This document shows, piece after piece, positions 1 to 64,000 of a stretch of DNA of 64,000 bases. A program made the position numbers and the translations under genes. Below the pieces are notes generated by a model that had not been told where the DNA came from, did no database searches, and saw nothing but the letters and a program-made list of their open reading frames with translations. The stretch spans positions 62,001 to 126,000 of the forward strand of contig JAPWJX010000004.1 in the NCBI GenBank assembly GCA_028283855.1, read 5' to 3'. How positions within the stretch are numbered: the stretch's first letter is position 1; every line of letters starts with the position of its first letter. This DNA is from Verrucomicrobium sp. (lineage in GTDB: Bacteria; Verrucomicrobiota; Verrucomicrobiia; Methylacidiphilales; GAS474).

Positions 1-1
1 C

Positions 2-523
2 GGCCTGGGCACGGCCAATACCTTCACCACGAATCAAACGGTGACCGGCACGGTGACGGCGACGTCTTTCAGCGGCAGTGGCGCGGGCCTCACGAGCATC
101 CCTTCCGCAGCTGTGCTGGGAGCGACCGGCGGGTCGAGTGCGGCTGCGGGATGTATTGGGGAATATGTGAGCAGTTCCGGGACGGTATCCCTAACCTCCG
201 CGGTCACGGCGAATGTGACGAGCGTGACGCTGACTCCGGGCGACTGGGAGGTGATGGGAAACGTGGAATTCACATTTACCGGCACGGTCACCTCCCTTAC
301 GGCCGGGATTTATACGACATCCTCTGGCTTTCCGGCCTATTCCTCCCCGGGTTTCGTTAGCCACCAAGCCATTTCAATCGCCAATTCCTTTTGGTCGTTT
401 CCCACGGGCTTGACCCGGTTCCTGGTAACTACGAACACCGTTGTTTATCTGAATGTGGCGGACAGTTTTTCCTCGGGCACCTCGACAGCCTACGGAACCA
501 TCCAGGCTCGCCGCATGCGCTAG
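2..523 (+). CDS. C-terminal part of a tail-fibre-like repeat protein (5' truncated by window edge)
   Basis: The frame is open from base 2 and ends at TAG 521-523, so the gene starts before the window. The visible 173 residues begin with a Thr/Ser/Gly-rich stretch containing NQTVTGTVTATSFSGSGAGL. Repeats of this type occur in phage tail fibres and in bacterial surface or tail-collar proteins. The protein ends in a beta-rich region with a basic tail (GTIQARRMR), a typical end for phage structural proteins. I infer a surface or tail-fibre role. No other phage gene is visible to the right, and the part that would identify the family lies outside the window. Confidence 0.55.
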   Translation, partial: GLGTANTFTTNQTVTGTVTATSFSGSGAGLTSIPSAAVLGATGGSSAAAGCIGEYVSSSGTVSLTSAVTANVTSVTLTPGDWEVMGNVEFTFTGTVTSLTAGIYTTSSGFPAYSSPGFVSHQAISIANSFWSFPTGLTRFLVTTNTVVYLNVADSFSSGTSTAYGTIQARRMR

Positions 524-648
524 ATCAGGAGAAGCCATGTTCTCTACGGGTGAGCCGTCTTACATGAATATATAATTGATGGTTAATGGGTTGCGTGTTT
601 GGCGGGGAGGGGAGGGCGGTTCTTTGCTATAGTGGCCCTTCTCTTTTT

Positions 649-1554
649 ATGGAAGCCAAGCCCGCTCCGCTGGACCTGACGGTCCGCGTTGGCTGCGACT
701 TCGTCTATGAGACGACGCAGCCCACCCCCATTCTCCTGGTCCTCAAGCCGCGCATCGCGGAGAACCAGGTCATTCAGGAGGAAAAACTCTCCTTCGGCCC
801 CGGCCTGCCGCCGCACGAGTTTGAGGACATCTGCGGCAATATCACCTACCGCTGCGTGCTGGCGCCGGGGCGCAACGAGATCCGGCACGACGCGATCGTG
901 GCCGTCTCCTCCCAGCCGGAGAACCTGGAGGTGGACGACCACCCGGTGCCGGTGGAGCAGCTGCCGCCGGAGCTGCTGCGCTACACGCTGCCCAGCCGCT
1001 ACTGCGATTCGGACAAGCTGCTCGACTTTGCCTGGAGCCAGTTTGGCGGCGTGCCGCACGGCCTCCGGCGCGTGCAGGCGATCTGCGACTGGGTGCACGA
1101 GAATATCGAATACCGCTTCGGCTCCGGCCGGGCGGACATCTCCGCCTCCGAGGTCATTCACCGCGGCTACGGCGTCTGCCGGGACTTCGCCCATTGCGGC
1201 ATCGCGCTCTGCCGGGCTTTCAACATGCCCGCGCGCTACGTCACCGGCCACTTGCCGGACATCGGCTACATCGACCCCGGCGTGCCGATGGACTTTCACG
1301 CGTACATGGAGGTCTACCTGGGGCAGCGGTGGTACACTTTCGATCCCCGTTACAACGTGCCGCGCATCGGCCGGGTGAAGGTGGCGCACGGCCTCGACGC
1401 GGTCGACGGCGCTTTCTCCACCATCTACGGCCAGGCTAAGCTGACTTACTTCGAGGTGTGGGCCTACCAGGTCCGCTCCGGGGAGGTTTCCATCGGCGAC
1501 CCGATCGACCTTTCCCGCCGCCTGGACGGGACGGTCGAGGTCCGTTACGCCTGA
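649..1554 (+). CDS. Transglutaminase-like cysteine protease family protein
   Basis: A 301-residue cytoplasmic-looking protein without a signal peptide. An N-terminal beta domain (about residues 8-100) precedes a transglutaminase-like papain-fold domain. The catalytic triad is visible as Cys177 in GVCRDFAH, His217 in DFHAYMEVY and Asp232 in FDPR. Bacterial members act as proteases or amide hydrolases; the substrate is unknown. The ATG at 649 is preferred because the upstream in-frame extension has no family similarity. A possible -10 (TATAGT, 628-633) lies 15 bases before it. The 3' end overlaps the convergent glycosyltransferase gene by 10 bp. Confidence 0.85.
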   Translation: MEAKPAPLDLTVRVGCDFVYETTQPTPILLVLKPRIAENQVIQEEKLSFGPGLPPHEFEDICGNITYRCVLAPGRNEIRHDAIVAVSSQPENLEVDDHPVPVEQLPPELLRYTLPSRYCDSDKLLDFAWSQFGGVPHGLRRVQAICDWVHENIEYRFGSGRADISASEVIHRGYGVCRDFAHCGIALCRAFNMPARYVTGHLPDIGYIDPGVPMDFHAYMEVYLGQRWYTFDPRYNVPRIGRVKVAHGLDAVDGAFSTIYGQAKLTYFEVWAYQVRSGEVSIGDPIDLSRRLDGTVEVRYA

Positions 1555-2624
1555 CCGGCGTTCTTGCCTTCCTCTTCCAAAAGGCCCGCCCATTCCCGAC
1601 GCAGGGTGGCCTGGGCCAGGTCGAGCCGCTCGAGCCGGGCCGGGTCCTGCGCGTAGATGAAGCGCGGGGGCGGCGCCAGGAGGCGGCGGTGGAAGCCGGT
1701 GCCCTCCAGGTTGCGGAACTGGTCCCAGGATGCCGGGGCGTCGCTGCAGAGGAGGCCGGTGGTTTCCACCGGCGCGGGGAGGTCGTCCCGGGTGCGCGTG
1801 GGCACCTGGCGGAAAAAGGCCTCCATGCCCCGCAGATATTCGGCCTCCATCGGGGCCAGGAGGGCTTCCAGCGCCTCGGCCTCCGCCGCATAGTCCAGGA
1901 AGGGTTCCGCGCGGCCCAGGAGGGCCTGCGCCAGCGCGCGGGGTTCGGGCGGCATCTTGTCCCAGTGCTTGTTCTCCGGCTTGCCGCCGCCGAAGTGCCA
2001 GAGGCGGACCTCGGCGTCCCCGCGGTGGAGGACGCCGTTCTCCACGCGCCACTCGCCCGGATGTTCCCAGTAGGAAAGGTTGTAGAAGGCCTCTCCCTTC
2101 CCTTCCGGGATCCGGTGGTGGGGAAAGGTGGGCTCCATGCAGAGCTCCCGCAGGGAGAGTTGGTCCAGGAAGTTGCCCAGGATCGGCACGATTTGGGAAT
2201 AGATGCGCTGCATCCAGGCGTGCCAGAAGGCCTCTCCCCGGGCGGCGAGGACGCCCGCGTTGAGGACCGGCTCGCCGAGGCCGTAGGAGGTCGTGTCGGC
2301 GGTGACGGTGAGGGGCGCGGGGGACTCCAGAAGGGCGGTGAGGGGGCCCAGCACCAGCACGTCAGCGTCCAGGTAAAGGAGGTGGGGGTGGAGTTTCGCC
2401 AGCGTCGCGCCGACGATGGAGCGCAGGGAGACGATCTCCCCCGCGTGGATGATCTCCCGCTGGCGGGTGAACCAGAGGTAGAGATTCTCGTCCAGGATGT
2501 AGAAGGGGATTTCCGGGTGGAAGAGCTTGAAGGTCGCCCGGCAGCGGCGCGCCTGTTCGACGGAGGCGTCGCCCACGGCGATGCAGAACGCGGCGGTTTC
2601 GGGAAGGGCGGCCATTGACGACAT
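1545..2624 (-). CDS. Glycosyltransferase with GT8-like fold
   Basis: About 359 residues with no signal peptide. The N-terminal half is Rossmann-like and carries a DxD metal/nucleotide-sugar motif (YLDADVLVL, near residue 88), as in GT8 and related transferases that use UDP- or other NDP-sugars. Downstream sequence (TSYGLGEPVLNAGVLA) matches the acceptor-side loop of these enzymes. The C-terminal third is not recognised. An in-frame GTG lies at 2630 and another ATG at 2615; the ATG at 2624 is a compromise. The donor and acceptor sugars cannot be told from sequence. It stands alone, convergent with the transglutaminase gene. Confidence 0.7.
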   Translation of the reverse strand: MSSMAALPETAAFCIAVGDASVEQARRCRATFKLFHPEIPFYILDENLYLWFTRQREIIHAGEIVSLRSIVGATLAKLHPHLLYLDADVLVLGPLTALLESPAPLTVTADTTSYGLGEPVLNAGVLAARGEAFWHAWMQRIYSQIVPILGNFLDQLSLRELCMEPTFPHHRIPEGKGEAFYNLSYWEHPGEWRVENGVLHRGDAEVRLWHFGGGKPENKHWDKMPPEPRALAQALLGRAEPFLDYAAEAEALEALLAPMEAEYLRGMEAFFRQVPTRTRDDLPAPVETTGLLCSDAPASWDQFRNLEGTGFHRRLLAPPPRFIYAQDPARLERLDLAQATLRREWAGLLEEEGKNAGQA

Positions 2625-2708
2625 CGACACTTAAGCAAGCGCCCGCGCGGAGTACAAGCGCGCCGATTTTCATTGGGGAAGCCCGCCCCCTGCGGCAGCG
2701 TTCCGGGC

Positions 2709-3914
2709 ATGGGAAAGGAAGTCGCCATCGTGGGCGGAGGCCCGGCCGGGCTGCGCGCCGCCGAGCTGGCCGCCGAGGCGGGCCGCGCGGTGACGCTCTT
2801 TGACCGGAAGGCTTCCGTGGGGCGCAAATTTCTCGTCGCCGGAGGCGGGGGGCTCAACCTGACCCACTCGGAGCCTCTGCCCGCCTTTGCCGCCCGCTAC
2901 GGGGATCCCCGGTGGGCCTCCCTCCTGGCCGATTTTCCGCCGGAGGCCCTGCGTGCCTGGGCCGCGGGCTTGGGGGTCGAAACCTTCGTCGGCACCAGCG
3001 GCCGGGTTTTCCCGGTGGAGAAGAAGGCCGCCCCGCTTCTCCGCCGCTGGGTGGAACGGCTGCGGCGGCTGGGCGTCGCCTTTGCGCCGCACCACGCGTG
3101 GACCGGCTGGGAGCGGCTCCCCGATGGGCGGCTCCGCCTCCGTTTTCAAACCCGCACCGGTCCGGCGGAGCGGGAGGTGGACGCCGCCGTCCTGGCCCTT
3201 GGCGGGGCGTCCTGGCCGGAGACCGGCTCGGAAGGGGACTGGCCGCCCCTCCTGGAACGGGCGGGCGTCCCCGTCTCTCCCTGGCAGGCGGCCAACTGCG
3301 GCTGGCGCGTCGCCTGGCCGCCGGAGGTCCTGGTCCGCGCGGAGGGGAAGCCGCTGAAAAACGTCGCCCTTTCCGCCGGGGGGCGCCGGGTGGAGGGGGA
3401 ATGCGTCGTCACCCGCTATGGGTTGGAAGGGGGCGCCCTCTATCCCCTGGGGCCCGCGCTGCGCGCCGCGCCGGAACTGGAGATCGACCTGAAGCCGGGC
3501 CTGTCGGCGGACGCCCTGGTCCGCAAGGCCGGGACGCCGCCCCGCGCGGCGGAGGGGCTGGCCCGCCTGCTGGCGGAAAAGTGGCGTCTGGGGCCCGCCG
3601 CCGCCGCGCTTTTCGAGCGGGGCGGTCCCTATCCCGACATCGCCTCGGCCGCGTCGGGGGTGAAGGCCGTCCGGGTCCGCCTGGAAGGGCCCCAGCCGAT
3701 CGCCGAGGCGATTTCCTCCGCCGGAGGCGTCGCCTGGGAGGCCCTGGACGAAAACCTGATGCTGCGGGCCGCTCCCGGCCTCTTCGCGGCGGGGGAGATG
3801 ATCGATTGGGAAGCGCCCACGGGGGGCTATCTCCTGCAGGGCTGCTTTGCCACCGCCGCCCGGGCGGCGCGGGGCCTTCTCTCTTATCTGGGCCCGGTTA
3901 ACGAATCGGCTTGA
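2709..3914 (+). CDS. HI0933-like / BaiN-type NAD(P)/FAD-dependent oxidoreductase
   Basis: A 401-residue flavoprotein. The dinucleotide-binding GGGPAG is at residues 9-14, followed by the family-typical region VGRKFLVAGGGGLNLTHSE. The C-terminal FAD-contacting segment (LFAAGEMIDWEAPTGGYLLQ) is characteristic of the HI0933 family, in particular the subgroup annotated as TIGR03862 flavoproteins. The physiological substrate is not known; relatives reduce unsaturated bile-acid intermediates. The ATG at 2709 puts the Rossmann motif at the usual distance from the N-terminus. prs starts 35 bp downstream on the same strand. Confidence 0.88.
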   Translation: MGKEVAIVGGGPAGLRAAELAAEAGRAVTLFDRKASVGRKFLVAGGGGLNLTHSEPLPAFAARYGDPRWASLLADFPPEALRAWAAGLGVETFVGTSGRVFPVEKKAAPLLRRWVERLRRLGVAFAPHHAWTGWERLPDGRLRLRFQTRTGPAEREVDAAVLALGGASWPETGSEGDWPPLLERAGVPVSPWQAANCGWRVAWPPEVLVRAEGKPLKNVALSAGGRRVEGECVVTRYGLEGGALYPLGPALRAAPELEIDLKPGLSADALVRKAGTPPRAAEGLARLLAEKWRLGPAAAALFERGGPYPDIASAASGVKAVRVRLEGPQPIAEAISSAGGVAWEALDENLMLRAAPGLFAAGEMIDWEAPTGGYLLQGCFATAARAARGLLSYLGPVNESA

Positions 3915-3949
3915 ACGGGGGGGATGGCCCCCGCCATTCTTCCAGGCCC

Positions 3950-4900
3950 ATGGCAGGTTCCGCCCCGAAAATTTTCTCCGGCTCGGCCAACATCGATCTG
4001 GCCCAAAAGATCGCCGCCTACCTAAAGGTCCCCCTGGGGCAGGCCATGGTGACCGCCTTCCCGGACGGCGAGACCTTCGTGAAGGTCAACGAGAACATCC
4101 GCGGGTGCGACGTCTTCATCGTCCAGCCCACCTGCCCGCCGACCAACCATCACCTGATGGAGCTGCTCATCATGATCGACGCCATGCGCCGGGCCAGCGC
4201 GGCGCGCATCACGGCGGTCATCCCCTTCTACGGCTACGCCCGCCAGGACCGGAAGGATCAGCCCCGCGTCCCCATCACGGCCAAGCTGGTGGCCAACCTG
4301 CTGGTCGCCGCCGGGGCCAACCGCGTCCTGGCCATGGACCTGCACGCGCAGCAGATCCAGGGCTTCTTCGACATCCCCGTCGACCATCTCTACGCCGCGC
4401 CGATCCTCTACCGCTACCTGAAGGCGAAGAACCTGGACAACCTCGTCGTCGTCTCCCCCGACGTCGGCGGGATGAAGATGGCCACCGCCTACTCCCAGAT
4501 GCTCGACGCGGGCCTGGCCATCGTGGTCAAGCGCCGCATCAACGCCACGGAGATCGAGGCCCAGTTCATCGTCGGCGAGGTGGCGGGGAAGGACGTCCTT
4601 TTGGTCGACGACATCACGGAGACGGCGGGCACCCTCGTCGCCGCCGCGCAGATCCTGAAGGAAGCCGGGGCCCGCCGCATCTTCGCCGGCGTCTCCCACG
4701 CCGTGCTGAACGACCTGGGCGTCGAACGGCTGAAAGCCTCCTGCATCGAGGAGCTCATCACCACCAACAGCGTCCCCCCTTGCGACACCGACGGCTTCAA
4801 AGTGACCGTCCTGGACGTCTCCGAGCTGCTCGGGGAGGCCATCCGCCGCGTCTCCGAGGGCGAGTCGGTTTCCTCCCTCTTCGAACTCAACGGCAAATGA
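3950..4900 (+). CDS. prs: Ribose-phosphate pyrophosphokinase
   Basis: Makes PRPP from ribose-5-phosphate and ATP for nucleotide, His, Trp and NAD synthesis. It is 316 residues, the usual length for class I enzymes. Visible hallmarks are FPDGETFVKV near the N-terminus, the ATP-binding region FYGYARQDRKDQPR, the metal-binding DLHAQQIQGFF, and the PRPP loop LLVDDITETAGTL with Asp220 and Asp221. The first gene of a translationally coupled run: its TGA overlaps the next ATG by 4 nt (ATGA). The ATG at 3950 gives the normal N-terminus (KIFSGSAN). Confidence 0.96.
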   Translation: MAGSAPKIFSGSANIDLAQKIAAYLKVPLGQAMVTAFPDGETFVKVNENIRGCDVFIVQPTCPPTNHHLMELLIMIDAMRRASAARITAVIPFYGYARQDRKDQPRVPITAKLVANLLVAAGANRVLAMDLHAQQIQGFFDIPVDHLYAAPILYRYLKAKNLDNLVVVSPDVGGMKMATAYSQMLDAGLAIVVKRRINATEIEAQFIVGEVAGKDVLLVDDITETAGTLVAAAQILKEAGARRIFAGVSHAVLNDLGVERLKASCIEELITTNSVPPCDTDGFKVTVLDVSELLGEAIRRVSEGESVSSLFELNGK

Positions 4901-5388
4901 CCGCTTCCGACACCTCCCTCCTCTCCCTCCTTCAGGCCGACGCCCGCGCCACCCCGGAAACCCTGGCCAAGCGCCTGGGCACCACCCCGGATGAAGTCCG
5001 CGCGCAGATCGCCGACCTGGAGGCGCGCCGCGTCATCCTGGCCTACCGCGCCGTGATCGACGAGGACCGCTCCGGGCGGGACGCCGTGAAGGCCGTCATC
5101 GAGGTGAAGATCACCCCGGAGCGGGAGGGCGGCTTCGACCGCATCGCCCACCGCATCGCCAAGTTTCCGGAGGTCACCTCCTGCTTCCTCATGAGCGGCG
5201 GCTACGACCTGCTCGTCTTCATCGAGGGGAAGACGATGCGGGAGGTCGCCCTCTTCGTCTCGGAGAAGCTGGCCACCGTCCAGGGCGTCCTCTCCACCGG
5301 CACCCACTTCATGCTCAAGCCCTACAAGGAGCACGGCGTGCTCCTGGGCGCGGAGAGCGCGCCGGAGCGGCTGGCCGTCTCGCCATGA
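4897..5388 (+). CDS. Lrp/AsnC-family transcriptional regulator
   Basis: A 163-residue regulator. An N-terminal winged-helix segment (about residues 5-60, ending DLEARRVILAYRAVIDED) is followed by the RAM effector-binding domain (FPEVTSCFLMSGGYDLLVFIEGKTM, then YKEHGVLL). Members bind amino acids and regulate amino-acid metabolism genes. It overlaps prs and the following aminotransferase gene by 4 nt each. Adjacency of an Lrp protein to an aminotransferase resembles the Bacillus alaR-alaT arrangement, so control of the neighbour is likely (inference). Confidence 0.9.
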   Translation: MTASDTSLLSLLQADARATPETLAKRLGTTPDEVRAQIADLEARRVILAYRAVIDEDRSGRDAVKAVIEVKITPEREGGFDRIAHRIAKFPEVTSCFLMSGGYDLLVFIEGKTMREVALFVSEKLATVQGVLSTGTHFMLKPYKEHGVLLGAESAPERLAVSP

Positions 5389-6539
5389 CCGATTTCATTG
5401 CCGACCACGTGCGGGCCATCCCGCGGTCCGGCATCCGCGACTTCTTCGAGATCGTCCAGACCATGGACGACGTCGTCTCCCTGGGCATCGGCGAGCCCGA
5501 CTTCGTCACTCCCTGGCGCATCCGGGAGGCCGCCATCTACTCCCTGGAGCGGGGCCGCACCGGCTACACCTCCAACCTGGGCACGCCGAAGCTGCGGAAG
5601 GCCATCGCCGGCTACGTCCTGCGGCACTTCGGCGTCGAATACGACGCCCTTTCCGAGGTCCTGGTCACCGTCGGCGTCTCCGAGGCGATCGACCTGGCCC
5701 TGCGCGCCGTCCTCAATCCCGGGGACGAGGTCCTTTACCACGAGCCCTGCTACGTCTCCTACTCCCCCAGCATCGCCCTGGCCCACGGGAAGGCCGTGCC
5801 CATCGAGACCCGCGCGGAAGACGGCTTCCGCCTGAAGGCGGCGGACATCGCGGCCAAGCTCACCCCGCGCAGCAAGGTCCTCATGCTCAATTTCCCGTGC
5901 AATCCCACGGGCGCCACCCTGGGCCGCCAGGACCTGGAAGAGATCGCCGCGCTTTGCAAGGAGCGGGACCTCCTGGTCCTGACCGACGAGATCTACTCCG
6001 AGCTGACCTACGAGGGCCGCCACGCCAGCATCGCGGCCCTCCCCGGCATGCGGGAGCGCACCGTCCTCCTGCACGGATTCTCGAAGGCCTTCGCCATGAC
6101 CGGCTTCCGCATCGGCTACGCCTGCGCCCCGCAGGCCCTGACGGAGGCGATGATGAAGATCCACCAATACGGCATCCTCTGCGCCTCCATCACCAGCCAG
6201 GAGGCCGCCGCCGAGGCCCTCCAGAGCGAGGAGGAGATGCTCAAGATGAAGGAGCAATACCGCCTCCGCCGCAACTTCATGGTGAAGAGCTTCGCCGGGA
6301 TGGGCCTCCCCCCGGGCGAGCCCCACGGCGCGTTCTACCTCTTCCCCAGCGTCGCGGGGACGGGGCTCACCTCCCAGGAATTCGCCGTCCGCCTCCTGAA
6401 GGAGGAGAAAGTCGCCGCCGTGCCCGGCACCGCCTTCGGCCCCTCCGGGGAGGGGTTCCTGCGGTGCAGCTACGCCACCGCCTTCGACCAATTGGAAATC
6501 GCCGTGGAGCGGATCGCGGCGTTCGTAAAGCGGCTGTGA
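5385..6539 (+). CDS. PLP-dependent class I/II aminotransferase (AlaT/PatA-like)
   Basis: A 384-residue fold-type I aminotransferase. Signature regions are LGIGEPDFVTP near the N-terminus, NFPCNPTGATLG in the middle, TDEIYSEL carrying the PLP-pyridine Asp, and FSKAFAMTGFRIGY with the Schiff-base Lys234. The family transfers amino groups from alanine, aspartate or aromatic amino acids to 2-oxoglutarate or pyruvate; the exact donor is uncertain. The ATG lies inside the stop of the Lrp gene (ATGA) and its own stop overlaps folA (GTGA). The Lrp neighbour suggests an alanine or branched-chain role. Confidence 0.92.
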   Translation: MTDFIADHVRAIPRSGIRDFFEIVQTMDDVVSLGIGEPDFVTPWRIREAAIYSLERGRTGYTSNLGTPKLRKAIAGYVLRHFGVEYDALSEVLVTVGVSEAIDLALRAVLNPGDEVLYHEPCYVSYSPSIALAHGKAVPIETRAEDGFRLKAADIAAKLTPRSKVLMLNFPCNPTGATLGRQDLEEIAALCKERDLLVLTDEIYSELTYEGRHASIAALPGMRERTVLLHGFSKAFAMTGFRIGYACAPQALTEAMMKIHQYGILCASITSQEAAAEALQSEEEMLKMKEQYRLRRNFMVKSFAGMGLPPGEPHGAFYLFPSVAGTGLTSQEFAVRLLKEEKVAAVPGTAFGPSGEGFLRCSYATAFDQLEIAVERIAAFVKRL

Positions 6540-7000
6540 AGCTCTTCAAAGCCATCGCCGCGATGGCGGCCAACCGGGTCATCGGCCTCTCCGGCGGCGG
6601 CCTGCCGTGGCACATCCCGGACGAGTTCAAATGGTTCAAGGAGGCGACGCTGGGCCAGACCCTCGTCATGGGGCGGAAAACGTTTGAAACCCTGCCCGGC
6701 GCGCTGCCGGGACGGAAGACGGTCGTCGTCAGCCGGACGGTCCGGGAACTGCCGGGCGTGGACGTTGTCCCCAGCCTCGACGCCGTCGACCCGGAGGCCT
6801 ATCCGGGGGAAGTCTTCATCGCGGGCGGGGCGGAAATCTACCGCGCCGCGTTCCCCCGCTGCGGGGAAATCTGGCTGACCATTCTCAAGCGCGATGCGGA
6901 GGGCGACGTCCTCTTCCCCCCCTTCGAGGACCAGTTCCGCCGCGCGGAGATCCTCCGGGAGCATCCGGAATTCACCGTCTACCGCTACGTGCGGCGGTGA
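6536..7000 (+). CDS. folA: Dihydrofolate reductase
   Basis: Reduces dihydrofolate to tetrahydrofolate with NADPH. It is 154 residues, a standard chromosomal size. Motifs are AANRVIGLSGGGLPWHIPDEFKWFK (shown in part: LPWHIPDE holds the acidic catalytic residue), the NADPH-binding VMGRKTFETL, and VFIAGGAEIYR. It starts with GTG at 6536, overlapping the aminotransferase stop by 4 nt; no better ATG exists upstream in frame. The context of prs and a methyltransferase fits nucleotide and one-carbon metabolism. Confidence 0.94.
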   Translation: MKLFKAIAAMAANRVIGLSGGGLPWHIPDEFKWFKEATLGQTLVMGRKTFETLPGALPGRKTVVVSRTVRELPGVDVVPSLDAVDPEAYPGEVFIAGGAEIYRAAFPRCGEIWLTILKRDAEGDVLFPPFEDQFRRAEILREHPEFTVYRYVRR

Positions 7001-7746
7001 AGCCGGCGGAGCGCTTCACCGGACGCGCCGCCGATTACCGGCGGCACCGGCCCGGCTATCCCGCCGGGATCGCCGATCTCCTGCGGGAATGCGGCCTGCC
7101 GCCCGGCGCGCGCGTGGCCGATATCGGCGCGGGGACCGGCCTCTTCACCCGGCTCCTTTTGGAGGCGGGCTATGGGGCTGTGGCCGTCGAGCCGAATGCG
7201 GCGATGCGGGAGGCCGCCCGGGAGGAATTGCCCGGGGTGGAGATCGTCGCCGGATCGGCGGAGGCGACCGGCCTGCCCGATGCGGCCTTCGACGCCGTCA
7301 CCTCCGCCCAGGCCTTCCATTGGTTCGAGCCGGAGGCGGCCCGCCGGGAATTCTGCCGGATCGCCAAGCCGGGCGGCTGGCTCTTCCTGGTCTGGAACGA
7401 CTGGGAGAACGCGGAAGGGCCTTTCAACGGCGCGTTCCTTGATTTCATGGGTGCGCTTCGGGAGGTGAAGCGGGAGGCGCACGCGCTGGCGGAAAAGACG
7501 GACGCCGCGATGGACGGCTTCTTCGCCTCCGGCGCGGCGGAGCGCCGGTTTTTTCCCAATCCGCACGTCCTCGATTGGCCCGGCCTGCGGGGGCGTTTCC
7601 TCTCCATGTCCTACGCGCCGCGGGAGGGGGATCCGCGCCACGAGCCGTTGCTGCAAAAGCTCCGCGCCCTCTTCGACGCGCACGCCCGGGACGGCCGGGT
7701 GACGCTGGAACAGCGGACGGAGGTTTACTTCGGCCGGTTAGGCTAA
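6997..7746 (+). CDS. Class I SAM-dependent methyltransferase
   Basis: A 249-residue protein with the SAM-binding motif I VADIGAGTGLFTRLLL (from about residue 39), the acidic motif II VAVEPN, and a post-motif region FDAVTSAQAFHWFEP. The last is typical of the UbiE/YafE-like and trans-aconitate methyltransferase group. The substrate is not predictable. It starts at GTG 6997, overlapping folA by 4 nt, and ends the coupled run that began with prs. The stop overlaps the convergent oxyR stop by 4 nt. Confidence 0.85.
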   Translation: MKPAERFTGRAADYRRHRPGYPAGIADLLRECGLPPGARVADIGAGTGLFTRLLLEAGYGAVAVEPNAAMREAAREELPGVEIVAGSAEATGLPDAAFDAVTSAQAFHWFEPEAARREFCRIAKPGGWLFLVWNDWENAEGPFNGAFLDFMGALREVKREAHALAEKTDAAMDGFFASGAAERRFFPNPHVLDWPGLRGRFLSMSYAPREGDPRHEPLLQKLRALFDAHARDGRVTLEQRTEVYFGRLG

Positions 7747-8630
7747 GGCTTCGGTTTCCCTGCGCGGCAGAGTTCGACGAAGGCGGAGAAGGCGCGGCTG
7801 GGCGCCATCTGGCGGGACCAGGCCAGGCTGATCCGCCGGGAGATCCGGTCCGGCTGGAGGGAGCGCAGGAGCACCTTCCGGTGGCGGAACGCCTTGCGGG
7901 CCAGGGCCGGGACCAGGGAGACGCCCTGGCCGCCTTCCACCAACGCCACCACGGTGTCGAGCTGGGAGCTTTGGATCGAGACGTTGGGGACGAAGCCCGA
8001 CCGCTGGCAGAAGGAGATGGCCTGCCCGCGCAGGCAGTGCACGTCGTTCATCAGGATCATCGGCGCCTCCCGCAGGGCGTCCAGGGAAAGGGCGCGCGTC
8101 CTGGCCAGGCGGTGTCCCACGGGGAGGGCCAGGAGGAACTCGTCCTCGAAGAGGTCGAGCAGCTCCACCTGATCCCCGGGCGCGGGCGGGCTTAAGATCG
8201 CCAGGTCCAGGGCGCCGCTGCGGAGGGCGGCCAGAAGGTTGCCGCTCGGCTCCTCCGTCATTTCCAGCTGAAGGCCGGGGTGCCGCTTTTGCGCCCGGCG
8301 GAGGAGGTCCGGCATCAGGTAGGGGGCGATGGTCGGGATGACGCCGATCTTCAGCCGCCCCTGCACGCCTTGGGAAAAGGAGGAGGCCGCGTGGCGGACG
8401 GAGTCGACGCCGCGCAGGATCTCCTGCGCGTGCCGGTAGACGCTCTCCCCCAGCGGGGTGAGGGAGGCGCCCTTCCGCCGCCGCTGGAAGAGGGGCTCGC
8501 CCATCTCCTCCTCCAGCTTCTTGATCTGGTGGCTTAAGGTCGGCTGGGTGATGTGGCAGAGCCGGGCCGCGCGGGTGAAGCCGCGCTGGTCGGCCACGGC
8601 CACGAAATAGCGGAGCTGCTGAAGTTCCAT
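7743..8630 (-). CDS. oxyR: LysR-type hydrogen-peroxide sensor OxyR
   Basis: A 295-residue LysR-family activator. The N-terminal helix-turn-helix (QLRYFVAVADQRGFTRAA) is followed by a substrate-binding domain. The redox pair is present in HCLRGQAISFC; with the ATG at 8630 these cysteines are residues 199 and 208, the same numbers as in E. coli OxyR, which supports this start over the in-frame ATG at 8639. Peroxide forms a C199-C208 disulfide that switches the activator on (established for the family). It is divergent from the catalase gene with an OxyR-type operator between them. Confidence 0.95.
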   Translation of the reverse strand: MELQQLRYFVAVADQRGFTRAARLCHITQPTLSHQIKKLEEEMGEPLFQRRRKGASLTPLGESVYRHAQEILRGVDSVRHAASSFSQGVQGRLKIGVIPTIAPYLMPDLLRRAQKRHPGLQLEMTEEPSGNLLAALRSGALDLAILSPPAPGDQVELLDLFEDEFLLALPVGHRLARTRALSLDALREAPMILMNDVHCLRGQAISFCQRSGFVPNVSIQSSQLDTVVALVEGGQGVSLVPALARKAFRHRKVLLRSLQPDRISRRISLAWSRQMAPSRAFSAFVELCRAGKPKP

Positions 8631-8665
8631 AGGCAACATCTATGGTTAGGATGAAAACAACGTAT
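8629..8665. promoter_or_regulatory. Candidate tetrameric OxyR operator
   Basis: ATAG-N7-CTAT at 8629-8643 matches the OxyR half-operator exactly. After 7 bp, ATGA-N7-GTAT at 8651-8665 repeats the pattern with two mismatches, giving the 22-bp period of a full OxyR site. It overlaps the oxyR start codon, as expected for autoregulation. It ends 6 bp before a -10-like TATAAG (8672-8677) for the catalase gene. Confidence 0.75.
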
Positions 8666-8706
8666 TTCAACTATAAGAATCGGCAGGCCACGCTGGAGGC
8701 CGACTT

Positions 8707-10146
8707 ATGAGCCGAACCCTGACCACCACCGGTGGCAACCCCGTTGCCGACAACCAAAACTCCCTTTCCGCCGGGCCGCGCGGCCCGCTCCTCCTCCAGG
8801 ACTACCAGCTGCTGGAAAAGCTGGCCCACCAGAACCGGGAGCGGGTCCCGGAGCGCACCGTCCACGCGAAGGGCTCCGCCGCCTACGGCGTCTTCACCGT
8901 GACCCACGACGTCACCCGCTACACGAAGGCGGCGATCTTTTCCAAGGTCGGCAAGCAGACGGAGGCGCTCCTGCGCTTTTCCACGGTGGCGGGGGAGCGC
9001 GGCGCGGCCGACGCGGAGCGCGACGTGCGCGGCTTCGCCCTGAAGTTCTACACGGATGAGGGGAATTGGGACCTCGTCGGCAACAACACGCCGGTCTTTT
9101 TCGTCCGCGATCCGCTGAAGTTTCCCGACTTCATCCACACGCAGAAGCGCCACCCGAAGACCCACCTCCGCAGCACCACCGCCATGTGGGACTTCTGGTC
9201 TCTCTCCCCGGAGAGCCTGCACCAGGTCACCATCCTCATGTCCGACCGCGGCCTGCCGAAGAGCTACCGCCACGTCCACGGCTTCGGCTCCCACACCTAC
9301 AGCCTGCTCAACGCCGCCGGGGAGCGTTTCTGGGTGAAGTTCCACTTCAAGAGCCGCCAGGGCATCGAGAACCTCACCAACCGGGAGGCGGAGGCCGTCG
9401 TCGCCAAGGACCGGGAGAGCGCCCAGCGCGACCTCTTCGAGGCGATCGAGCGGGGCGACTTCCCGAAGTGGGACGTGAAGATCCAGGTCATGCCGGAGCT
9501 GGAGGCGGAGACCTACCGCTGGAACCCTTTTGACATCACGAAGGTGTGGCCGCACAAGGACTACCCGCTCATCGACGTCGGCGTGCTGGAGCTCAACCGC
9601 AATCCGGAGAATTACTTCGCGGAGGTGGAGCAGTCCGCCTTCAGCCCGTCGAACATCGTTCCCGGCATCGGTTTCTCCCCGGACAAGATGCTCCAGGCGC
9701 GCATCTTCTCCTACGCGGACGCCCACCGCTACCGCGTGGGAACGTGGTATGAGAAGCTCCCGGTCAACGCGCCGAAGTCCCCCGCGGCCACCTATCACAT
9801 GGACGGCCCGATGCGCTTCGACGCGCCGGGCGGCGGCGACGCCTATTACGAGCCGAACAGCTTTAGCGGCCCCAAGCAGGACCCCGCCTTCGCCGAGCCG
9901 CCGCTGCGCATCTCCGGCGACGCGGACCGCTACGACCACCGCCAGGGGAACGACGATTACACCCAGCCGGGCGACCTTTTCCGCCTGATGAGCCCGGGGC
10001 AGAAGGAGCAGCTCTTCCAGAACATCGCGGAGGCGATGCAGGGCGTGCCGGAATTCATCGTGGAGCGCCAGCTGGGCCACTTCGCCAAGGCCGATCCGGC
10101 CTACGCGGAGGGGGTCCGCGCCGCCCGGAAGAAGCTCTCCGCATGA
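8707..10146 (+). CDS. katA: Monofunctional haem catalase (small-subunit type)
   Basis: Converts hydrogen peroxide to water and oxygen. It is 479 residues, typical of clade 3 small-subunit catalases. The distal His53 lies in ERTVHAKG, the distal Asn region is [20 protein letters not shown], and the proximal haem ligand Tyr336 is in [12 protein letters not shown]. No signal peptide, so cytoplasmic. It is divergent from oxyR across a 76-bp region with an OxyR operator, so peroxide induction is likely. Its stop overlaps the start of the ankyrin-repeat gene (ATGA), so the two are cotranslated. Confidence 0.97.
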
Positions 10147-10649
10147 GCGCAGCCGCGCCGGACCTGACGGAGGCGGAGGAGCGCCGCTACGCGGAACTCC
10201 AGCTCCTGGCCCTGGACGCCGCGCGGGCGGGGGAGACGGCCACGCTCGCGCCGATGGTGCGGGCGGGCCTCCCCGTGAACCTGCAGGACGAAAAAGGGAA
10301 CACCCTCCTCATGCTGGCCGCCTACCATGGCCACGCGGAGACGGCGGCCCTGCTCCTGGAGCTGGGAGCCGATCCGGACCGCCGCAACGCGCGCGGCCAG
10401 ACGCCGTTGGGCGGCGTCGCCTTCAAGGGCTACGCGGAAATCGCCGTGGGGCTCCTGCGAGCCGGGGCGGATGCCCGGGCCGACCAGGGCGGCGGGGCGA
10501 CGGCGCTCGACTACGCCCTTCTCTTCGGCCGCGCGGAGGTGGCGGAGGTCCTCCGCCGCCACGGCGCAGGCCGGGCGGAGAAGCGGTGGAGTTGGAAGGA
10601 GCGGGCCTTCGGCTTCCTTTTCCGCGCGTGGAAGGGCCGGCGCGGCTAG
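10143..10649 (+). CDS. Ankyrin-repeat protein coupled to catalase (AnkB-like)
   Basis: 168 residues with about three ankyrin repeats between residues 35 and 135, for example [20 protein letters not shown], then [20 protein letters not shown] and [20 protein letters not shown]. There is no signal peptide. The gene overlaps the catalase gene by 4 nt. In Pseudomonas aeruginosa an ankyrin gene, ankB, follows katB in an OxyR-regulated operon and is needed for full catalase activity. By analogy this protein probably assists catalase or anchors it (inference). The last ~25 residues are basic and aromatic ([19 protein letters not shown]), possibly membrane-associating. Confidence 0.85.
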
Positions 10650-11416
10650 CGGAAGGTGTCCCAGCCGAACTTGGCGATCAGCGCCAGGGAGACGAGGAGG
10701 AACGCCCGCCGGACGAAGCCGCTGCCGTGCCGCAGCGCCAGGTGGGATCCGGCGAGGGAGCCGGCCACGTTGCACGCCGCCGCCAGGAGGCCCAGCCGGT
10801 AGAGGATGTGCCCGGAGAGGGCGAAGGAGAGGATCGCCGTCACGTTCGTCGCCGTGTTCACCCACTTCGCGCAGAGGGAGGCGCGCAGGAAGTCGAAGCC
10901 GAAGCAGCGGATGAAGAGGAAGATGAGGAAGCTCCCCGTGCCGGGGCCGAAGAACCCGTCGTAAAAGCCCAGGGCCCCGCCGATGGCCAGCGCCAGGGCC
11001 ACGGAGCGGCGGCTTAGGGGGTGGTCCCGGTCGACTGCGCCGAAGTCCTTGCGGAAGTAGGTGTGGAGCGTGACGGCGACGAGGAGCGCCAGGATAAGCG
11101 GGCGCATGTATTCCCGGGGAACCAGGGTGGCCAGGTGGGCGCCGCCGTAGGCGGCCAGACCGGCCGCGATCATGGCCGGGAGGACGATGCGCCAGGGCGG
11201 GGCGATCCGCCGCGCGTAGCGGACGGCGGCGGAGGCGGTGCCGAAGACGGCGGCCAGCTTGTTGGTCCCGAAGACGGTGGCCGGAGGCGCCGCGGGCAGC
11301 GCGTTGAGGAAGGCGGGAAGCTGGATCAGCCCCCCGCCGCCGACCACGGCGTCGACGAACCCGGCCGCGAACGCGCCGAGCCCCAGGACGCCGTAGACGA
11401 GGGCGGGATCGCTCAA
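10646..11416 (-). CDS. TauE/SafE (TSUP) family permease
   Basis: A 256-residue membrane protein with about 7-8 hydrophobic helices. The N-terminal motif GFVDAVVGGGGLIQLPAFL and the second-half repeat GFYDGFFGPGTGSF are the two inverted signature loops of the TSUP family. Members export sulfite, sulfoacetate or other small sulfur-containing or organic anions. The substrate is not predictable here. Its stop overlaps the ankyrin gene by 4 bp tail-to-tail, and the PfkB kinase gene ends directly before its start on the same strand, so the two may be cotranscribed. Confidence 0.9.
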   Translation of the reverse strand: MSDPALVYGVLGLGAFAAGFVDAVVGGGGLIQLPAFLNALPAAPPATVFGTNKLAAVFGTASAAVRYARRIAPPWRIVLPAMIAAGLAAYGGAHLATLVPREYMRPLILALLVAVTLHTYFRKDFGAVDRDHPLSRRSVALALAIGGALGFYDGFFGPGTGSFLIFLFIRCFGFDFLRASLCAKWVNTATNVTAILSFALSGHILYRLGLLAAACNVAGSLAGSHLALRHGSGFVRRAFLLVSLALIAKFGWDTFR

Positions 11417-12529
11417 CTAGAGCGTCTGGAGGAAGCGGACCAGCTGCTCGCGGTTCGGGCTGGTGGCGTGCCGCACGTAGAACCCGGAGCTGGCCACGGC
11501 CAGCTGGAGGGAGTGGGGCAGGCCCAGGCCCAGGAGGCGGCCGATGACGAAGCCGGCGTTGAAGTGGTCCCCGGCGCCGGTGGTGGTCTTCGGCTTGGCG
11601 GTGAAGGGGCCGTCGAGCATGGCCTCCCCCTGCGCGTCGGCGGCGACGGCGTATTTCGTCGGGTGGATGACCACGGTGTGGATGTTCAGCTTCTCCCGGA
11701 TGGCGGCGGCGGTGGCGGCCATGCCCTTCGGCGTGGCGGCGGGCTTTTTCAGGCGCAGGACGCGGGCGACCTGCTCGCTCTCGCTCTGGTTGAGGCCCAG
11801 GATCACGTCGTGCTGCTCGTGGAACTCGGAGATGATCTTGAGGGCGGCCAGGAGGTCGGCGTCGATCCGCTTGGCGGGGTCGCAGAGGTCGAAGAAGATG
11901 AGCTTGCGGGCGGCGCCCTTCACGGGGGCGTAGTCGCTCTGCAGCCGCTTCCAGATGGCGGAGAGGTGCGGCAGCATCGTCCAGTTGACCATCCCGATGA
12001 AGTGGGCGTCGTTCCAGATCTTCTTGAACTTGGCCTCGGAGAGGCGCTTCTTGATGTTGTCCCAGCTGACGTCCTGCACGGCCTCGTGCTGGCCGAACAT
12101 GAGCTTGCCGTCGGAGAACTCGAAGGCCTGGGTCAGGGCCGGCTCCGCGACGGAGTAGACCTTGGCCCGCTTGGCGAACTCGGAGAAGACGGGGTGGGGA
12201 TTGGGCCAGCCGCACATGCCGACGTAGTGGACGGGCGCGCCCAGGGTGCTGAGGGCGAAGGCCATGATCGGCCCGTTGCCGCCCATGCGGACGGCCTGCT
12301 CGACGATCTCGAAGTTGGCGCTCTTCCCCGCCGCGGCGGCCACGGCGCCGCCGAAGGCCTTGATATTGGCGAAGGAGTTGAACTTGGTCGGCGATTGACG
12401 CTGCTCGACCACGTGGTAGATCTGATCCACGAACCCGTCAAAGCCGAGTAAGCACTGGTACTTAAGGAGTTGGGCACGCGACCCGATGAGACGTTCTGCC
12501 GTTTGCCGCGCGACGCGAGAATCAGTCAT
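11417..12529 (-). CDS. PfkB-family carbohydrate/nucleoside kinase
   Basis: A 370-residue kinase. The C-terminal signature TTTGAGDHFNAGFVIG carries the catalytic Asp321 and anion hole of the ribokinase/PfkB family. A glycine-rich region (VRMGGNGPIMAFALSTLGAP) matches the first PfkB motif. The N-terminus (LLGFDGFVDQIYHVVE) is unusual and longer than in ribokinase. A sugar or nucleoside is the likely phosphoryl acceptor; I cannot say which. The ATG at 12529 is chosen because longer in-frame extensions run into the divergent DUF423 promoter. The 48-bp gap to that gene must hold both promoters. Confidence 0.85.
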   Translation of the reverse strand: MTDSRVARQTAERLIGSRAQLLKYQCLLGFDGFVDQIYHVVEQRQSPTKFNSFANIKAFGGAVAAAAGKSANFEIVEQAVRMGGNGPIMAFALSTLGAPVHYVGMCGWPNPHPVFSEFAKRAKVYSVAEPALTQAFEFSDGKLMFGQHEAVQDVSWDNIKKRLSEAKFKKIWNDAHFIGMVNWTMLPHLSAIWKRLQSDYAPVKGAARKLIFFDLCDPAKRIDADLLAALKIISEFHEQHDVILGLNQSESEQVARVLRLKKPAATPKGMAATAAAIREKLNIHTVVIHPTKYAVAADAQGEAMLDGPFTAKPKTTTGAGDHFNAGFVIGRLLGLGLPHSLQLAVASSGFYVRHATSPNREQLVRFLQTL

Positions 12530-12577
12530 AAGGGGGTTGTGTTTAGCAGCCAGCCCTCTATTTTGCAAGGCCGAATC

Positions 12578-12946
12578 ATGATTCCCAGCCCCTCCCGTGC
12601 CCTGCTGGCCGCCGCTTTCCTTGGTTTCACGGGCGTCGCCCTGGGGGCCTTTGGCGCCCACGCGCTGGCCCCGCTCCTGGAGCGGCGCGGCTTGGCGGAG
12701 GTGTGGCGGACGGCGGTCTTCTACCAATTCGTCCACGCGCTGGCGCTGCTCTTCCTCTCCCGGGAGGGAGGCACCCCGCGCTGGATCGCGGGGGCGTGGA
12801 TCGCGGGCGCCGTCCTTTTCAGCGGGTCTCTCTACCTGATTTGCCTGGGCGCGCCGCGCTGGACCGGCGCGGTGACGCCGCTGGGCGGCCTGGGTTTCCT
12901 GGCCGGATGGGCGGGGCTGGCCTGGTGGGCTTTGCGGAGGAAGTGA
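12578..12946 (+). CDS. DUF423 small membrane protein
   Basis: A 122-residue protein with four hydrophobic helices. The N-terminal GFTGVALGAFGAHAL and the central VWRTAVFYQFVHALALL are the hallmarks of DUF423 (YwdK/YgdD-like) inner-membrane proteins of unknown function. The TGA overlaps the ATG of the YjbQ-like gene by one base (TGATG), so the two are probably cotranslated. The start is the first ATG after the divergent PfkB gene. Confidence 0.88.
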   Translation: MIPSPSRALLAAAFLGFTGVALGAFGAHALAPLLERRGLAEVWRTAVFYQFVHALALLFLSREGGTPRWIAGAWIAGAVLFSGSLYLICLGAPRWTGAVTPLGGLGFLAGWAGLAWWALRRK

Positions 12947-13365
12947 TGGCGGCGTTCTGCGAGGCCTTCGCCGTCCCCACGCGCGGGATCGGGACCTATG
13001 AGATCACGGGCGAGGTGGCGGCGTTGCTGGCCAGGAGCGGGATTCGCACCGGCACGGCCACCGTCTTCCTGGCCCACACCAGCGCCAGCCTGGTCATCTA
13101 CGAGAATGCCGATCCCTCCGCCCGGGAGGATCTCCACCGGTTCTTTTCCAAGATCGTGCCGGAAGGGGACCCGGACTACGTCCATGTGGACGAGGGCCCG
13201 GACGACACGACGAGCCACCTCCGCATGGCGCTGACGCGCACGTCGGAAGCGGTGCCGGTGAGCGGGGGGCGCCTTTGCCTGGGGACGTGGCAGGGGATCT
13301 TTCTCTTCGAGCACCGGCGCGCGCCGCATCGGCGGACGGTCTGGGTGTCCGTCGTCGGCGACTAG
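12946..13365 (+). CDS. YjbQ/UPF0047 family protein
   Basis: 139 residues, typical for the UPF0047 family. Conserved blocks are FLAHTSASLVIYENADP, the acidic HVDEGPDDTTSHLRMAL and the C-terminal GTWQGIFLFEHR. E. coli YjbQ has weak thiamine-phosphate synthase activity, and conserved His and Asp residues suggest metal binding; the true role is unresolved. It is coupled to the DUF423 gene and overlaps the convergent Hpt gene stop by 4 bp. Confidence 0.9.
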   Translation: MAAFCEAFAVPTRGIGTYEITGEVAALLARSGIRTGTATVFLAHTSASLVIYENADPSAREDLHRFFSKIVPEGDPDYVHVDEGPDDTTSHLRMALTRTSEAVPVSGGRLCLGTWQGIFLFEHRRAPHRRTVWVSVVGD

Positions 13366-13712
13366 GCCAGGTCAGGCCGGTCCTGCTGGATCAGCCGCAC
13401 GGAATCGTTGAAGAGGTCTTTGACCTCCTCCAGCCGGGCGGGGGAGGGGAGCTGCCCCCGGTCGGCTTCCGACTCGATCTCCTGCATGGCGGCGACCAGG
13501 GCGATCATGCCGAAGTTGGCGCTGCTTCCCTTGAGCTGGTGGGCGGCCTTGGAGGCCAGGCGCGGGTCCTGCGCGGCCAGGGCCTGGGCGAAGCGGGCGT
13601 GGTGGTCGGGATATTCCGCCACGAATTCCCGGAAGATGTCGGCGATGGCTTCGCCACACTCTTCGCGGACGGTGTCGAGCTGGTGCCAGTCGATCAGGGC
13701 CGTTTCGGGCAT
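13362..13712 (-). CDS. Stand-alone histidine phosphotransfer (Hpt) protein
   Basis: A 116-residue all-helical protein with the Hpt phosphoacceptor motif KAAHQLKGSSANFG, His58 being the phosphorylated residue. Such proteins shuttle phosphoryl groups between hybrid kinases and response regulators. No kinase is adjacent; the nearest receiver protein is at 21.6 kb and a histidine-kinase-like dimerisation domain is at 44.1 kb. Partners are unknown. The ATG at 13712 is preferred over a longer alternative start. Confidence 0.85.
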   Translation of the reverse strand: MPETALIDWHQLDTVREECGEAIADIFREFVAEYPDHHARFAQALAAQDPRLASKAAHQLKGSSANFGMIALVAAMQEIESEADRGQLPSPARLEEVKDLFNDSVRLIQQDRPDLA

Positions 13713-13783
13713 CGGGAGGAAGAGTATCGTCTGGCCTTGCGCTGGCAATCCTTTGATCCGATGATCGGAAGCCTCACGATTTT

Positions 13784-14818
13784 ATGGACGACGCGCGTTT
13801 TTTTGCCTGCGTATTGGCGGGCGGCAGCGGGGAGCGGTTCTGGCCGATGAGCCGCCAGGCCGTACCGAAGCATCATCTGACCCTCTTCGGCGAGGCGACG
13901 CTTTTGGAGCAATCCGTCCGCCGGGCGCTCCGGGTGGCGGGCGTGGAGCGGACCTTCGTTCTCACCAGCCAGGCCCAGGCGGAGGCCACGCGCCGCCTCC
14001 TGCCCTTCCTGCCGGCGGACCAGATCGTGGCGGAGCCTTCCCGGCGGGATACCGCCCCCGCCGCCGCGCTGGCCACCGCCCTGGCCCGCAACCGGAGGGA
14101 GGACGCCGTCGTGGCGCTCCTGCCCGCCGACGCCCTCATCCGGGACGGGGACACCTTCGCCGCGCAGCTGCGGGACGCCTTCACCGTGGCGGCGGAACGG
14201 GAGGCCTGCGCCACCTTCGCCATCCGGCCCCGCTACCCGGCCACGGCCTTCGGCTACATCGAGGTGGGCGCGCCCGCCGCCGGGGCCTTCCACCAGATCG
14301 CCCGCTTCGTGGAGAAGCCGGACGCCGCCCGTGCCTCCTCCTACCTGGAGACGGGCCGCTTCGGCTGGAACGCGGGCATCTTCGTCTGGAGCGCCGCCTG
14401 GTTCCTGGCCCAGGCGGAGAAAAGCGCGCCGGAGCTGGCCGCCTTCATCCGGGCGGGCGGCCCTCTCGACCGCTTCGAGCAGCTGCCGAAGATCTCCGTC
14501 GACTACGCCATCATGGAAAAGGCCGACCGGCTCCTGACCGCCTGGGCGGCCTTCGACTGGGACGACGTCGGCTCCTGGACGGCCCTGCCGGACCACCTAG
14601 GCCAGGACGAGGCCGGGAACACCCTGCGCGGCCCCGTCGTCCTGGGCGGCGGCGCCTCGAACAACATCGCCGTGGCGGCCGGGGGGCGGGTCATCGCCCT
14701 CCACGGAGTGAGCGGGCTGGTCGTCGTGGAGACCCCGGACGCCATCCTGGTTTGCCCCAAGGACAAGGTTCAGGAAATCAAGGAGTTGCAGGCCCTCCTT
14801 CCGCCTGGACTTCGCTGA
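13784..14818 (+). CDS. manC: Mannose-1-phosphate guanylyltransferase
   Basis: A 344-residue nucleotidyltransferase that makes GDP-mannose from GTP and mannose-1-phosphate. The N-terminal loop ACVLAGGSGERFWPMSR is the nucleotide-binding signature. FVEKPDAARA and GWNAGIFVW are the sugar-binding motifs, and SVDYAIMEKA precedes the metal-binding FDWDDVGSW. It lacks the C-terminal isomerase domain of bifunctional type II enzymes. GDP-mannose would feed surface polysaccharide; the TPR-glycosyltransferase at 17.5 kb is a possible user. It is divergent from the Hpt gene across 71 bp and followed by gyrA. Confidence 0.92.
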   Translation: MDDARFFACVLAGGSGERFWPMSRQAVPKHHLTLFGEATLLEQSVRRALRVAGVERTFVLTSQAQAEATRRLLPFLPADQIVAEPSRRDTAPAAALATALARNRREDAVVALLPADALIRDGDTFAAQLRDAFTVAAEREACATFAIRPRYPATAFGYIEVGAPAAGAFHQIARFVEKPDAARASSYLETGRFGWNAGIFVWSAAWFLAQAEKSAPELAAFIRAGGPLDRFEQLPKISVDYAIMEKADRLLTAWAAFDWDDVGSWTALPDHLGQDEAGNTLRGPVVLGGGASNNIAVAAGGRVIALHGVSGLVVVETPDAILVCPKDKVQEIKELQALLPPGLR

Positions 14819-14848
14819 CGATTCACGCTTAACTCTCCCCTCTTTTCT

Positions 14849-17470
<2,622 letters not shown>

Positions 17471-17486
17471 CGCGGGCGGCCGCCCT

Positions 17487-18596
17487 ATGCGGGACGACGC
17501 CGTTCTCCTCCAGGCCCAGGGCCTTTTCGACCGGGGGGACTACGCGGCGTGCCGCCGCCTGCTGGAGGAGCGGCTCGCGTCCGCGCCGGACGATCCCGCC
17601 CTCCTTCGCGCCCTGGCGCTGGCCGTCTCCCGGGGCGGCAGTCTTAAGGAATCCCTGCGCCTTCTGGGCCGCGCCTTGGAAATCGCCCCGGACGACGCGG
17701 AGGCCCATTTTTCCCGCGCCCTCCTCTACCTCCAATACGGAAACTACCGGCAGGGCTTCCTGGAATACGAGTGGCGGCTGCGCCGCCAATCCTGCATCGC
17801 CTGGCGCTACGTCCAGGGCGCCCTATGGGACGGCGGCCCGCTGCGGGAGGGGACGCTCCTCCTCCACTGCGAGCAGGGCCTGGGCGACGCCCTCCAATTC
17901 ATCCGCTACCTTCCCCTGGTCCTGGAGCGGGCGCAAAAAGTCTATCTGGCCTGCCATCCGGCCCTGGCCTCTCTTTTCCGGAACCTGCCCGGCCTGGCGG
18001 GCGTGGTGACCGACGGGGAACCCCTCCCGGAAACGACTCACCACTTCCCGCTCCTCTCCCTGCCGCGCCTTTTCCAAACCACGCTGGAGACGATCCCCTC
18101 CCGCTTCCCTTACCTGCCCGTGCCGGACGTGCCGCCCCGCGCGGGAGCCACGCCGCGCGTCGGCCTCATTTGGAAAGCCTCCGCCGCGAGCCCCAACGGG
18201 GCCTATCGCAGTCTGGCACCCGCCGATTTCATGAATTGGGCCGATATTCCGGTGGAGTGGGTCCTCCTCCAGCGCGATGCCCCGGCGGAAGAGATGGAGG
18301 CGGCCGCCGCCCGCTTCGGATCGCCAGCGCTCCATTTTCGCGACTTCCAGGAAACGGCCGCCTGCGTCCAGGGGCTCGATTTGGTCGTCTCCGTCGACAC
18401 CTCCCTCGTCCACCTGGCGGGCGGGCTGGGCAAGCCGGCCTGGGTCCTCCTGCCGCGGTGGGGGGATTGGCGGTGGCTCCAGGGGAGGACGGACAGCCCG
18501 TGGTATCCGGGCGTCACCCTCTTCCGGCAGGAGCGGGACGGGGATTGGAGCGCCCCGGCCGCGCGGGTGGCGGCGGCGCTGCGGGGATTGATCTAA
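17487..18596 (+). CDS. TPR-domain glycosyltransferase (GT9-like)
   Basis: 369 residues. About two tetratricopeptide repeats fill residues 5-100 (for example SLRLLGRALEIAPDDAEAHF), then a GT-B-like domain: the loop LLHCEQGLGDALQFIRYLP near residue 125 and a C-terminal LVVSVDTSLVHLAGGLGKPA. This layout is common in bacterial TPR proteins with a glycosyltransferase family 9-like domain that modify surface proteins or glycans. Donor and acceptor are unknown. It lies 16 bp after gyrA; its stop overlaps the next, convergent gene by 4 bp. Confidence 0.82.
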   Translation: MRDDAVLLQAQGLFDRGDYAACRRLLEERLASAPDDPALLRALALAVSRGGSLKESLRLLGRALEIAPDDAEAHFSRALLYLQYGNYRQGFLEYEWRLRRQSCIAWRYVQGALWDGGPLREGTLLLHCEQGLGDALQFIRYLPLVLERAQKVYLACHPALASLFRNLPGLAGVVTDGEPLPETTHHFPLLSLPRLFQTTLETIPSRFPYLPVPDVPPRAGATPRVGLIWKASAASPNGAYRSLAPADFMNWADIPVEWVLLQRDAPAEEMEAAAARFGSPALHFRDFQETAACVQGLDLVVSVDTSLVHLAGGLGKPAWVLLPRWGDWRWLQGRTDSPWYPGVTLFRQERDGDWSAPAARVAAALRGLI

Positions 18597-18883
18597 CGTT
18601 CCTGCCGGGGCGTGCCGTCGTCCGCCGTGTGGAGGAAGGCGCAGGCGGCGCGGCGGGCTTCCTTCAGCTCGTGGCCGAGGTGGAGGGTCCCCAGCGTGGC
18701 GAAGCCGAGGGTGAGCGCCCCGGCCACGACGAGGTGGCCGGGTTCGGGATGGGCGGAGGCGGCCTTCATGGCGATCACCGGCAGCTCGGCCAGCGCCAGA
18801 GCGGCGACGAGGCCCGCCTGCACGATCTCGCGGCGGTCGAGGTTCTGGAAAGCGGAGTGAAGACCTTTGAGTTTGGCGCCCAT
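18593..18883 (-). CDS. Small two-helix membrane protein with C-terminal FLHTADDG motif
   Basis: A 96-residue protein of unknown function. Two hydrophobic segments are visible (about residues 23-42, AGLVAALALAELPVIAMKA, and 53-72, HLVVAGALTLGFATLGTLHL). The C-terminus reads ARRAACAFLHTADDG, which closely matches the end of the tiny protein encoded just upstream at 18949-19119. The start is ATG 18883. A 30-bp block at 18893-18922 ahead of it is repeated ahead of the upstream gene. I do not recognise a family. Confidence 0.6.
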   Translation of the reverse strand: MGAKLKGLHSAFQNLDRREIVQAGLVAALALAELPVIAMKAASAHPEPGHLVVAGALTLGFATLGTLHLGHELKEARRAACAFLHTADDGTPRQER

Positions 18884-18892
18884 GGACGAAGA

Positions 18893-18922
18893 GAAGTACA
18901 CGCGTCCCCCGGCGATGTACAG
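18893..18922 (-). promoter_or_regulatory. Duplicated TGTAC promoter/operator block, copy 1
   Basis: On the coding strand it reads CTGTACATC, 10 variable bases, then GCGTGTACTTC, and ends 9 bp before the ATG at 18883. The two TGTAC cores are 21 bp apart (two helical turns). The same boxes with the same 10-bp spacer occur at 19130-19159. It is either a promoter or a regulator site; sequence alone does not decide. Confidence 0.5.
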
Positions 18923-18948
18923 GGGAAAACCGCCTGCGGCTTTATTTT

Positions 18949-19119
18949 TTAGCGCGCCCCGGCGGCTGCCGGGAAAAGCCCGTCGTCGCCGGTGTGCAGG
19001 AACATGCAGGCGGAGCGGGCGCTCTCTTCCTGCGCCGTTTCCAAACGCAGGGTGACGAACTCGGCGGCGGAGGATTTCTGGGGATCGAAGGACGGCATTT
19101 CAGGAAGCGGAGCAAACAT
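18949..19119 (-). CDS. 56-residue orphan protein with FLHTGDDG motif
   Basis: A short open frame from ATG 19119 to TAA 18949. The 56-residue product is acidic and soluble-looking: it begins MFAPLPEMPSFDPQKSS, continues through EFVTLRLETAQEESA, and contains ARSACMFLHTGDDG before a short Ala-rich tail. The motif AR-x-AC-x-FLHT-x-DDG is shared with the 96-residue neighbour, although the rest of the two proteins differs. Presence of a matching upstream block supports real expression. The function is unknown. Confidence 0.55.
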   Translation of the reverse strand: MFAPLPEMPSFDPQKSSAAEFVTLRLETAQEESARSACMFLHTGDDGLFPAAAGAR

Positions 19120-19129
19120 GTGGGCGAAC

Positions 19130-19159
19130 GAAGTACACGCCGCGTACAGGGATGTACAG
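19130..19159 (-). promoter_or_regulatory. Duplicated TGTAC promoter/operator block, copy 2
   Basis: The coding strand reads CTGTACATC, a 10-bp spacer (CCTGTACGCG, which holds a third GTAC), then GCGTGTACTTC, ending 10 bp before the ATG at 19119. Both boxes are identical to those in the copy at 18893-18922. A single box GCGTGTAC also lies 11 bp before the DUF1275 start (60965-60972). Confidence 0.5.
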
Positions 19160-19181
19160 AAAAAAGGTAGCTTCCGCAGAA

Positions 19182-19193
19182 ATAGCCGAATTA
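19182..19193 (+). repeat. 12-bp motif ATAGCCGAATTA, copy in front of the low-G+C orphan
   Basis: Identical to copies at 53114, 30128 (- strand) and 31273 (- strand). Here its last base is followed directly by the ATG at 19194 (the final A overlaps the position before ATG). Confidence 0.45.
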
Positions 19194-19631
19194 ATGAATA
19201 TGAGTTCTAATATCGAGGCGACTTTGGAGCAGATTCAACAGGAAAAGCTCACTTTCAACGGTCCCGGCGTCATTATTTTAAGTGGAACTCCCCCCGTGGC
19301 AGGTTCTGACCATCTATTCCCGATGCCGGGCGATGGTAATCATATCGTGTTTTCCGAGGACCAATCGAGGGATGTGACAAATGTGGATGCGGTGTTAATT
19401 GGCTTCGAAAAAAACCGGAGGGTAGATTCACCCCGGGATATAACTTCCTATGGAAGCCTGGACTATGAAGCCGCGGGAGTTCCGACTCTGCATATCCCCC
19501 TAAAAGGCCCGGTTTCCCTGACTTCTGAGCTCAAGGAAACAATCCGCGCCTATGCCAAGCGCAGCAACGGGATTTCCAAGGCCAATGACGCGACCGAGGA
19601 GCGGTTGGTGGATCGGGGCTCGATCGGGTAG
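19194..19631 (+). CDS. Low-G+C orphan protein
   Basis: Encodes about 145 residues from ATG 19194 (an alternative ATG is at 19200). No signal peptide or membrane segment. The middle is beta-like (GPGVIILSGTPPVAGSDHLF, then GNHIVFSEDQSRDVTNVDAV) and the C-terminus is helical and charged. I do not recognise a family. The G+C content falls well below that of the neighbours (one 60-base stretch near the start is only about 43% G+C), suggesting recent acquisition. The motif ATAGCCGAATTA ends at the first base of this ATG, which favours this start over an in-frame ATG at 19152. Confidence 0.55.
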   Translation: MNMSSNIEATLEQIQQEKLTFNGPGVIILSGTPPVAGSDHLFPMPGDGNHIVFSEDQSRDVTNVDAVLIGFEKNRRVDSPRDITSYGSLDYEAAGVPTLHIPLKGPVSLTSELKETIRAYAKRSNGISKANDATEERLVDRGSIG

Positions 19632-19650
19632 AACGGGAATAGCTTTTGAT

Positions 19651-20202
19651 TTAGGCCGCGGGTGCGGAGGGCGCTTCGGCGGCCGTGGCGGGGCCGGTCA
19701 GGCCGGCGAGCAGCTCCGCCACCTCGGCCTGCACGGAGGCCATCTGGTCGAGGCGCAGGGAGGGATTGGGGATGATCCAGGTCTCGCCGCTCGGCACGTG
19801 CTCGTAGACGAGGACGGAGGCGCCGTCGACCTGCTGGCGGGCCACTTCCTTCAGCAGCCGCTTGCGCTCCAGCATGAGGGCCAGGATGTAGGAGGCGTTG
19901 GCCTGGCGCGGATCGCGCTGGGCCAGGAGGTGGCGCAGCAGCCCCTCGGCGTCGTCCTTGCTCAGGGTCTCGGGCGGAGCGGCGGGGGGCGTCTTGTAGG
20001 TCGATTTCCAGGAGGAGAGGAAGCCGTCCGGCATCTCCGCCGGGGGCCACGCGTCGGCGCGGGTGTCCAGGCGGTGGTAGGCGCGGGCCTCCGCGCTCCA
20101 GAACAGGGCGGAGGCGATCGCGTCGTTCTCCGCGAAGGGCTGACCCGTCACCGCGCAGGCGGCGGCGGGGGACTCGATATTCCACTCGGCCTGGATCGAC
20201 AT
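19651..20202 (-). CDS. Conserved hypothetical protein upstream-coupled to lpdA strand
   Basis: 183 residues with no signal peptide. The N-terminal pattern AACAVTGQPFAENDAI is reminiscent of PVC-bacterial hypothetical proteins that carry a C-x-x-TG-x-x-F core followed by an aromatic strand (ARAYHRLDTRADAW). The middle is helical and ends in an Ala-rich tail. It lies 13 bp downstream of lpdA on the same strand, so it is probably cotranscribed with it. The function is unknown; the conserved Cys could bind metal, but a second ligand pair is not obvious. Confidence 0.6.
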   Translation of the reverse strand: MSIQAEWNIESPAAACAVTGQPFAENDAIASALFWSAEARAYHRLDTRADAWPPAEMPDGFLSSWKSTYKTPPAAPPETLSKDDAEGLLRHLLAQRDPRQANASYILALMLERKRLLKEVARQQVDGASVLVYEHVPSGETWIIPNPSLRLDQMASVQAEVAELLAGLTGPATAAEAPSAPAA

Positions 20203-20215
20203 GGCGCGCGGTTCC

Positions 20216-21601
20216 TTAGATGTGGATGGGGTGGCCCAGGCCGGCCAGGGCGGCCTCGCCGACCATCTCGCTTAAGGTGGGGTGGGCGTGGATGGTGGCC
20301 TTGATCTCGTCCAGGGTCGCTTCCAGGGTGATGGCCAGGCCCAGCTCGGCGATGAGCTCGGTGGCGTCCAGGCCCACGATGTGCGCGCCCAGGATCTCCC
20401 CGTGGGGCTCGCCGATGACGAGTTTCACGAAGCCTTCGGGCTCGCCCGCGGCCACGGCCTTGCCGCTGGCCTTGTAGGGGAACTTGGCGACCTTGAATTT
20501 GAGGTTCTGCTCCTTCGCCTTCTTTTCCGTGACGCCGATGCTGGCGACCTGCGGCTGGCAGTAGGTGCAGCCGGGGAAGACGGTGATCTTGTGCGGCTTC
20601 TTGCCGGGGAGGAAGAGCCCCTCGACGGCCTCGATCGCCTCGTGGGAGGCGACGTGGGCCAGCCACGGCGGCCCGATGAGGTCGCCCGCGGCGTAGATGC
20701 CGGGAGCGGAGGTCTGGTAACGGGCGTCGGTCTTGACGAAGCCGCGGTCCAGGTCCAGGGAAAGGCCGGGGGCCAGCAGGCCTTCCGTGTTCGCCTGGAT
20801 ACCGACGGCGACGAGGATGGCCTCCGCCTCCACGGTCTTCGGCTCGGCGCCGCCCAGGGTGACCTTCACGCCCTTCGGCGTGACCTCGGTCTTCTCCATC
20901 TTCGTGTCGGTCAGGACGGTGATCCCTTCCTTGGCAAAGGTGCGGGCGACGAGGGTGGCGATCTCCGTGTCCTCCACGGGGAGGATCTGCGGCATCATTT
21001 CGACGAGGGTCACCTGGGTGCCCAGGGCGTTGAAGAAGTAGGCGAATTCGACGCCGATGGCGCCCGCGCCGAGGATGACGATCGACTTCGGCTGCTCGGT
21101 CAGGGCCAGCGCCTCGCGGCTGGTGAGGACCTTCTTGCCGTCCGGCTTCAGGCCGGGGAGGACCTTGGCCGTCGCGCCGGTGCAGAGGAGGACGTTCTTG
21201 GCCTCCAGGACCTGGTTCTTCCCGTCGGCGCCGGTAACGGTCACCTTCTTGTCGCGGGAGACCTGCCCCTTGCCGACGAAGTAGTCGACTTTCTTGGCGC
21301 GGAAAAGGTATTCGACGCCTTTGGCCATCTGGTCGGAGACGCCGCGGCTGCGCTGCATGATCTTGGCGAAGTCGGCCTCCACCTTGCCCGCCTTCAGTCC
21401 GTAGGCCTCGGCGTGCTTCATCTGCTGGAAAAGCTCGGCGCTCTTGAGGAGGGCCTTGGTCGGGATGCAGCCCCAGTTCAGGCAGGTTCCCCCGGCGCGT
21501 TCCGTTTCGACGCAGGCGACTTTTTTACCAAGCTGGGCGGCGCGGATCGCGCCGACGTAACCGGCGGGGCCGCCGCCCACCACCACTAGATCGTAATTCA
21601 T
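20216..21601 (-). CDS. lpdA: Dihydrolipoamide dehydrogenase (E3)
   Basis: Reoxidises dihydrolipoamide in 2-oxoacid dehydrogenase and glycine-cleavage complexes, passing electrons to NAD+. The 461-residue length is typical. The FAD motif VVVGGGPAGYVGA starts at residue 6. The redox-active disulfide is Cys40/Cys45 in GGTCLNWGC, the NAD motif is ILGAGAIGVEFAYF, and the active-site His-Glu pair is in the C-terminal HAHPTLSEM. No other complex subunits are in the window. The ATG at 21601 is at the expected position. Confidence 0.96.
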   Translation of the reverse strand: MNYDLVVVGGGPAGYVGAIRAAQLGKKVACVETERAGGTCLNWGCIPTKALLKSAELFQQMKHAEAYGLKAGKVEADFAKIMQRSRGVSDQMAKGVEYLFRAKKVDYFVGKGQVSRDKKVTVTGADGKNQVLEAKNVLLCTGATAKVLPGLKPDGKKVLTSREALALTEQPKSIVILGAGAIGVEFAYFFNALGTQVTLVEMMPQILPVEDTEIATLVARTFAKEGITVLTDTKMEKTEVTPKGVKVTLGGAEPKTVEAEAILVAVGIQANTEGLLAPGLSLDLDRGFVKTDARYQTSAPGIYAAGDLIGPPWLAHVASHEAIEAVEGLFLPGKKPHKITVFPGCTYCQPQVASIGVTEKKAKEQNLKFKVAKFPYKASGKAVAAGEPEGFVKLVIGEPHGEILGAHIVGLDATELIAELGLAITLEATLDEIKATIHAHPTLSEMVGEAALAGLGHPIHI

Positions 21602-21637
21602 GGAAGCCCCCCACCGTACCGGCCCGGCCGGAGACGG

Positions 21638-22030
21638 TCAATAAGGCTCGCTCACGGGGTGGTGCACGCCGCGCAAAAGGGCGTGGACGCTGGCGCGCAA
21701 TTCCATGGGGCTGAAGGGCTTGGTCAGGAAGAGATTGGCCCCGGAAGCCTCCGCGTCGTAGCGGGTGCGGGCCAGTCCCCGGGCGCTCATCATGATGACG
21801 GGCAGCAGGCCGTATTCGGGCAGGCTGCGGATGGCCAGGGCCGTTTCGATTCCGGAGAGGCCGGGGAGGCCTACGTCGATGATGAGGAGGTCCATGTGGG
21901 TTCGGGAGGCCATGTCGATAGCCTCCTCTCCCCGGCCCGCCATCAGCACCGCGCAGCCCACCGGCCGCAGCGCGTAGGAGATCAGGTGGAGCATGTGTGG
22001 GGCATCGTCGACCGCCAGGACCGTTTTCAT
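21638..22030 (-). CDS. Single-domain response regulator
   Basis: 130 residues forming one receiver domain: acidic pocket VDDAPHML, phosphoacceptor Asp52 in LLIIDVGLPG, Thr/Ser switch in MMSARG and Lys in FLTKPFSP. No output domain. The start overlaps the stop of the upstream phosphatase gene by 4 nt, so it is made together with that protein and probably feeds phosphorylation state into its activity (inference). It may instead be a regulator for kinases located elsewhere. Confidence 0.88.
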   Translation of the reverse strand: MKTVLAVDDAPHMLHLISYALRPVGCAVLMAGRGEEAIDMASRTHMDLLIIDVGLPGLSGIETALAIRSLPEYGLLPVIMMSARGLARTRYDAEASGANLFLTKPFSPMELRASVHALLRGVHHPVSEPY

Positions 22031-23835
22031 GGGGCGTCCCTCCGAAAGCTGGCGACCAGCAGGGTGCGGTCGTCGGCGGGCAGGCGGCCTTCCTCGTAAC
22101 GGGAGACGAAGCCAAGGAGCTCCGCGCAGATCGGCTGCGCCCGCTCCGTTTGGCCGGGCGTCATCGAGCGCATGAAGCCGCCCAGCTCCAGCGGCTCCTC
22201 CCGGCGGTTCATCACCTCGTAGATTCCGTCGGTCAGGAAGATGAGGGTGTCCCCCTCCTCCAGCCGGATGGTGCGGGCGGAGATGCGGGCGTCCCGCTGC
22301 ACGCCCAGGGGAAGGCCTTCCGTATCGAGCTGCTCGATTATCCGGCGGCGGTGGTTCACCCGCAGCGCCGGGCAATGCCCCGCGCTGGCCAGCGTCAGGC
22401 GCTCGCCGGCGGGGTCGAGGTAGGCGGCCTGCGCCGTGATGAAGGCGTCCAGGGAGGCCAGGTCCCTTTCCAGCTGGCCGTTGACCTCCGCCAGCAGCCG
22501 GTCCGGCGTGGCCGCCATGGGCAGGCGGGCGTTGACCGCGGTGCGGAAGACCGTGGCCAGGAGCGCGGCGGGCAGCCCCTTGCCCATCACGTCGGCGATA
22601 AGGAGGAGGACGCCTCCGTCCGGCAGGGCGATGGCGTCGAAGTAGTCGCCGCCCACCTGGTGGGCGCTCTGGGATGTCCCGTAGATCTCGAAGCGGGCGT
22701 GGGTGGGAAAGGAGGAGGGAAGGAGCGAGCGCTGGAGCGTGGCGGCGATCTCCAGCTCCCGCAGGGCGCGCTGCTCGCTTTCCCTCTGCCGCCGGAGATT
22801 CTCCAGGCGCCGCGCGATGCCCAGGCACTCCGCCACCGCGCGCATGAGGTCCAGCTCTCCCGTGGTGAAGTAAGGCCCTTCCTGCTCCCTGCGCCGCAGG
22901 AGAATCAGGACGCCCTGCGGATCTTCCTGAAAGGAGATCGGCACGCAGAACGCCATATAGCCGGGGCGGTGCAGCGGGTCGTCCTGCGATAGAAGGCCGC
23001 AATCCTCCACGGTGGTCTCCCGGTTTTGCAGGAACGATTCCCAGGCCACGTGCGCCTCGTTTTGTTCCAGCGACTCCGGCGGCGGCGGCACCAGGACCGC
23101 CTCCTGCGGGGAGCCCAGGCGCTCCAGCGCTCCCGCCTCGTTGCGCAGGCGGACGATGGTGTTCTGCGCGCCGGTGAGCTTGCGCAGACGCTCCACCGCC
23201 TTGTCGACGAAGGCGGGAAAATCGGCGGAGGTGGCCAGGCACTCGCCGAAATAGGAGAGGGCGGAAATGCTTTCGTAACTGTTGCTCAGCTCCTCCGCCA
23301 TGTTCTCCAGCGTCGACTCCAGCTCCCGCAGCGCTTCCTCCGGGAAACCGCGCCGGGCCGGGCCCACCCGCCGCCGTAGGACCACCGCGTGGCCGTCCGG
23401 CCGCCTTTGGTGGGAGACCTGCCCGTCCAGCAGGGTGTGTATCATGTAGAGGCCGCGCCCCCGTTCCGCCAGGGGAGAGGGGAGGGCGGGAGGCGGGGCG
23501 CCCGCCGGCACATGGAAGGAACCAGGGTCGAGGACCTCGATTTCCATCCACTCTCCCTCCCAGTGCCAGCGGAGGGTGACGCACGCCTCCGTCCGCGCTC
23601 CGATGCATCCGTGCTCCACGGCGTTGTTGAGCGCCTCCGCGGTGGCCAGCTCGATCGGCTTCCATTCCGGCGCGCATTCGGGCAGGCCGCGGGCGCGGCA
23701 GAAAGAGGCCATCTTTTCCAAAGCGGGCCGGACGGCGGAAAAGGAGGGATGCAGAATCACCTCCGCCCCCTCCCGATACGTGCCCTCCGCGGTAGGCGAG
23801 ACGTGGCGGCCGTTCACATTTCCCCAGGAAATCAT
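22027..23835 (-). CDS. RsbU-type PP2C phosphatase with N-terminal HATPase and GAF domains
   Basis: 602 residues. Residues ~20-130 are a GHKL ATPase of the RsbW/SpoIIAB anti-sigma kinase type (N box ELATAEALNNAVEHG, G2-like RGRGLYMIHTLLDG). Residues ~165-330 are GAF-like. Residues ~370-600 are a SpoIIE/PP2C phosphatase (GGDYFDAI, DVMGKGLPAALLA, LASAGHCPALR, FLTDGIYEVMN, ADDRTLLVAS). Kinase and phosphatase folds in one chain are the two opposing activities of partner switching. The divergent STAS protein is the probable substrate. The start at 23835 is chosen because it is the last ATG before the ATPase domain. Confidence 0.85.
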   Translation of the reverse strand: MISWGNVNGRHVSPTAEGTYREGAEVILHPSFSAVRPALEKMASFCRARGLPECAPEWKPIELATAEALNNAVEHGCIGARTEACVTLRWHWEGEWMEIEVLDPGSFHVPAGAPPPALPSPLAERGRGLYMIHTLLDGQVSHQRRPDGHAVVLRRRVGPARRGFPEEALRELESTLENMAEELSNSYESISALSYFGECLATSADFPAFVDKAVERLRKLTGAQNTIVRLRNEAGALERLGSPQEAVLVPPPPESLEQNEAHVAWESFLQNRETTVEDCGLLSQDDPLHRPGYMAFCVPISFQEDPQGVLILLRRREQEGPYFTTGELDLMRAVAECLGIARRLENLRRQRESEQRALRELEIAATLQRSLLPSSFPTHARFEIYGTSQSAHQVGGDYFDAIALPDGGVLLLIADVMGKGLPAALLATVFRTAVNARLPMAATPDRLLAEVNGQLERDLASLDAFITAQAAYLDPAGERLTLASAGHCPALRVNHRRRIIEQLDTEGLPLGVQRDARISARTIRLEEGDTLIFLTDGIYEVMNRREEPLELGGFMRSMTPGQTERAQPICAELLGFVSRYEEGRLPADDRTLLVASFRRDAP

Positions 23836-23886
23836 TTGCGTGGTTTGGTTGGAGGGAGTATGAATGTATAACAAAAATATCACAAT

Positions 23887-24207
23887 ATGTTTTCCACGGC
23901 TATCGTCGATATTCACGAGGAGGAGGGGAAAATGGAGGTGCGCGTGCGCCATCCGCGGCTGGACGCCTCCGTCGCCGACCGTTTCAAGGCCGCCTGCGCG
24001 GCGGCCTGGAGGCCGGAGGTGAGGGAACTTTCCATCGACCTGCGGGAGGTCGAGTTTGTCGACAGCACGGGCATCGGCGCCCTCCTTTCCCTCTACCGCA
24101 GGATGCCGGCGGAAAGCCCCCGCCTGGTGCGTCTCTGCCACGTGCGGCGGGGCGTCCGTTCCGTCATCGAGCTGCTGCGCCTGCAGGCGATCTTCACGCT
24201 CGAATAA
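23887..24207 (+). CDS. STAS-domain anti-sigma-factor antagonist
   Basis: 106 residues of STAS fold. The phosphorylatable Ser60 lies in VEFVDSTGIGALL, as in SpoIIAA and RsbV. Dephosphorylation of this serine by a PP2C enzyme lets such proteins bind and silence an RsbW-type kinase. It is divergent from the ATPase-GAF-PP2C gene with 51 AT-rich bases between. TGTATAACAAA at 23865-23875, 11 bp before the ATG, is repeated at the same distance ahead of recA. A strong bidirectional terminator follows at 24227. Confidence 0.88.
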   Translation: MFSTAIVDIHEEEGKMEVRVRHPRLDASVADRFKAACAAAWRPEVRELSIDLREVEFVDSTGIGALLSLYRRMPAESPRLVRLCHVRRGVRSVIELLRLQAIFTLE

Positions 24208-24226
24208 GGCGTTCCCCTAAAACGCC

Positions 24227-24264
24227 AAAACCCCCTCCGAGGGACCAATCCCGGAGGGGGTTTT
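24227..24264. terminator. Bidirectional rho-independent terminator
   Basis: AAAACCCCCTCCG (24227-24239) pairs perfectly with CGGAGGGGGTTTT (24252-24264) around a 12-base loop. The A and T tracts at its ends allow it to stop transcription from the STAS gene on the + strand and from the 24287-25471 gene on the - strand. Confidence 0.9.
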
Positions 24265-24286
24265 CTTCGCGGGGGAAGAAGTCTTT

Positions 24287-25471
24287 TTAGCGGTGCGCCT
24301 CGTGGCCACGGCCGGGATTGTAGGCCATCGCCGCGCCGCGCTGCCGCTCGGCGTAGATGATCTGCTCGCGCAGGCGCTCGTCGCGCTGGGCGGCGTAGAC
24401 CGGATCGCCTCCGTAGCCGTAGCCCCGGCCATGATAGACAGAAGGGCCGCCGATCATCGCTCCGCCGTTGCGGATGGCGGCGTAGGTGACCGCTCCGCCG
24501 ATGAGGAAGCCCATGACGCCCTTGAGCTTGGCATGGCCGCCTTGCTCCTGGCCGTTCTGGGACTGCAGGTGGCCGTCGCCGCCTTGCTCGTAATTATTGA
24601 TGGTCGCCTGGGCTTTCGCGTGCTTGACCGCGCCTTTGTCCTGCTGGGCCTCGAGCTTGTTCTCCAGCTTCTGCTCGGCGATCTGGTCCTTCAGCTGTTG
24701 GCGGCGCTCCTTGGCGGTGAGGACGTGTTCGGGCGCGGCGGCCACGCCGCCCTGGGCCGCGGCCGCTTCGGGGCTCTGCTGCTGTTGCTGGGCCGCTTGG
24801 GTTTGACCTTGGGGAGCCAGGGTGACCGTGGGCAGGGGAGTGGGGGCCAGGTTGGGCATTTGGTTTCCCCCCATCTGGATGGAGCCCACTGCGGGCAGCT
24901 CGGGCGCGGGGCCGACGTTTGCCGCGGCGGTGGCCGCCGCGCGGGCTTGGGCGGACAGGCTGGGGGCGGGGGCTTGAACGGCAGCGTGCGTTTCCACCTG
25001 GGCCGGATGGGCCACGTGTTTGTGGTCCGCGTTCGTGTGATTCTGGTGCGTGCCGCTCGTGGTCATGCCGGGCTGATTGATCTGCTCGTCATGATTGAGG
25101 GAGGCCAGCCGGGCGCCGGGATCCTGGTTGCCGGTGTGGGAGATGTAATTCTCCTTCACCGTCTGCCAGAAAGAATGGTCCTTGGTAGGAGAGCCGTCCT
25201 TATTGAAGGAGCCGTTGATATTTTCCGAAACAAATTGGACGTTTTGCTTATCGGTCGCCGTCCGATTGTGAGTGAAGCCCCGGTAAAGACCGGCGGTCTG
25301 CTCCAGGCTGGCAACCAGGCGCTTGCCTTCTTCCCGCTGATCGGCGCTCCAGATGCTCTGGCCGCTGCGGGTGTTGTAGGAGGTCATCGTCTTGTTGATC
25401 GCGTCGATGAATGCCCAGATTTCGTTGCTTTCGCCGGTCATCTGGTCGCGGGTGGAGGGAGCGGTTGCCAT
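24287..25471 (-). CDS. Large Gln/Ala-rich orphan protein
   Basis: 394 residues of unknown function. Residues 1-130 look like a folded helical domain (MTGESNEIWAFIDAINKTM, then VQFVSENINGSFNKDG). Residues ~130-260 are a Pro/Ala/His/Gln-rich linker with a run of six glutamines (AQQQQQQSPEAAAAQ). Residues ~262-310 are a charged coiled coil (RRQQLKDQIAEQKLENKLEA). Residues ~335-365 are a Gly-rich apolar stretch (GVMGFLIGGAVTYAAIRNGG), followed by a Tyr/Arg-rich tail. There is no signal peptide. It could be a scaffold or an exported effector; neither can be shown. It is isolated, with its own terminator. Confidence 0.65.
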   Translation of the reverse strand: MATAPSTRDQMTGESNEIWAFIDAINKTMTSYNTRSGQSIWSADQREEGKRLVASLEQTAGLYRGFTHNRTATDKQNVQFVSENINGSFNKDGSPTKDHSFWQTVKENYISHTGNQDPGARLASLNHDEQINQPGMTTSGTHQNHTNADHKHVAHPAQVETHAAVQAPAPSLSAQARAAATAAANVGPAPELPAVGSIQMGGNQMPNLAPTPLPTVTLAPQGQTQAAQQQQQSPEAAAAQGGVAAAPEHVLTAKERRQQLKDQIAEQKLENKLEAQQDKGAVKHAKAQATINNYEQGGDGHLQSQNGQEQGGHAKLKGVMGFLIGGAVTYAAIRNGGAMIGGPSVYHGRGYGYGGDPVYAAQRDERLREQIIYAERQRGAAMAYNPGRGHEAHR

Positions 25472-25580
25472 TTTGGTCCTTTCGGTTGGTAAAACCTTTT
25501 AAGCATAGGGTATGCCAGGATGGTTAAGGCCCTGTACAATCAGGAGGATGTACCTTCCTCCTGAGGCGTAACCTCTTGAT

Positions 25581-26588
25581 TTAAAGGAGTTCCGACTGGC
25601 GGCCGGAGGGGGTCACCCCCAGTTTGTCGTAGCTGCGGCGGGTGGCCACGCGGCCCTGGGGGGTCCGCTTGAGATAGCCTTCCAGGATCAGGTAGGGCTC
25701 ATGGACCTCTTCCAGGGTGCCCGGCTCTTCCCCGATGGCGACGGCCAGGGAGGAAAGACCGACCGGCCCGCCGCCGAATTTGTGGATGAGGGCTTCCAGG
25801 ATCCGTTTGTCCATCTCGTCGAAGCCGTCCTGGTCGATGTCGAGCATCCGCAGCGCGGCGTCGGCCGTTTCCCGGTCGATCTTTCCGTTGGCGCGGACGG
25901 CGGCGAAGTCCCGCACCCAGCGCAGCAGGTTGTTGGCGATGCGCGGGGTGCCGCGCGCGCGGCGGGCGATCTCGTGCGCGCCCGCCGCGTCCAGGTCGAC
26001 GTTGAGCAGCCGGGCGGAGCGGATGACGACGTCGGTCAGGGTGTCGTTCCCGTAGTAGTCGAGGCGGTTGACCAGGCCGAAGCGGCTGCGCAGGGGCGCG
26101 CTGATCATGCCGGAGCGGGTCGTCGCCCCCAGGAGGGTGAATTTGGGCAGGTTCAGGCGCACGTTCCGCGCGTTGGGGCCCTGGTCGATGATGATGTCGA
26201 TGCGGAAGTCCTCCATCGCCGGGTAGAGGTATTCCTCGATCGTCTTATTCAGGCGGTGGATCTCGTCGATGAAGAGGATGTCCCCCTTTTCCAGGGAGGT
26301 GAGGAGGCCGGCCAGGTCGCCCGCCTTGTCGATGACGGGGCCGGAGGTGCACTTGAGGCTGGCGTTCATTTCCCGGGCCAGGATGTTGGCCAGGGTGGTC
26401 TTGCCCAGGCCCGGCGGGCCGGAAAAAAGGAGGTGCTCCAGCGGCTCGCCGCGCCCCTGGGCGGCGGCGATGAGGACGGAGAGGCGCTCCTTGATCCGCT
26501 CCTGGCCGACGAAGTCGTCCAGCGAGGGAGGGCGCAGGGAAATCTCGAAGCTCGGGTCGGGGACGGTGGGGGGAAGGGGGGCGGACAT
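25581..26588 (-). CDS. ruvB: Holliday junction branch-migration ATPase RuvB
   Basis: 335-residue AAA+ motor that drives branch migration with RuvA. Walker [10 protein letters not shown] has Lys63, Walker B is [10 protein letters not shown], sensor 1 is LLGATTRSG, and the C-terminal winged helix ends [15 protein letters not shown]. The length and N-terminus ([19 protein letters not shown]) are standard. It is the last gene of ruvC-ruvA-ruvB, 13 bp after ruvA. Confidence 0.97.
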
Positions 26589-26601
26589 GGGTGAGAGGTG
26601 C

Positions 26602-27201
26602 TTAAAGATGTTTCAGGGCCTCGCGGATGAGTTCCTCCGTTTCGGCCTGAGGGGTGCGGGCGCGGACGGCGGCGGCGGCCTTGGCGGCGTCCGCCTGCTT
26701 GTAGCCCAGGGAGACGAGGGCCAGAACGGCGTCGGTGACCTGCTGCTCGGCGGGGGACTGGCTGTTCCGCGCGGAGGCGGCTTCCCAGGCGGCAGAGACG
26801 CCCAGCCGGTCGCGCAGTTCCAGGACGATCCGCTCGGCGGTTTTCTTGCCGACGCCCTTGATCTTGGAAAGGAGGGCCAGGTCCTGGCTGACGACCGCGG
26901 CGCGGAACTGCGCGGGGCTGGTGGCGCTGAGGATGGCCAGGGCCGACTTGGGGCCGATGCCGCTGACGTGGTTCACCAATAGGTTGAAGAGGTCGCGCTC
27001 TTCCGTCGTGACGAAGCCGAAGAGGGTGTGGGCGTCTTCCTTCACCTGGAGGTGGGTGAGGAGGTGGACGGGCGCGGGAGCGGCGGGAAGCTTTTCGTAC
27101 GTGGCCAAGGAAACCTGCACCTCGTAGCCGAGGCCGCCGACTTCCACCACGGCGTGGGTGGGCCAGGCTTCGACGAGGGTTCCTTTGAGGTAGGCGATCA
27201 T
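26602..27201 (-). CDS. ruvA: Holliday junction DNA-binding protein RuvA
   Basis: 199 residues with the three RuvA domains: N-terminal OB fold ([21 protein letters not shown]), two helix-hairpin-helix motifs ([17 protein letters not shown] and [19 protein letters not shown]), and a C-terminal RuvB-binding helical domain. It binds four-way junctions and recruits RuvB. The start overlaps the ruvC stop by 4 nt. Confidence 0.96.
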
Positions 27202-27695
27202 AGACGGATGCCCTGGGTGAGGCCCGCGCGGCTCTGCGCGTGGGTGAGGGCGACGGCCAGGGCGTCGGCGGCGTCGGCGGGCGGGTTGGCGGTCAGGCCC
27301 AGAATGGCGCGCATCATGAAGCCGACCTGCGCCTTCTGCGCGCCGCCCCGGCCGGTGGCGGCCGACTTGACCCGCGTGGGCGCGTATTCGAAGACGGGGA
27401 TCCCGGCGTCGGCGACGGCCAGGAGGGCGGCGGCGCGGGCCGCGCCCATGGTGATGGCGGTGCGGTGGCTTTGCACGTAGATGATGCCTTCCACGGCGGC
27501 GGCTTCCGGCTGGGCGGCCTCGATCTTTTCCCGCAGGGAGCGGTAGATTTCCCGCAGGCAGTGGGAGTGGAGCAGGTCCTGCCCGTTGCGGATGACGCCG
27601 AAGTCGACGACGGAAAAGGAGCCGGAGCTGGCGCCGGGCTCAATGATGCCGTAGCCGGTGTTGCGCAGGGCGGGATCGATGCCGAGGACGCGCAT
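27198..27695 (-). CDS. ruvC: Holliday junction resolvase RuvC
   Basis: 165-residue endonuclease of the RNase H fold. Catalytic acidic residues are visible as Asp7 in VLGIDPALRN, a Glu in AAAVEGIIYVQS, and the C-terminal DAADALAVALTHA. It cleaves junctions processed by RuvAB. The first gene of the ruvCAB group; an EamA transporter gene ends 20 bp upstream on the same strand. Confidence 0.96.
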   Translation of the reverse strand: MRVLGIDPALRNTGYGIIEPGASSGSFSVVDFGVIRNGQDLLHSHCLREIYRSLREKIEAAQPEAAAVEGIIYVQSHRTAITMGAARAAALLAVADAGIPVFEYAPTRVKSAATGRGGAQKAQVGFMMRAILGLTANPPADAADALAVALTHAQSRAGLTQGIRL

Positions 27696-27715
27696 GGGAA
27701 GGAGTCTTACCTGAA

Positions 27716-28600
27716 CTAATGTTTGGTGACGAGGAAGATGGCGGAGAGGAGCAGGAGGGCCCCCGCCAGCCGCCGGAGCATGACGCGGGTCCCGGCATGC
27801 CGCTCATGGTTATGGAACCAGTGGCCCACGGCCCAGATGAGTCCCAGCATGACGAGGCTGCGGAAGTTATAGGTCACGTTCATCTCCGTGGCGTGGCCGA
27901 AGTGGCCGATGGAGATGTAGAGGATGCAGGCCTGGAGCGCGTTGACGAAGGAGCCGCCGCCGAGCCACTTCCACGTGGGCCGGTCGATGGCGGAGAGGGG
28001 CTGCCGGAAGAAGGGGATGAGGAGGGGGGAGAAGGCCGCGCAAAAGGCCATTTCCCAGAAGGTGAAGCGGGCCGCGCCCCAGCCGGGACCCCACTTTTGC
28101 GTCAGCACGTCGCCGCAGGCGAAGCTCATGGCGCCCAGGGCCGCCGTGCCGGCGGTGAAGAGGAAGCGGGTGTGGTGTTCCCGGCCCGTGCCGCCGCCGC
28201 CCAGCAGGGCGACGGCCAGCGCGGTGAGGACGGCCGCCGTCCAGAGCTGCCAGGGGATCGGCAGGTGAAGGAGGAAGACGCTGAAGAAGGCGACGAAGAC
28301 GGCCTTGGTCCCCAGGATGGGGGTGGCGACGGAGAGGTCCCCCCGGTCCAGTGCCTGGAAGGTGAAGATCTGTCCGATATAGAAGCAGAGTCCGGCCAAT
28401 ACCGGCTCTTCCCATCGGGCCGCCGCGGTTGCCGGGGCGGCGCCGATGAGGAAGAGCGGCGCGACAAGGGCCAGGGCTACGTTCGTGACGAAGGCCATTC
28501 GCCACGGGCCGATGCCGCGCACCAGCGCCCCCTTTAGGAGGAGGGCGCCGACGGGAAAGAGGACTCCGGCTAGGAGAGGAGGGAGAAGGTAGGAGGGCAA
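27716..28600 (-). CDS. EamA/DMT-superfamily transporter
   Basis: A 294-residue inner-membrane protein with about ten hydrophobic helices arranged as two EamA repeats. The first repeat includes LAGLCFYIGQIFTFQALDRG and VATPILGTKAVFVAFF. The C-terminus is basic. Family members export metabolites or amino acids; the substrate is unknown. It lies between recA and ruvC on the same strand with short gaps (9 and 20 bp), so it may be cotranscribed with repair genes by position only. Confidence 0.82.
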   Translation of the reverse strand: MPSYLLPPLLAGVLFPVGALLLKGALVRGIGPWRMAFVTNVALALVAPLFLIGAAPATAAARWEEPVLAGLCFYIGQIFTFQALDRGDLSVATPILGTKAVFVAFFSVFLLHLPIPWQLWTAAVLTALAVALLGGGGTGREHHTRFLFTAGTAALGAMSFACGDVLTQKWGPGWGAARFTFWEMAFCAAFSPLLIPFFRQPLSAIDRPTWKWLGGGSFVNALQACILYISIGHFGHATEMNVTYNFRSLVMLGLIWAVGHWFHNHERHAGTRVMLRRLAGALLLLSAIFLVTKH

Positions 28601-28609
28601 GGAGCGGCC

Positions 28610-29695
28610 TTACTCTTTCTCCTCTTCCTCTTCTTCCTGCGCGGGGGTCTCACCGCGGTCCTTGGCGATCTTGGCCTTGGTGGCGGTCTCGATCCGGCCG
28701 TAGAGGTCGGCGTTGGCCTTCAGCTCGGCCAGGGCGGCGTCGCGGCCCTGGGCGACCTGCGTGCCTTCGAAGTAGAGCCAGGCCCCCTTCTTGTCGACGA
28801 CGTTCTGCTCGATGGCCAGGTCGAGCAGGGAGCCTGCGCGGGAGATGCCCTCGTTGTAGAGGATGTCGAACTCGCACTCGGTGAAGGGCGGGGCGACCTT
28901 GTTTTTCACGATCTTCACGCGGGTGCGGTTGCCGTAGACGGTGCCGTCCGGGTGCTTGAGGGCGCCGATGCGGCGGATGTCGATGCGGACGGAGGCGTAG
29001 AACTTGAGGGCCTTGCCGCCGGGGGTCGTCTCCGGGCTGCCGAACATGACGCCGATCTTTTCGCGCAGCTGGTTGGTGAAGATGCAGACGGTCTTCGCCT
29101 TGCTGATGAGGGAGGTGAGCTTGCGCAGGGCGCTGCTCATGAGGCGGGCCTGGGCGCCGACGGTGGAGTCGCCGATCTGGCCTTCCAGTTCCGCCTTGGT
29201 GATGAGGGCGGCGACGGAGTCGACGACGACGACGTCGACCGCGTTGGATTTGACCAGGGTTTCGACGATGTTGAGGGCTTCCTCACCGGAATCGGGCTGG
29301 GAGACGAGCAGCTCGTCCATGTTCACGCCCAGGCGCTTGGCGTATTGGGGGTCGAGGGCGTGCTCCACGTCGATGAAGGCGGCGACGCCGCCCTGGCGCT
29401 GGGCCTGGGCCACGACGGTGAGGGCCAGGGTGGTCTTGCCGGAGGACTCTGGGCCGTACATCTCGACGATGCGGCCGCGGGGGAAGCCGCCCGCGCCCAG
29501 GGCGTGGTCGATGACGATGGAGCCGGTGGGGATGGTCTCGATGGCCAGCTTGGCGTTCGCATCCCCCAGGCGGATGATGGACCCGTCGCCGTATTGCTTG
29601 GCGATGGCCTGGAGGGCGAGTTCGAGATTCTTGTCCTTGGCGGCGGAGGCCTTCGCGTCGGACTTTGGTTCTTTGAGTTCAGCTTTAGCGGCCAT
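28610..29695 (-). CDS. recA: Recombinase RecA
   Basis: 361-residue strand-exchange ATPase and LexA coprotease. Walker [10 protein letters not shown] has Lys87, and the core includes [18 protein letters not shown] and [15 protein letters not shown]. The C-terminus is acidic (EEEEEEKE), as usual. The N-terminus has a short Lys/Ala-rich extension. The promoter region holds TGTATAACAAA (29709-29719, coding strand), 11 bp before the ATG, and the inverted repeat GTTTGTTATACAAAC (29706-29720). Confidence 0.98.
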
Positions 29696-29705
29696 AGTTT
29701 GTGTG

Positions 29706-29720
29706 GTTTGTTATACAAAC
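29706..29720. promoter_or_regulatory. Inverted repeat in recA promoter (possible LexA site or -10 region)
   Basis: GTTTGTTATACAAAC is a near-perfect palindrome starting 10 bp upstream of the recA ATG. Its core TTGTATAACAA recurs with one change (TTGTATAATAA, 51835-51845) ahead of lexA, as expected for a LexA operator. The coding strand also contains a -10-like TATAAC, so it may simply be promoter sequence. Confidence 0.4.
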
Positions 29721-29758
29721 GTTTAAGTAATTGCCAAGGGAAATCGTGAGATCCGGGC

Positions 29759-29796
29759 AAAAAAAAGACGCGCCCTTCCCCCCGGAAGGACGCGTC
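29759..29796 (-). terminator. Rho-independent terminator
   Basis: GACGCGCCCTTCC (29767-29779) pairs with GGAAGGACGCGTC (29784-29796) with one wobble. On the - strand the stem is followed by eight T. It ends the 29824-30090 transcript and insulates recA. Confidence 0.85.
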
Positions 29797-29823
29797 AGGA
29801 CCACCTTGCTGCTGTGGAAATCT

Positions 29824-30090
29824 TTACTTGGCCTGTTCCGGGGAGGCTTTGGCGGCCTGGGGAACGGCCAGCGCGGAGGCGCGGGCGACGAACTCCCGAT
29901 GGAAGTTGAGGAAGTTCTTCCGCTTCTCTTCCGGGGTGACGTAGTCGTAATAGGTGTCCTGGCCGTTGCCGCGGGAGCGCAGGAACGTCTTGAGCTTCTG
30001 CTCCGGCGTGGGCAACGCGGCGACTTCCTGGGCATTGATGGACAGGGGGCGCTGGCCTTGGGCGTTGGTCTGCGAGGGCAAGAAATTCAT
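29824..30090 (-). CDS. Small hydrophilic orphan protein
   Basis: 88 residues from ATG 30090; a TTG at 30123 would add 11 residues. Hydrophilic, no signal peptide. The first 30 residues are Gln/Asn-rich and the remainder is predicted helical with many aromatics (TYYDYVTPEEKRKNFLNFHR). The family is not recognised. The motif ATAGCCGAATTA lies at 30128-30139, just upstream on the coding strand. A good terminator follows, so it is probably expressed alone. Confidence 0.55.
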   Translation of the reverse strand: MNFLPSQTNAQGQRPLSINAQEVAALPTPEQKLKTFLRSRGNGQDTYYDYVTPEEKRKNFLNFHREFVARASALAVPQAAKASPEQAK

Positions 30091-30127
30091 GTTCGGCTCC
30101 TGGTTCGGGTTGTTGGACGACAATGGG

Positions 30128-30139
30128 TAATTCGGCTAT
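30128..30139 (-). repeat. 12-bp motif ATAGCCGAATTA, copy upstream of the 88-residue orphan
   Basis: On the coding strand the motif lies 37 bp before ATG 30090 (4 bp before the alternative TTG 30123). It overlaps the end of the nitrilase pseudogene. Confidence 0.45.
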
Positions 30140-31253
30140 TCGCCGCGGGCTTTCCCGGAAATCGCCGAAATTTTTTCCGGCCGGCCGGCGGGCCGCTCCA
30201 TCCGCTTGGCGAAGGCGACGAGTTCCGCCAGGCGCCGATGGAAAGCGGTCTGCGCGGCGTCGGCGCGATGGTCGCCCCGGACCGTTTCGACCGTGGCCCG
30301 GGGGGCCGAAGAGATAGCGGTCGTCCACGGCGAAGGCCGGGCCGGGCGCGGCCAGGACGCGGGTGTCCTTGTAGTTGGAGGAGCGGTGGGCGGCAAGGTG
30401 GGCGGTTTGGAGCCGCAGGAGTCGCGGTGAAGGGCGCAGACCCCGGCCTTGAAGCCGTTTTCCGCCACGCGGGCTTGGAGGAGATCGCTCCAGAGGTAGT
30501 CCCGCGTGTTGTCGCCGGAGGGGTTGACCCAGATCGTCGCCTCCTGGGCCTTGAGCGCCCGGGCCAGTGGGGAAAGGGCTAGGTCGTGGCAGCTGGTGAA
30601 GCCGATCCGCTCCCCGCGAAAGGGGACGACGGGGAGGTTCCGCTCCGGGCTCCAATCGGGGTCGTTCCAGCCGACGCGGGCGGAGGTGGTGTGCTTGTGG
30701 TAGAGGATCGGTGGCCGCCCGTCGGGCAGGAAGAGGAGGCCGAATTGGTCGAACCCGGTCCATTTGGCGGGCTGGAGCTTGGCCGTGGGGTGAGGGTGAA
30801 TCTCCATTTAGAAAGGGGCGCGCCGGCGGGCCAACGGACCCGGCCCGGAGGGTTGCCGCTTTAAAACCCCTCTCTCCGCGTTGCTCGGCGGCTTATGTGT
30901 CACGGTGGACACACTGCGCCGCCTCGCGCCTTGATAGAGGGGTTTTAAAGTGGCAACGCGACCCTTTCTAAATGGAGATTCCGCCCTCAGGAGGCCTGGA
31001 AGCCGAGGTGGACCGCCGCGTCGTGCCGGTCGGCGAAGGCCTGGTAGCGGGCGGCCAGCTCTTCCAGGGCGGGCGGCACCGGCTTCTGCGGCCCGGCCAG
31101 GAGGATGCCGGCCCGGGGAATCGTCTCGAAGGCCTCGGGGAAAAGGATCAGGTCGGGCTTGGCGGCGGCGCGGGCCAGCCCCGCCTCGAAGGAGGCGAGC
31201 GCCTCCCGTCCCAGTTCGGGAAAGGCGAGGGCGATGTGGAACGGCCGAGGCAT
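30136..31253 (-). pseudogene. Broken carbon-nitrogen hydrolase (nitrilase-family) gene
   Basis: The 5' part (31253-30987) encodes HIALAFPELGREALASFEAG and DLILFPEAFE, the latter holding the catalytic Glu of the nitrilase triad, and ends at LGFQAS. The 3' part (from about 30785 down) continues with the Lys region PPILYHKHTTSA and the Cys region RIGFTSCHDLALS. Between them sits a 184-bp palindromic element that adds a stop. Farther down the reading frame shifts twice: SNYKDTRVLAAPGPAFAVDD lies in another frame, then the original frame resumes at TAFHRRLAELVAFAKR. All three catalytic residues were once present, so it decayed from a working amidohydrolase. Confidence 0.8.
30798..30981. mobile_element. 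184-bp palindromic (MITE-like) element inside the nitrilase gene
   Basis: Ends in a perfect 20-bp inverted repeat, GAATCTCCATTTAGAAAGGG at 30798-30817 and its complement at 30962-30981. Inside are nested inverted repeats: 30852-30873 with 30936-30957 (one mismatch) and TGTGTC/GACACA at 30896-30901 and 30908-30913. An unpaired G+C-rich 34-bp segment sits in the left arm. No open reading frame. No clear target duplication. Its end sequence ATCTCCATT-Y-AGA is shared with the element at 61661-61839. Confidence 0.75.
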
Positions 31254-31272
31254 GGGGGACCCTTGTCCCTCA

Positions 31273-31284
31273 TAATTCGGCTAT
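31273..31284 (-). repeat. 12-bp motif ATAGCCGAATTA, copy upstream of the nitrilase pseudogene
   Basis: On the coding strand it lies 19 bp before the nitrilase ATG at 31253, directly after the cinA stop. Confidence 0.45.
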
Positions 31285-31285
31285 T

Positions 31286-32497
31286 TCAAAGGAGCGCCCG
31301 GCGCAGGAGGTCGAGGGCGGCGTGGGCCGCGCGCTGCTTGAAGGTTTCCCGGTCTCCCGGGAGGTGGTGGGTGAGGGCCTCCGTGCCGCGGGGTCCGGCG
31401 CAGGCGATCGAGACGGTGCCGACCGGCTTTTCCGGCGTGCCGCCGCCCGGGCCCGCGATGCCGGTGAGGGAGACGGCGAGGTCGGCCCCGGAGGCGCGGC
31501 GCGCCCCCTCCGCCATGGCGCGGGCGACGGGCTCGCTCACCGCGCCGTGTGCGGCCAGGAGGGCTTCCGGCACGCCGAGCTGGCCCGCCTTGGCCTCGTT
31601 GGCGTAGGTGACCCAGCCGTGGGTGAAGGTCTCGGAGCTGCCCGGCACGTTCGTCAGCAGGTGGGCGACGAGGCCGCCGGTGCACGATTCCGCCGTGGCC
31701 AGCTTGAGCCCGCGCGCGCGGGCCAGCCGCAGGACGCAGGCTTCCAGGCTCTCCCCGTCCTCCGTGGCGATCGCCGCGCCGAAGGTCTCCCGCACGAGCC
31801 GGGCGGCGCGTTCCAGCAGGGGAAGGTCCCCGCCGATGAGGCGCAGGTCGACCTCCCCCGGACGGGCGCAGTAGCCGATCTCGAAATCGCCCAGCGCGCG
31901 CAGCGGCGCCTCGACCTGGGTCTGCACGCGCGATTCCCCGATGCCGAGGATGAGGAAGCTTCTTTCGTGCAGCGGCGGCTGAAGGCCGCGCGCGGCGAAC
32001 CACGGGAGGAAGGCCTCTTTCCACATGGGGCGCAGCTCCCGGGGCGGCCCGGGCAGGAGGACGACGATTTTCCCCTCCCGCTCCAGCACCAGGCCGGGGG
32101 CGGTCCCGGCGTCGTTGGAAAGGACGTGGGCGCCGCGGGGCACCTGGGCCTGCCGGGCGACGATCGGGTCCGGCACGCGGCCCCGGGCGGCGAAGTGGGC
32201 CTCGATCTGGCGGAGGATGGCCGGATCGGAGTCCAGGGGAAGGCCGAAGAGGGCGGCGGCGGCCTCCCGCGTCACGTCGTCGGAGGTCGGTCCCAGGCCG
32301 CCGGTGACCAGCACCAGGTCGGCGCGGGAGAGGGCCTCGGCCAGCGCGGTCTGGATGTGGGGCCCGTCCGGGACGGTCACCTGGCGCTCCACCCGGATGC
32401 CCAGGGTGAAGAGTTCCTTGGCCAGCCAGGCCAGGTGGGTGTTCACGACGTGGCCCAGGAGCAGCTCCGTGCCGGTGTTGAGGATTTCCGCTTTCAT
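31286..32497 (-). CDS. cinA: CinA-family protein (competence/damage-inducible, NMN amidohydrolase type)
   Basis: 403 residues in two domains. The N-terminal MoCF-like domain (residues 1-170) begins MKAEILNTGTELLLGHVVNT and contains VTGGLGPTSDDVTREA. The C-terminal CinA/PncC domain contains KLATAESCTGGLVAHLLTNV and VSLTGIAGPGGGTPEKPVGTV, the nicotinamide-mononucleotide deamidase region. It salvages NAD precursors or hydrolyses ADP-ribose, and is often linked to DNA-damage or competence regulons. It is divergent from a DUF4019 gene across 51 bp. Confidence 0.94.
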   Translation of the reverse strand: MKAEILNTGTELLLGHVVNTHLAWLAKELFTLGIRVERQVTVPDGPHIQTALAEALSRADLVLVTGGLGPTSDDVTREAAAALFGLPLDSDPAILRQIEAHFAARGRVPDPIVARQAQVPRGAHVLSNDAGTAPGLVLEREGKIVVLLPGPPRELRPMWKEAFLPWFAARGLQPPLHERSFLILGIGESRVQTQVEAPLRALGDFEIGYCARPGEVDLRLIGGDLPLLERAARLVRETFGAAIATEDGESLEACVLRLARARGLKLATAESCTGGLVAHLLTNVPGSSETFTHGWVTYANEAKAGQLGVPEALLAAHGAVSEPVARAMAEGARRASGADLAVSLTGIAGPGGGTPEKPVGTVSIACAGPRGTEALTHHLPGDRETFKQRAAHAALDLLRRALL

Positions 32498-32548
32498 TCG
32501 GAGGGGGGAGGGCGCATGGTCGCCGAAAGGAGGCGGGGAGGCAATTCC

Positions 32549-32962
32549 ATGATCAAACCGGCATTTGTCCTCGGCGCGCTCTTTTTGGCCCTCCTCTGCG
32601 TCCTCCGGGCGGAGGAATCCCCCGTCATGCAGGACATGTCCGCCGCGTGGCGGGCCATGACTCCCTGGCTGGCGGAGATTGACGGCGGCGGCTACGACCA
32701 AAGCTGGCGCGACGCCGGCGAATCCCTTCAGGACAAGATTTCCCTGGCCGATTGGATGGCCAAGCTGAAGCAGGACCGGACCCCGCTGGGCCCCGTCAAG
32801 AAGCGCAACCATGACTGGACCCTTCCCAAAGGGAACCTCGTCACCTTCCAGTTCACCATCGATTTCGAGGGGGGGCGCCGGGCTTCCGAGACGGTCACCT
32901 TTGAAAAGCAGGACGACGGCACTTGGCTGGCCGCCGATTATCTCTTCAAGCCGCAGTCTTAA
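32549..32962 (+). CDS. Secreted DUF4019-like protein (copy 1)
   Basis: 137 residues with a clear signal peptide (MIKPAFVLGALFLALLCVLRAEE). The mature part has WLAEIDGGGYDQSWRDAGES and a C-terminal ETVTFEKQDDGTWLAADYLF, the layout of DUF4019 proteins, small periplasmic domains of unknown function. It is followed 56 bp downstream by a paralogue with the same layout. There is no catalytic motif. Confidence 0.72.
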   Translation: MIKPAFVLGALFLALLCVLRAEESPVMQDMSAAWRAMTPWLAEIDGGGYDQSWRDAGESLQDKISLADWMAKLKQDRTPLGPVKKRNHDWTLPKGNLVTFQFTIDFEGGRRASETVTFEKQDDGTWLAADYLFKPQS

Positions 32963-33018
32963 TCCCGGATTTGCGCTTTCCATCCGCAGGGGGAGCGCGC
33001 ATCGTCCCCGGAACGACG

Positions 33019-33519
33019 ATGAATCCCGCCAGGCGCATGAGACTCTTCTCCCTCGGGGCCCTCGCGTCCTTCGCGCTTTCCGCCTTTTTCGTTCCCTCCT
33101 GCGCCACCCTTCACGCCCAGGGGGCGATGCCCGGCATGGGCCAGGGCGGCGGCCAGGAAAAGGGAGCGGCCCTCTCCGCCATGGGGCCGTGGCTGGCGGA
33201 GCTGGACGCCGCCTCCTACGCCCAGGCCTGGAAGGACGCGGGCAGGACGCTCCAGCAAAAAGCCCCCGCCGAGGATTGGGTGCGGACCATGCGGGCGACG
33301 CGCACCCCCTTCGGCCCGTGCCAGCGCCGGGAGCTGCTTTCCGCCTTCGGCCAGCCGGTGCCGCCCGGACCGGGCTCCGGCAGCCAGGGGGGCTATTTCG
33401 TCATCGCCCAGTTCGATTCCTTCTTCCCCGGCAAGCACGCTGTGGAGAACGTCGTCTTCGAGAAGCAGCCGGACGGCAGCTACAAGGCGGCGGGCTACAC
33501 GATTCAGCCGAAGGGCTAG
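33019..33519 (+). CDS. Secreted DUF4019-like protein (copy 2)
   Basis: 166 residues and paralogous to the preceding gene: WLAELDAASYAQAWKDAGRT and ENVVFEKQPDGSYKAAGYTI align with copy 1. The N-terminus is a signal peptide (RLFSLGALASFALSAFFVPS) with a Cys just after it; the context VPSC only loosely fits a lipobox, so lipidation is uncertain. A Gly/Met-rich spacer follows the signal. The function is unknown; the duplication suggests dosage or divergence of a periplasmic partner. Confidence 0.72.
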   Translation: MNPARRMRLFSLGALASFALSAFFVPSCATLHAQGAMPGMGQGGGQEKGAALSAMGPWLAELDAASYAQAWKDAGRTLQQKAPAEDWVRTMRATRTPFGPCQRRELLSAFGQPVPPGPGSGSQGGYFVIAQFDSFFPGKHAVENVVFEKQPDGSYKAAGYTIQPKG

Positions 33520-33529
33520 GCCGTGTGCT

Positions 33530-33570
33530 AACGAACCGGAAGGGGGCAATCCTCCGGGCCGGGGTTCGTT
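33530..33570. terminator. Stem-loop between convergent DUF4019 and secA genes
   Basis: AACGAACC (33530-33537) pairs with GGTTCGTT (33563-33570), enclosing a smaller CCGGA/TCCGG stem. No T tract follows directly. The first 19 bases (from 33529) recur exactly at 43377-43395. It probably limits convergent transcription. Confidence 0.45.
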
Positions 33571-33608
33571 GATCCTCCCCCGCCGGTTTTTCTGCGCGTC
33601 GCTTCAGC

Positions 33609-36584
33609 CTACAGCTTGATGCAGCCGTTCTCGCCCAGCTTCCCGCAGCAGTTCTTGAACTTCTTGGTCGGGTCGATGGGGCAGGGGTCGTTGCGGCCCA
33701 GCTTGGGGCCGCTGCGGCGGATGGGGAGGACCATCTCGCTCTCCCTTTCGGCGGGCGTCGCGTCGGCCACGGGGGTGGCCTCGGAGGCGGGGAGCCGGTC
33801 GGGGGCGGCGATGGGGTTCTGGTCCTTCGTCAGCCGGTGGGGCAGGGCGGAGAGGAACCGCTCGAAGGCGGTGAGGCTGGCGGCGGAGCGGAAGAGGTTG
33901 TGGGCGATCTCCTGCTTGATGCGCTCCATCAGCTCCTCGAACATGCCGAAGGCTTCCTTCTTGTACTCGATGAGCGGGTCCTTCTGGCTGTAGGCGCGCA
34001 GGCCGACGCTGGTGCGCAGGCCGTCCATGGCGTAGAGGTGCTCCTGCCACAGGCGGTCGATGGCGGAGAGGGCGATGTAGCGCTCGATGGAGTCGATGGC
34101 GGAGGGGTCCTCGAACTTCACCTTCAGCTCGTAGGCGGCGCGGATGCGGGCCAGGGCGTCTTCCCCGGCCTTGATCGCGTCGGCGGTGTCGATGTCTTCC
34201 CGGCGCAGGCCCAGGGGGAAGGTGCTGTTGAGCCAGGAGAGGTAGCCTTCCGGATCGGGCTCCGGGCTGTTCAGGCGGGAGCGGGCCTGGTCCTCGACGA
34301 CTTCCGTGACGACCTCGAAGACCTCTTCCCGCGGGTTCTCGCTGGAGAGGATCTGGTTGCGGAAGCCGTAGACGACGTCCCGCTGCATGTTCATGACGTC
34401 GTCGTATTGGAGGGTGTGCTTGCGGATGAGGTAGTTGCGCTCCTCGACGCGCTTCTGGGCCGTCTCCACCGCGCGGTTGAGCCAGGGGTGTTGGAGCTCC
34501 TCGTCGTCCTTCATGCCCAGCTTGGTCATGAGGTCGGAGATGCGGCGGGAGTCGCCGAAGTTGCGCATCAGGTCGTCCTCGAAGGAGATGTAGAAGGCGG
34601 AGCCGCCCGGGTCGCCCTGGCGGGCGCAGCGGCCGCGCAGCTGGCGGTCGATGCGGCGCGCCTCGTTCCGCTCCGTGGAGAGGACGCAGAGGCCGCCCAG
34701 CTCGGCCACGCCGGGGCCCAGCTTGATGTCGGTGCCGCGGCCGGCCATGTTCGTGGAGATGGTGACGGCGCCGCGCTGGCCCGCGCGGGAGACGATCTCC
34801 GCCTCCTGCTGGTGGTATTTGGCGTTCAGGACGGTGTGGGGGACGCCTTCCCGCTTGAGCATGCGGGAGAGCAGCTCGGACGATTCCACGGAGATGGTGC
34901 CGACCAGGACGGGCTGTCCCTTCTGGTGCAGGGCGCCGATCTCCTTGACGATGGCGGCGTATTTGGCGCGGCGGGTCTTGTAGATGGTGTCGTGCTTGTC
35001 CACGCGGGCGTTGGGCCGGTGGGTGGGGATGACGACGACGTCGAGCTTGTAGATGTCGTGGAACTCGTTGACCTCCGTCTCCGCCGTGCCGGTCATGCCC
35101 GCCAGCTTTCCGTAGAGGCGGAAGTAGTTCTGGATGGTGATGGTGGCCAGGGTCTGGCTCTCCCGGTCGATCTGGACGCCCTCCTTCGCCTCGACGGCCT
35201 GGTGGAGGCCGTCGCTCCAACGGCGGCCCGGCATCATGCGGCCGGTGTGCTCGTCGACGATGACGACCTTGTTCTCCTGGACGACGTAGTGGACGTCCTT
35301 CTCGTACAGGCAGTAGGCGCGCAGGAGCTGGGAGATGTGGTGGATGCGCTCGCTGGTCTCCTCGTAGCGGTGCTGTTCCTCCTGGCGCTTCCGTTCGCGC
35401 TCCTCGGGGGAGAGGGCGCCGTCGCTGTCGATCTCGTGGAAGCGGGTGATGAGGTCGGGCGGATTGAAGTAGTGCGGGTCGTTCGGGGAGAGGAAGAGGC
35501 GGCCCCGCTCGGAGAGGTCGGCCTCGTGGTTGCGCTCGTCCATGGAGAAGAGCAGCTCTTCCTTGAGGGCGTAGAGCTCCGTGCGGCGGGCATCCTGGTA
35601 GAGGGAGAGCTCCGCGTTGTCCATCAGGCGGCGGACTTCCGGTTCCTCGATCAGCTTCATCAGCTGCTTGTTGGAGGGCATGCCCACCTTGATCTTGAAG
35701 AGGATGCGGCCGACTTCCGGCCCGGCGTTGCCGGCGGCGATGGCCTTCTGCGCCTCGTCGGCCAGGCGGGCCAGCTCGACGGCCTGCGTCTGGACCAGGC
35801 GGGCGACGGGGCCCTTGTACTTCTCGTAGCTGGCGGCGTGGGAGACGGTGGCCGGGCCGGAGATGATGAGGGGGGTGCGGGCCTCGTCGATGAGGATGCT
35901 GTCCACCTCGTCGACGATGGCGTAGGCGTGGCCGCGCTGGACCTGGTCTTCCTTGCGGGTGGCCATGCCGTTGTCCCGCAGGTAGTCGAAGCCCATCTCG
36001 CTGTTCACGCCGTAGGTGATGTCGGCGGCGTATTGGGCGCGGCGCTCCTGGGGGGGCTGGTCGTGCTGGATGCAGCCGACGGTCAGGCCCAGGAAGCGGT
36101 AGATCTCGCCCACCCACTCGCTGTCGCGGGCGGCCAGGTAGTCGTTGACCGTCACCACGTGGACGCCGTGGCCGGTGAGGGCGTTGAGGTAGGCGGGCAG
36201 GGTGGCGACGAGGGTCTTGCCCTCGCCGGTGGCCATTTCCGCGATGCGGCCGGAGTGGAGGACCATGCCGCCGATCAGCTGCACGTCAAAGGGGATCATT
36301 TCCCACGCCAGCTCGTGCCCGCGGACCTTCACGCGGCGCTTGGCCTCGGTGAAGCGGCGGCAGGCGCTCTTCACGGCGGCGAAGGCCTCCGGCAGGAGGT
36401 CGTCCAGGGATTCGCCGCGCTTCAGGCGCTCCTTGAATTCCAGGGTCTTGGCCTGGAGCTGCTCGTCGGAGAGGGAGCGGTAGCCTTCCTCGATCTGGTT
36501 GATCTTCTGGACGACGGGCCAGAGCTTCTTCACCTCGCGCTGGTTCTTGGAGCCGAGGACTTTCTTAACGATCCATTTGATCAT
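33609..36584 (-). CDS. secA: Preprotein translocase ATPase SecA
   Basis: 991-residue motor for Sec export. NBD1 has MATGEGKTLVATLPAYL (Walker A) and IVDEVDSILIDEARTPLI (DEVD box). The preprotein-binding and helical scaffold domains follow, and NBD2 contains TNMAGRGTDIKLGPG. The C-terminal tail GRNDPCPIDPTKKFKNCCG resembles the SEC-C zinc motif, but the usual C-x-C is C-P-I, so one metal ligand is missing or replaced by a Cys further on (ENGCIKL). The start at 36584 gives the normal N-terminus MIKWIVKKVLGSKN. It lies 48 bp after the SGNH gene on the same strand. Confidence 0.97.
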   Translation of the reverse strand: MIKWIVKKVLGSKNQREVKKLWPVVQKINQIEEGYRSLSDEQLQAKTLEFKERLKRGESLDDLLPEAFAAVKSACRRFTEAKRRVKVRGHELAWEMIPFDVQLIGGMVLHSGRIAEMATGEGKTLVATLPAYLNALTGHGVHVVTVNDYLAARDSEWVGEIYRFLGLTVGCIQHDQPPQERRAQYAADITYGVNSEMGFDYLRDNGMATRKEDQVQRGHAYAIVDEVDSILIDEARTPLIISGPATVSHAASYEKYKGPVARLVQTQAVELARLADEAQKAIAAGNAGPEVGRILFKIKVGMPSNKQLMKLIEEPEVRRLMDNAELSLYQDARRTELYALKEELLFSMDERNHEADLSERGRLFLSPNDPHYFNPPDLITRFHEIDSDGALSPEERERKRQEEQHRYEETSERIHHISQLLRAYCLYEKDVHYVVQENKVVIVDEHTGRMMPGRRWSDGLHQAVEAKEGVQIDRESQTLATITIQNYFRLYGKLAGMTGTAETEVNEFHDIYKLDVVVIPTHRPNARVDKHDTIYKTRRAKYAAIVKEIGALHQKGQPVLVGTISVESSELLSRMLKREGVPHTVLNAKYHQQEAEIVSRAGQRGAVTISTNMAGRGTDIKLGPGVAELGGLCVLSTERNEARRIDRQLRGRCARQGDPGGSAFYISFEDDLMRNFGDSRRISDLMTKLGMKDDEELQHPWLNRAVETAQKRVEERNYLIRKHTLQYDDVMNMQRDVVYGFRNQILSSENPREEVFEVVTEVVEDQARSRLNSPEPDPEGYLSWLNSTFPLGLRREDIDTADAIKAGEDALARIRAAYELKVKFEDPSAIDSIERYIALSAIDRLWQEHLYAMDGLRTSVGLRAYSQKDPLIEYKKEAFGMFEELMERIKQEIAHNLFRSAASLTAFERFLSALPHRLTKDQNPIAAPDRLPASEATPVADATPAERESEMVLPIRRSGPKLGRNDPCPIDPTKKFKNCCGKLGENGCIKL

Positions 36585-36632
36585 GGGAGGGGGCAATCTA
36601 GGGCCCTTTTGGGGGCCTAAACAACATGAAAA

Positions 36633-37292
36633 CTAGGCCCACTCGAACCCGAGCGCCTCCAGGAAGGCGCGGGCGATGAGCAGGTGGCCGGTCTGGTTGG
36701 GATGGATGCGGTCCCATGCCAAGGTGGCGGGGTGGAGGTGTTTGAGAGCCGGGGCGAAGGCGGCTTGGGTGTCGACGAAGACGGCGCGGTGGCGGGCGGC
36801 GAGCTTCTTCACCACGGCGCCGTAGCGGTCCATGAGGGCGCGCATCGGCTCTTTGGGATTGGGCTCGATGAAGAAGGGGGCGGCCAGGATGAGGCCGCCC
36901 TTCAGCCGGGGCTTGGTCTTGCGGATGAGGGCGTCGAGGGTCTTTTCGTATTCGGCCAGGAGGACGTGGGTCTCCGTCCGCTTTGGGCTGTCGAACTGCC
37001 GCCAGACGTCGTTGATCCCGATCAAAATGGAGAGCCAGTCGGGCCGGTGGGCCAGGACGTCGGCCTCCCAGCGGGCCTTCAGGTCGCGGACGGTGTTCCC
37101 GCTGACGCCCATGTTGAGGACGCGGATCTTGTCGGCGGGGCGGTAGGCGCCGAGGGTGGCGTCGATCAGCGCCACGTAGCCGCGGCCCAGCTCGTCGCCG
37201 GGCCCCTCCGCGTAGGGGCGGGCGCGCTGCGCGTCGGTCGTCGACGCGCCGATGAAGAGGACCTTGCTGCCGGGGCGGATGCGGAAGTGCAT
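36633..37292 (-). CDS. SGNH/GDSL-family hydrolase (cytoplasmic)
   Basis: 219 residues. SGNH blocks are visible: block I KVLFIGASTTDAQ (Ser nucleophile in a G-A-S-T context instead of GDS), block II NMGVSGNTV, block III IGINDVW with the oxyanion Asn, and block V DRIHPNQTGH with catalytic Asp and His. Members deacylate or deacetylate sugars or lipids. No signal peptide, in contrast to the SGNH protein at 59.3 kb. It starts one base after the DegP-like gene stop, so the two are probably cotranscribed. Confidence 0.85.
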   Translation of the reverse strand: MHFRIRPGSKVLFIGASTTDAQRARPYAEGPGDELGRGYVALIDATLGAYRPADKIRVLNMGVSGNTVRDLKARWEADVLAHRPDWLSILIGINDVWRQFDSPKRTETHVLLAEYEKTLDALIRKTKPRLKGGLILAAPFFIEPNPKEPMRALMDRYGAVVKKLAARHRAVFVDTQAAFAPALKHLHPATLAWDRIHPNQTGHLLIARAFLEALGFEWA

Positions 37293-37293
37293 C

Positions 37294-38394
37294 TTAGCGC
37301 GCTTTCAGGGTCACCGCTTGGCTGTTGCGCAGGACGAAGGCGCCCTGCCGCTTCACGGTGGCGATGGTGAAGGAGACGGAATCGCCCGGCTTCACGCCGC
37401 GCAGCTGGCGGGGCAGGGAATCGGTGTCCACGATCGGCACGGTGCCGACCTGCACCAGCAGGACGCCCGTGGGGATGCCCACGGCGGCGGCGGGGCTGCC
37501 CTTCACGACGTCGGAAACCAAAAGGCCGCTGGTGCTGGGCAGGCCGAAGGCCTCCGCCAGCTCCGGCGTGACGGCCTGGAGCCCCAGGCCGAAGCGGTCC
37601 CGCACGATGTCGGTCAGGGGGACGGGTTTCGGAGCGGGCTTTTCCCCCTTGGCGATGGCGATGGCGTCGGCCGCCCAGGCGCCGACCTTGGCGCCGGGAA
37701 TGGCGAAGCCGATCGACTCGATCCCCGCGCCGGTCGTCTTGGCATTGGAGAGGCCGACGAATTTTCCCTCGATGTCGACGAGCGCGCCGCCGCTGTTGCC
37801 GGGGTTGATGGCGGCGTCGGTCTGGAGGAGGCCCTCGATGGGCCCGTCGGACGTTTCGACCCGGCGCTCCTTGGCGCTGAGGATGCCGGAGGAGACGCTG
37901 CTCTGGTAGCCGATGGGGTCGCCGATGGCGACGACGGTTTCCCCCAGCAGGTTCGGGGAGAGGTCGGCGGGGGCCAGGCTCAGGTAGGGGAGGGGCTTCT
38001 TGGCGTCGACCTTGAGGAGGGCCAGGTCGGCGTCCTCGTCGGCGTCCAGGAGCTGCGCGGGCAGGCTGGTGCCGTCGGTCAGGACCACCTTGATCTTCCC
38101 CTTGTCGTCGGCGCGGCCGACGATGTGGGCGCAGGTGACGATGTAGCCGTCCGGGGAAATGAGGACGCCGGAGCCGAGGGTGGAGAGCTTCTGCCGCACG
38201 TTGTAGTAGCGGCCGAAGAACTGGTCGAACGGGTCGGCGACCTGCCGCTGCACGACGCGCTCGCTGTAGATGTTCACCACGGCGGGGCGGGTTTTTTCCA
38301 CGACCTTGACCAGGGGCTCGTCGGCGGGGGTGAGGGCGTGGGCCTGGGGGAGGAAAAAGAGGGTCGCCAGGACGGCGGCGATTCGTAGTTTCAT
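37294..38394 (-). CDS. Periplasmic trypsin-like protease of the DegP/HtrA family
   Basis: 366 residues: signal peptide (MKLRIAAVLATLFFLPQAHA), trypsin-like domain, one PDZ domain. Catalytic triad: His90 in VTCAHIVGR, Asp123 in DADLALLKV and Ser201 in INPGNSGGALV. The PDZ domain (about 265-350) has GLLVSDVVKGSPAAAVGIP. With one PDZ it is closer to DegS/HhoB than to DegP. It likely handles misfolded envelope proteins, fitting the downstream secA. It is divergent from the DUF2851 gene with only 11 bp between start codons. Confidence 0.92.
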   Translation of the reverse strand: MKLRIAAVLATLFFLPQAHALTPADEPLVKVVEKTRPAVVNIYSERVVQRQVADPFDQFFGRYYNVRQKLSTLGSGVLISPDGYIVTCAHIVGRADDKGKIKVVLTDGTSLPAQLLDADEDADLALLKVDAKKPLPYLSLAPADLSPNLLGETVVAIGDPIGYQSSVSSGILSAKERRVETSDGPIEGLLQTDAAINPGNSGGALVDIEGKFVGLSNAKTTGAGIESIGFAIPGAKVGAWAADAIAIAKGEKPAPKPVPLTDIVRDRFGLGLQAVTPELAEAFGLPSTSGLLVSDVVKGSPAAAVGIPTGVLLVQVGTVPIVDTDSLPRQLRGVKPGDSVSFTIATVKRQGAFVLRNSQAVTLKAR

Positions 38395-38405
38395 GGGGAA
38401 GTTCC

Positions 38406-39659
38406 ATGGAAGCAGATTTGGCCGCCCGATACCAGACCGTCCGCGCCGCCGCCCCCGCCCGGCCCGACGCGGCGGGGCTCCTGGCCCTCTGGCTCGACCA
38501 GTTCACCGCCCGCCCCCTGCGGGACGAGGCCGGGCGCGCGTGGACCGTCGTCCAGCCCGGCGTGCCGGAGAGCACGGGCGGGCTGCGGCTGGCGGAGGCC
38601 GTCCTGCGTGCGGAGGACGGGGAGCTCCGCTCCGGCCCGGTGACCGTCGGCGGCGCCGCCCCCGCGATCGACCTTCTGGCCGTGGTGTGGGAGCCGGGGG
38701 AAGTTTCCGGCCCGCACGTGGCCCTGCGGGACCAATTGGCCGCGCCGTGGCCGGAGCTGGCCCCGCTGTTGGAAACGCCCGCTCCCGATTTTTCCGGGGG
38801 GTCCGCTCTCTCCGTCGCCGAGCCCCTGCCGCTGGTCCGCGCGGCGGGCCTCTTCCGCCTGCGGCGGAAGGCGCGGCGGCTGAAACTGCGCCGCCGGGCC
38901 GTGGGCCTGCGCCAGCTGTTGTGGGAGGAGCTGGCCGGGGCCCTGGGCTACCACCGGAACCAGGCCCCTTTCCGCCACCTGGCCCGGCGGCTGCCCGCCT
39001 CCCTCCTGGAACCGCTGGAGGCGGGGGACCGGGCGGGCCTTCTCTTCGGCGTCGCCGGGCTCCTGCCGGAGGGGGACCTGCGCGCTTTGCCCGCGCCCGC
39101 GCAGGACGCGGCGCGCATTTTATGGGACCGCTGGTGGAAAGCCCGCGCGGCCTTCGACTACGCCGTGCTTCCCGCCTCCAGCTGGAGCCGGACGCAGATC
39201 CGCCCCGCCAACCGCCCGGAGCGGCGGCTTGCCGCGCTGGCCGTCCTGCTGCCCCATTTGGACCGGTTGGAGCGGGCGGTCGCCCGGCGGGACGCCGCCG
39301 CCTTCGCCCGCGTCTGCGCGGAGGCCCACGACCCGTTCTGGAGCCGCCACGCCGCCTGGAAGGGAAAGCCCGCGCCGAAGCCGCTCCTCTTGGTCGGCGC
39401 GGAGCGGCTCGACGACCTGGTCCACAACCTCTTTTGGCCCCTCGTCGCCCAGGAGGATCCGGATGCCGCCGCGGCGGCCTTGGAAGCCCTCCCGGCGGCG
39501 GAAAGCCGCCCGGCCCGCCAGGTGCGGGAGCTTCTCTTTGGTGATGCCCCGGCCCGGCCCCTGCGGCGGGCCCTCTTTCAGCAGGGCCTTTTGGAACTGC
39601 GGCGGGACGCCCCCGGCGCGAAGGCGCTGGAACGGCTGGCGGGGCGCTTTGCCTCTTGA
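38406..39659 (+). CDS. DUF2851 family protein
   Basis: 417 residues, soluble and arginine/alanine-rich. Conserved blocks LLWEELAGALGYHRNQAPFR, LLFGVAGLLPEGDL and SSWSRTQIRPANRPERRLAA match DUF2851, a family scattered among Bacteroidetes and PVC bacteria with no assigned function. The start is ATG 38406, only 11 bp from the divergent protease start. If correct, the promoters of each gene must lie inside the other; a later start cannot be excluded. Confidence 0.75.
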   Translation: MEADLAARYQTVRAAAPARPDAAGLLALWLDQFTARPLRDEAGRAWTVVQPGVPESTGGLRLAEAVLRAEDGELRSGPVTVGGAAPAIDLLAVVWEPGEVSGPHVALRDQLAAPWPELAPLLETPAPDFSGGSALSVAEPLPLVRAAGLFRLRRKARRLKLRRRAVGLRQLLWEELAGALGYHRNQAPFRHLARRLPASLLEPLEAGDRAGLLFGVAGLLPEGDLRALPAPAQDAARILWDRWWKARAAFDYAVLPASSWSRTQIRPANRPERRLAALAVLLPHLDRLERAVARRDAAAFARVCAEAHDPFWSRHAAWKGKPAPKPLLLVGAERLDDLVHNLFWPLVAQEDPDAAAAALEALPAAESRPARQVRELLFGDAPARPLRRALFQQGLLELRRDAPGAKALERLAGRFAS

Positions 39660-39701
39660 AATGCCTCTGCGGGGCGGCAAACTGGAGCTTCCTTCCCGTC
39701 G

Positions 39702-40253
39702 ATGAAGCGTGCGGCCTTTTCCCTCTTTTCCTGGGCGTTCCTGGGGTTTTCCGCCTGGGCTGCGCCCGCGACCCTGGCCGGGCTTACCCTGGCCGTCCCC
39801 GCCGGATGGGCGGGCTACGCCTCCACGACGCCCAACTGCCTGGCCGAGTGGGAGGCCGACGGCGACGTCACCGTCTCCGCCTATTATTTCGGCAGCGCCC
39901 ATGCCGAGCTGCCCGAAAAGACGCTGGGCCGCTGGGCCAGCACCATGACCACGCCGGAGGGCAACGCCGTCCCCGGCCGCATCAGCACCCGCAAACTGGG
40001 ACAGGGGAAAGACACGGTCACCGCCACCGAGATCGACCTCTACGGCACTTACCGCGATCCCTTGGGCGGCCCCGCCCCCGGCCTGCCCGCGCTGCCCCGG
40101 CCCGGCCAGGGCCTTTTGGGCGCGGTCCTCGATTACCCGGGCGGCCCGCTTTATCTTTGCGTGACCGGCCCGGAAGAGGCCGTCCGGGCCCAGGAACGGG
40201 CCTTCTCCCGCATGGTCGACGGGGCGCATCGTGGGCAAAAGGAGATGCCCTAA
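39702..40253 (+). CDS. Secreted orphan protein
   Basis: 183 residues with a signal peptide (MKRAAFSLFSWAFLGFSAWA). The mature part starts APATLAGLTLAVPAGWAGY and looks beta-rich, in the style of small periplasmic proteins that carry an AVPAGW strand at the N-terminus. The family is not firmly recognised. It lies 42 bp after the DUF2851 gene and 44 bp before the phosphatase-RpiB-GlyA fusion, and could be cotranscribed with both. Confidence 0.6.
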   Translation: MKRAAFSLFSWAFLGFSAWAAPATLAGLTLAVPAGWAGYASTTPNCLAEWEADGDVTVSAYYFGSAHAELPEKTLGRWASTMTTPEGNAVPGRISTRKLGQGKDTVTATEIDLYGTYRDPLGGPAPGLPALPRPGQGLLGAVLDYPGGPLYLCVTGPEEAVRAQERAFSRMVDGAHRGQKEMP

Positions 40254-40297
40254 ACGGTTGCGGCGTGGCGGGTTGCGGCTAGCTTAAGGATTCCCGG

Positions 40298-42487
40298 ATG
40301 AAACAGGTCCTTTTTATTTGTACCGGCAACATCTGCCGGAGCCCGATGGCCGAGGGGCTCTTCCGGGACCTGGTGAAGGGGCGCAAGGACATCCAGGTGG
40401 GCTCGGCCGGGATCGGCGCCATCTCCGGCCAGCCGCCCAGCCTCCACTCCGTCGAGGTGATGGAGGAGCTGGGCATCGACATCAGCCGCATCCGCAGCCG
40501 CCCGATCAACGCGGACATGGTCCGCAAGTCCGACTTCATCTTTTGCATGACCTACGGGCACCTCGACTCGATGCTCATGCTCTTCCCGCAGGCGGCGGAC
40601 AAGATCTACCTGGTGCGGGAGTTCGAGCCCGGCCTGCCCGTCATCGCCCGCGAAGTGCCCGACCCCATCGGCTGCCCGCGCGACGTCTACCGCCACGCGC
40701 GGGACCAGATCGCCGGGGCGCTTCCCTCCCTCCTCGACTTCGTCCTCCACGCCTCCGCCGGGCCGGAGGAGGCCGTCCCCGGCCGCAAGGTCTTCCTGGC
40801 CGCCGATCATGACGGCGTGGCCCTCAAGGAATCCCTGCGGGACTGGTTCCGCCGCCGGGAAATTTCCGTGGAGGACTGCGGCGCCTTTTCCGGCGAGGTG
40901 GGCGACTACCGCGACTACGCGGGCCGCGTCGCCCGCGCCGTGGCGGAGGGGGACGCCCTCTGCGGCGTCCTCATCTGTGATTCCGGCCTGGGGCTGAGCA
41001 TCGCCGCGCACAAGGTGCCCGTCCCCGGGGCCCGCGCCGCCCTCATCGGCGATCCCGCCGCCGCCCGCGCCAGCCGCCGGGACCACGACGCCAACATCCT
41101 TTGCCTGGCCGCGCGCGGCACCAAGCCGCAGCGGGCCATCGAAATCCTGGAAGCCTGGTTTGAAGCCGGGTTTGCCGCCAACCTCCCACCCCAACCCCCG
41201 AAGACGATTCAGAAAATGGACTCCCTCTCCCCCGCAAAGAACCACCCGCAGCCGCCCTCCCTCCAGCAGGCCGATCCCCAGATCGCCTCCCTCATCGCCA
41301 AGGAGGCCGTCCGCCAAGGGGAGAACATCGAGCTGATCGCCTCGGAAAACTTCACCAGCCGCGCCGTCATGGAGGCGCAGGGCTCCTGCCTGACCAACAA
41401 GTACGCGGAGGGCTACCCCGGCCGCCGCTGGTACGGCGGCTGCGAATACGTCGACGAGATCGAGCAGCTGGCCATCGACCGTGCCAAGCAGCTCTTCGGC
41501 GCGGAATACGTCAACGTCCAGCCCCACTCCGGCTCCCAGACGAACATGGCCGTCTACTTCGCCTTCCTGAAACCCGGGGACACCATCCTGACCATGGACC
41601 TCTCCCACGGCGGGCACCTGACCCACGGCCACAAGATGAACTTCTCCGGCCGCTTCTACAACGTGGTCCATTACGGCGTGACGGAGAAGACGGAGACGGT
41701 CGACTACGACCACCTGGAAAAGCTGGCCCAGGAACACCGCCCCCGGATGATCACCGCCGGGGCCTCCGCCTACTCCCGCGTCATCGACTTCGCGCGGCTG
41801 GGGAAGATCGCCCAGTCCGTCGGCGCGCTGCTCCTGGTCGACATGGCCCACATCGCCGGCCTCGTCGCGGCGGGCGTCCATCCCTCCCCCGTCCCGCACG
41901 CCGACTTCGTCACCACCACCACCCACAAGACCCTGCGCGGCCCGCGCGGCGGCATCATCCTGGCCAAGGAAAAGTACGGCAAGGAACTCGACTCCCAGGT
42001 CTTCCCCGGCATCCAGGGCGGCCCGCTGGTCCACGTCATCGCCGCCAAGGCCGTCTGCCTGGGCGAGGCCCTGCGGCCCGAGTTCAAGGAATACCAGAAA
42101 CAGGTCGTCCAGAACGCCAAGGCCCTGTGCGAGGGGATGAAGAAGAACGGCTACCGCATCGTCTCCGGCACCACGGAGAACCACCTGATGCTCGTCGACC
42201 TCCGCCCGCACGACCTGACCGGCAAGGACGCGCAGGAAGCCCTGGACCGCGCGGGCATCACCATCAACAAGAACGCCATCCCCTTCGACACCGTTTCCCC
42301 CTTCAAGGCCGGCGGCATCCGCCTGGGCACCCCCGCCGTCACCACGCGCGGCATGAAGGCGGACGAGATGTTCGACATCGCCGACCTGATCGACGAGGCG
42401 CTCAAGCACCGCGGCCAGCCGGAAAAGCTCGAGGCGATCCGCGTGCAGGTGCGGGACCTCACCGCCCGCTTCCCGCTCCCTTATTAA
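40298..42487 (+). CDS. glyA: Three-domain fusion: LMW protein phosphatase - RpiB - serine hydroxymethyltransferase
   Basis: One open frame of 729 codons. Residues 1-150: LMW phosphatase with nucleophile Cys8 and Arg14 in [15 protein letters not shown] and the acid Asp in EVPDPIG. Residues ~164-290: ribose-5-phosphate isomerase B ([45 protein letters not shown]). Residues 307-729: GlyA, which transfers the serine hydroxymethyl group to tetrahydrofolate, with PLP Lys544 in [10 protein letters not shown]. An in-frame ATG at 41216 could start a separate GlyA, but no stop separates the parts and no good ribosome site precedes it. In Bacillus, ywlE, rpiB (ywlF) and glyA are neighbouring separate genes, so the order is ancestral and the joining is new. 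Confidence 0.88.
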
Positions 42488-42499
42488 GCCTGGGTCGGC

Positions 42500-43369
42500 G
42501 TGGCCTTCCTCTCCCTCGTCGTCGCCGTCATCCTTTGGGGCAGTTCCCCCACCGCCATCAAGATGGGCATGGAGGGGGTGGACGGCACCCTCCTGATGCA
42601 GCTGCGGCTGGCTGGGGCGGCGCTGATCTGGCTGCCCCTCCTCCTGCGCTCCGGGCGCGGTCTGCCCCGGGGGGCGGCGCCGGCCTTGTTGGGCAGCGCC
42701 TTCCTCTCCGTCGCCGGGCCGCTTTGGCTCACCTGCATCGGCCTGCGTTACATCCCGGCCTCTACCGCCTCGATCCTCTTCGGCGTCGGGCCGCTGGCGG
42801 CGGTCCTCCTGGGCCATTTCTGCTGGGGAGAGCGGGCCAAGCCGCGGGACTTCCTTTTTTGCGCCTCGATCCTGGCCGGAGTGATGCTGGTCGTCGGCTG
42901 GCCGCGCGACTTCCATTTCTGGGGCTGCCTGCTGGTGCTCTTGGCGCAGGTCAGCTTCGTCTGCAGCGTCCACTGGTCGAAACGGATCATGCGCGAGGTT
43001 TCCAGCGCGGCCTACACCGCGTGGCTGATGGCTTTCGGCGCGCTGTTGTTCCTCCCCTTCACGCTGGGGACGGTGCGGGCCTGGCACTTCGCCCATCCCT
43101 TACGGGACGGCCTGGTCATCGCCTACCTGGCGGCCGGGCCGGGGGCTCTGGCCTACTGGCTTTGGAACCGCGGGGTGCGGGCTCTCCCGGGCGGCGTGGC
43201 AGGCCTCTTTCTGGGCCTGGAGCAGGTGACAGGGATCCTCCTGGCCGCCGCCCTCCTGGGAGAACGGCTGGGACCGCGCACTTTTTGGGGCGGCGCCCTG
43301 GTGATTGTGCCGATCCTGGCGGGCGCTTTTTATCAGTGGCGGCAGCCTCCGGCGGTCATTCCGGATTAG
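42500..43369 (+). CDS. EamA/DMT-superfamily transporter
   Basis: 289 residues with about ten hydrophobic helices in two EamA repeats; the second repeat includes YLAAGPGALAYWLWNRGV and GLFLGLEQVTGILLAAALLG. It starts with GTG 42500, 12 bp after the glyA stop. Likely a metabolite exporter with unknown substrate. It is a distant relative of the EamA protein at 27.7 kb. Confidence 0.82.
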   Translation: MAFLSLVVAVILWGSSPTAIKMGMEGVDGTLLMQLRLAGAALIWLPLLLRSGRGLPRGAAPALLGSAFLSVAGPLWLTCIGLRYIPASTASILFGVGPLAAVLLGHFCWGERAKPRDFLFCASILAGVMLVVGWPRDFHFWGCLLVLLAQVSFVCSVHWSKRIMREVSSAAYTAWLMAFGALLFLPFTLGTVRAWHFAHPLRDGLVIAYLAAGPGALAYWLWNRGVRALPGGVAGLFLGLEQVTGILLAAALLGERLGPRTFWGGALVIVPILAGAFYQWRQPPAVIPD

Positions 43370-43376
43370 GTCGTGT

Positions 43377-43419
43377 TAACGAACCGGAAGGGGGCGCGTT
43401 GGCCCTAGCTTTTTCCGGG
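43377..43419. terminator. Stem-loop after the EamA gene, sharing a 19-bp repeat
   Basis: TAACGAACCGGAAGGGGGC (43377-43395) is identical to 33529-33547. CCGGAA within it can pair with TTCCGG at about 43413-43418 after a T-rich run (CTTTTTCC). It may end the EamA transcript. Confidence 0.35.
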
Positions 43420-43455
43420 GCATTTCCGCCGGAAATACCCGAATAATAAGAAGCC

Positions 43456-43995
43456 ATGCAAAAGATCCTCTTCGTCGACACGGGCAACAGCGGCCGGTCC
43501 CCCATGGCGGAAGCCCTTTTTCGCCAGCAGCTGGGGAACCGCCTGGATATGGAGGTCTCCTCCGCCGGGACCGCGGTGACCGACGAGAAGGCCTTCCCGC
43601 ACGCCGTCACCGTGATGCAGGAGCGCGGCGTCGACCTCTCCGGCCACCGTCCCCGCCAGGTCACGGCGAAGATCCTGAAGGAGAGCGACCTGGTCTTCTG
43701 CATGACCGAGGGGCACCGCGATTCCCTCAGCCACTATTTCCCGGACGAAGCGCACAAGCTCCGCCTGCTCGGGGAGGCGGTTCCCGGCCTGAAGGCGGAG
43801 GCCATGGACGTCAAGGACCCCCATTTCGGTTCCGTCGAGGAATACCGCGCCACCCGCAACGTCCTGCGCGACGCCATGCCCCACGTGGAAGCCGCCGCCG
43901 ACAAGGCCGGCCTCTACGCCTCCCTGGCCAACGCCGAGTGGATCCGCATGGCGAAGGATTCCCTGCGGGAGATCCTGCGCGACCAGGTCAAATAG
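43456..43995 (+). CDS. LMW phosphatase homologue lacking the catalytic cysteine
   Basis: 179 residues with the low-molecular-weight phosphatase fold: P-loop ILFVDTGNSGRSPMAEALF and the C-terminal DPHFGSVEEYRATRNVLRD that usually carries the acid Asp. In the P-loop the nucleophilic Cys of C-x5-R is Asp8, and the second Cys is Gly. The rest of the loop, including the Arg, is kept. It should therefore bind phosphate or phosphoprotein but not hydrolyse it by the normal cysteine mechanism. It has a C-terminal helical extension of ~35 residues. The active paralogue is the N-terminal domain of the fusion at 40.3 kb. Confidence 0.82.
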   Translation: MQKILFVDTGNSGRSPMAEALFRQQLGNRLDMEVSSAGTAVTDEKAFPHAVTVMQERGVDLSGHRPRQVTAKILKESDLVFCMTEGHRDSLSHYFPDEAHKLRLLGEAVPGLKAEAMDVKDPHFGSVEEYRATRNVLRDAMPHVEAAADKAGLYASLANAEWIRMAKDSLREILRDQVK

Positions 43996-44004
43996 GCGGC
44001 GCGC

Positions 44005-44970
44005 CTAGGATTGCGCCGCCGGCGCCTGGTTGGGCGCCTCGATGCTTTGCTGCAGCTCCGCCTTGCGGGCGTAGAGGTCCCGGCTGAAGTTTTGCAGCCG
44101 CAGGGTGATCTCATGGCACTTCTGCACGGAATCGGCCAAGCCCGCCACGTGCGCCCGCAGCGGCGACTCGGCCGGGCAGTCAGCCTCCAGGAGATAGGCG
44201 AAGCCGAGGATCGAGGTGACCTGGTTGGAGAAATCGTGCGCCATCTTTCGCAGCTCGGTGGCGGCCGCCACGTCGTCCGCCAGGGGAAAGAACTGCGGCA
44301 GGCCGATTTCCCAGTCCGCCCGGCGGGTGATCTTCATGTTGACCCCGTCATTCTGCACCAGGGCCACTGGCCTCCCCAGGAACTCGACGGCGGCGGTGTC
44401 GTCCGTCACGGATTGCCCGGCCGCCTTCACCGCCGCGTAGGCTTCGGAGAGGAGGGAGCGGGAGAAAATCTGCGGCGTCTGCACCGCCCAGACCTTGGCG
44501 CGGTCCAGCGTGCGCGAGACGGTGCCGTCCGGGTTTGCCTCCTTGAGAGTGTCGATGGAGGGGTGGCCGCAGACGGCGGCCCCGTGCTCCCGGGCGGCGG
44601 CGAAGACCTTGTCGATCAAGGGCGCGTCCAGGAAGGGGCGCGCGCCGTCCTGGATCATGACGTAGTCCAGGCCGGGGTCGACGGCGGCCAGCCCCGCGGC
44701 GACCGAGTCCTGCCGCTCCGCCCCTCCGGGAATGACGCGGATGGGGACGGCGGGATCGGCGGGCAGCAGGGCGGCGACCGCCTCCTCCTTCCCGGCCGAG
44801 GTGACCACGACGACCTGCCGCACCTGCGGGGAAGCCAGGATCCGCTCCAGGGTGATCTGGAAGACCGTCTTCCCGAGAACGGGAGTGAAGAGCTTGTCGA
44901 ATCCGAGGCGGCGGCTGGAACCGGCGGCGGCCAGCACCACGCCCAGGCCGTGACCTTGCGCGGGGGCCAT
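44005..44970 (-). CDS. ispD: IspD fused to a histidine-kinase-like dimerisation (DHp) domain
   Basis: 321 residues. Residues 1-~230 are 2-C-methyl-D-erythritol 4-phosphate cytidylyltransferase of the MEP isoprenoid pathway: VVLAAAGSSRRLGFDKLF, DYVMIQDGARPFLD, VWAVQTPQIFSR and SVTDDTAAVEFLG. Residues ~235-305 are not part of IspD: ELRKMAHDFSNQVTSILGFA is an H-box of the HisKA type, followed by a second helix (QKCHEITLRLQNFSRD). No HATPase domain follows; the protein ends in an Ala/Pro/Gln tail. It is cotranscribed with mlaD (2-bp gap). In diderms ispD is usually a stand-alone enzyme or fused to IspF, so this fusion is unusual. Confidence 0.88.
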   Translation of the reverse strand: MAPAQGHGLGVVLAAAGSSRRLGFDKLFTPVLGKTVFQITLERILASPQVRQVVVVTSAGKEEAVAALLPADPAVPIRVIPGGAERQDSVAAGLAAVDPGLDYVMIQDGARPFLDAPLIDKVFAAAREHGAAVCGHPSIDTLKEANPDGTVSRTLDRAKVWAVQTPQIFSRSLLSEAYAAVKAAGQSVTDDTAAVEFLGRPVALVQNDGVNMKITRRADWEIGLPQFFPLADDVAAATELRKMAHDFSNQVTSILGFAYLLEADCPAESPLRAHVAGLADSVQKCHEITLRLQNFSRDLYARKAELQQSIEAPNQAPAAQS

Positions 44971-44972
44971 CG

Positions 44973-45698
44973 CTAGCGGCGCTCCTTGGCGCGCTCCGAG
45001 GCGACGTCCGAGTAGAAGAGGATGCCCCGTTCCCGCAGGTTGGAGATGAAGGCGGAGAGGTCGTTGGCCGTCTTGGGATCGCGCAGGAGGCGGCCCACGG
45101 TGCCCTTGCCGCTTTGGGCTTCCGCCAGGAGGGAGTCGATGCGGCCCATGGCGGAGCGCATGCTCTTGATGGCCTCCCGCAGGTCGGTCGTCGTCTCCGG
45201 AGTCAGCACCTCGTTGTTGAGCTTGGCGGAGATGGAGCGCAGCTCGTTGAGGACGGGCTGGGCCGCGTCCGTCAGGGAGGAAAGGCCCGGCGCGCGCTGG
45301 CCTTCCACGCGGTCCCCGTTTTTCAGGTAGGGCGCGTCGGAATCGGGGATGGGGTCGATCTGCACGTTGCGGTCCCCCAGGATGCCGACTTCCGCGATGC
45401 TGATGCGCGCGTCGCTGCGGATATGAAGGTTTTTGAAGATTTTCAAGTCCACGGAAACGCCCTGGCCGTCCTGCGCCGGGGAGGGGGCGCTGTTGACGAT
45501 GCCGATGGGCGCGCCCGCCAACTGGACGTCGGACCCCTTGAGCAGGCCGTCGGCGTTGGGGAAGTGGACGTGGATGGTGTAGGTCTTCGAGATCCCCTGG
45601 CCGAAGCGGCCGAAGACGATCACCAGGACGGCGATGACCGCCAGGGCGAGGAGGACGAAGACGCCCACTTTGAATTCAAGGCCTTTGTCGTGTTGCAT
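44973..45698 (-). CDS. mlaD: MlaD-like MCE-domain lipid-binding protein
   Basis: 241 residues: one N-terminal membrane helix (FKVGVFVLLALAVIAVLVIVFG), then an MCE domain (HFPNADGLLKGSDVQLAGAPIG, later ISIAEVGILGDRNVQID), then a helical tail. It forms the periplasmic hexamer that carries phospholipid between membranes for the MlaFE transporter. Third gene of mlaE-mlaF-mlaD. Confidence 0.93.
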   Translation of the reverse strand: MQHDKGLEFKVGVFVLLALAVIAVLVIVFGRFGQGISKTYTIHVHFPNADGLLKGSDVQLAGAPIGIVNSAPSPAQDGQGVSVDLKIFKNLHIRSDARISIAEVGILGDRNVQIDPIPDSDAPYLKNGDRVEGQRAPGLSSLTDAAQPVLNELRSISAKLNNEVLTPETTTDLREAIKSMRSAMGRIDSLLAEAQSGKGTVGRLLRDPKTANDLSAFISNLRERGILFYSDVASERAKERR

Positions 45699-45712
45699 AA
45701 TGGATGGGTCGG

Positions 45713-46477
45713 TTAATTCTCTTCCGCCACGTCGTTCTCATGGGAGACGCCGTGGATGAAGTCCCGGATGACGGGGTCCTGCGATTCCTGCATCTCCTGC
45801 GGCGTCAGGCGGCAGTAGATCTTTCCCTGGTGGAGCATGGCGATGCGGTCGCCGATGGTGTAGGCGCTTTTCATGTCGTGGGTGACGATCACCACGGTGG
45901 TGCCCTGTTCGTTGGCGGTGCGGAGGATGAGCTTGTCGATGCTGTCGGAAGTCTGGGGGTCGAGGCCGGCGGTGGGCTCGTCGTAAAGGATCAGCCGGGG
46001 GCGGCTCATGACGGCGCGGGCCAGGGCCACGCGCTTGCGCATGCCGCCGCTCAGGTCGGAGGGCATCTTTTTTTCCTGCCCTTCCAGGCCGACGAGGGCC
46101 AGGGCCTCCGCCACCCGCCGCTTCACCTCGGAGGCGTGCGGGGCCTTGAAGGCGCCGACGCGCTCCGTCAGGGAGAAGCCGACGTTCTCCCCCACCGTCA
46201 TGGAGTCGAAGAGGGCGCCGTTCTGGAAGACCATGCCCATCTCCTGCCGCAGGGGGATCAGATCCGTCTCCGAAAGGTGGGTCAACTCGGTGTCCCGGTA
46301 CCAGACCTCGCCGGAGTTCGGCTTGAGGAGGGCGATGAGGTGTTTGAGCAGCACGCTCTTGCCCCCGCCGCTGCGGCCGATGATGACCAGTTTCTCCCCC
46401 TCGGCGATCTCCAGGTCGACGCCCTTGAGGATCTGCTGCCGCTTGATGGTCTTGTGCAGGTTTTTGACCCGGATCAT
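45713..46477 (-). CDS. mlaF: MlaF-like ABC transporter ATPase
   Basis: 254 residues. Walker A IIGRSGGGKSVLLKHLIAL, Q-loop in QEMGMVFQNGALFD, ABC signature DLSGGMRKRVALARAV, Walker B LILYDEPTAGLDP, and H-loop VTHDMKSAYT. This is the energising subunit of the Mla system that maintains outer-membrane lipid asymmetry. It overlaps mlaE by 4 nt and is followed 14 bp on by mlaD. Confidence 0.96.
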   Translation of the reverse strand: MIRVKNLHKTIKRQQILKGVDLEIAEGEKLVIIGRSGGGKSVLLKHLIALLKPNSGEVWYRDTELTHLSETDLIPLRQEMGMVFQNGALFDSMTVGENVGFSLTERVGAFKAPHASEVKRRVAEALALVGLEGQEKKMPSDLSGGMRKRVALARAVMSRPRLILYDEPTAGLDPQTSDSIDKLILRTANEQGTTVVIVTHDMKSAYTIGDRIAMLHQGKIYCRLTPQEMQESQDPVIRDFIHGVSHENDVAEEN

Positions 46478-47307
46478 GTCTTGGAATGGAACAGGGCGTT
46501 GAGAAGGAAGCTGAAGAAGAAGTTGGAGACGAGCACCAGGATGGAGGAGTGGACCGCCGCCTGCGTGGTGGCTTGGCCGACGCCCTCCGCGCCGTGCCCG
46601 GCGGTCAGCCCCTTGTGGATGCTCACCAGGGCGATGATCATGCCGAAGAAGAGCGCCTTCGTCAGGCCGATCCAGATGTTCTTTACCAGGGTGAACTTGA
46701 TCATGTTGTGCATGTAGTAGGTCGGGTCGACCTCCATGACCGGCACGGCCACGATCCAGCTGGCCAGGATGCCGATGGCCATGGCCAGGCCCACCAGGAG
46801 CGGCATGGAGAGGACCAGAGCCAGAAAGCGGGGGACGATGAGGTATTGGGTGGGATAGACGGCCAGGGCCCGCAGGGCGTCGAGCTGCTCCGTCAGCTTC
46901 ATGGTGGAGAGTTCCGCCGCGATGGCCGAGCCGACGCGCCCGGCCACCATCAGCGCGCAGAGGACGGGACCCAGTTCCCGGCACATCGCCACCGCCACGA
47001 CGGGGCCGGTGGCGGAAGCCATCCCCAGTTCCCGGAACTGGAAGAGAGTCTGCGCGGTGAAGACCGCCCCGGTGAATCCGCCGGTGATGAGGACGACGCC
47101 CTGGGAGCGAATGCCGCAGAAGAGGACCTGCCGCAGCAGCTGCCTGCAGCGCAGGGGGTAGGTGAAGAGGGTCTGGACGATTTCCTGGAGGAGAAAGCAA
47201 GCGTGGCCCGTCGCCTCGATGAAGGCGATGGTTGCCGCGCCGAATTTGGAGATCAGGTGCGTCACGGAGGGAAACGAAACCTTAATGGCGGTGGGCCTAT
47301 TAGACAA
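46474..47307 (-). CDS. mlaE: MlaE-like permease
   Basis: 277 residues with about five membrane helices and the MlaE core (VLITGGFTGAVFTAQTLFQF, CRELGPVLCALMVAGRVGSAIAAEL in part, and MEVDPTYYMHN near the coupling helix). First gene of mlaEFD-ispD. The N-terminal ~35 residues are amphipathic, as in other MlaE proteins. It is separated from the clpC terminator by about 30 bp. Confidence 0.95.
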   Translation of the reverse strand: MSNRPTAIKVSFPSVTHLISKFGAATIAFIEATGHACFLLQEIVQTLFTYPLRCRQLLRQVLFCGIRSQGVVLITGGFTGAVFTAQTLFQFRELGMASATGPVVAVAMCRELGPVLCALMVAGRVGSAIAAELSTMKLTEQLDALRALAVYPTQYLIVPRFLALVLSMPLLVGLAMAIGILASWIVAVPVMEVDPTYYMHNMIKFTLVKNIWIGLTKALFFGMIIALVSIHKGLTAGHGAEGVGQATTQAAVHSSILVLVSNFFFSFLLNALFHSKT

Positions 47308-47353
47308 GGCCCCGTATGGCCCGGAAATGGGGGCCGCCCGTCCCTGAAAAGAA

Positions 47354-47385
47354 AAAGGGCGGCGGAGTTTCCTCCGCCGCCCTTT
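47354..47385 (-). terminator. Terminator after clpC
   Basis: A 14-bp perfect stem AAAGGGCGGCGGAG (47354-47367) with CTCCGCCGCCCTTT (47372-47385), loop of 4. On the - strand a T-rich tract (TTCTTTTCA) follows, so it ends mcsB-clpC transcription before mlaE. Confidence 0.85.
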
Positions 47386-47409
47386 CCAAGCCGAACCTTC
47401 TTTTATCTT

Positions 47410-49935
47410 TTAGGAAGGATTCTCCGCCGCCGTGGCGGCGGGCGCGTCGGGGGCGCCGCCGGTGGGCGTGAAGGTGAGGGCGTCGTCGGTGACGTCGACC
47501 TCGATGGTCTGGGACTCCTTGAGGGTCCCCTTGAGGAGTTCTTCCGCCAGGGGGTTTTCCAGGTAGCGCTCCACGGCGCGGCGCAGCGGCCGGGCGCCGT
47601 ATTGCGGGTCGTAGCCCTTCTCGATGAGGAAGTCGGTGGCGGCCTGGCTGAGCTTGAGCGTGAGCTGGCGGCTTTCCAGGCGGCGGCCCACCTTGGCCAC
47701 CTCCAGGTCGACGATCTGCGTCATGTCCGACTTGTTGAGCGAGCGGAAGACGATGATGTCGTCCAGGCGGTTGAGGAACTCCGGCTTGAAGGTCTTCTTC
47801 ACCTGCTCGAGCATCCGCTCCTTCATCTGCTCGTAGGTGGCCTCGTCCTTGTTGGAGGTGAAGCCGAGCGACCCCTTGTTGAAGCCGGTGTCGGCCCCGA
47901 CGTTGGAGGTCATGAGGATGATGGTGTTCCGGAAGTCGATCTTGCGGCCCAGGCTGTCGGTGACGATGCCGTCTTCCAGGATCTGCAGGAGCACGTTCCA
48001 GACGTCCGGGTGGCCCTTCTCGATCTCGTCGAAGAGGACGACGCTGTAGGGGCGGCGGCGGACTTTCTCCGTGAGCTGGCCGCCCTCCTCGTAGCCGACG
48101 TAGCCCGGAGGCGAGCCGATGAGGCGGGAGACGTTGAACTTCTCCATGTACTCGGACATGTCGATCTGGATGAGCGATTCGGAGCTGCCGAAGACGTGCT
48201 CCGCCAGGGTCTTGGCCAGCATCGTCTTGCCGACGCCGGTGGGGCCCAGGAAGATGAAGGAGCCGATCGGCCGCTTCGGGTCCTTGAGGTCGGCGCGGGA
48301 GCGCTGCAGGGCGCGGCCCAGGGCCACGATCGCCTCGTCCTGGCCGATGACCTTGCCCTTGAGCACGTCGGCGACCTGGAGGAGCTTCTCGCGGTCCTTG
48401 GCGGTGACGCGGGAGATGGGCACGCCGGTCCACTTGGAGACGATGTGCATGATGTCGTCCTCGGTCACGCTGACCTCGGCCTCGTCACGCTTCGTGCGCC
48501 AGTTGTGGAGGATGGCCTCCAGCTTGTCCTTGGCGTTCTTCTCCTCGTCGCGGAGGGAGGCGGCTTTCTCGAAGTCCTGGGCCTTGATGCAGGCGTCCTT
48601 GCGGTTCTTGATCTCCGCCAGCTCGCCCTCGATGTCCTTCACGTCGGGCGGGCGCATGGTGGCGGCGATGCGCGCGCGGGCGCCCGCCTCGTCCATGATG
48701 TCGATCGCCTTGTCCGGCAGGAAGCGGCCGGTCAGGTAGCGGTCGGAGAGCTTGGCCGCGGCGACGATGGCCTCGTCGGTGAACTTGGCCTTGTGGTGCG
48801 CCTCGTACTTCACCTTCAGGCCCTGGAGGATCTGGATGGTGTCCTCCACGCTGGGGGCCTCCACGGTGACGGTCTGGAAGCGGCGCTCCAGGGCGGAGTC
48901 CTTTTCGATGTATTTGCGGTACTCGGCCAGGGTGGTGGCGCCGATGCACTGCAGCTCGCCGCGGGAGAGGGCGGGCTTGATGATGTTGGAGGCGTCCATC
49001 GCCCCTTCCGCCGAGCCCGCGCCCACGATGGTGTGCAGCTCGTCGATGAAGAGGATGATGTTCTTGGCCTTGCGGATCTCTTCCATCACGGCCTTGATGC
49101 GCTCCTCGAACTGGCCGCGATACTTGGTGCCGGCGACCATGAGGGCGAGGTCGAGGGTGATGACTTTCTTGTCCCGCAGGAGTTCCGGCACGTTGCCGGC
49201 GGCGATTTCCTGGGCCAGGCCTTCGACGATGGCGGTCTTGCCGACGCCGGCCTCGCCGATGAGGACGGGGTTGTTCTTCGTGCGGCGGCACAGGACCTGG
49301 ATGACGCGCTCGATCTCGTTGGAGCGGCCGATGACGGGGTCGAGCTCGCCCTTGCGGGCGACTTCGGTCAGGTCGCGGCCGAAGGACTTGAGCGCGGGGG
49401 TCTTGACCTCCTTGCGGGAGCTGGGGCCGGTGGGCTCGCCGCCGCCGGCGGTCTCGCCCGACTCTTCCTCCCCGCCCGATTCCCCGGCGGAGAAGTTGGG
49501 GTCGAGTTCCTTTAAGATTTCGTTGCGGGCGCGCTCGAGGTCGATCTCCAGGCTCTTGAGCACGCGGGCGGCGACGCCCTCGCCCTCGCGCAGGAGGCCC
49601 AGGAGGACGTGCTCCGTGCCGACGTAGCTGTGGTTGAGCGCCTTGGCTTCCTTACCGGCCAGGGCCAGCACCTTCTTCACGCGGGGCGTGTAGGGGATGT
49701 TGCCGGAGACTTTGGATTCCGGGCCGGTGCCGACCTGCTTTTCGACTTCCGAGCGGACGGTCTCCAGGTCGACGCCCATCTTCTGCAGGACGTTGACGGC
49801 GACGCCCTGGCCCAGCTTGATGAGGCCCAGGAGCAGGTGCTCCGTGCCGACGTAGTTGTGGTTGAAGCGGTCAGCCTCCTTGCGGGCCAAGGAGAGGACC
49901 TGCTGGGCGCGGGGGGTGAAGTTGTTCATGGACAT
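47410..49935 (-). CDS. clpC: AAA+ unfoldase ClpC
   Basis: 841 residues. Two N-terminal Clp repeats ([20 protein letters not shown] and [16 protein letters not shown]), D1 with [16 protein letters not shown], a middle domain with UvrB/C-like coil ([18 protein letters not shown]), and D2 with [20 protein letters not shown]. The N-domain binds phospho-arginine-tagged substrates in Bacillus. The gene lies 3 bp after mcsB, the arginine kinase, which supports a McsB-ClpC-ClpP degradation route. ClpP is not in the window. Confidence 0.97.
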
Positions 49936-49938
49936 AAA

Positions 49939-51057
49939 TTAAGAGGTGGACTCGGGGGGGGTGATGCCGCCGGCTCCGTTTAAGGTATGGGTGTCGGGCG
50001 AGGGAAAGTCACGCAGATGTTCGCGGATGAAGTCGGCGCGCAGGCCGTCCCGTTCCTCGGTGGTGAGCTTGCGGTCGTAGTCCATCTGCAGGTGGGCGGG
50101 CTGGGTGCGGATGAGGCACTCGTCGATCTCGAAGCGGCAGGAATCGGGGAAGATTCCCAGGTCGACGCCCAGGCGCATGAGGGAAAGGAGGTTGAGGGCT
50201 TCCTTGGAGGAGATGGCGTAGCCGTAGCGCAGGACGCCGTAGGCGCGGCCGACCTGGTCGGCCACGGCGCGGCCCTTTTCCTGCACCAGCTTGGTGCGGG
50301 CGTTGTCCTCGTGCTCGATGATCTGGTGGATCACCTTTTGCAGGCGCTCGATGATGGCGGACTCGCCCTCGCCCAGGGTCATCTGGTTGGAGACCTGGAA
50401 GAGGTTGCCCAGGGCCTCGGTGCCCTCGCCGTAGAGGCCGCGCACGGCCAGGCCGATGCGGTTGACCGCCTTGATGATCTGGCCGATCTGCTCGGAAAGG
50501 ACCAGGGCGGGCAGGTGGAGCATGACGGAGGCGCGCATGCCGGTGCCGACGTTGGTCGGGCAGGCCGTCAGGTAGCCGATCTGCGGGGAGAAGGCGAAGT
50601 CGAGCTTGGCGTCCAGCTCGCTGTCGATCTTGTCGGCGGCCTTCCAGAGGTTCTTGAGCTGGAGGCCGGCGCGGAAGGTCTGGATGCGGAGGTGGTCCTC
50701 CTCGTTGATCATGACGGAGAGGGTGCGGGGCTTGTTCACGGCCAGGCCGCTGCCGGCGTTCTTCGCGGCGTGCTCCCGGCTGATGAGGTGCTGTTCGACG
50801 AGGACCTGCTTTTCCAGCGGGGTGAAGTGGTCCATCGAGTCGCTCAGGACGGCGTGGCCCATCTCCGGCAGGGAGAGGACGGCGGGCAGGATGGAGCCGA
50901 GGATTTTTTCCCGCTCGGCCTTTTTGGCCCAGCCGGGGAAGGGGTGGCTGTTGAGATTCCGGGCCAGCCGGACGCGGGTGCAGATGACCACGCGGTTGCT
51001 CCCGTTATCACCGCGGAGCCACTCGCTGCTCGACTTGAGCAAATTGGCGATCTTCAC
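49939..51057 (-). CDS. mcsB: Protein-arginine kinase McsB
   Basis: About 372 residues from GTG 51057; a TTG at 51087 would add ten. Phosphagen-kinase fold: VICTRVRLARNLNSHPFPG, the substrate loop MINEEDHLRIQTF with catalytic Glu, CPTNVGTGMRASVMLHLP, and the C-terminal helical domain. It phosphorylates arginine side chains to mark proteins for ClpC. No McsA activator gene is present next to it, unlike Bacillus (ctsR-mcsA-mcsB-clpC). It is cotranscribed with clpC. Confidence 0.93.
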   Translation of the reverse strand: MKIANLLKSSSEWLRGDNGSNRVVICTRVRLARNLNSHPFPGWAKKAEREKILGSILPAVLSLPEMGHAVLSDSMDHFTPLEKQVLVEQHLISREHAAKNAGSGLAVNKPRTLSVMINEEDHLRIQTFRAGLQLKNLWKAADKIDSELDAKLDFAFSPQIGYLTACPTNVGTGMRASVMLHLPALVLSEQIGQIIKAVNRIGLAVRGLYGEGTEALGNLFQVSNQMTLGEGESAIIERLQKVIHQIIEHEDNARTKLVQEKGRAVADQVGRAYGVLRYGYAISSKEALNLLSLMRLGVDLGIFPDSCRFEIDECLIRTQPAHLQMDYDRKLTTEERDGLRADFIREHLRDFPSPDTHTLNGAGGITPPESTS

Positions 51058-51167
51058 CTTAAAAACAGTAGGGCTTTTGGGGAGCAATGCAATGGGGAAA
51101 CCCCTCCATTTATTTACTTAGGCAAGTGACGGCGTTGAGCGCCGGCCGCCGCGTCGGGGAGGGAATC

Positions 51168-51196
51168 CAAAGGGAAGACCCAGGGTCTTCCCTTTG
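51168..51196. terminator. Perfect hairpin between lexA and mcsB
   Basis: CAAAGGGAAGACCC (51168-51181) and GGGTCTTCCCTTTG (51183-51196) form a near-gapless palindrome directly after the lexA stop. No T tract follows. It may protect the lexA 3' end or attenuate read-through into mcsB. Confidence 0.55.
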
Positions 51197-51198
51197 CA

Positions 51199-51825
51199 TC
51201 ACACATAGCTGCGGACGACGCCGACGACGACTCCCTGCACGCTCAGTTCCTCGCAAGGCAGGAGGTCGGGGTAGGCGGGGTTTTCCGCCTTCAGGAAATA
51301 GGCGCCGCGGCGCTGGAGGAGCCGCTTGAGGGTGCATTCCCCGTCGATCAGCGCGGCGACGATGTCGCCCGGGGTGGCCTGCTTTTTTTCGAGGATGACC
51401 AGGTCGCCGTCCTCGATTCCCGCGCCGACCATGCTTTCCCCCTTCACGCGGACGGCGAAGGCCCGGTCCGGGTGGGAGATGCCGACGGTGCTGGGGACGA
51501 AGGAGAGGGTCTCGCGCGCGGCGCCCCCGTCGAAGCGGTCCGGGATGCCCGCCGGGATCGACTCGAAGAGGGGGAGTTGGAAGCCGGAAAGGGGGGCGGG
51601 CTGGGGCTTTTGCCGCAGGGAAAAGAGCCCCCGGGAGCGGGCTTCCCGCAGGATCATCTTGGCCGCCTCCAGCTTTTCCAGGATGTAGGAGACGGCGCGC
51701 GGGCTGGCGAAGCCGCAGTGGGTCTGGATCTCCCGGATGGTCGGCGGGCGGGCGTGGCGCTCGCTGTAATTCTCGATGAAATCGAGCACCATCTGCTGGG
51801 AGGCGGTCAGGGGGCGGTCGGCCAT
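51199..51825 (-). CDS. lexA: SOS repressor LexA
   Basis: 208 residues. N-terminal winged helix (RPPTIREIQTHCGFASPRAV), cleavage site Ala92-Gly93 in FESIPAGIPD, and the S24 autopeptidase dyad Ser131 in VKGESMVGAGIEDGD and Lys167 in DGECTLKRLL. It represses SOS genes until RecA-stimulated self-cleavage. The ATG at 51825 is chosen over an upstream start at 51861. The palindrome at 51825-51844 overlaps this start and is a candidate autoregulatory site. Confidence 0.95.
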   Translation of the reverse strand: MADRPLTASQQMVLDFIENYSERHARPPTIREIQTHCGFASPRAVSYILEKLEAAKMILREARSRGLFSLRQKPQPAPLSGFQLPLFESIPAGIPDRFDGGAARETLSFVPSTVGISHPDRAFAVRVKGESMVGAGIEDGDLVILEKKQATPGDIVAALIDGECTLKRLLQRRGAYFLKAENPAYPDLLPCEELSVQGVVVGVVRSYV

Positions 51826-51844
51826 ATAATACGATTGTATAATA
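51825..51844. promoter_or_regulatory. Palindrome over the lexA start, candidate LexA operator
   Basis: TATAATACGATTGTATAATA matches its own complement at most positions and lies between lexA and the divergent Tiki-like gene. It contains TTGTATAATAA (51835-51845), one base different from TTGTATAACAA in the recA promoter. It also contains TATAAT/TATTAT hexamers, so promoter elements could explain part of the symmetry. Confidence 0.5.
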
Positions 51845-51890
51845 ACTTTTCGGCGTGTCAAGGGGGCTCCGAATAGGTGAATTATCTCTT

Positions 51891-52655
51891 ATGCCGGTCC
51901 TGCCGCCGCCCCCGCCGCCGCTGCCCAACGTCTGCCTGGGAGAGTCTCACGCCAGCGCCACGCATCTGCGGATCGAGACGGACGCGCTGTCCCGCCTCAA
52001 GCCCTGGGGCTACCACATTTTTCTGGCCGAATTGCCCCGGGACGGCCGCGCGGCGGGGGAGCGCTACTTCCGTTCCCCGCGCAGCCGGGGGGATTACGAG
52101 CAGTTTCTGGCCGCCCTTGTCGACCTGGCCGATCCGGCGCTGCCCGACACGGCGCGGGAGGAGAAGATCGGCCGCCTGGCCGCCTCGGAAACGATGGCCC
52201 ACGGCATCGGCCTGACGGTGAAGGCTTACGACGCGGGTTATCAGATCGAATTCGCCGACGTTCCGTCCCGGCAGTGGCTGGGCCCGGCCATGCTGATGAA
52301 GGAGCGTAACGAGGCGATCGCCGAGCGGATCGCCGCCTTCGACCGGCAGGGCGTCCTGGCCGTCAACGGCGCCAACCACGTGGCCGACCATGGCGACGGG
52401 GCCCGCTCGATCAAGGAAGACCTCCGCGCCGGGGGCCGCGACTGCGAGACTTTCGCCCTCACCATCGGCGGCTGGCGGGCGGACGAGCTGGCGCCCGGCC
52501 TGGGCTGGAAGCGCCCCGCCTTCGACCATGAGGCGGCCAGCGCCGACGAGATCCTCTCCGCCCTGGAGCCCAAGCTGCCGCAAAAGATCCCCTTCGCCCG
52601 TCCGGGCAGGGCGGCGGTTCCCGCTGGCCGGGGAGGCCGTTCGGTGGAAAAGTAA
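51891..52655 (+). CDS. ChaN/Tiki-superfamily-like protein
   Basis: 254 residues without a signal peptide. The N-terminal LGESHASATHLR, the central LAELPRDGRAAG and the paired LMKERNEAIAERIAAFDRQG and VLAVNGANHVADHGD follow the Tiki/EreA/ChaN pattern of scattered His, Glu and Arg residues. Relatives are metal-dependent proteases, erythromycin-esterase-like or haem-binding proteins. The exact branch is unclear. A poly-proline run (PPPPPPLP) precedes the first motif. It is divergent from lexA across 65 bp, so it may share the candidate operator. Confidence 0.6.
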   Translation: MPVLPPPPPPLPNVCLGESHASATHLRIETDALSRLKPWGYHIFLAELPRDGRAAGERYFRSPRSRGDYEQFLAALVDLADPALPDTAREEKIGRLAASETMAHGIGLTVKAYDAGYQIEFADVPSRQWLGPAMLMKERNEAIAERIAAFDRQGVLAVNGANHVADHGDGARSIKEDLRAGGRDCETFALTIGGWRADELAPGLGWKRPAFDHEAASADEILSALEPKLPQKIPFARPGRAAVPAGRGGRSVEK

Positions 52656-52659
52656 GGCC

Positions 52660-53103
52660 ATGGCCGCGCCTTCCGACCGTTCCGTCGTCGTCTATTTCGA
52701 CGGGGTCTGCAACCTCTGCAACGGTTTCGTCGATTTCCTTGTCCGGCGGGACCGCGCCCGCCGCCTCCGCTACGCGCCGCAGCAAGGGCCGACCTACGCC
52801 GCCCTCCGCGTCCGCCACCCGGAGCTGCCCCTGCCGGAGAGCGGAGGCCGCTCTACGGAAAACGTGGTCACCGTCGTTACTGAAAATGGGGGGGAGCGGA
52901 TCTACCACGCCTCCGACGCCGTCCGCGCCGCCCTGGCGGAGCTGCCTGGCGGATGGGGCCTGCTGCGGCTCTTCGGCATCGTCCCGCGCTTTCTCCGGGA
53001 CGGAGTTTACAAGGTAATCGCGCGGAACCGCTACAAGCTCTTCGGCAAGCGGGAGACCTGCCGCCTTCCGTCGCCGGAGGAAAAGGCGCTTTTCTGGGAC
53101 TAA
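52660..53103 (+). CDS. DCC-family (DUF393) thioredoxin-like protein
   Basis: 147 residues. The redox motif D-G-V-C-N-L-C near residue 15 (VVYFDGVCNLCNGFVDFLVR) defines the DCC family, predicted thiol-disulfide oxidoreductases. A typical following segment is APQQGPTYAAL, then LFGIVPRFLRDGVYKVIARN and YKLFGKRETC. The physiological partner is unknown. It starts 2 bp after the upstream Tiki-like gene. Confidence 0.88.
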   Translation: MAAPSDRSVVVYFDGVCNLCNGFVDFLVRRDRARRLRYAPQQGPTYAALRVRHPELPLPESGGRSTENVVTVVTENGGERIYHASDAVRAALAELPGGWGLLRLFGIVPRFLRDGVYKVIARNRYKLFGKRETCRLPSPEEKALFWD

Positions 53104-53113
53104 GCGGGCGCCG

Positions 53114-53125
53114 ATAGCCGAATTA
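53114..53125 (+). repeat. 12-bp motif ATAGCCGAATTA (one of four copies)
   Basis: Exact copies lie at 19182-19193 (+), 30128-30139 (- strand), 31273-31284 (- strand) and here (+). Each is on the coding strand 0-37 bp before the start of a small gene or broken gene. It has no known function. Confidence 0.5.
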
Positions 53126-53131
53126 AGAGGC

Positions 53132-53557
53132 ATGAGCCCCAATGCCTCTCTGAAGGACAAGTCCCCGCGCGGCCTGAGCGGCCGCCTGATCGACTGGGGC
53201 GCCGCCCGCCTCGACGAGGTCATCGCCGCCGCCCGCGCCGAGATGCGGGAAGGCCCCGCCCGCCGCCAGGAGGCGAAGGAGACGGACCTGCGTCGCGGCC
53301 TCGAGGGCCATCTGGGCAACGTCGTCCGCGCCCGGGAAGGCGTCCTGCGGGAGAGCCACCACCCCGCCCTTTTCGTCCAGGCCAACATCGGCAGCTTGCG
53401 CCGCGCCGCCACCCTGGTGGAGCGCGCGCCGGAGCCGCAGCGCGCGGCCCTGATCGACTTCCTGGAGGAAGCTTTTTCCCGCAGCGACGCGCCCGTCCGC
53501 GCCACCGCCGCCGGGGCCGTCCTGGCCCTCGTCGAAGACCGCCGCCAGGGCCGCTGA
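53132..53557 (+). CDS. Helical orphan protein
   Basis: 141 residues, mostly charged helix with no membrane segment. N-terminal LSGRLIDWGAARLDEVIAAAR is amphipathic. The C-terminal VERAPEPQRAALIDFLEEAF and APVRATAAGAVLALVEDRRQ resemble a HEAT-like helical pair. The family is not recognised. The motif ATAGCCGAATTA (53114-53125) lies 6 bp before the ATG. The following dUTPase gene starts 43 bp downstream. Confidence 0.6.
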   Translation: MSPNASLKDKSPRGLSGRLIDWGAARLDEVIAAARAEMREGPARRQEAKETDLRRGLEGHLGNVVRAREGVLRESHHPALFVQANIGSLRRAATLVERAPEPQRAALIDFLEEAFSRSDAPVRATAAGAVLALVEDRRQGR

Positions 53558-53563
53558 CCTCGG

Positions 53564-53598
53564 CCCTTGTCTAATCGTCGATTGGCTCTAGACAAGGG
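53564..53598 (+). promoter_or_regulatory. Hairpin covering the dUTPase ribosome site
   Basis: CCCTTGTCTA (53564-53573) pairs perfectly with TAGACAAGGG (53589-53598). The AAGGG that could serve as the ribosome-binding site lies in the stem, 2 bp before the ATG at 53601. This could regulate translation or end the upstream transcript. No T tract follows. Confidence 0.45.
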
Positions 53599-53600
53599 CG

Positions 53601-53972
53601 ATGGACAAACTCGAAGAAATTTTCCGCCTGCAGGCCGAGCTCAACCTGCGCATCGGCGTGGACACCTCCTCCCTGGACGAGGAGGGGAAGGCCAAGTGGC
53701 TCCTCAACTACACCCGCGCCATGAGCCAGGAAATGGCGGAGCTGATCGACAGCGTCCCCTGGAAGTGGTGGGCGAAGTACCAGAAATTCGACGAGCAGAA
53801 CGCCCGCGTCGAGGTCGTCGACCTCTTCCACTTCCTCGTCTCCATGGCCCAGGTCCTGGGCATGAGCGCGGAGGACATCTACGCCGCCTACCAAAAGAAG
53901 CACGCCGTCAACGTGAAGCGGCAGGAGACCGGCTACGCCGTCAAGGACCACGACGATTCCCGCCACGTCTGA
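53601..53972 (+). CDS. All-alpha (dimeric-type) dUTP diphosphatase
   Basis: 123 residues of the MazG/dUTPase-2 all-alpha NTPase family. Signature helices are LEEIFRLQAELN, QEMAELIDSVPWKWW and VEVVDLFHFLVSMAQVLG, the last two carrying the acidic metal ligands. It hydrolyses dUTP to dUMP and pyrophosphate, keeping uracil out of DNA. It is unrelated to the beta-fold trimeric Dut. It is short compared with Leishmania or phage versions, but typical of bacterial ones. Confidence 0.87.
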   Translation: MDKLEEIFRLQAELNLRIGVDTSSLDEEGKAKWLLNYTRAMSQEMAELIDSVPWKWWAKYQKFDEQNARVEVVDLFHFLVSMAQVLGMSAEDIYAAYQKKHAVNVKRQETGYAVKDHDDSRHV

Positions 53973-53987
53973 TCTGATCCGATCCGC

Positions 53988-54749
53988 GTGAAGAAGATCC
54001 GCCTGGACCAGGCCCTGGTGGAGCGCGGCCTCTGCGAATCCCGCGAGAAGGCCCAGCGCGCCATCCTGGCCGGGCAGGTCTGGATCGGCGGCCACCGCGC
54101 GGCGAAGGCCTCCCAGCCGGTCCTGCCGGAAACCCCCGTGGAGCTGCGCGCCGGGGAGCGCTACGTCAGCCGCGGCGGGGAAAAGCTGGCCGGGGCGCTG
54201 GCCCACTTCGCCATCGCCCCCACAGGCTGGCGCTGCCTGGACGTCGGCGCGTCGACCGGCGGCTTCACCGACTGCCTCCTACAGCACGGCGCGGCGGCCG
54301 TCACCGCGCTGGACGTCGGGCGCGGCCAGCTCCACTGGAAACTGCGGCAGGACCCGCGCGTCGACGCGCGGGAGGGGGTCAACGCCCGCGTGCTGGACCC
54401 CGCCGTCTTCGGCTCCGGCTACGACCTGGCCGTCCTCGACCTCTCCTTCATCTCCCTGCGGCTGGTCCTGCCCGCCGCCTTCGCCCTCCTGCGGGAGGGG
54501 GGCCTTGCCTGCGCCCTCATCAAGCCCCAGTTCGAGGCCGGGCGGAAGCAGGTGGGCAAGGGCGGCATCGTCCGGGACGAGGCCGTGCGGCAGCAGGTCA
54601 TCGACGGCCTGCGCCGCTGGCGGGAGGAAATCCTGCCCCGCGCGGAGGACCTGGGCGTCGCCCCCTCCGTCCTCAAGGGGACCGACGGGAACCAAGAATA
54701 TCTTTGGGTCCTGCGGCAATCCGGGGTAAGCTCCCCGCCGTCCGCATGA
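53988..54749 (+). CDS. tlyA: TlyA-family rRNA methyltransferase / haemolysin-A-like protein
   Basis: 253 residues: S4 RNA-binding domain (KIRLDQALVERGLCESREKA) and an FtsJ-like SAM methyltransferase domain with CLDVGASTGGFTDCLLQ, LAVLDLSFISL and LIKPQFEAGRKQVGKGG. TlyA methylates 2'-O positions of rRNA in some bacteria; many orthologues are annotated as haemolysins by homology only. It starts at GTG 53988 and overlaps nadK by 4 nt. Confidence 0.92.
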   Translation: MKKIRLDQALVERGLCESREKAQRAILAGQVWIGGHRAAKASQPVLPETPVELRAGERYVSRGGEKLAGALAHFAIAPTGWRCLDVGASTGGFTDCLLQHGAAAVTALDVGRGQLHWKLRQDPRVDAREGVNARVLDPAVFGSGYDLAVLDLSFISLRLVLPAAFALLREGGLACALIKPQFEAGRKQVGKGGIVRDEAVRQQVIDGLRRWREEILPRAEDLGVAPSVLKGTDGNQEYLWVLRQSGVSSPPSA

Positions 54750-55630
54750 AGATCGGGGTCGTCGCCAACCGCAGCAAGCCGCAGGTTTCCGCCGTACTGC
54801 GGCAGCTCGCCGCCATGGCGGCCGACTACGGCGCCACGCTCCATTTCGAGGCCGCCACCGCCCGCCTGGCCGGGCAGAAGAAGGGCCTGGCCCTTCCGGC
54901 CCTCTGCCGGAAGATCGACCTCCTGGTCGTCGTCGGCGGGGACGGCTCCCTCCTGCGCGTCGTCCATGACATCTACCCCAGCCCCGTCCCCATCCTGGGC
55001 GTCAACGTGGGCCACCTCGGCTTCCTCACCGCCATCAAGAAGGAGGAAGTCGCCGCCGTCTTCGGCGAGGTCTTCGCCGGGCACCTCCGCTACAGCCCGC
55101 GCCGCCCCTTCCGGCTGAAGGTCCATTCCCGCGGCCGCGCCCCCCGCGTCATCCCCTGCGCGCTCAACGACATCGTCGCCAACCGCAGCTCGTCGAGCAT
55201 GGCCGTCATCCGCGTGGAGGTGGACGGCACCTTCGTCAACGAATACGTGGCCGACGGCCTCGTCGTCTCCACCTCCACCGGCTCCACCGCCTACTCCCTG
55301 GCGGCGGGCGGCCCCATCCTTTCCCCGGAATCGTGCGGCATCCTGGTCACCCCCATCTGCCCGCATTCCCTGAGCAACCGCAGCCTCCTCCTGCCCGCGG
55401 GCGCGCGGCTGCGCGTCGAGGCCCCGCCCCAGCCCCGGCGGATCGACCTGCAGTATGACGGCGTCGACGGCGGCTCCCTGCGCGCCGGGGATTGGGCGGA
55501 GATCGACGTTGCCGAAAAACCTGTCACACTGGCCTTCCTCAAGCACCGGGACTTCTTCCAAATCCTGCGGGAGAAGCTCAAATGGCGCGGCGCCGTCCGG
55601 GACGAAATCCCCCAGGAGTCCGCCGCGTAG
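54746..55630 (+). CDS. nadK: NAD kinase
   Basis: 294 residues, phosphorylating NAD+ to NADP+. The catalytic GGDGS motif is at residues 64-68, followed by the conserved ILGVNVGHLGFLTAI, the Asn/Asp NAD-contact region CALNDIVANRSS, and VSTSTGSTAYSLAAGGP. Coupled to tlyA by a 4-nt overlap, a neighbourhood conserved in many bacteria. Confidence 0.96.
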   Translation: MKIGVVANRSKPQVSAVLRQLAAMAADYGATLHFEAATARLAGQKKGLALPALCRKIDLLVVVGGDGSLLRVVHDIYPSPVPILGVNVGHLGFLTAIKKEEVAAVFGEVFAGHLRYSPRRPFRLKVHSRGRAPRVIPCALNDIVANRSSSSMAVIRVEVDGTFVNEYVADGLVVSTSTGSTAYSLAAGGPILSPESCGILVTPICPHSLSNRSLLLPAGARLRVEAPPQPRRIDLQYDGVDGGSLRAGDWAEIDVAEKPVTLAFLKHRDFFQILREKLKWRGAVRDEIPQESAA

Positions 55631-55694
55631 CCCGGACTGACAGGCGGGCCGCCCTCTTTCCGTCCGCCGGAAAACAACCCCCCTTTTTTCTCCC

Positions 55695-56153
55695 ATGCTG
55701 ATCGCCGACCTCCTCCGGCCCGAGCGCCTCGCGCTCGACCTGCAAAGCGCCACCGGCCCGGAGGCGATCCGGGAGGTTGCCTCCCTCGTCCAGGACGATC
55801 CGGCCATCGTCTCCTTCGACAAGTTCTACGAGCTGCTCCTGGCCCGCGAGCAGCTGGAGTCCACCTACCTGGGCGCGGGCGTGGCCCTGCCCCACGCGCG
55901 GGCGGCCCACATCAGGGAGATGACCCTGGCCATCGGCCGGAGCAAGGAAGGCGTCCGCTTCACCGGGGCGCCGGAGCCGGTCCACCTCATCTTCGTCATC
56001 GGCACCCCGCAGCGGATGGCCACGGAGTATTTAAGCGTCGTCGGCGGCCTGGCGCGGATGCTCAAAGACGCCCAGGTGCGGGACAGGCTCCTGGCCGCGC
56101 ACGACGCGCAGGCCTTCATTGAAGTCCTCGAGGCGGCGGAGAAGAGGTTCTAG
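55695..56153 (+). CDS. PTS EIIA-like protein (PtsN type)
   Basis: 152 residues of the fructose/mannitol EIIA fold. Phosphorylatable His67 lies in GAGVALPHARAAH, with the second conserved region FTGAPEPVHLIFVIGTP. In proteobacteria PtsN regulates nitrogen, potassium and carbon flow rather than sugar uptake. No EIIB/EIIC partner is present, so a regulatory role is likely. It lies 64 bp after nadK. Confidence 0.88.
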   Translation: MLIADLLRPERLALDLQSATGPEAIREVASLVQDDPAIVSFDKFYELLLAREQLESTYLGAGVALPHARAAHIREMTLAIGRSKEGVRFTGAPEPVHLIFVIGTPQRMATEYLSVVGGLARMLKDAQVRDRLLAAHDAQAFIEVLEAAEKRF

Positions 56154-56202
56154 GCCCGGCACCGCGCCCGCCTGTGGATTCATGCCGAATCCGTATTGGA
56201 AT

Positions 56203-56219
56203 AATACTTTCAAAGTATT
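56203..56219. promoter_or_regulatory. 17-bp perfect palindrome in the ptsN-like / tRNA gap
   Basis: AATACTTT-C-AAAGTATT, 8-bp arms with a single central base, in the 221-bp gap before the tRNA gene. Likely a regulator site or part of the tRNA promoter region (a TATT/AATAAT-rich stretch surrounds it). Nothing else recognisable is in this gap. Confidence 0.4.
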
Positions 56220-56374
56220 TCAGCATGAAGCGGGCATCCCTTACGGTGAGGCGCGCCATGCCTGAACTTTTCCACGCGGCCCTCTCTTCCCGTCCGGAAG
56301 CCGTGGAAAGCGCGGAGGGAAAGGCTTGTCCGGGGCGCGGAAGAGGGGATAAAGTCGCCTGCTTCTTTTCCCCA

Positions 56375-56461
56375 GGACAGGTGGCAGAGCGGTTGAATGT
56401 ACCTGACTCGAAATCAGGCGTACGGGTAACCGTACCGAGGGTTCGAATCCCTCCCTGTCCG
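56375..56461 (+). tRNA. tRNA-Ser (anticodon CGA)
   Basis: Acceptor stem GGACAGG with CCTGTCC, discriminator G at 56461, anticodon stem CCTGA...TCAGG with loop CTCGAAA (anticodon CGA), a long variable arm (GTACGGGTAACCGTAC) as in serine tRNAs, and T-loop GGGTTCGAATCCC. CCA is not fully encoded (GCA follows). It reads UCG codons, common in this G+C-rich genome. Confidence 0.95.
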
Positions 56462-56511
56462 CAGTCTTTCCCGCTTCAGGCGGTTCACTCCCCCCTTTTC
56501 TCCTAAAATTT

Positions 56512-57543
56512 ATGAGCAAAAAGACCATGAAAGCAGCCGTCGTCCGTGAATTCGGAAAGCCGTTGACCATCGAGGAAGTGCCCGTTCCGCAGCCCGGTCC
56601 CGGCGAGATCCTGGTCAAGATCGCCGCCACCGGCGTCTGCCACACCGACCTGCACGCGGTGGACGGCGACTGGCCGGTGAAGCCCAACCCTCCTTTCATC
56701 CCCGGCCATGAGGGCGTGGGCCACGTGGCGGCCGTCGGCGCGGGCGTGAACCACCTCAAGGAGGGCGACCGCGTGGGCGTGCCCTGGCTTTACACCGCCT
56801 GTGGGCATTGCCGCCACTGTTACGGCGGCTGGGAAACCCTGTGCGAGAGCCAGAAGAACACGGGCTACTCCGTCAACGGCAGCTTCGCCGAATACGTCGT
56901 GGCGGACGCGGCCTACGTGGGCCGCCTGCCGGACAACGTGAGCTTCGTGGACATCGCGCCGATCCTGTGCGCGGGCGTCACCGTCTACAAGGGGCTGAAG
57001 GTGACCAACACCAACCCGGGAGACTGGGTCGTCGTCTCCGGCATTGGCGGACTGGGGCACCTGGCCGTCCAATACGCCAAGGCCATGGGGCGGAACGTCA
57101 TCGCCGTCGACGTCGACGACGCCAAGCTCGACCTGGCCAAGAAGCTGGGCGCCTCCCTGGCGGTCAACGCGCGCAAGGCCGATCCCGTCTCCTTCGTGCG
57201 GGAGCACACCGGCGGAGCCCACGGCGTGCTGGTGACGGCCGTTTCCCCCAAGGCTTTCGAGCAGGCCCTCGGCATGGTCGGCCGGGGCGGGACGGTGGCC
57301 CTCAACGGCCTTCCTCCGGGTGATTTCCCGCTGCCGATCTTCGACACGGTGCTCAACGGCGTCACCGTGCGGGGGTCCATCGTGGGCACCCGCCTGGACC
57401 TCCAGGACGCGCTGCGGTTCGCCGGGGAGGGGAAGGTAAAGGCCACGGTCGCCACGGAATCCCTGGAGAACATCAACGACGTGTTCGCCCGCATGCACAA
57501 GGGGGACATCCAGGGGCGCATCGTGATCGACTTCGAGAACTAG
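56512..57543 (+). CDS. Zinc-dependent alcohol dehydrogenase (AdhP-like)
   Basis: 343 residues of the medium-chain family. Catalytic zinc ligands Cys43 and His66 ([15 protein letters not shown]), structural-zinc cysteines in [17 protein letters not shown], and NAD motif [17 protein letters not shown]. The group includes E. coli AdhP, which interconverts ethanol and acetaldehyde. It has its own promoter region after the tRNA gene and is followed by a strong terminator. Confidence 0.94.
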
Positions 57544-57559
57544 GCCTTTGACGCCGCGC

Positions 57560-57595
57560 GGCGGCGGTCCGGTGTGCCCGGGCCGCCGCCTTTTT
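57560..57595 (+). terminator. Terminator after the alcohol dehydrogenase gene
   Basis: GGCGGCGGTCCGG (57560-57572) pairs with CCGGGCCGCCGCC (57578-57590) with one mismatch, followed by five T. Confidence 0.88.
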
Positions 57596-57647
57596 CATTT
57601 TAAGTTTGGCTCCCGCCCTTCCCGTCCCTTACATCCAGGGCTTTATT

Positions 57648-58064
57648 ATGGAAACCACCCTCATTCTCCTGAAGCCCGATTGCGTCACCAAGCGCCATTG
57701 CGGCGACGTCCTGCAGCGCTTTGAAAAGGCCGGCTTCCGCATCCGCGGTTGCAAGATGATGAAGCTGGGCTCCGCGGTCCTGCGCGAGCACTACGCCCAC
57801 ATCGCCTCCAAGCCCTTCTTCCCGGAGGTCGAGGCCTTCATGCAGTCCAGCCCCGTCGTCGCCGTCGCCCTGGAGGCGGAAGGCGCCATCGACAAGGCCC
57901 GCACCCTCCTGGGGCCGACCGATTCAAAGAAGGCCGAGCCCGGCACGATCCGCGGCGACTTCGGCGTCGACGTCATGGTGAACGTGGTCCACGCCTCCGA
58001 CTCGGCCGAGGCCGCGCAGGTGGAGCTGGCCCGCTTCTTCCAGGACGGCGAGATCTTCGCCTAA
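57648..58064 (+). CDS. ndk: Nucleoside diphosphate kinase
   Basis: 138 residues, transferring gamma-phosphates between nucleoside triphosphates and diphosphates through a phosphohistidine. The active His115 lies in VMVNVVHASDSAEAA, and the N-terminus TTLILLKPDCVTKRHCG is standard (NDKs usually have LIKPD). Length is normal. The ATG at 57648 follows the terminator region. It lies 17 bp before the MRJP-like gene. Confidence 0.96.
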   Translation: METTLILLKPDCVTKRHCGDVLQRFEKAGFRIRGCKMMKLGSAVLREHYAHIASKPFFPEVEAFMQSSPVVAVALEAEGAIDKARTLLGPTDSKKAEPGTIRGDFGVDVMVNVVHASDSAEAAQVELARFFQDGEIFA

Positions 58065-58081
58065 GGATTTTGCCCCGCTCG

Positions 58082-59158
58082 ATGCGGCTCCTTTTCCCGG
58101 TCCTGCTTTTCCTCTCCGCGCTCCTGCCCTCCCTGCGGGCGGCGGCGGTGGAGGAGGCCTATTCCTCCGCCACGGTTTGGAACGGGGTGACGGTGGACGA
58201 CTCCGGCCGCGTCTTCGTCATCTTTCCTCGCATGGAAGGCGGGGAGGGGGTGCGCCTGGCGGAACTGGGGCCGGGCGGGGCGCCCCGCGCCTATCCTGAC
58301 GCGGCTTGGAACGCCTGGAAGCCGGGGGACGATCCGGCGAAGGCCTTCGTCCACGTAAACGCGGCCCGGATCGGGCCCCATGGGGAGCTTTGGGTGGTCG
58401 ACACGGGCACGCCGGGCTTCGGCGCGGCGGTGGTGCCGGGCGGCGCGAAGGTCGTCGTTATCGACGTGGCGAAGAACCGGGTGATCCGCGTCTACCCGCT
58501 GGGAAAAGAGGCGGTCGGCCCTCACGGCTACGCCGACGATATCCGCTTTCACGGCTCCGTGGCCTATCTGACGGACGCGGGCGTGCCGGGCCTGGTGGTG
58601 CTGGATTTGAAGACGGGCAAGACCCGCCGCGTCCTGGACCGCGCCCCCTCGACCACGGCGCGGCGCGCCATGACCGGGGAGGGGAAACCGCTTCAAACCG
58701 CCGACGGGAAGGAAGTCCGCATTCACGCCGACCAGCTGGAAGTCTCGCCCGACGGGGAGTGGCTCTATTTCCAGGCCGCCTGCGGGCCGCTTTACCGCCT
58801 GGCCACCCGCTACCTGGACGATGTTTTCCTGGACGCCCGGGCGTTGGAAGCGCACGTGGAAAAGTGGGTCGATACGCCCGCGACCGGGGGCACCGCGATC
58901 GACGCGGCGGGGAACCTTTACGTGAGCGACGTCGATCGGCAGAGGGTTCTAAAAATCGATCCCCAAGGCCGCGTGACGACCCTCCTGGAAGACCCGCGCC
59001 TCCTGTGGGTCGATGCCATGTGGATCGACAACCGGGGCTTCCTCTGGATGCCCGCGGCGCAGATCAACCGGCTGGCGCCTTTCCAGGCCGGGACCGACCG
59101 GGTGGAGCGGCCGCTGCGCCTCTTCAAAGCGCAGATCGGCGCGCGCCCGTCACGGTAG
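58082..59158 (+). CDS. Secreted yellow/major-royal-jelly-like beta-propeller
   Basis: 358 residues with a signal peptide (MRLLFPVLLFLSALLPSLRAAA). The mature protein has strands resembling the MRJP/yellow six-bladed propeller: VTVDDSGRVFVIFPRMEGGE, GELWVVDTGTPGF, YADDIRFHGSVAYLTDAG, and VDAMWIDNRGFLWMP. Bacterial members are mostly uncharacterised; insect yellow proteins bind amines. The substrate is unknown. Confidence 0.85.
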   Translation: MRLLFPVLLFLSALLPSLRAAAVEEAYSSATVWNGVTVDDSGRVFVIFPRMEGGEGVRLAELGPGGAPRAYPDAAWNAWKPGDDPAKAFVHVNAARIGPHGELWVVDTGTPGFGAAVVPGGAKVVVIDVAKNRVIRVYPLGKEAVGPHGYADDIRFHGSVAYLTDAGVPGLVVLDLKTGKTRRVLDRAPSTTARRAMTGEGKPLQTADGKEVRIHADQLEVSPDGEWLYFQAACGPLYRLATRYLDDVFLDARALEAHVEKWVDTPATGGTAIDAAGNLYVSDVDRQRVLKIDPQGRVTTLLEDPRLLWVDAMWIDNRGFLWMPAAQINRLAPFQAGTDRVERPLRLFKAQIGARPSR

Positions 59159-59259
59159 CGCCGGCAGGGCGATTTGCGCGGGCCGCCCTCCCCGCTTAGG
59201 TATAAATACTGTTATTACAGCCTGGCTTAGGAGGCGGCTTTGTGGGAAACCGGTAATGC

Positions 59260-59277
59260 GCCAATTGCAATATTGGC
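59260..59277. promoter_or_regulatory. 18-bp palindrome upstream of the SGNH hydrolase gene
   Basis: GCCAAT-TGCAAT-ATTGGC, 6-bp arms, ending 23 bp before the ATG at 59301. A -10-like TATAAA lies at about 59212-59217. It could be a regulator site or an RNA hairpin in the leader. Confidence 0.35.
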
Positions 59278-59300
59278 AAATAACCTTCTGCTTACCCCTT

Positions 59301-60041
59301 ATGAAAAACACCTTGATCCTCGGGCTCGCGCTGGTGTGCGGGCTTTTTTCCTTTAACCCGGCCGTCCACGCCCAGGCCAATCCGGCCGCCACGCCGGAAA
59401 GCCGGAACAGCTGGATGGAGAAGCACGAATTGTTCAACCTGGTCCTGAAGAAAAACAAGGGCAAGTTCGACACCGCTTTTCTGGGCGACTCGATCACGGA
59501 AGGCTGGCGGGGCCGTGCGCAAGACGTCTGGGACAAGACTTTCAGCGCGTATAAGCCGTTCAACCTGGGCATCGGCGGCGACCGGACGGAAAATGTCCTG
59601 TGGCGCATCGACAACGGGATGTTCGACGAGTTCCAGCCGAAGGCCCTGGTTCTCATGATCGGCACGAACAATCTTTCCAAGAAGCACACGCCGGAACAGA
59701 CGGCGGAAGGCGTCCGGGCGATCGTTGACGATATCCATAAGCGTTCCCCCGGCACCAAGATCATCGTGATGGGCATTCTGCCCCGCGGCCAGTCCGCGAC
59801 CGATCCGATGCGCGCCCTGGTCCAGCAGACCAACGAGCTGGTCAAAAAGATGGCGGAGGAAAAGGGGCTGGCCTACCTCGACATCGGCCCGAAGCTGTTG
59901 GAATCCGACGGATCGATCACCAAGGATACGATGCCCGATTTCCTTCACCCGACGAAGAGAGGCTATGAGGCGTGGGCGGAGGCCGTGGCCCCCGTGCTGG
60001 CCGCCGACGAGAAGACGACCAGCACCGCCTCCACCGAGTGA
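59301..60041 (+). CDS. Secreted SGNH/GDSL hydrolase
   Basis: 246 residues with a signal peptide (MKNTLILGLALVCGLFSF, cleavage near VHAQA). SGNH blocks are complete: FLGDSITEGWRGR (Ser nucleophile), NLGIGGDRTENV, LMIGTNNLS (oxyanion Asn) and FLHPTKRGYEAWAEA (Asp/His). The sequence resembles the platelet-activating-factor acetylhydrolase/acetylxylan-esterase-type group. Probably deacetylates sugars or lipids outside the cell. It precedes the flagellin gene by 64 bp. Confidence 0.9.
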   Translation: MKNTLILGLALVCGLFSFNPAVHAQANPAATPESRNSWMEKHELFNLVLKKNKGKFDTAFLGDSITEGWRGRAQDVWDKTFSAYKPFNLGIGGDRTENVLWRIDNGMFDEFQPKALVLMIGTNNLSKKHTPEQTAEGVRAIVDDIHKRSPGTKIIVMGILPRGQSATDPMRALVQQTNELVKKMAEEKGLAYLDIGPKLLESDGSITKDTMPDFLHPTKRGYEAWAEAVAPVLAADEKTTSTASTE

Positions 60042-60054
60042 AGTTTTAGGCGGC

Positions 60055-60105
60055 GGGAGGAAAAAGGGCCTGTTTCCTGCTTCCTCCCAGGGGAGGAAAA
60101 GGCCT
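60055..60105 (+). promoter_or_regulatory. Flagellin leader with mutually exclusive hairpins
   Basis: GGGAGGAA occurs twice (60055-60062 and 60091-60098) around TTCCTCCC (60081-60088). The middle copy can pair with either flank. The downstream copy holds the ribosome-binding site, 8-9 bp before the ATG, so pairing with it would block translation while pairing with the upstream copy would free it. Confidence 0.5.
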
Positions 60106-60894
60106 ATGACGATTCCCACGTCCCAGGCGGCGGGGTCCGCCGCCCAAAACCAATACGTCCGCACGATCCTGGCCATCGCGTCGGGGTCGGCCCTGGCCTC
60201 CGGCGGGGATGCCGCGGGCATCGCGGTCAGCGGCCAGCTCGACGCCCGCAGCGCGCGGCTGGGAGCGGCGGCGAACAATGTCGACGACATGGTCTCCCTG
60301 GCCCAGACGCAGCAGGGATTCCTGCAGGGGGTCCAGGATAGCCTGACCCGGATGAGCGTCTTGGCCCAGCAGGCTTCCAGCAACGTCTTCGGCGCGGACG
60401 CGCAGGCCGCCTACTCGGCCGAGTTCGACAGCCTCAAAAACCAGATCGACCAGGTGACGCAGAACGCCAGCTTCAACGGCCAGCCGCTCTTTTCCGGCGG
60501 CGCGGTGAGCACGACGGTGAACGCGGACGGGACGCAGGACGGCCTTTCCCTGGGTTCCCTGGACACGGGGACGCTGGGCCTCTCCGGCGTTTCCCTCGAC
60601 ACGCCCGCCGACGCGCAGGACGCGCTGAGCAAGGTGAACGCGGCCTTAAGCTCCGTCACCGGCCGGAGCGCCTCCGTCTCCGCCGACATCTCCAAATTCA
60701 ACTTCTACGCCGCCAATATCGGCACGGAGCAGAATAGCGTCCTCTCCGCCAACAGCTCGATTTCCGACGCCGACGTGGCCAAGCAAAGCACCGCCCTGGC
60801 CAGCGCGGGCATCCGCAACCAGCTGGACATGGCCGTGCGCGCGCAGGCCAACCGCAGCGCCAAGAATGTCCTCAATCTGCTGACGTCTCCCTGA
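60106..60894 (+). CDS. fliC: Flagellin
   Basis: 262 residues. The N-terminal D0/D1 helix pattern is visible (SGGDAAGIAVSGQLDARSAR, VDDMVSLAQTQQGFLQGVQD, RMSVLAQQASSNVF). The C-terminal D1/D0 half ends in helices with DADVAKQSTALASAGIRNQ and RAQANRSAKNVLNLL. The variable middle (~140-190) is short, so the protein is little more than the D0/D1 core. The ATG at 60106 follows a strong GGGGAGGAA ribosome site. No other flagellar gene is in the window. Confidence 0.88.
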   Translation: MTIPTSQAAGSAAQNQYVRTILAIASGSALASGGDAAGIAVSGQLDARSARLGAAANNVDDMVSLAQTQQGFLQGVQDSLTRMSVLAQQASSNVFGADAQAAYSAEFDSLKNQIDQVTQNASFNGQPLFSGGAVSTTVNADGTQDGLSLGSLDTGTLGLSGVSLDTPADAQDALSKVNAALSSVTGRSASVSADISKFNFYAANIGTEQNSVLSANSSISDADVAKQSTALASAGIRNQLDMAVRAQANRSAKNVLNLLTSP

Positions 60895-60983
60895 CGGAGG
60901 CGGGCATCGCAAGCAGGGGAATTCTGGCCCATAGGGGGAATTCCCCATGGAAATAACGGGAAAGGCGTGTACATTTTCCCCCG

Positions 60984-61661
60984 ATGCAACCGCTGCCGCG
61001 CCGCCTTTCGACCGACTTTCTCATTCTGAGCGCCGCCGGGGGCGCTGCCGACGCCGCGGGCTTCTTCGGCCTCGACCACGTCTTCACGTCTAACATGACG
61101 GGGAACGTCGTCCTCTTCGGCCTGGCCCTGGGGCAGACGAAGTGGACGGAAGCCTTCGAGGCGTTCGAGGTGATCGCCTTCTTCATGCTGGGCGCCTTCA
61201 TCGGGGCGTGGCTGGCCAAGAAGATCGACCGGCACGACTGGCCCCGGCTGGTCCGGCGGGTGCTCCTGCCGCAAATCGTGCTCATGACGCTTTTCAGCGT
61301 CGCCTGCATGTGGGAGCACTGGGAAGTGGAACACCTGGCCTCCCTCCTGGCGGTGGCCATGGGCCTGCAGGCGTCCGCGATCAACCGGGCCAAGATGCCG
61401 GGCGTGGTCACCACCGCCGTCACCGGAACCATCACCACCATGTCCAACGGCCTGATGGAATTTTTCATGAAGGTCCCCGGCGCGCCGCACGGGCAGCAGA
61501 TCGCTTTCCAGTTCGGCGCCGTGTGCTGCTTCTGCCTGGGCGCCCTGGGCAGCGGCCTGCTGACCCTTTACTACGCCACCTGGGTCGGCTGGTTTCCGAC
61601 CGTCCTCATCGCCCTCGTGATCCTGCGCAATCTCAACAACGAGCCGGAAAAGCGGGACTAG
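60984..61661 (+). CDS. DUF1275 (YoaK) membrane protein
   Basis: 225 residues with about six hydrophobic helices. The N-terminal LSAAGGAADAAGFFGLDHVFTSNMTGNVV (in part: FTSNMTGNVVLFGLALG) is the signature of DUF1275. The function is unknown. Its stop directly abuts the left end of the palindromic element at 61661. GCGTGTAC (60965-60972) lies 11 bp before the start, the same core as in the 19-kb promoter blocks. Confidence 0.85.
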   Translation: MQPLPRRLSTDFLILSAAGGAADAAGFFGLDHVFTSNMTGNVVLFGLALGQTKWTEAFEAFEVIAFFMLGAFIGAWLAKKIDRHDWPRLVRRVLLPQIVLMTLFSVACMWEHWEVEHLASLLAVAMGLQASAINRAKMPGVVTTAVTGTITTMSNGLMEFFMKVPGAPHGQQIAFQFGAVCCFCLGALGSGLLTLYYATWVGWFPTVLIALVILRNLNNEPEKRD

Positions 61662-61839
61662 GGCGCATCTCCATTCAGAGCGCTGCCCCGCCCCCGTCGT
61701 TGCGCGTCCCTTCACCTATTTCTAATTGCCCCCGGGCCCCGCTAGTGAGTCTGAGTCGCCCCTTGAAAGGGGTGCGCTAACGCGCAGGCATTCGCTTCAG
61801 GCCCCCCGGCGCTCCCCATTTCTGAATGGAGATGCGCCC
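61661..61839. mobile_element. 179-bp palindromic element between DUF1275 and FTR1 genes
   Basis: Ends in a perfect 19-bp inverted repeat, GGGCGCATCTCCATTCAGA (61661-61679) and its complement (61821-61839). Inside is a CCCCTT/AAGGGG hairpin near 61760. The end core ATCTCCATT-Y-AGA and the total length match the element at 30798-30981. The interior differs between the two. The right arm supplies the last ~14 codons and the stop of the FTR1 frame. Confidence 0.7.
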
Positions 61840-62771
61840 TGGGCGGCTTCTCTCCGCGCCATCCAGCGGGAGAGGAAGTAGGAGCCGATCACCACGCCGG
61901 CCGCCACGGCCTGCGCCGCCAGGCTTTCCGCCGTGGGGAAGAGGGAAAACCAAAGCCCGGCCCAATCGGGGAGCCATCCTTCCAGCCACGGGATCTTCGT
62001 CGTGGGGATCCAGCCCGCCAGCTGCATTTCCTGCGCCTGCTCGCCGACCATGACCAGGAAGACCAGCCCCAGGAGGAGGCCGGTGACGACGAGCATCCGC
62101 CGGTAGGGCAGGCGGCGATGGGCCAGGAAGGTGAGGACGGCGACGATGCCGGTCAGCAGCAGCCCGATGGCCGCGCCGGCCGCCACCACCCGGCCGCCAA
62201 GCTGCAGGTAGTAGCCCTGGAGGAAGAGGACGATCTCAAACCCCTCCCGGTAGAGGGAGGTGAAGCCGAGCAGCCCCAGGCCCAGGAGGAGCCGCGCGCC
62301 GCTTTCCTCCGCGGCCAGGCGGCGCCGTTCCTTGTGGTGGAGGGCGATCCAGCCGCCCCAGTAGATCTTGTGGAAGAACCAGTTCATGATGACCATCAGG
62401 ACGGCGATGGCCACCAGGCCCGTGGCGGCCTGGAGGTCGAGGGCGGGGACGCTGTCACCCAGGCTGGTGACGATCCGCGCCGCCACGATCCAGGTCAGCA
62501 GGGTGGCCAGCAGCCCCGCGCCGACGCCCCAGAACACCGGCTGTTTGTCGGCGGCCCGGGGGCCGGTCATGCCGGAGGTGAGGGCGGCCAGGACCAGCAC
62601 GCATTCCAGCCCTTCCCGGAAGACGAGAACGGCGATGTTGAAGAGGACGGCGGCGGAGCCCAGGCCGGGCCGGGCGGGGTCGGGCGCGCCGCCCTGGGTG
62701 CAGGCCTGCCAAAGCAGGACGCCGGCGACCAGGAGGAGGCCGGCGGCGGAAAGAAGGCTCTTTAAGCTCAA
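61797..62771 (-). CDS. FTR1-family iron permease (EfeU-like)
   Basis: 324 residues with seven hydrophobic helices. Both REGxE iron-binding motifs are present: FREGLECVLVLAALTSG and LYREGFEIVLFLQGYYLQLG. These permeases import iron, usually Fe(III)/Fe(II) with an oxidase or an EfeO-like partner, which is not adjacent here. The start at 62771 is TTG and uncertain. The C-terminus (NGERRGA) is encoded by the palindromic element, so the original stop was probably displaced by insertion. Confidence 0.9.
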   Translation of the reverse strand: MSLKSLLSAAGLLLVAGVLLWQACTQGGAPDPARPGLGSAAVLFNIAVLVFREGLECVLVLAALTSGMTGPRAADKQPVFWGVGAGLLATLLTWIVAARIVTSLGDSVPALDLQAATGLVAIAVLMVIMNWFFHKIYWGGWIALHHKERRRLAAEESGARLLLGLGLLGFTSLYREGFEIVLFLQGYYLQLGGRVVAAGAAIGLLLTGIVAVLTFLAHRRLPYRRMLVVTGLLLGLVFLVMVGEQAQEMQLAGWIPTTKIPWLEGWLPDWAGLWFSLFPTAESLAAQAVAAGVVIGSYFLSRWMARREAAQGASPFRNGERRGA

Positions 62772-62908
62772 GGGAGAGGAGTAAAGGGAAGGAACCGCCC
62801 GGGCGCTAACGCGGGATTGTCCCCGGCGCGCCGATAATTGCTGCCCGCGGTCAGGGCGGAGGATGAGCGGGGTTTTGCCCGGCGCGGGCCGAGGGGGTAT
62901 AAAGGGGC

Positions 62909-64000
62909 ATGGCCCGCGTCATTTTCCACCTGGACATGGACGCGTTCTACGCGTCGGTGGAGCAGCGGGACCGGCCGGAGCTGAAAGGGCGGCCCGTCAT
63001 TGTCGGCGCGCCGCCGGACCGGCGCGGCGTGGTCTGCGCCGCCAGCTACGAGGCGCGCCGCTTCGGCGTCCGCTCGGCGATGCCCTCCCGCACCGCGGGG
63101 CGGCTTTGCCCGGAGGGGGTCTTCGTCCGTCCGCGAATGGAGGCGTATCGGGAGGAGTCCCGCCGGATCATGGCCCTCATCGCGGCGGAAGGGGCGGAGA
63201 TCGAGCAGGTCTCCGTCGACGAGGCCTACCTGGACTTCTCCTCCCGCTTTCCCGGCCTGCAGGCCGATGCCGCGCTCCAGGCGGCGGTGCCGCTGGCCCG
63301 CGCGCTGAAGGAGACGATCCGTCGGGAGCGCGGCCTGGCCGCCAGCATCGGCATCGGCGGAAATAAGCTGGTGGCCAAGCTGGCCAGCGATTCCGGCAAG
63401 CCGGACGGCCTCCTCCTTATCCCGGAGCGGGACAAGGCCCTTTTTTTGCGCTCCTTCCCCGTCTCCGCCCTGCACGGGGTGGGGCCGGTGACGGCGCGGC
63501 TGTTGGTGGAGCAGGGTTTGCCGACCGTCGGCCATCTCCAGGACTATGCGGGAGACCTGCGGGCGCTGGTCGGCTCTTTCGCCGGGACGTTGGCCGCCTT
63601 TGCCCGGGGGGAGGACGGCCGCCCGCTGGACCGTGACAGCTTCACCAAGAGCATCAGCAGCGAGACGACCTTCGAGCGGGACAGCGCCGACCGCCCCCTG
63701 CTCCGCGCCGCCCTCCGGGAGCATGCCGCCGACATTGCCGCCAAGCTGGAGAAGGAGGGGCTGGCCGCGCAGACGGTGCAGGTGAAGGTGCGCTACGGGG
63801 ATTTCACCACGCTGACCCGGCAGTGGAGCGTGCCGCTGCCCGTGCGCGCCGCCCCGGAAATCTACCGCCTTTCCTGCCTTATCCTGGCCAAGCACTGCCT
63901 GGTCAATCGCCCGCTGCGGCTTTTGGGCGTCGGCGTCAGTAACTTGTGTCCGCCGGTCCCGCAGCTGGTTTTCCCGTTTATATCAGAAGAACGGGCGGCT
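62909..64000 (+). CDS. dinB: Y-family DNA polymerase IV (3' truncated by window edge)
   Basis: The frame is open from ATG 62909 to the last base: 364 codons of a usual ~400. Catalytic acids are Asp9 and Asp11 region (FHLDMDAFYASVEQ, with Phe13 as steric gate) and Asp104-Glu105 in QVSVDEAYLDF. The thumb and little-finger parts include IGIGGNKLVAKLASDSGKPD and ISSETTFERD. The C-terminus is near PQLVFPF, which could be the beta-clamp-binding motif. It performs translesion synthesis and is usually LexA-regulated; no TTGTATAA-type site is seen upstream. Confidence 0.95.
   Translation, partial: MARVIFHLDMDAFYASVEQRDRPELKGRPVIVGAPPDRRGVVCAASYEARRFGVRSAMPSRTAGRLCPEGVFVRPRMEAYREESRRIMALIAAEGAEIEQVSVDEAYLDFSSRFPGLQADAALQAAVPLARALKETIRRERGLAASIGIGGNKLVAKLASDSGKPDGLLLIPERDKALFLRSFPVSALHGVGPVTARLLVEQGLPTVGHLQDYAGDLRALVGSFAGTLAAFARGEDGRPLDRDSFTKSISSETTFERDSADRPLLRAALREHAADIAAKLEKEGLAAQTVQVKVRYGDFTTLTRQWSVPLPVRAAPEIYRLSCLILAKHCLVNRPLRLLGVGVSNLCPPVPQLVFPFISEERAA

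Follow-up and report, generated by a model that had tools for sequence, protein, structure and literature searches.

An ATPase-less, HisKA-type DHp hairpin carried by the isoprenoid enzyme IspD in Methylacidiphilales

The cytidylyltransferase IspD encoded in the window (the whole stretch of 64,000 nucleotides that was analysed) carried, behind its enzyme domain, a genuine but degenerate DHp hairpin of the HisKA type. This hairpin lacks an ATPase domain and was almost certainly derived from the DHp domain of a histidine kinase. Two-component phosphotransfer domains are usually located on sensors and dedicated relay proteins, and IspD is an unexpected host for a DHp-derived module; no description of a phosphotransfer domain covalently attached to IspD was found in the open-access literature. 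The fusion of IspD to an orphan HisKA-type DHp domain had been proposed from the letters of the DNA alone (the sequence-only reading), and was borne out by the HisKA matches of the relatives, a profile comparison and the predicted hairpin. The features of the gene are listed below.

44005..44970, minus strand: ispD-DHp fusion gene, an open reading frame of 321 aa plus stop codon
44308..44940, minus strand: IspD (MEP cytidylyltransferase) domain, residues ~11-221 (Pfam, TIGR, Foldseek)
44038..44286, minus strand: DHp-like helical hairpin, residues ~229-311, with alpha1 at 229-264 and alpha2 at 272-311 (AlphaFold, HisKA/DHp homology, Foldseek)
44191..44250, minus strand: H-box segment, residues 241-260, with R241, H245, N249 and G256 invariant in 22 tails
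44080..44094, minus strand: alpha2 signature Q293...R297, R297 being invariant and Q293 present in 21 of 22 tails

The coordinates 44005-44970 of the sequence-only reading were right, and the strand was specified here as minus (44008-44970 plus the stop codon). Its description of a complete cytidylyltransferase was confirmed for residues 11-221. In the 321-aa protein, Pfam detected PF01128 at residues 11-220 with an E-value of 4.9e-52, and the score against TIGR00453 (206.5 bits) exceeded the cut-off of 181.3, which placed the protein in the IspD family. An alignment of 13 proteins showed conserved positions of the IspD family, K26, D108, R157 and K213 among them, to be invariant, and a Foldseek search with the full-length model listed IspD-type structures only. 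A complete cytidylyltransferase domain is likewise found in the bifunctional IspDF, which indicates that IspD tolerates C-terminal fusions (PMC10663253), but the fusion partner here is a signalling domain and not another enzyme of the pathway.

Past residue 222, the chain enters LRKMAHDFSNQVTSILGFAYLL, followed by a second helix and the C-terminus. No CA/HATPase domain was found in the 321-aa protein, which terminates behind the hairpin, in agreement with the absence of an ATPase domain noted earlier. A frameshifted or truncated kinase beside ispD was ruled out, as there was no ATPase domain and the relatives ended alike (300-320 aa). The presence of the frame and the tail in 22 distinct IspDs, together with purifying selection, also ruled out chance or an artefact. 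In two of the relatives (L107 and L146, from genomes G001 and G002), the DHp hairpin is followed by about 65-100 residues of an SPLSP-like repeat rich in Pro and Ser; this repeat is missing in the IspD protein of the window.

The H-box MAHDFSNQVTSILGFA, containing His245, was exactly as given by the sequence-only reading. From the sequence of the window protein by itself, the assignment to HisKA would be marginal: the PF00512 match (E=0.011) was under the gathering cut-off of 26.9 bits, with scores of 16.2 bits for the full length and 19.8 bits for the tail alone. The relatives and the profile comparison settled this marginal match in favour of a HisKA-type DHp domain. PF00512 matched 13 of 16 aligned tails, the best with 3.5e-7, and hhalign of the 22-tail profile against a profile of 67 DHp sequences, taken from kinases of this order, gave a probability of 98.2% over 62 columns, with His aligned on His, compared with 0.7% for the reversed control. 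The best non-IspD matches of the tail profile across the class were long, kinase-length frames, and the non-IspD matches read out from an all-prokaryote scan were histidine kinases with HDxNN boxes. No match to PF01627 (Hpt) was obtained with the window protein or the set of tails. An origin from SPOB_a was ruled out, since there was a single weak match to it among the tails.

In the AlphaFold model of the full-length protein, helices were predicted at residues 229-264 and 272-311, and the tail-only model gave helices at positions 5-39 and 47-86 with a mean pLDDT of ~86; the prediction was of a monomer and was built from 13 sequences. The DHp-like hairpin, whose absence would have spoken against the sequence-only reading, was thus predicted. 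When the tail was searched by Foldseek, kinase DHp domains ranked best (ZraS and an HK-RR complex), and the list also included, further down, the DHp domain of ERS1, an rmsd of 1.4 being reached within this set of kinase DHp matches, although none of these matches to a small helical hairpin was significant (all E>0.1).

The conservation of the tail was centred on the H-box. R241 (-4), H245, N249 (+4), G256 (+11) and R297 were invariant among 22 distinct tails (~12.5 effective sequences), so that every tail had the combination of acceptor His and N/T at +4 of HisKA; relatives carrying the tail without the His, which would likewise have counted against a DHp domain, did not occur. The residue at H+1 was D in the window protein and in 18 of the 22 tails, and A, Q or R in G003, G007, G008 and G029. 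The mean majority-residue fraction was 0.67 over residues 241-262 versus 0.42 over alpha2. The tail is under purifying selection: of eight pairwise dN/dS values, seven lay between 0 and 0.23 and the remaining one, for the window versus L107, was 0.49, comparable in scale to those of the IspD domain. Compared with the HisKA (PF00512) DHp domains of HDxNN kinases, the IspD tail shares the H-box with His and N+4, the hydrophobic spacing and a hairpin of similar length, with a profile similarity of 98%. It differs from these kinases in lacking a CA/ATPase domain, in its location behind a metabolic enzyme and in its variable +1 acid, and has traits of its own in the invariant R-4 and a G-Y/F motif.

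The tail was found on IspD in 22 of about 60 Methylacidiphilales genomes (22/61, including that of the window); in the others IspD stopped shortly past residue 222 or was not found. Among the matches listed for ~700 Verrucomicrobiota genomes (overlapping sets of 384 from the class and 388 from the phylum), no IspD of another order bore the tail, and an all-prokaryote pattern scan detected 12 IspD fusions, all of which fell within the clade of the order. Two MAG contigs titled Bacteroidetes and Betaproteobacteria (L112 and L118) have an ispD that lies inside the Methylacidiphilales clade, and are probably mislabelled records. The IspD-domain tree required four state changes of the tail. The tail is old and was lost about four times; judging from the tree, the pattern is best read as an old gain followed by losses in f8 (probably Methylacidiphilaceae), f5, part of the genus g10 and, at the base, possibly f4. 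As sister families carry a tail-less IspD, the tail is an accessory element.

The presence of the tail followed the abundance of two-component systems. The 22 genomes with the tail contained 12 to at least 64 HATPase_c matches and the 36 genomes without it 3-11, these counts taking in a few GyrB- or MutL-like matches and the top counts being lower bounds. Receiver matches numbered at least 20 in the former and 2-11 in the latter. The two groups were separated with an AUC of 1.0 by HATPase_c, by receivers and by receivers per Mb, and the separation persisted among genomes of 2.2-3.0 Mb. Within the genus g10, the single genome with the tail had 12 HATPase_c and 20 receiver matches, versus 6-11 and 4-7 in those without it. 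Hpt domains were detected in 21 of the 22 genomes with the tail, the exception being G008 (68% complete), and in only three genomes without it, all from f4. The tail is thus co-retained with two-component systems, which is partly confounded with genome reduction. Genome size alone predicted the presence of the tail with an AUC of 0.93, and the about four independent losses, all in the expected direction, gave 1/16 in a sign test (p=0.06), so the co-retention is supportive but not conclusive. The co-loss of the tail with kinases and receivers represents a natural experiment in several lineages.

The conservation of the His in every copy suggests that IspD is connected to two-component signalling or exerts feedback on it. 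It is probable that the tail engages two-component partners, and the chances are about even for our reading as a whole, in which a DHp domain captured by IspD forms a dimeric bundle that docks a phosphorylated receiver for phosphotransfer or dephosphorylation. An ancestral IspD of Methylacidiphilales would have captured the DHp domain of an HDxNN-type histidine kinase, and the tails of two IspD subunits would pair into a four-helix bundle. This bundle would dock a phosphorylated receiver domain as its presumed partner. There, His245 and Asn249 (H+4) could mediate reversible phosphotransfer, as in Spo0B, ChpT and PhyT, and/or dephosphorylation of the receiver, as in HisKA DHp domains. The state of the bundle may tune IspD and so couple the supply of isoprenoid precursors to two-component signalling; alternatively, depending on which way the phosphate would flow, IspD may set the phosphorylation of a regulator.

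With regard to its mode of action, we give slightly less than an even chance to the plausible assignment that the tail acts on a receiver, by phosphotransfer or as a phosphatase, and is not trans-phosphorylated by a kinase. The kinase activity of HisKA kinases depends on the +1 acid, which their phosphatase activity does not require, and the opposite holds for the N/T at +4 (PMC3510030). A version of HK853 without its CA domain reportedly showed phosphatase activity, as cited in PMC7005713. A receiver-facing role was favoured over that of an ATP-dependent phosphorylation acceptor because N+4 is invariant and the +1 acid was lost in several lineages keeping the tail. The sequence-only reading had offered three options for the tail, namely receipt of phosphate from another kinase, dimerisation of the enzyme and a tie between isoprenoid supply and envelope signalling. 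Contact with two-component systems gained support from the invariant His and N+4 and from the co-retention, while a kinase as the phosphate donor was less favoured than exchange with receivers.

The trans-phosphorylation of His245 by the CA domain of a separate histidine kinase, which would switch IspD, is accordingly regarded as unlikely. The invariant His and the D at +1 in the lineage of the window and most others are compatible with it, and the genome of the window is rich in kinases (16 HisKA and 22 HATPase_c matches), but G003, G007, G008 and G029 have lost the +1 acid and yet keep the tail and the His. The search for a partner kinase also bears on this point. Across families, no kinase, receiver or any other gene was conserved downstream of ispD (loci L130, L131 and L138-L141 left out), and no orthologous kinase was confined to the genomes with the tail at the strict cut-off of 0.3. 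At the relaxed cut-off of 0.2, a hybrid-kinase group (L151, L174, L189 and L204) was present in four genomes with the tail and in none of the five examined without it, as trans-phosphorylation might predict; this pattern probably reflects richness in hybrid kinases, which as a class came nearest to a partner specific to the tail.

DHp hairpins serve in dimerisation, and IspD itself forms homodimers. The tail, accessory as it is, might be a repurposed dimerisation or allosteric hairpin whose role is to strengthen the IspD dimer or to bind another protein, without phosphorylation. This explanation is also improbable: dimerisation by itself fails to account for the invariant His and N+4, neither of which a pure bundle needs, the conservation is focused on the H-box and not spread over both helices, and the loss of the tail follows the depletion of two-component systems. 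The stretch of alpha1 directly behind the His is where kinases contact receivers, and a decoy that forms mixed dimers with a related HDxNN kinase or competes for receivers, damping signalling according to IspD abundance, would suit the strong conservation of this stretch and the closeness of the tail to HDxNN kinase DHp domains, but it is very unlikely, as no single HDxNN kinase was found conserved across all genomes with the tail and a decoy has no need of an invariant His.

For the receiver-facing role of the tail, the closest functional analogues may be the kinase-derived histidine phosphotransferases Spo0B, ChpT (PMC3433190) and PhyT (PMC5898713); the tail might also work in the manner of an isolated DHp domain. 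The modelled tail has the combination expected of a Spo0B/ChpT-like protein, i.e., a DHp-type hairpin with a conserved His and without a working ATPase domain. ChpT, however, is a dedicated signalling protein with a degenerate CA-like domain, whereas the IspD tail lacks such a domain and is attached to an enzyme, and the sequence of the tail resembles HisKA and not SPOB_a. Hpt (PF01627) would be comparable in its phosphotransfer role, by functional analogy only, as it constitutes a separate family. If the tail is active, it would provide a direct post-translational wire from the supply of isoprenoids, and hence of undecaprenyl and the envelope, to signal transduction. More tentatively, an essential MEP enzyme may serve as a phosphorelay node across much of the order, its DHp module exchanging phosphate with response regulators, with isoprenoid flux and two-component output directly regulating each other and the module being dropped upon loss of signalling.

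The neighbouring genes and the candidate relay components in the window are as follows.

44973..45698, minus strand: mlaD, 2 bp upstream of ispD
45713..46480, minus strand: mlaF (ABC ATPase)
46474..47307, minus strand: mlaE (permease)
13362..13748, minus strand: stand-alone Hpt protein, a possible phosphorelay component (PF01627, 1.3e-13)
21638..22033 (end approximate), minus strand: single-domain receiver, a possible phosphorelay component (PF00072, 1.3e-21)

The association of ispD with mlaEFD pointed out by the sequence-only reading was real, with the order mlaE-F-D-ispD and the 2-bp gap to mlaD. The mlaE-mlaF-mlaD-ispD operon was found order-wide and was common to families with and without the tail. 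It says little about the tail because the operon of the sister families holds a tail-less IspD, and a specific link between the tail and mlaEFD was ruled out by the identical operon in the tail-less f4, f5 and f8. The Hpt protein (13.4 kb) and the receiver (21.6 kb) noted earlier were both verified by Pfam; neither was found to be linked specifically to IspD.

Other gene arrangements were observed in the window. The region 21638-24207 comprises the receiver, a GAF/SpoIIE phosphatase with an N-terminal HATPase_c_2 domain and, by eye, an ORF resembling STAS that is encoded on the other strand, and looks like a partner-switching module. On the plus strand, one ORF of 729 aa (40298-42487) contains a low-molecular-weight phosphatase, RpiB and serine hydroxymethyltransferase according to Pfam, an apparent three-enzyme fusion. 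A second, stand-alone low-molecular-weight phosphatase gene (43456-43995, plus strand) faces ispD in convergent orientation, its end lying 9 bp away from the ispD stop codon.
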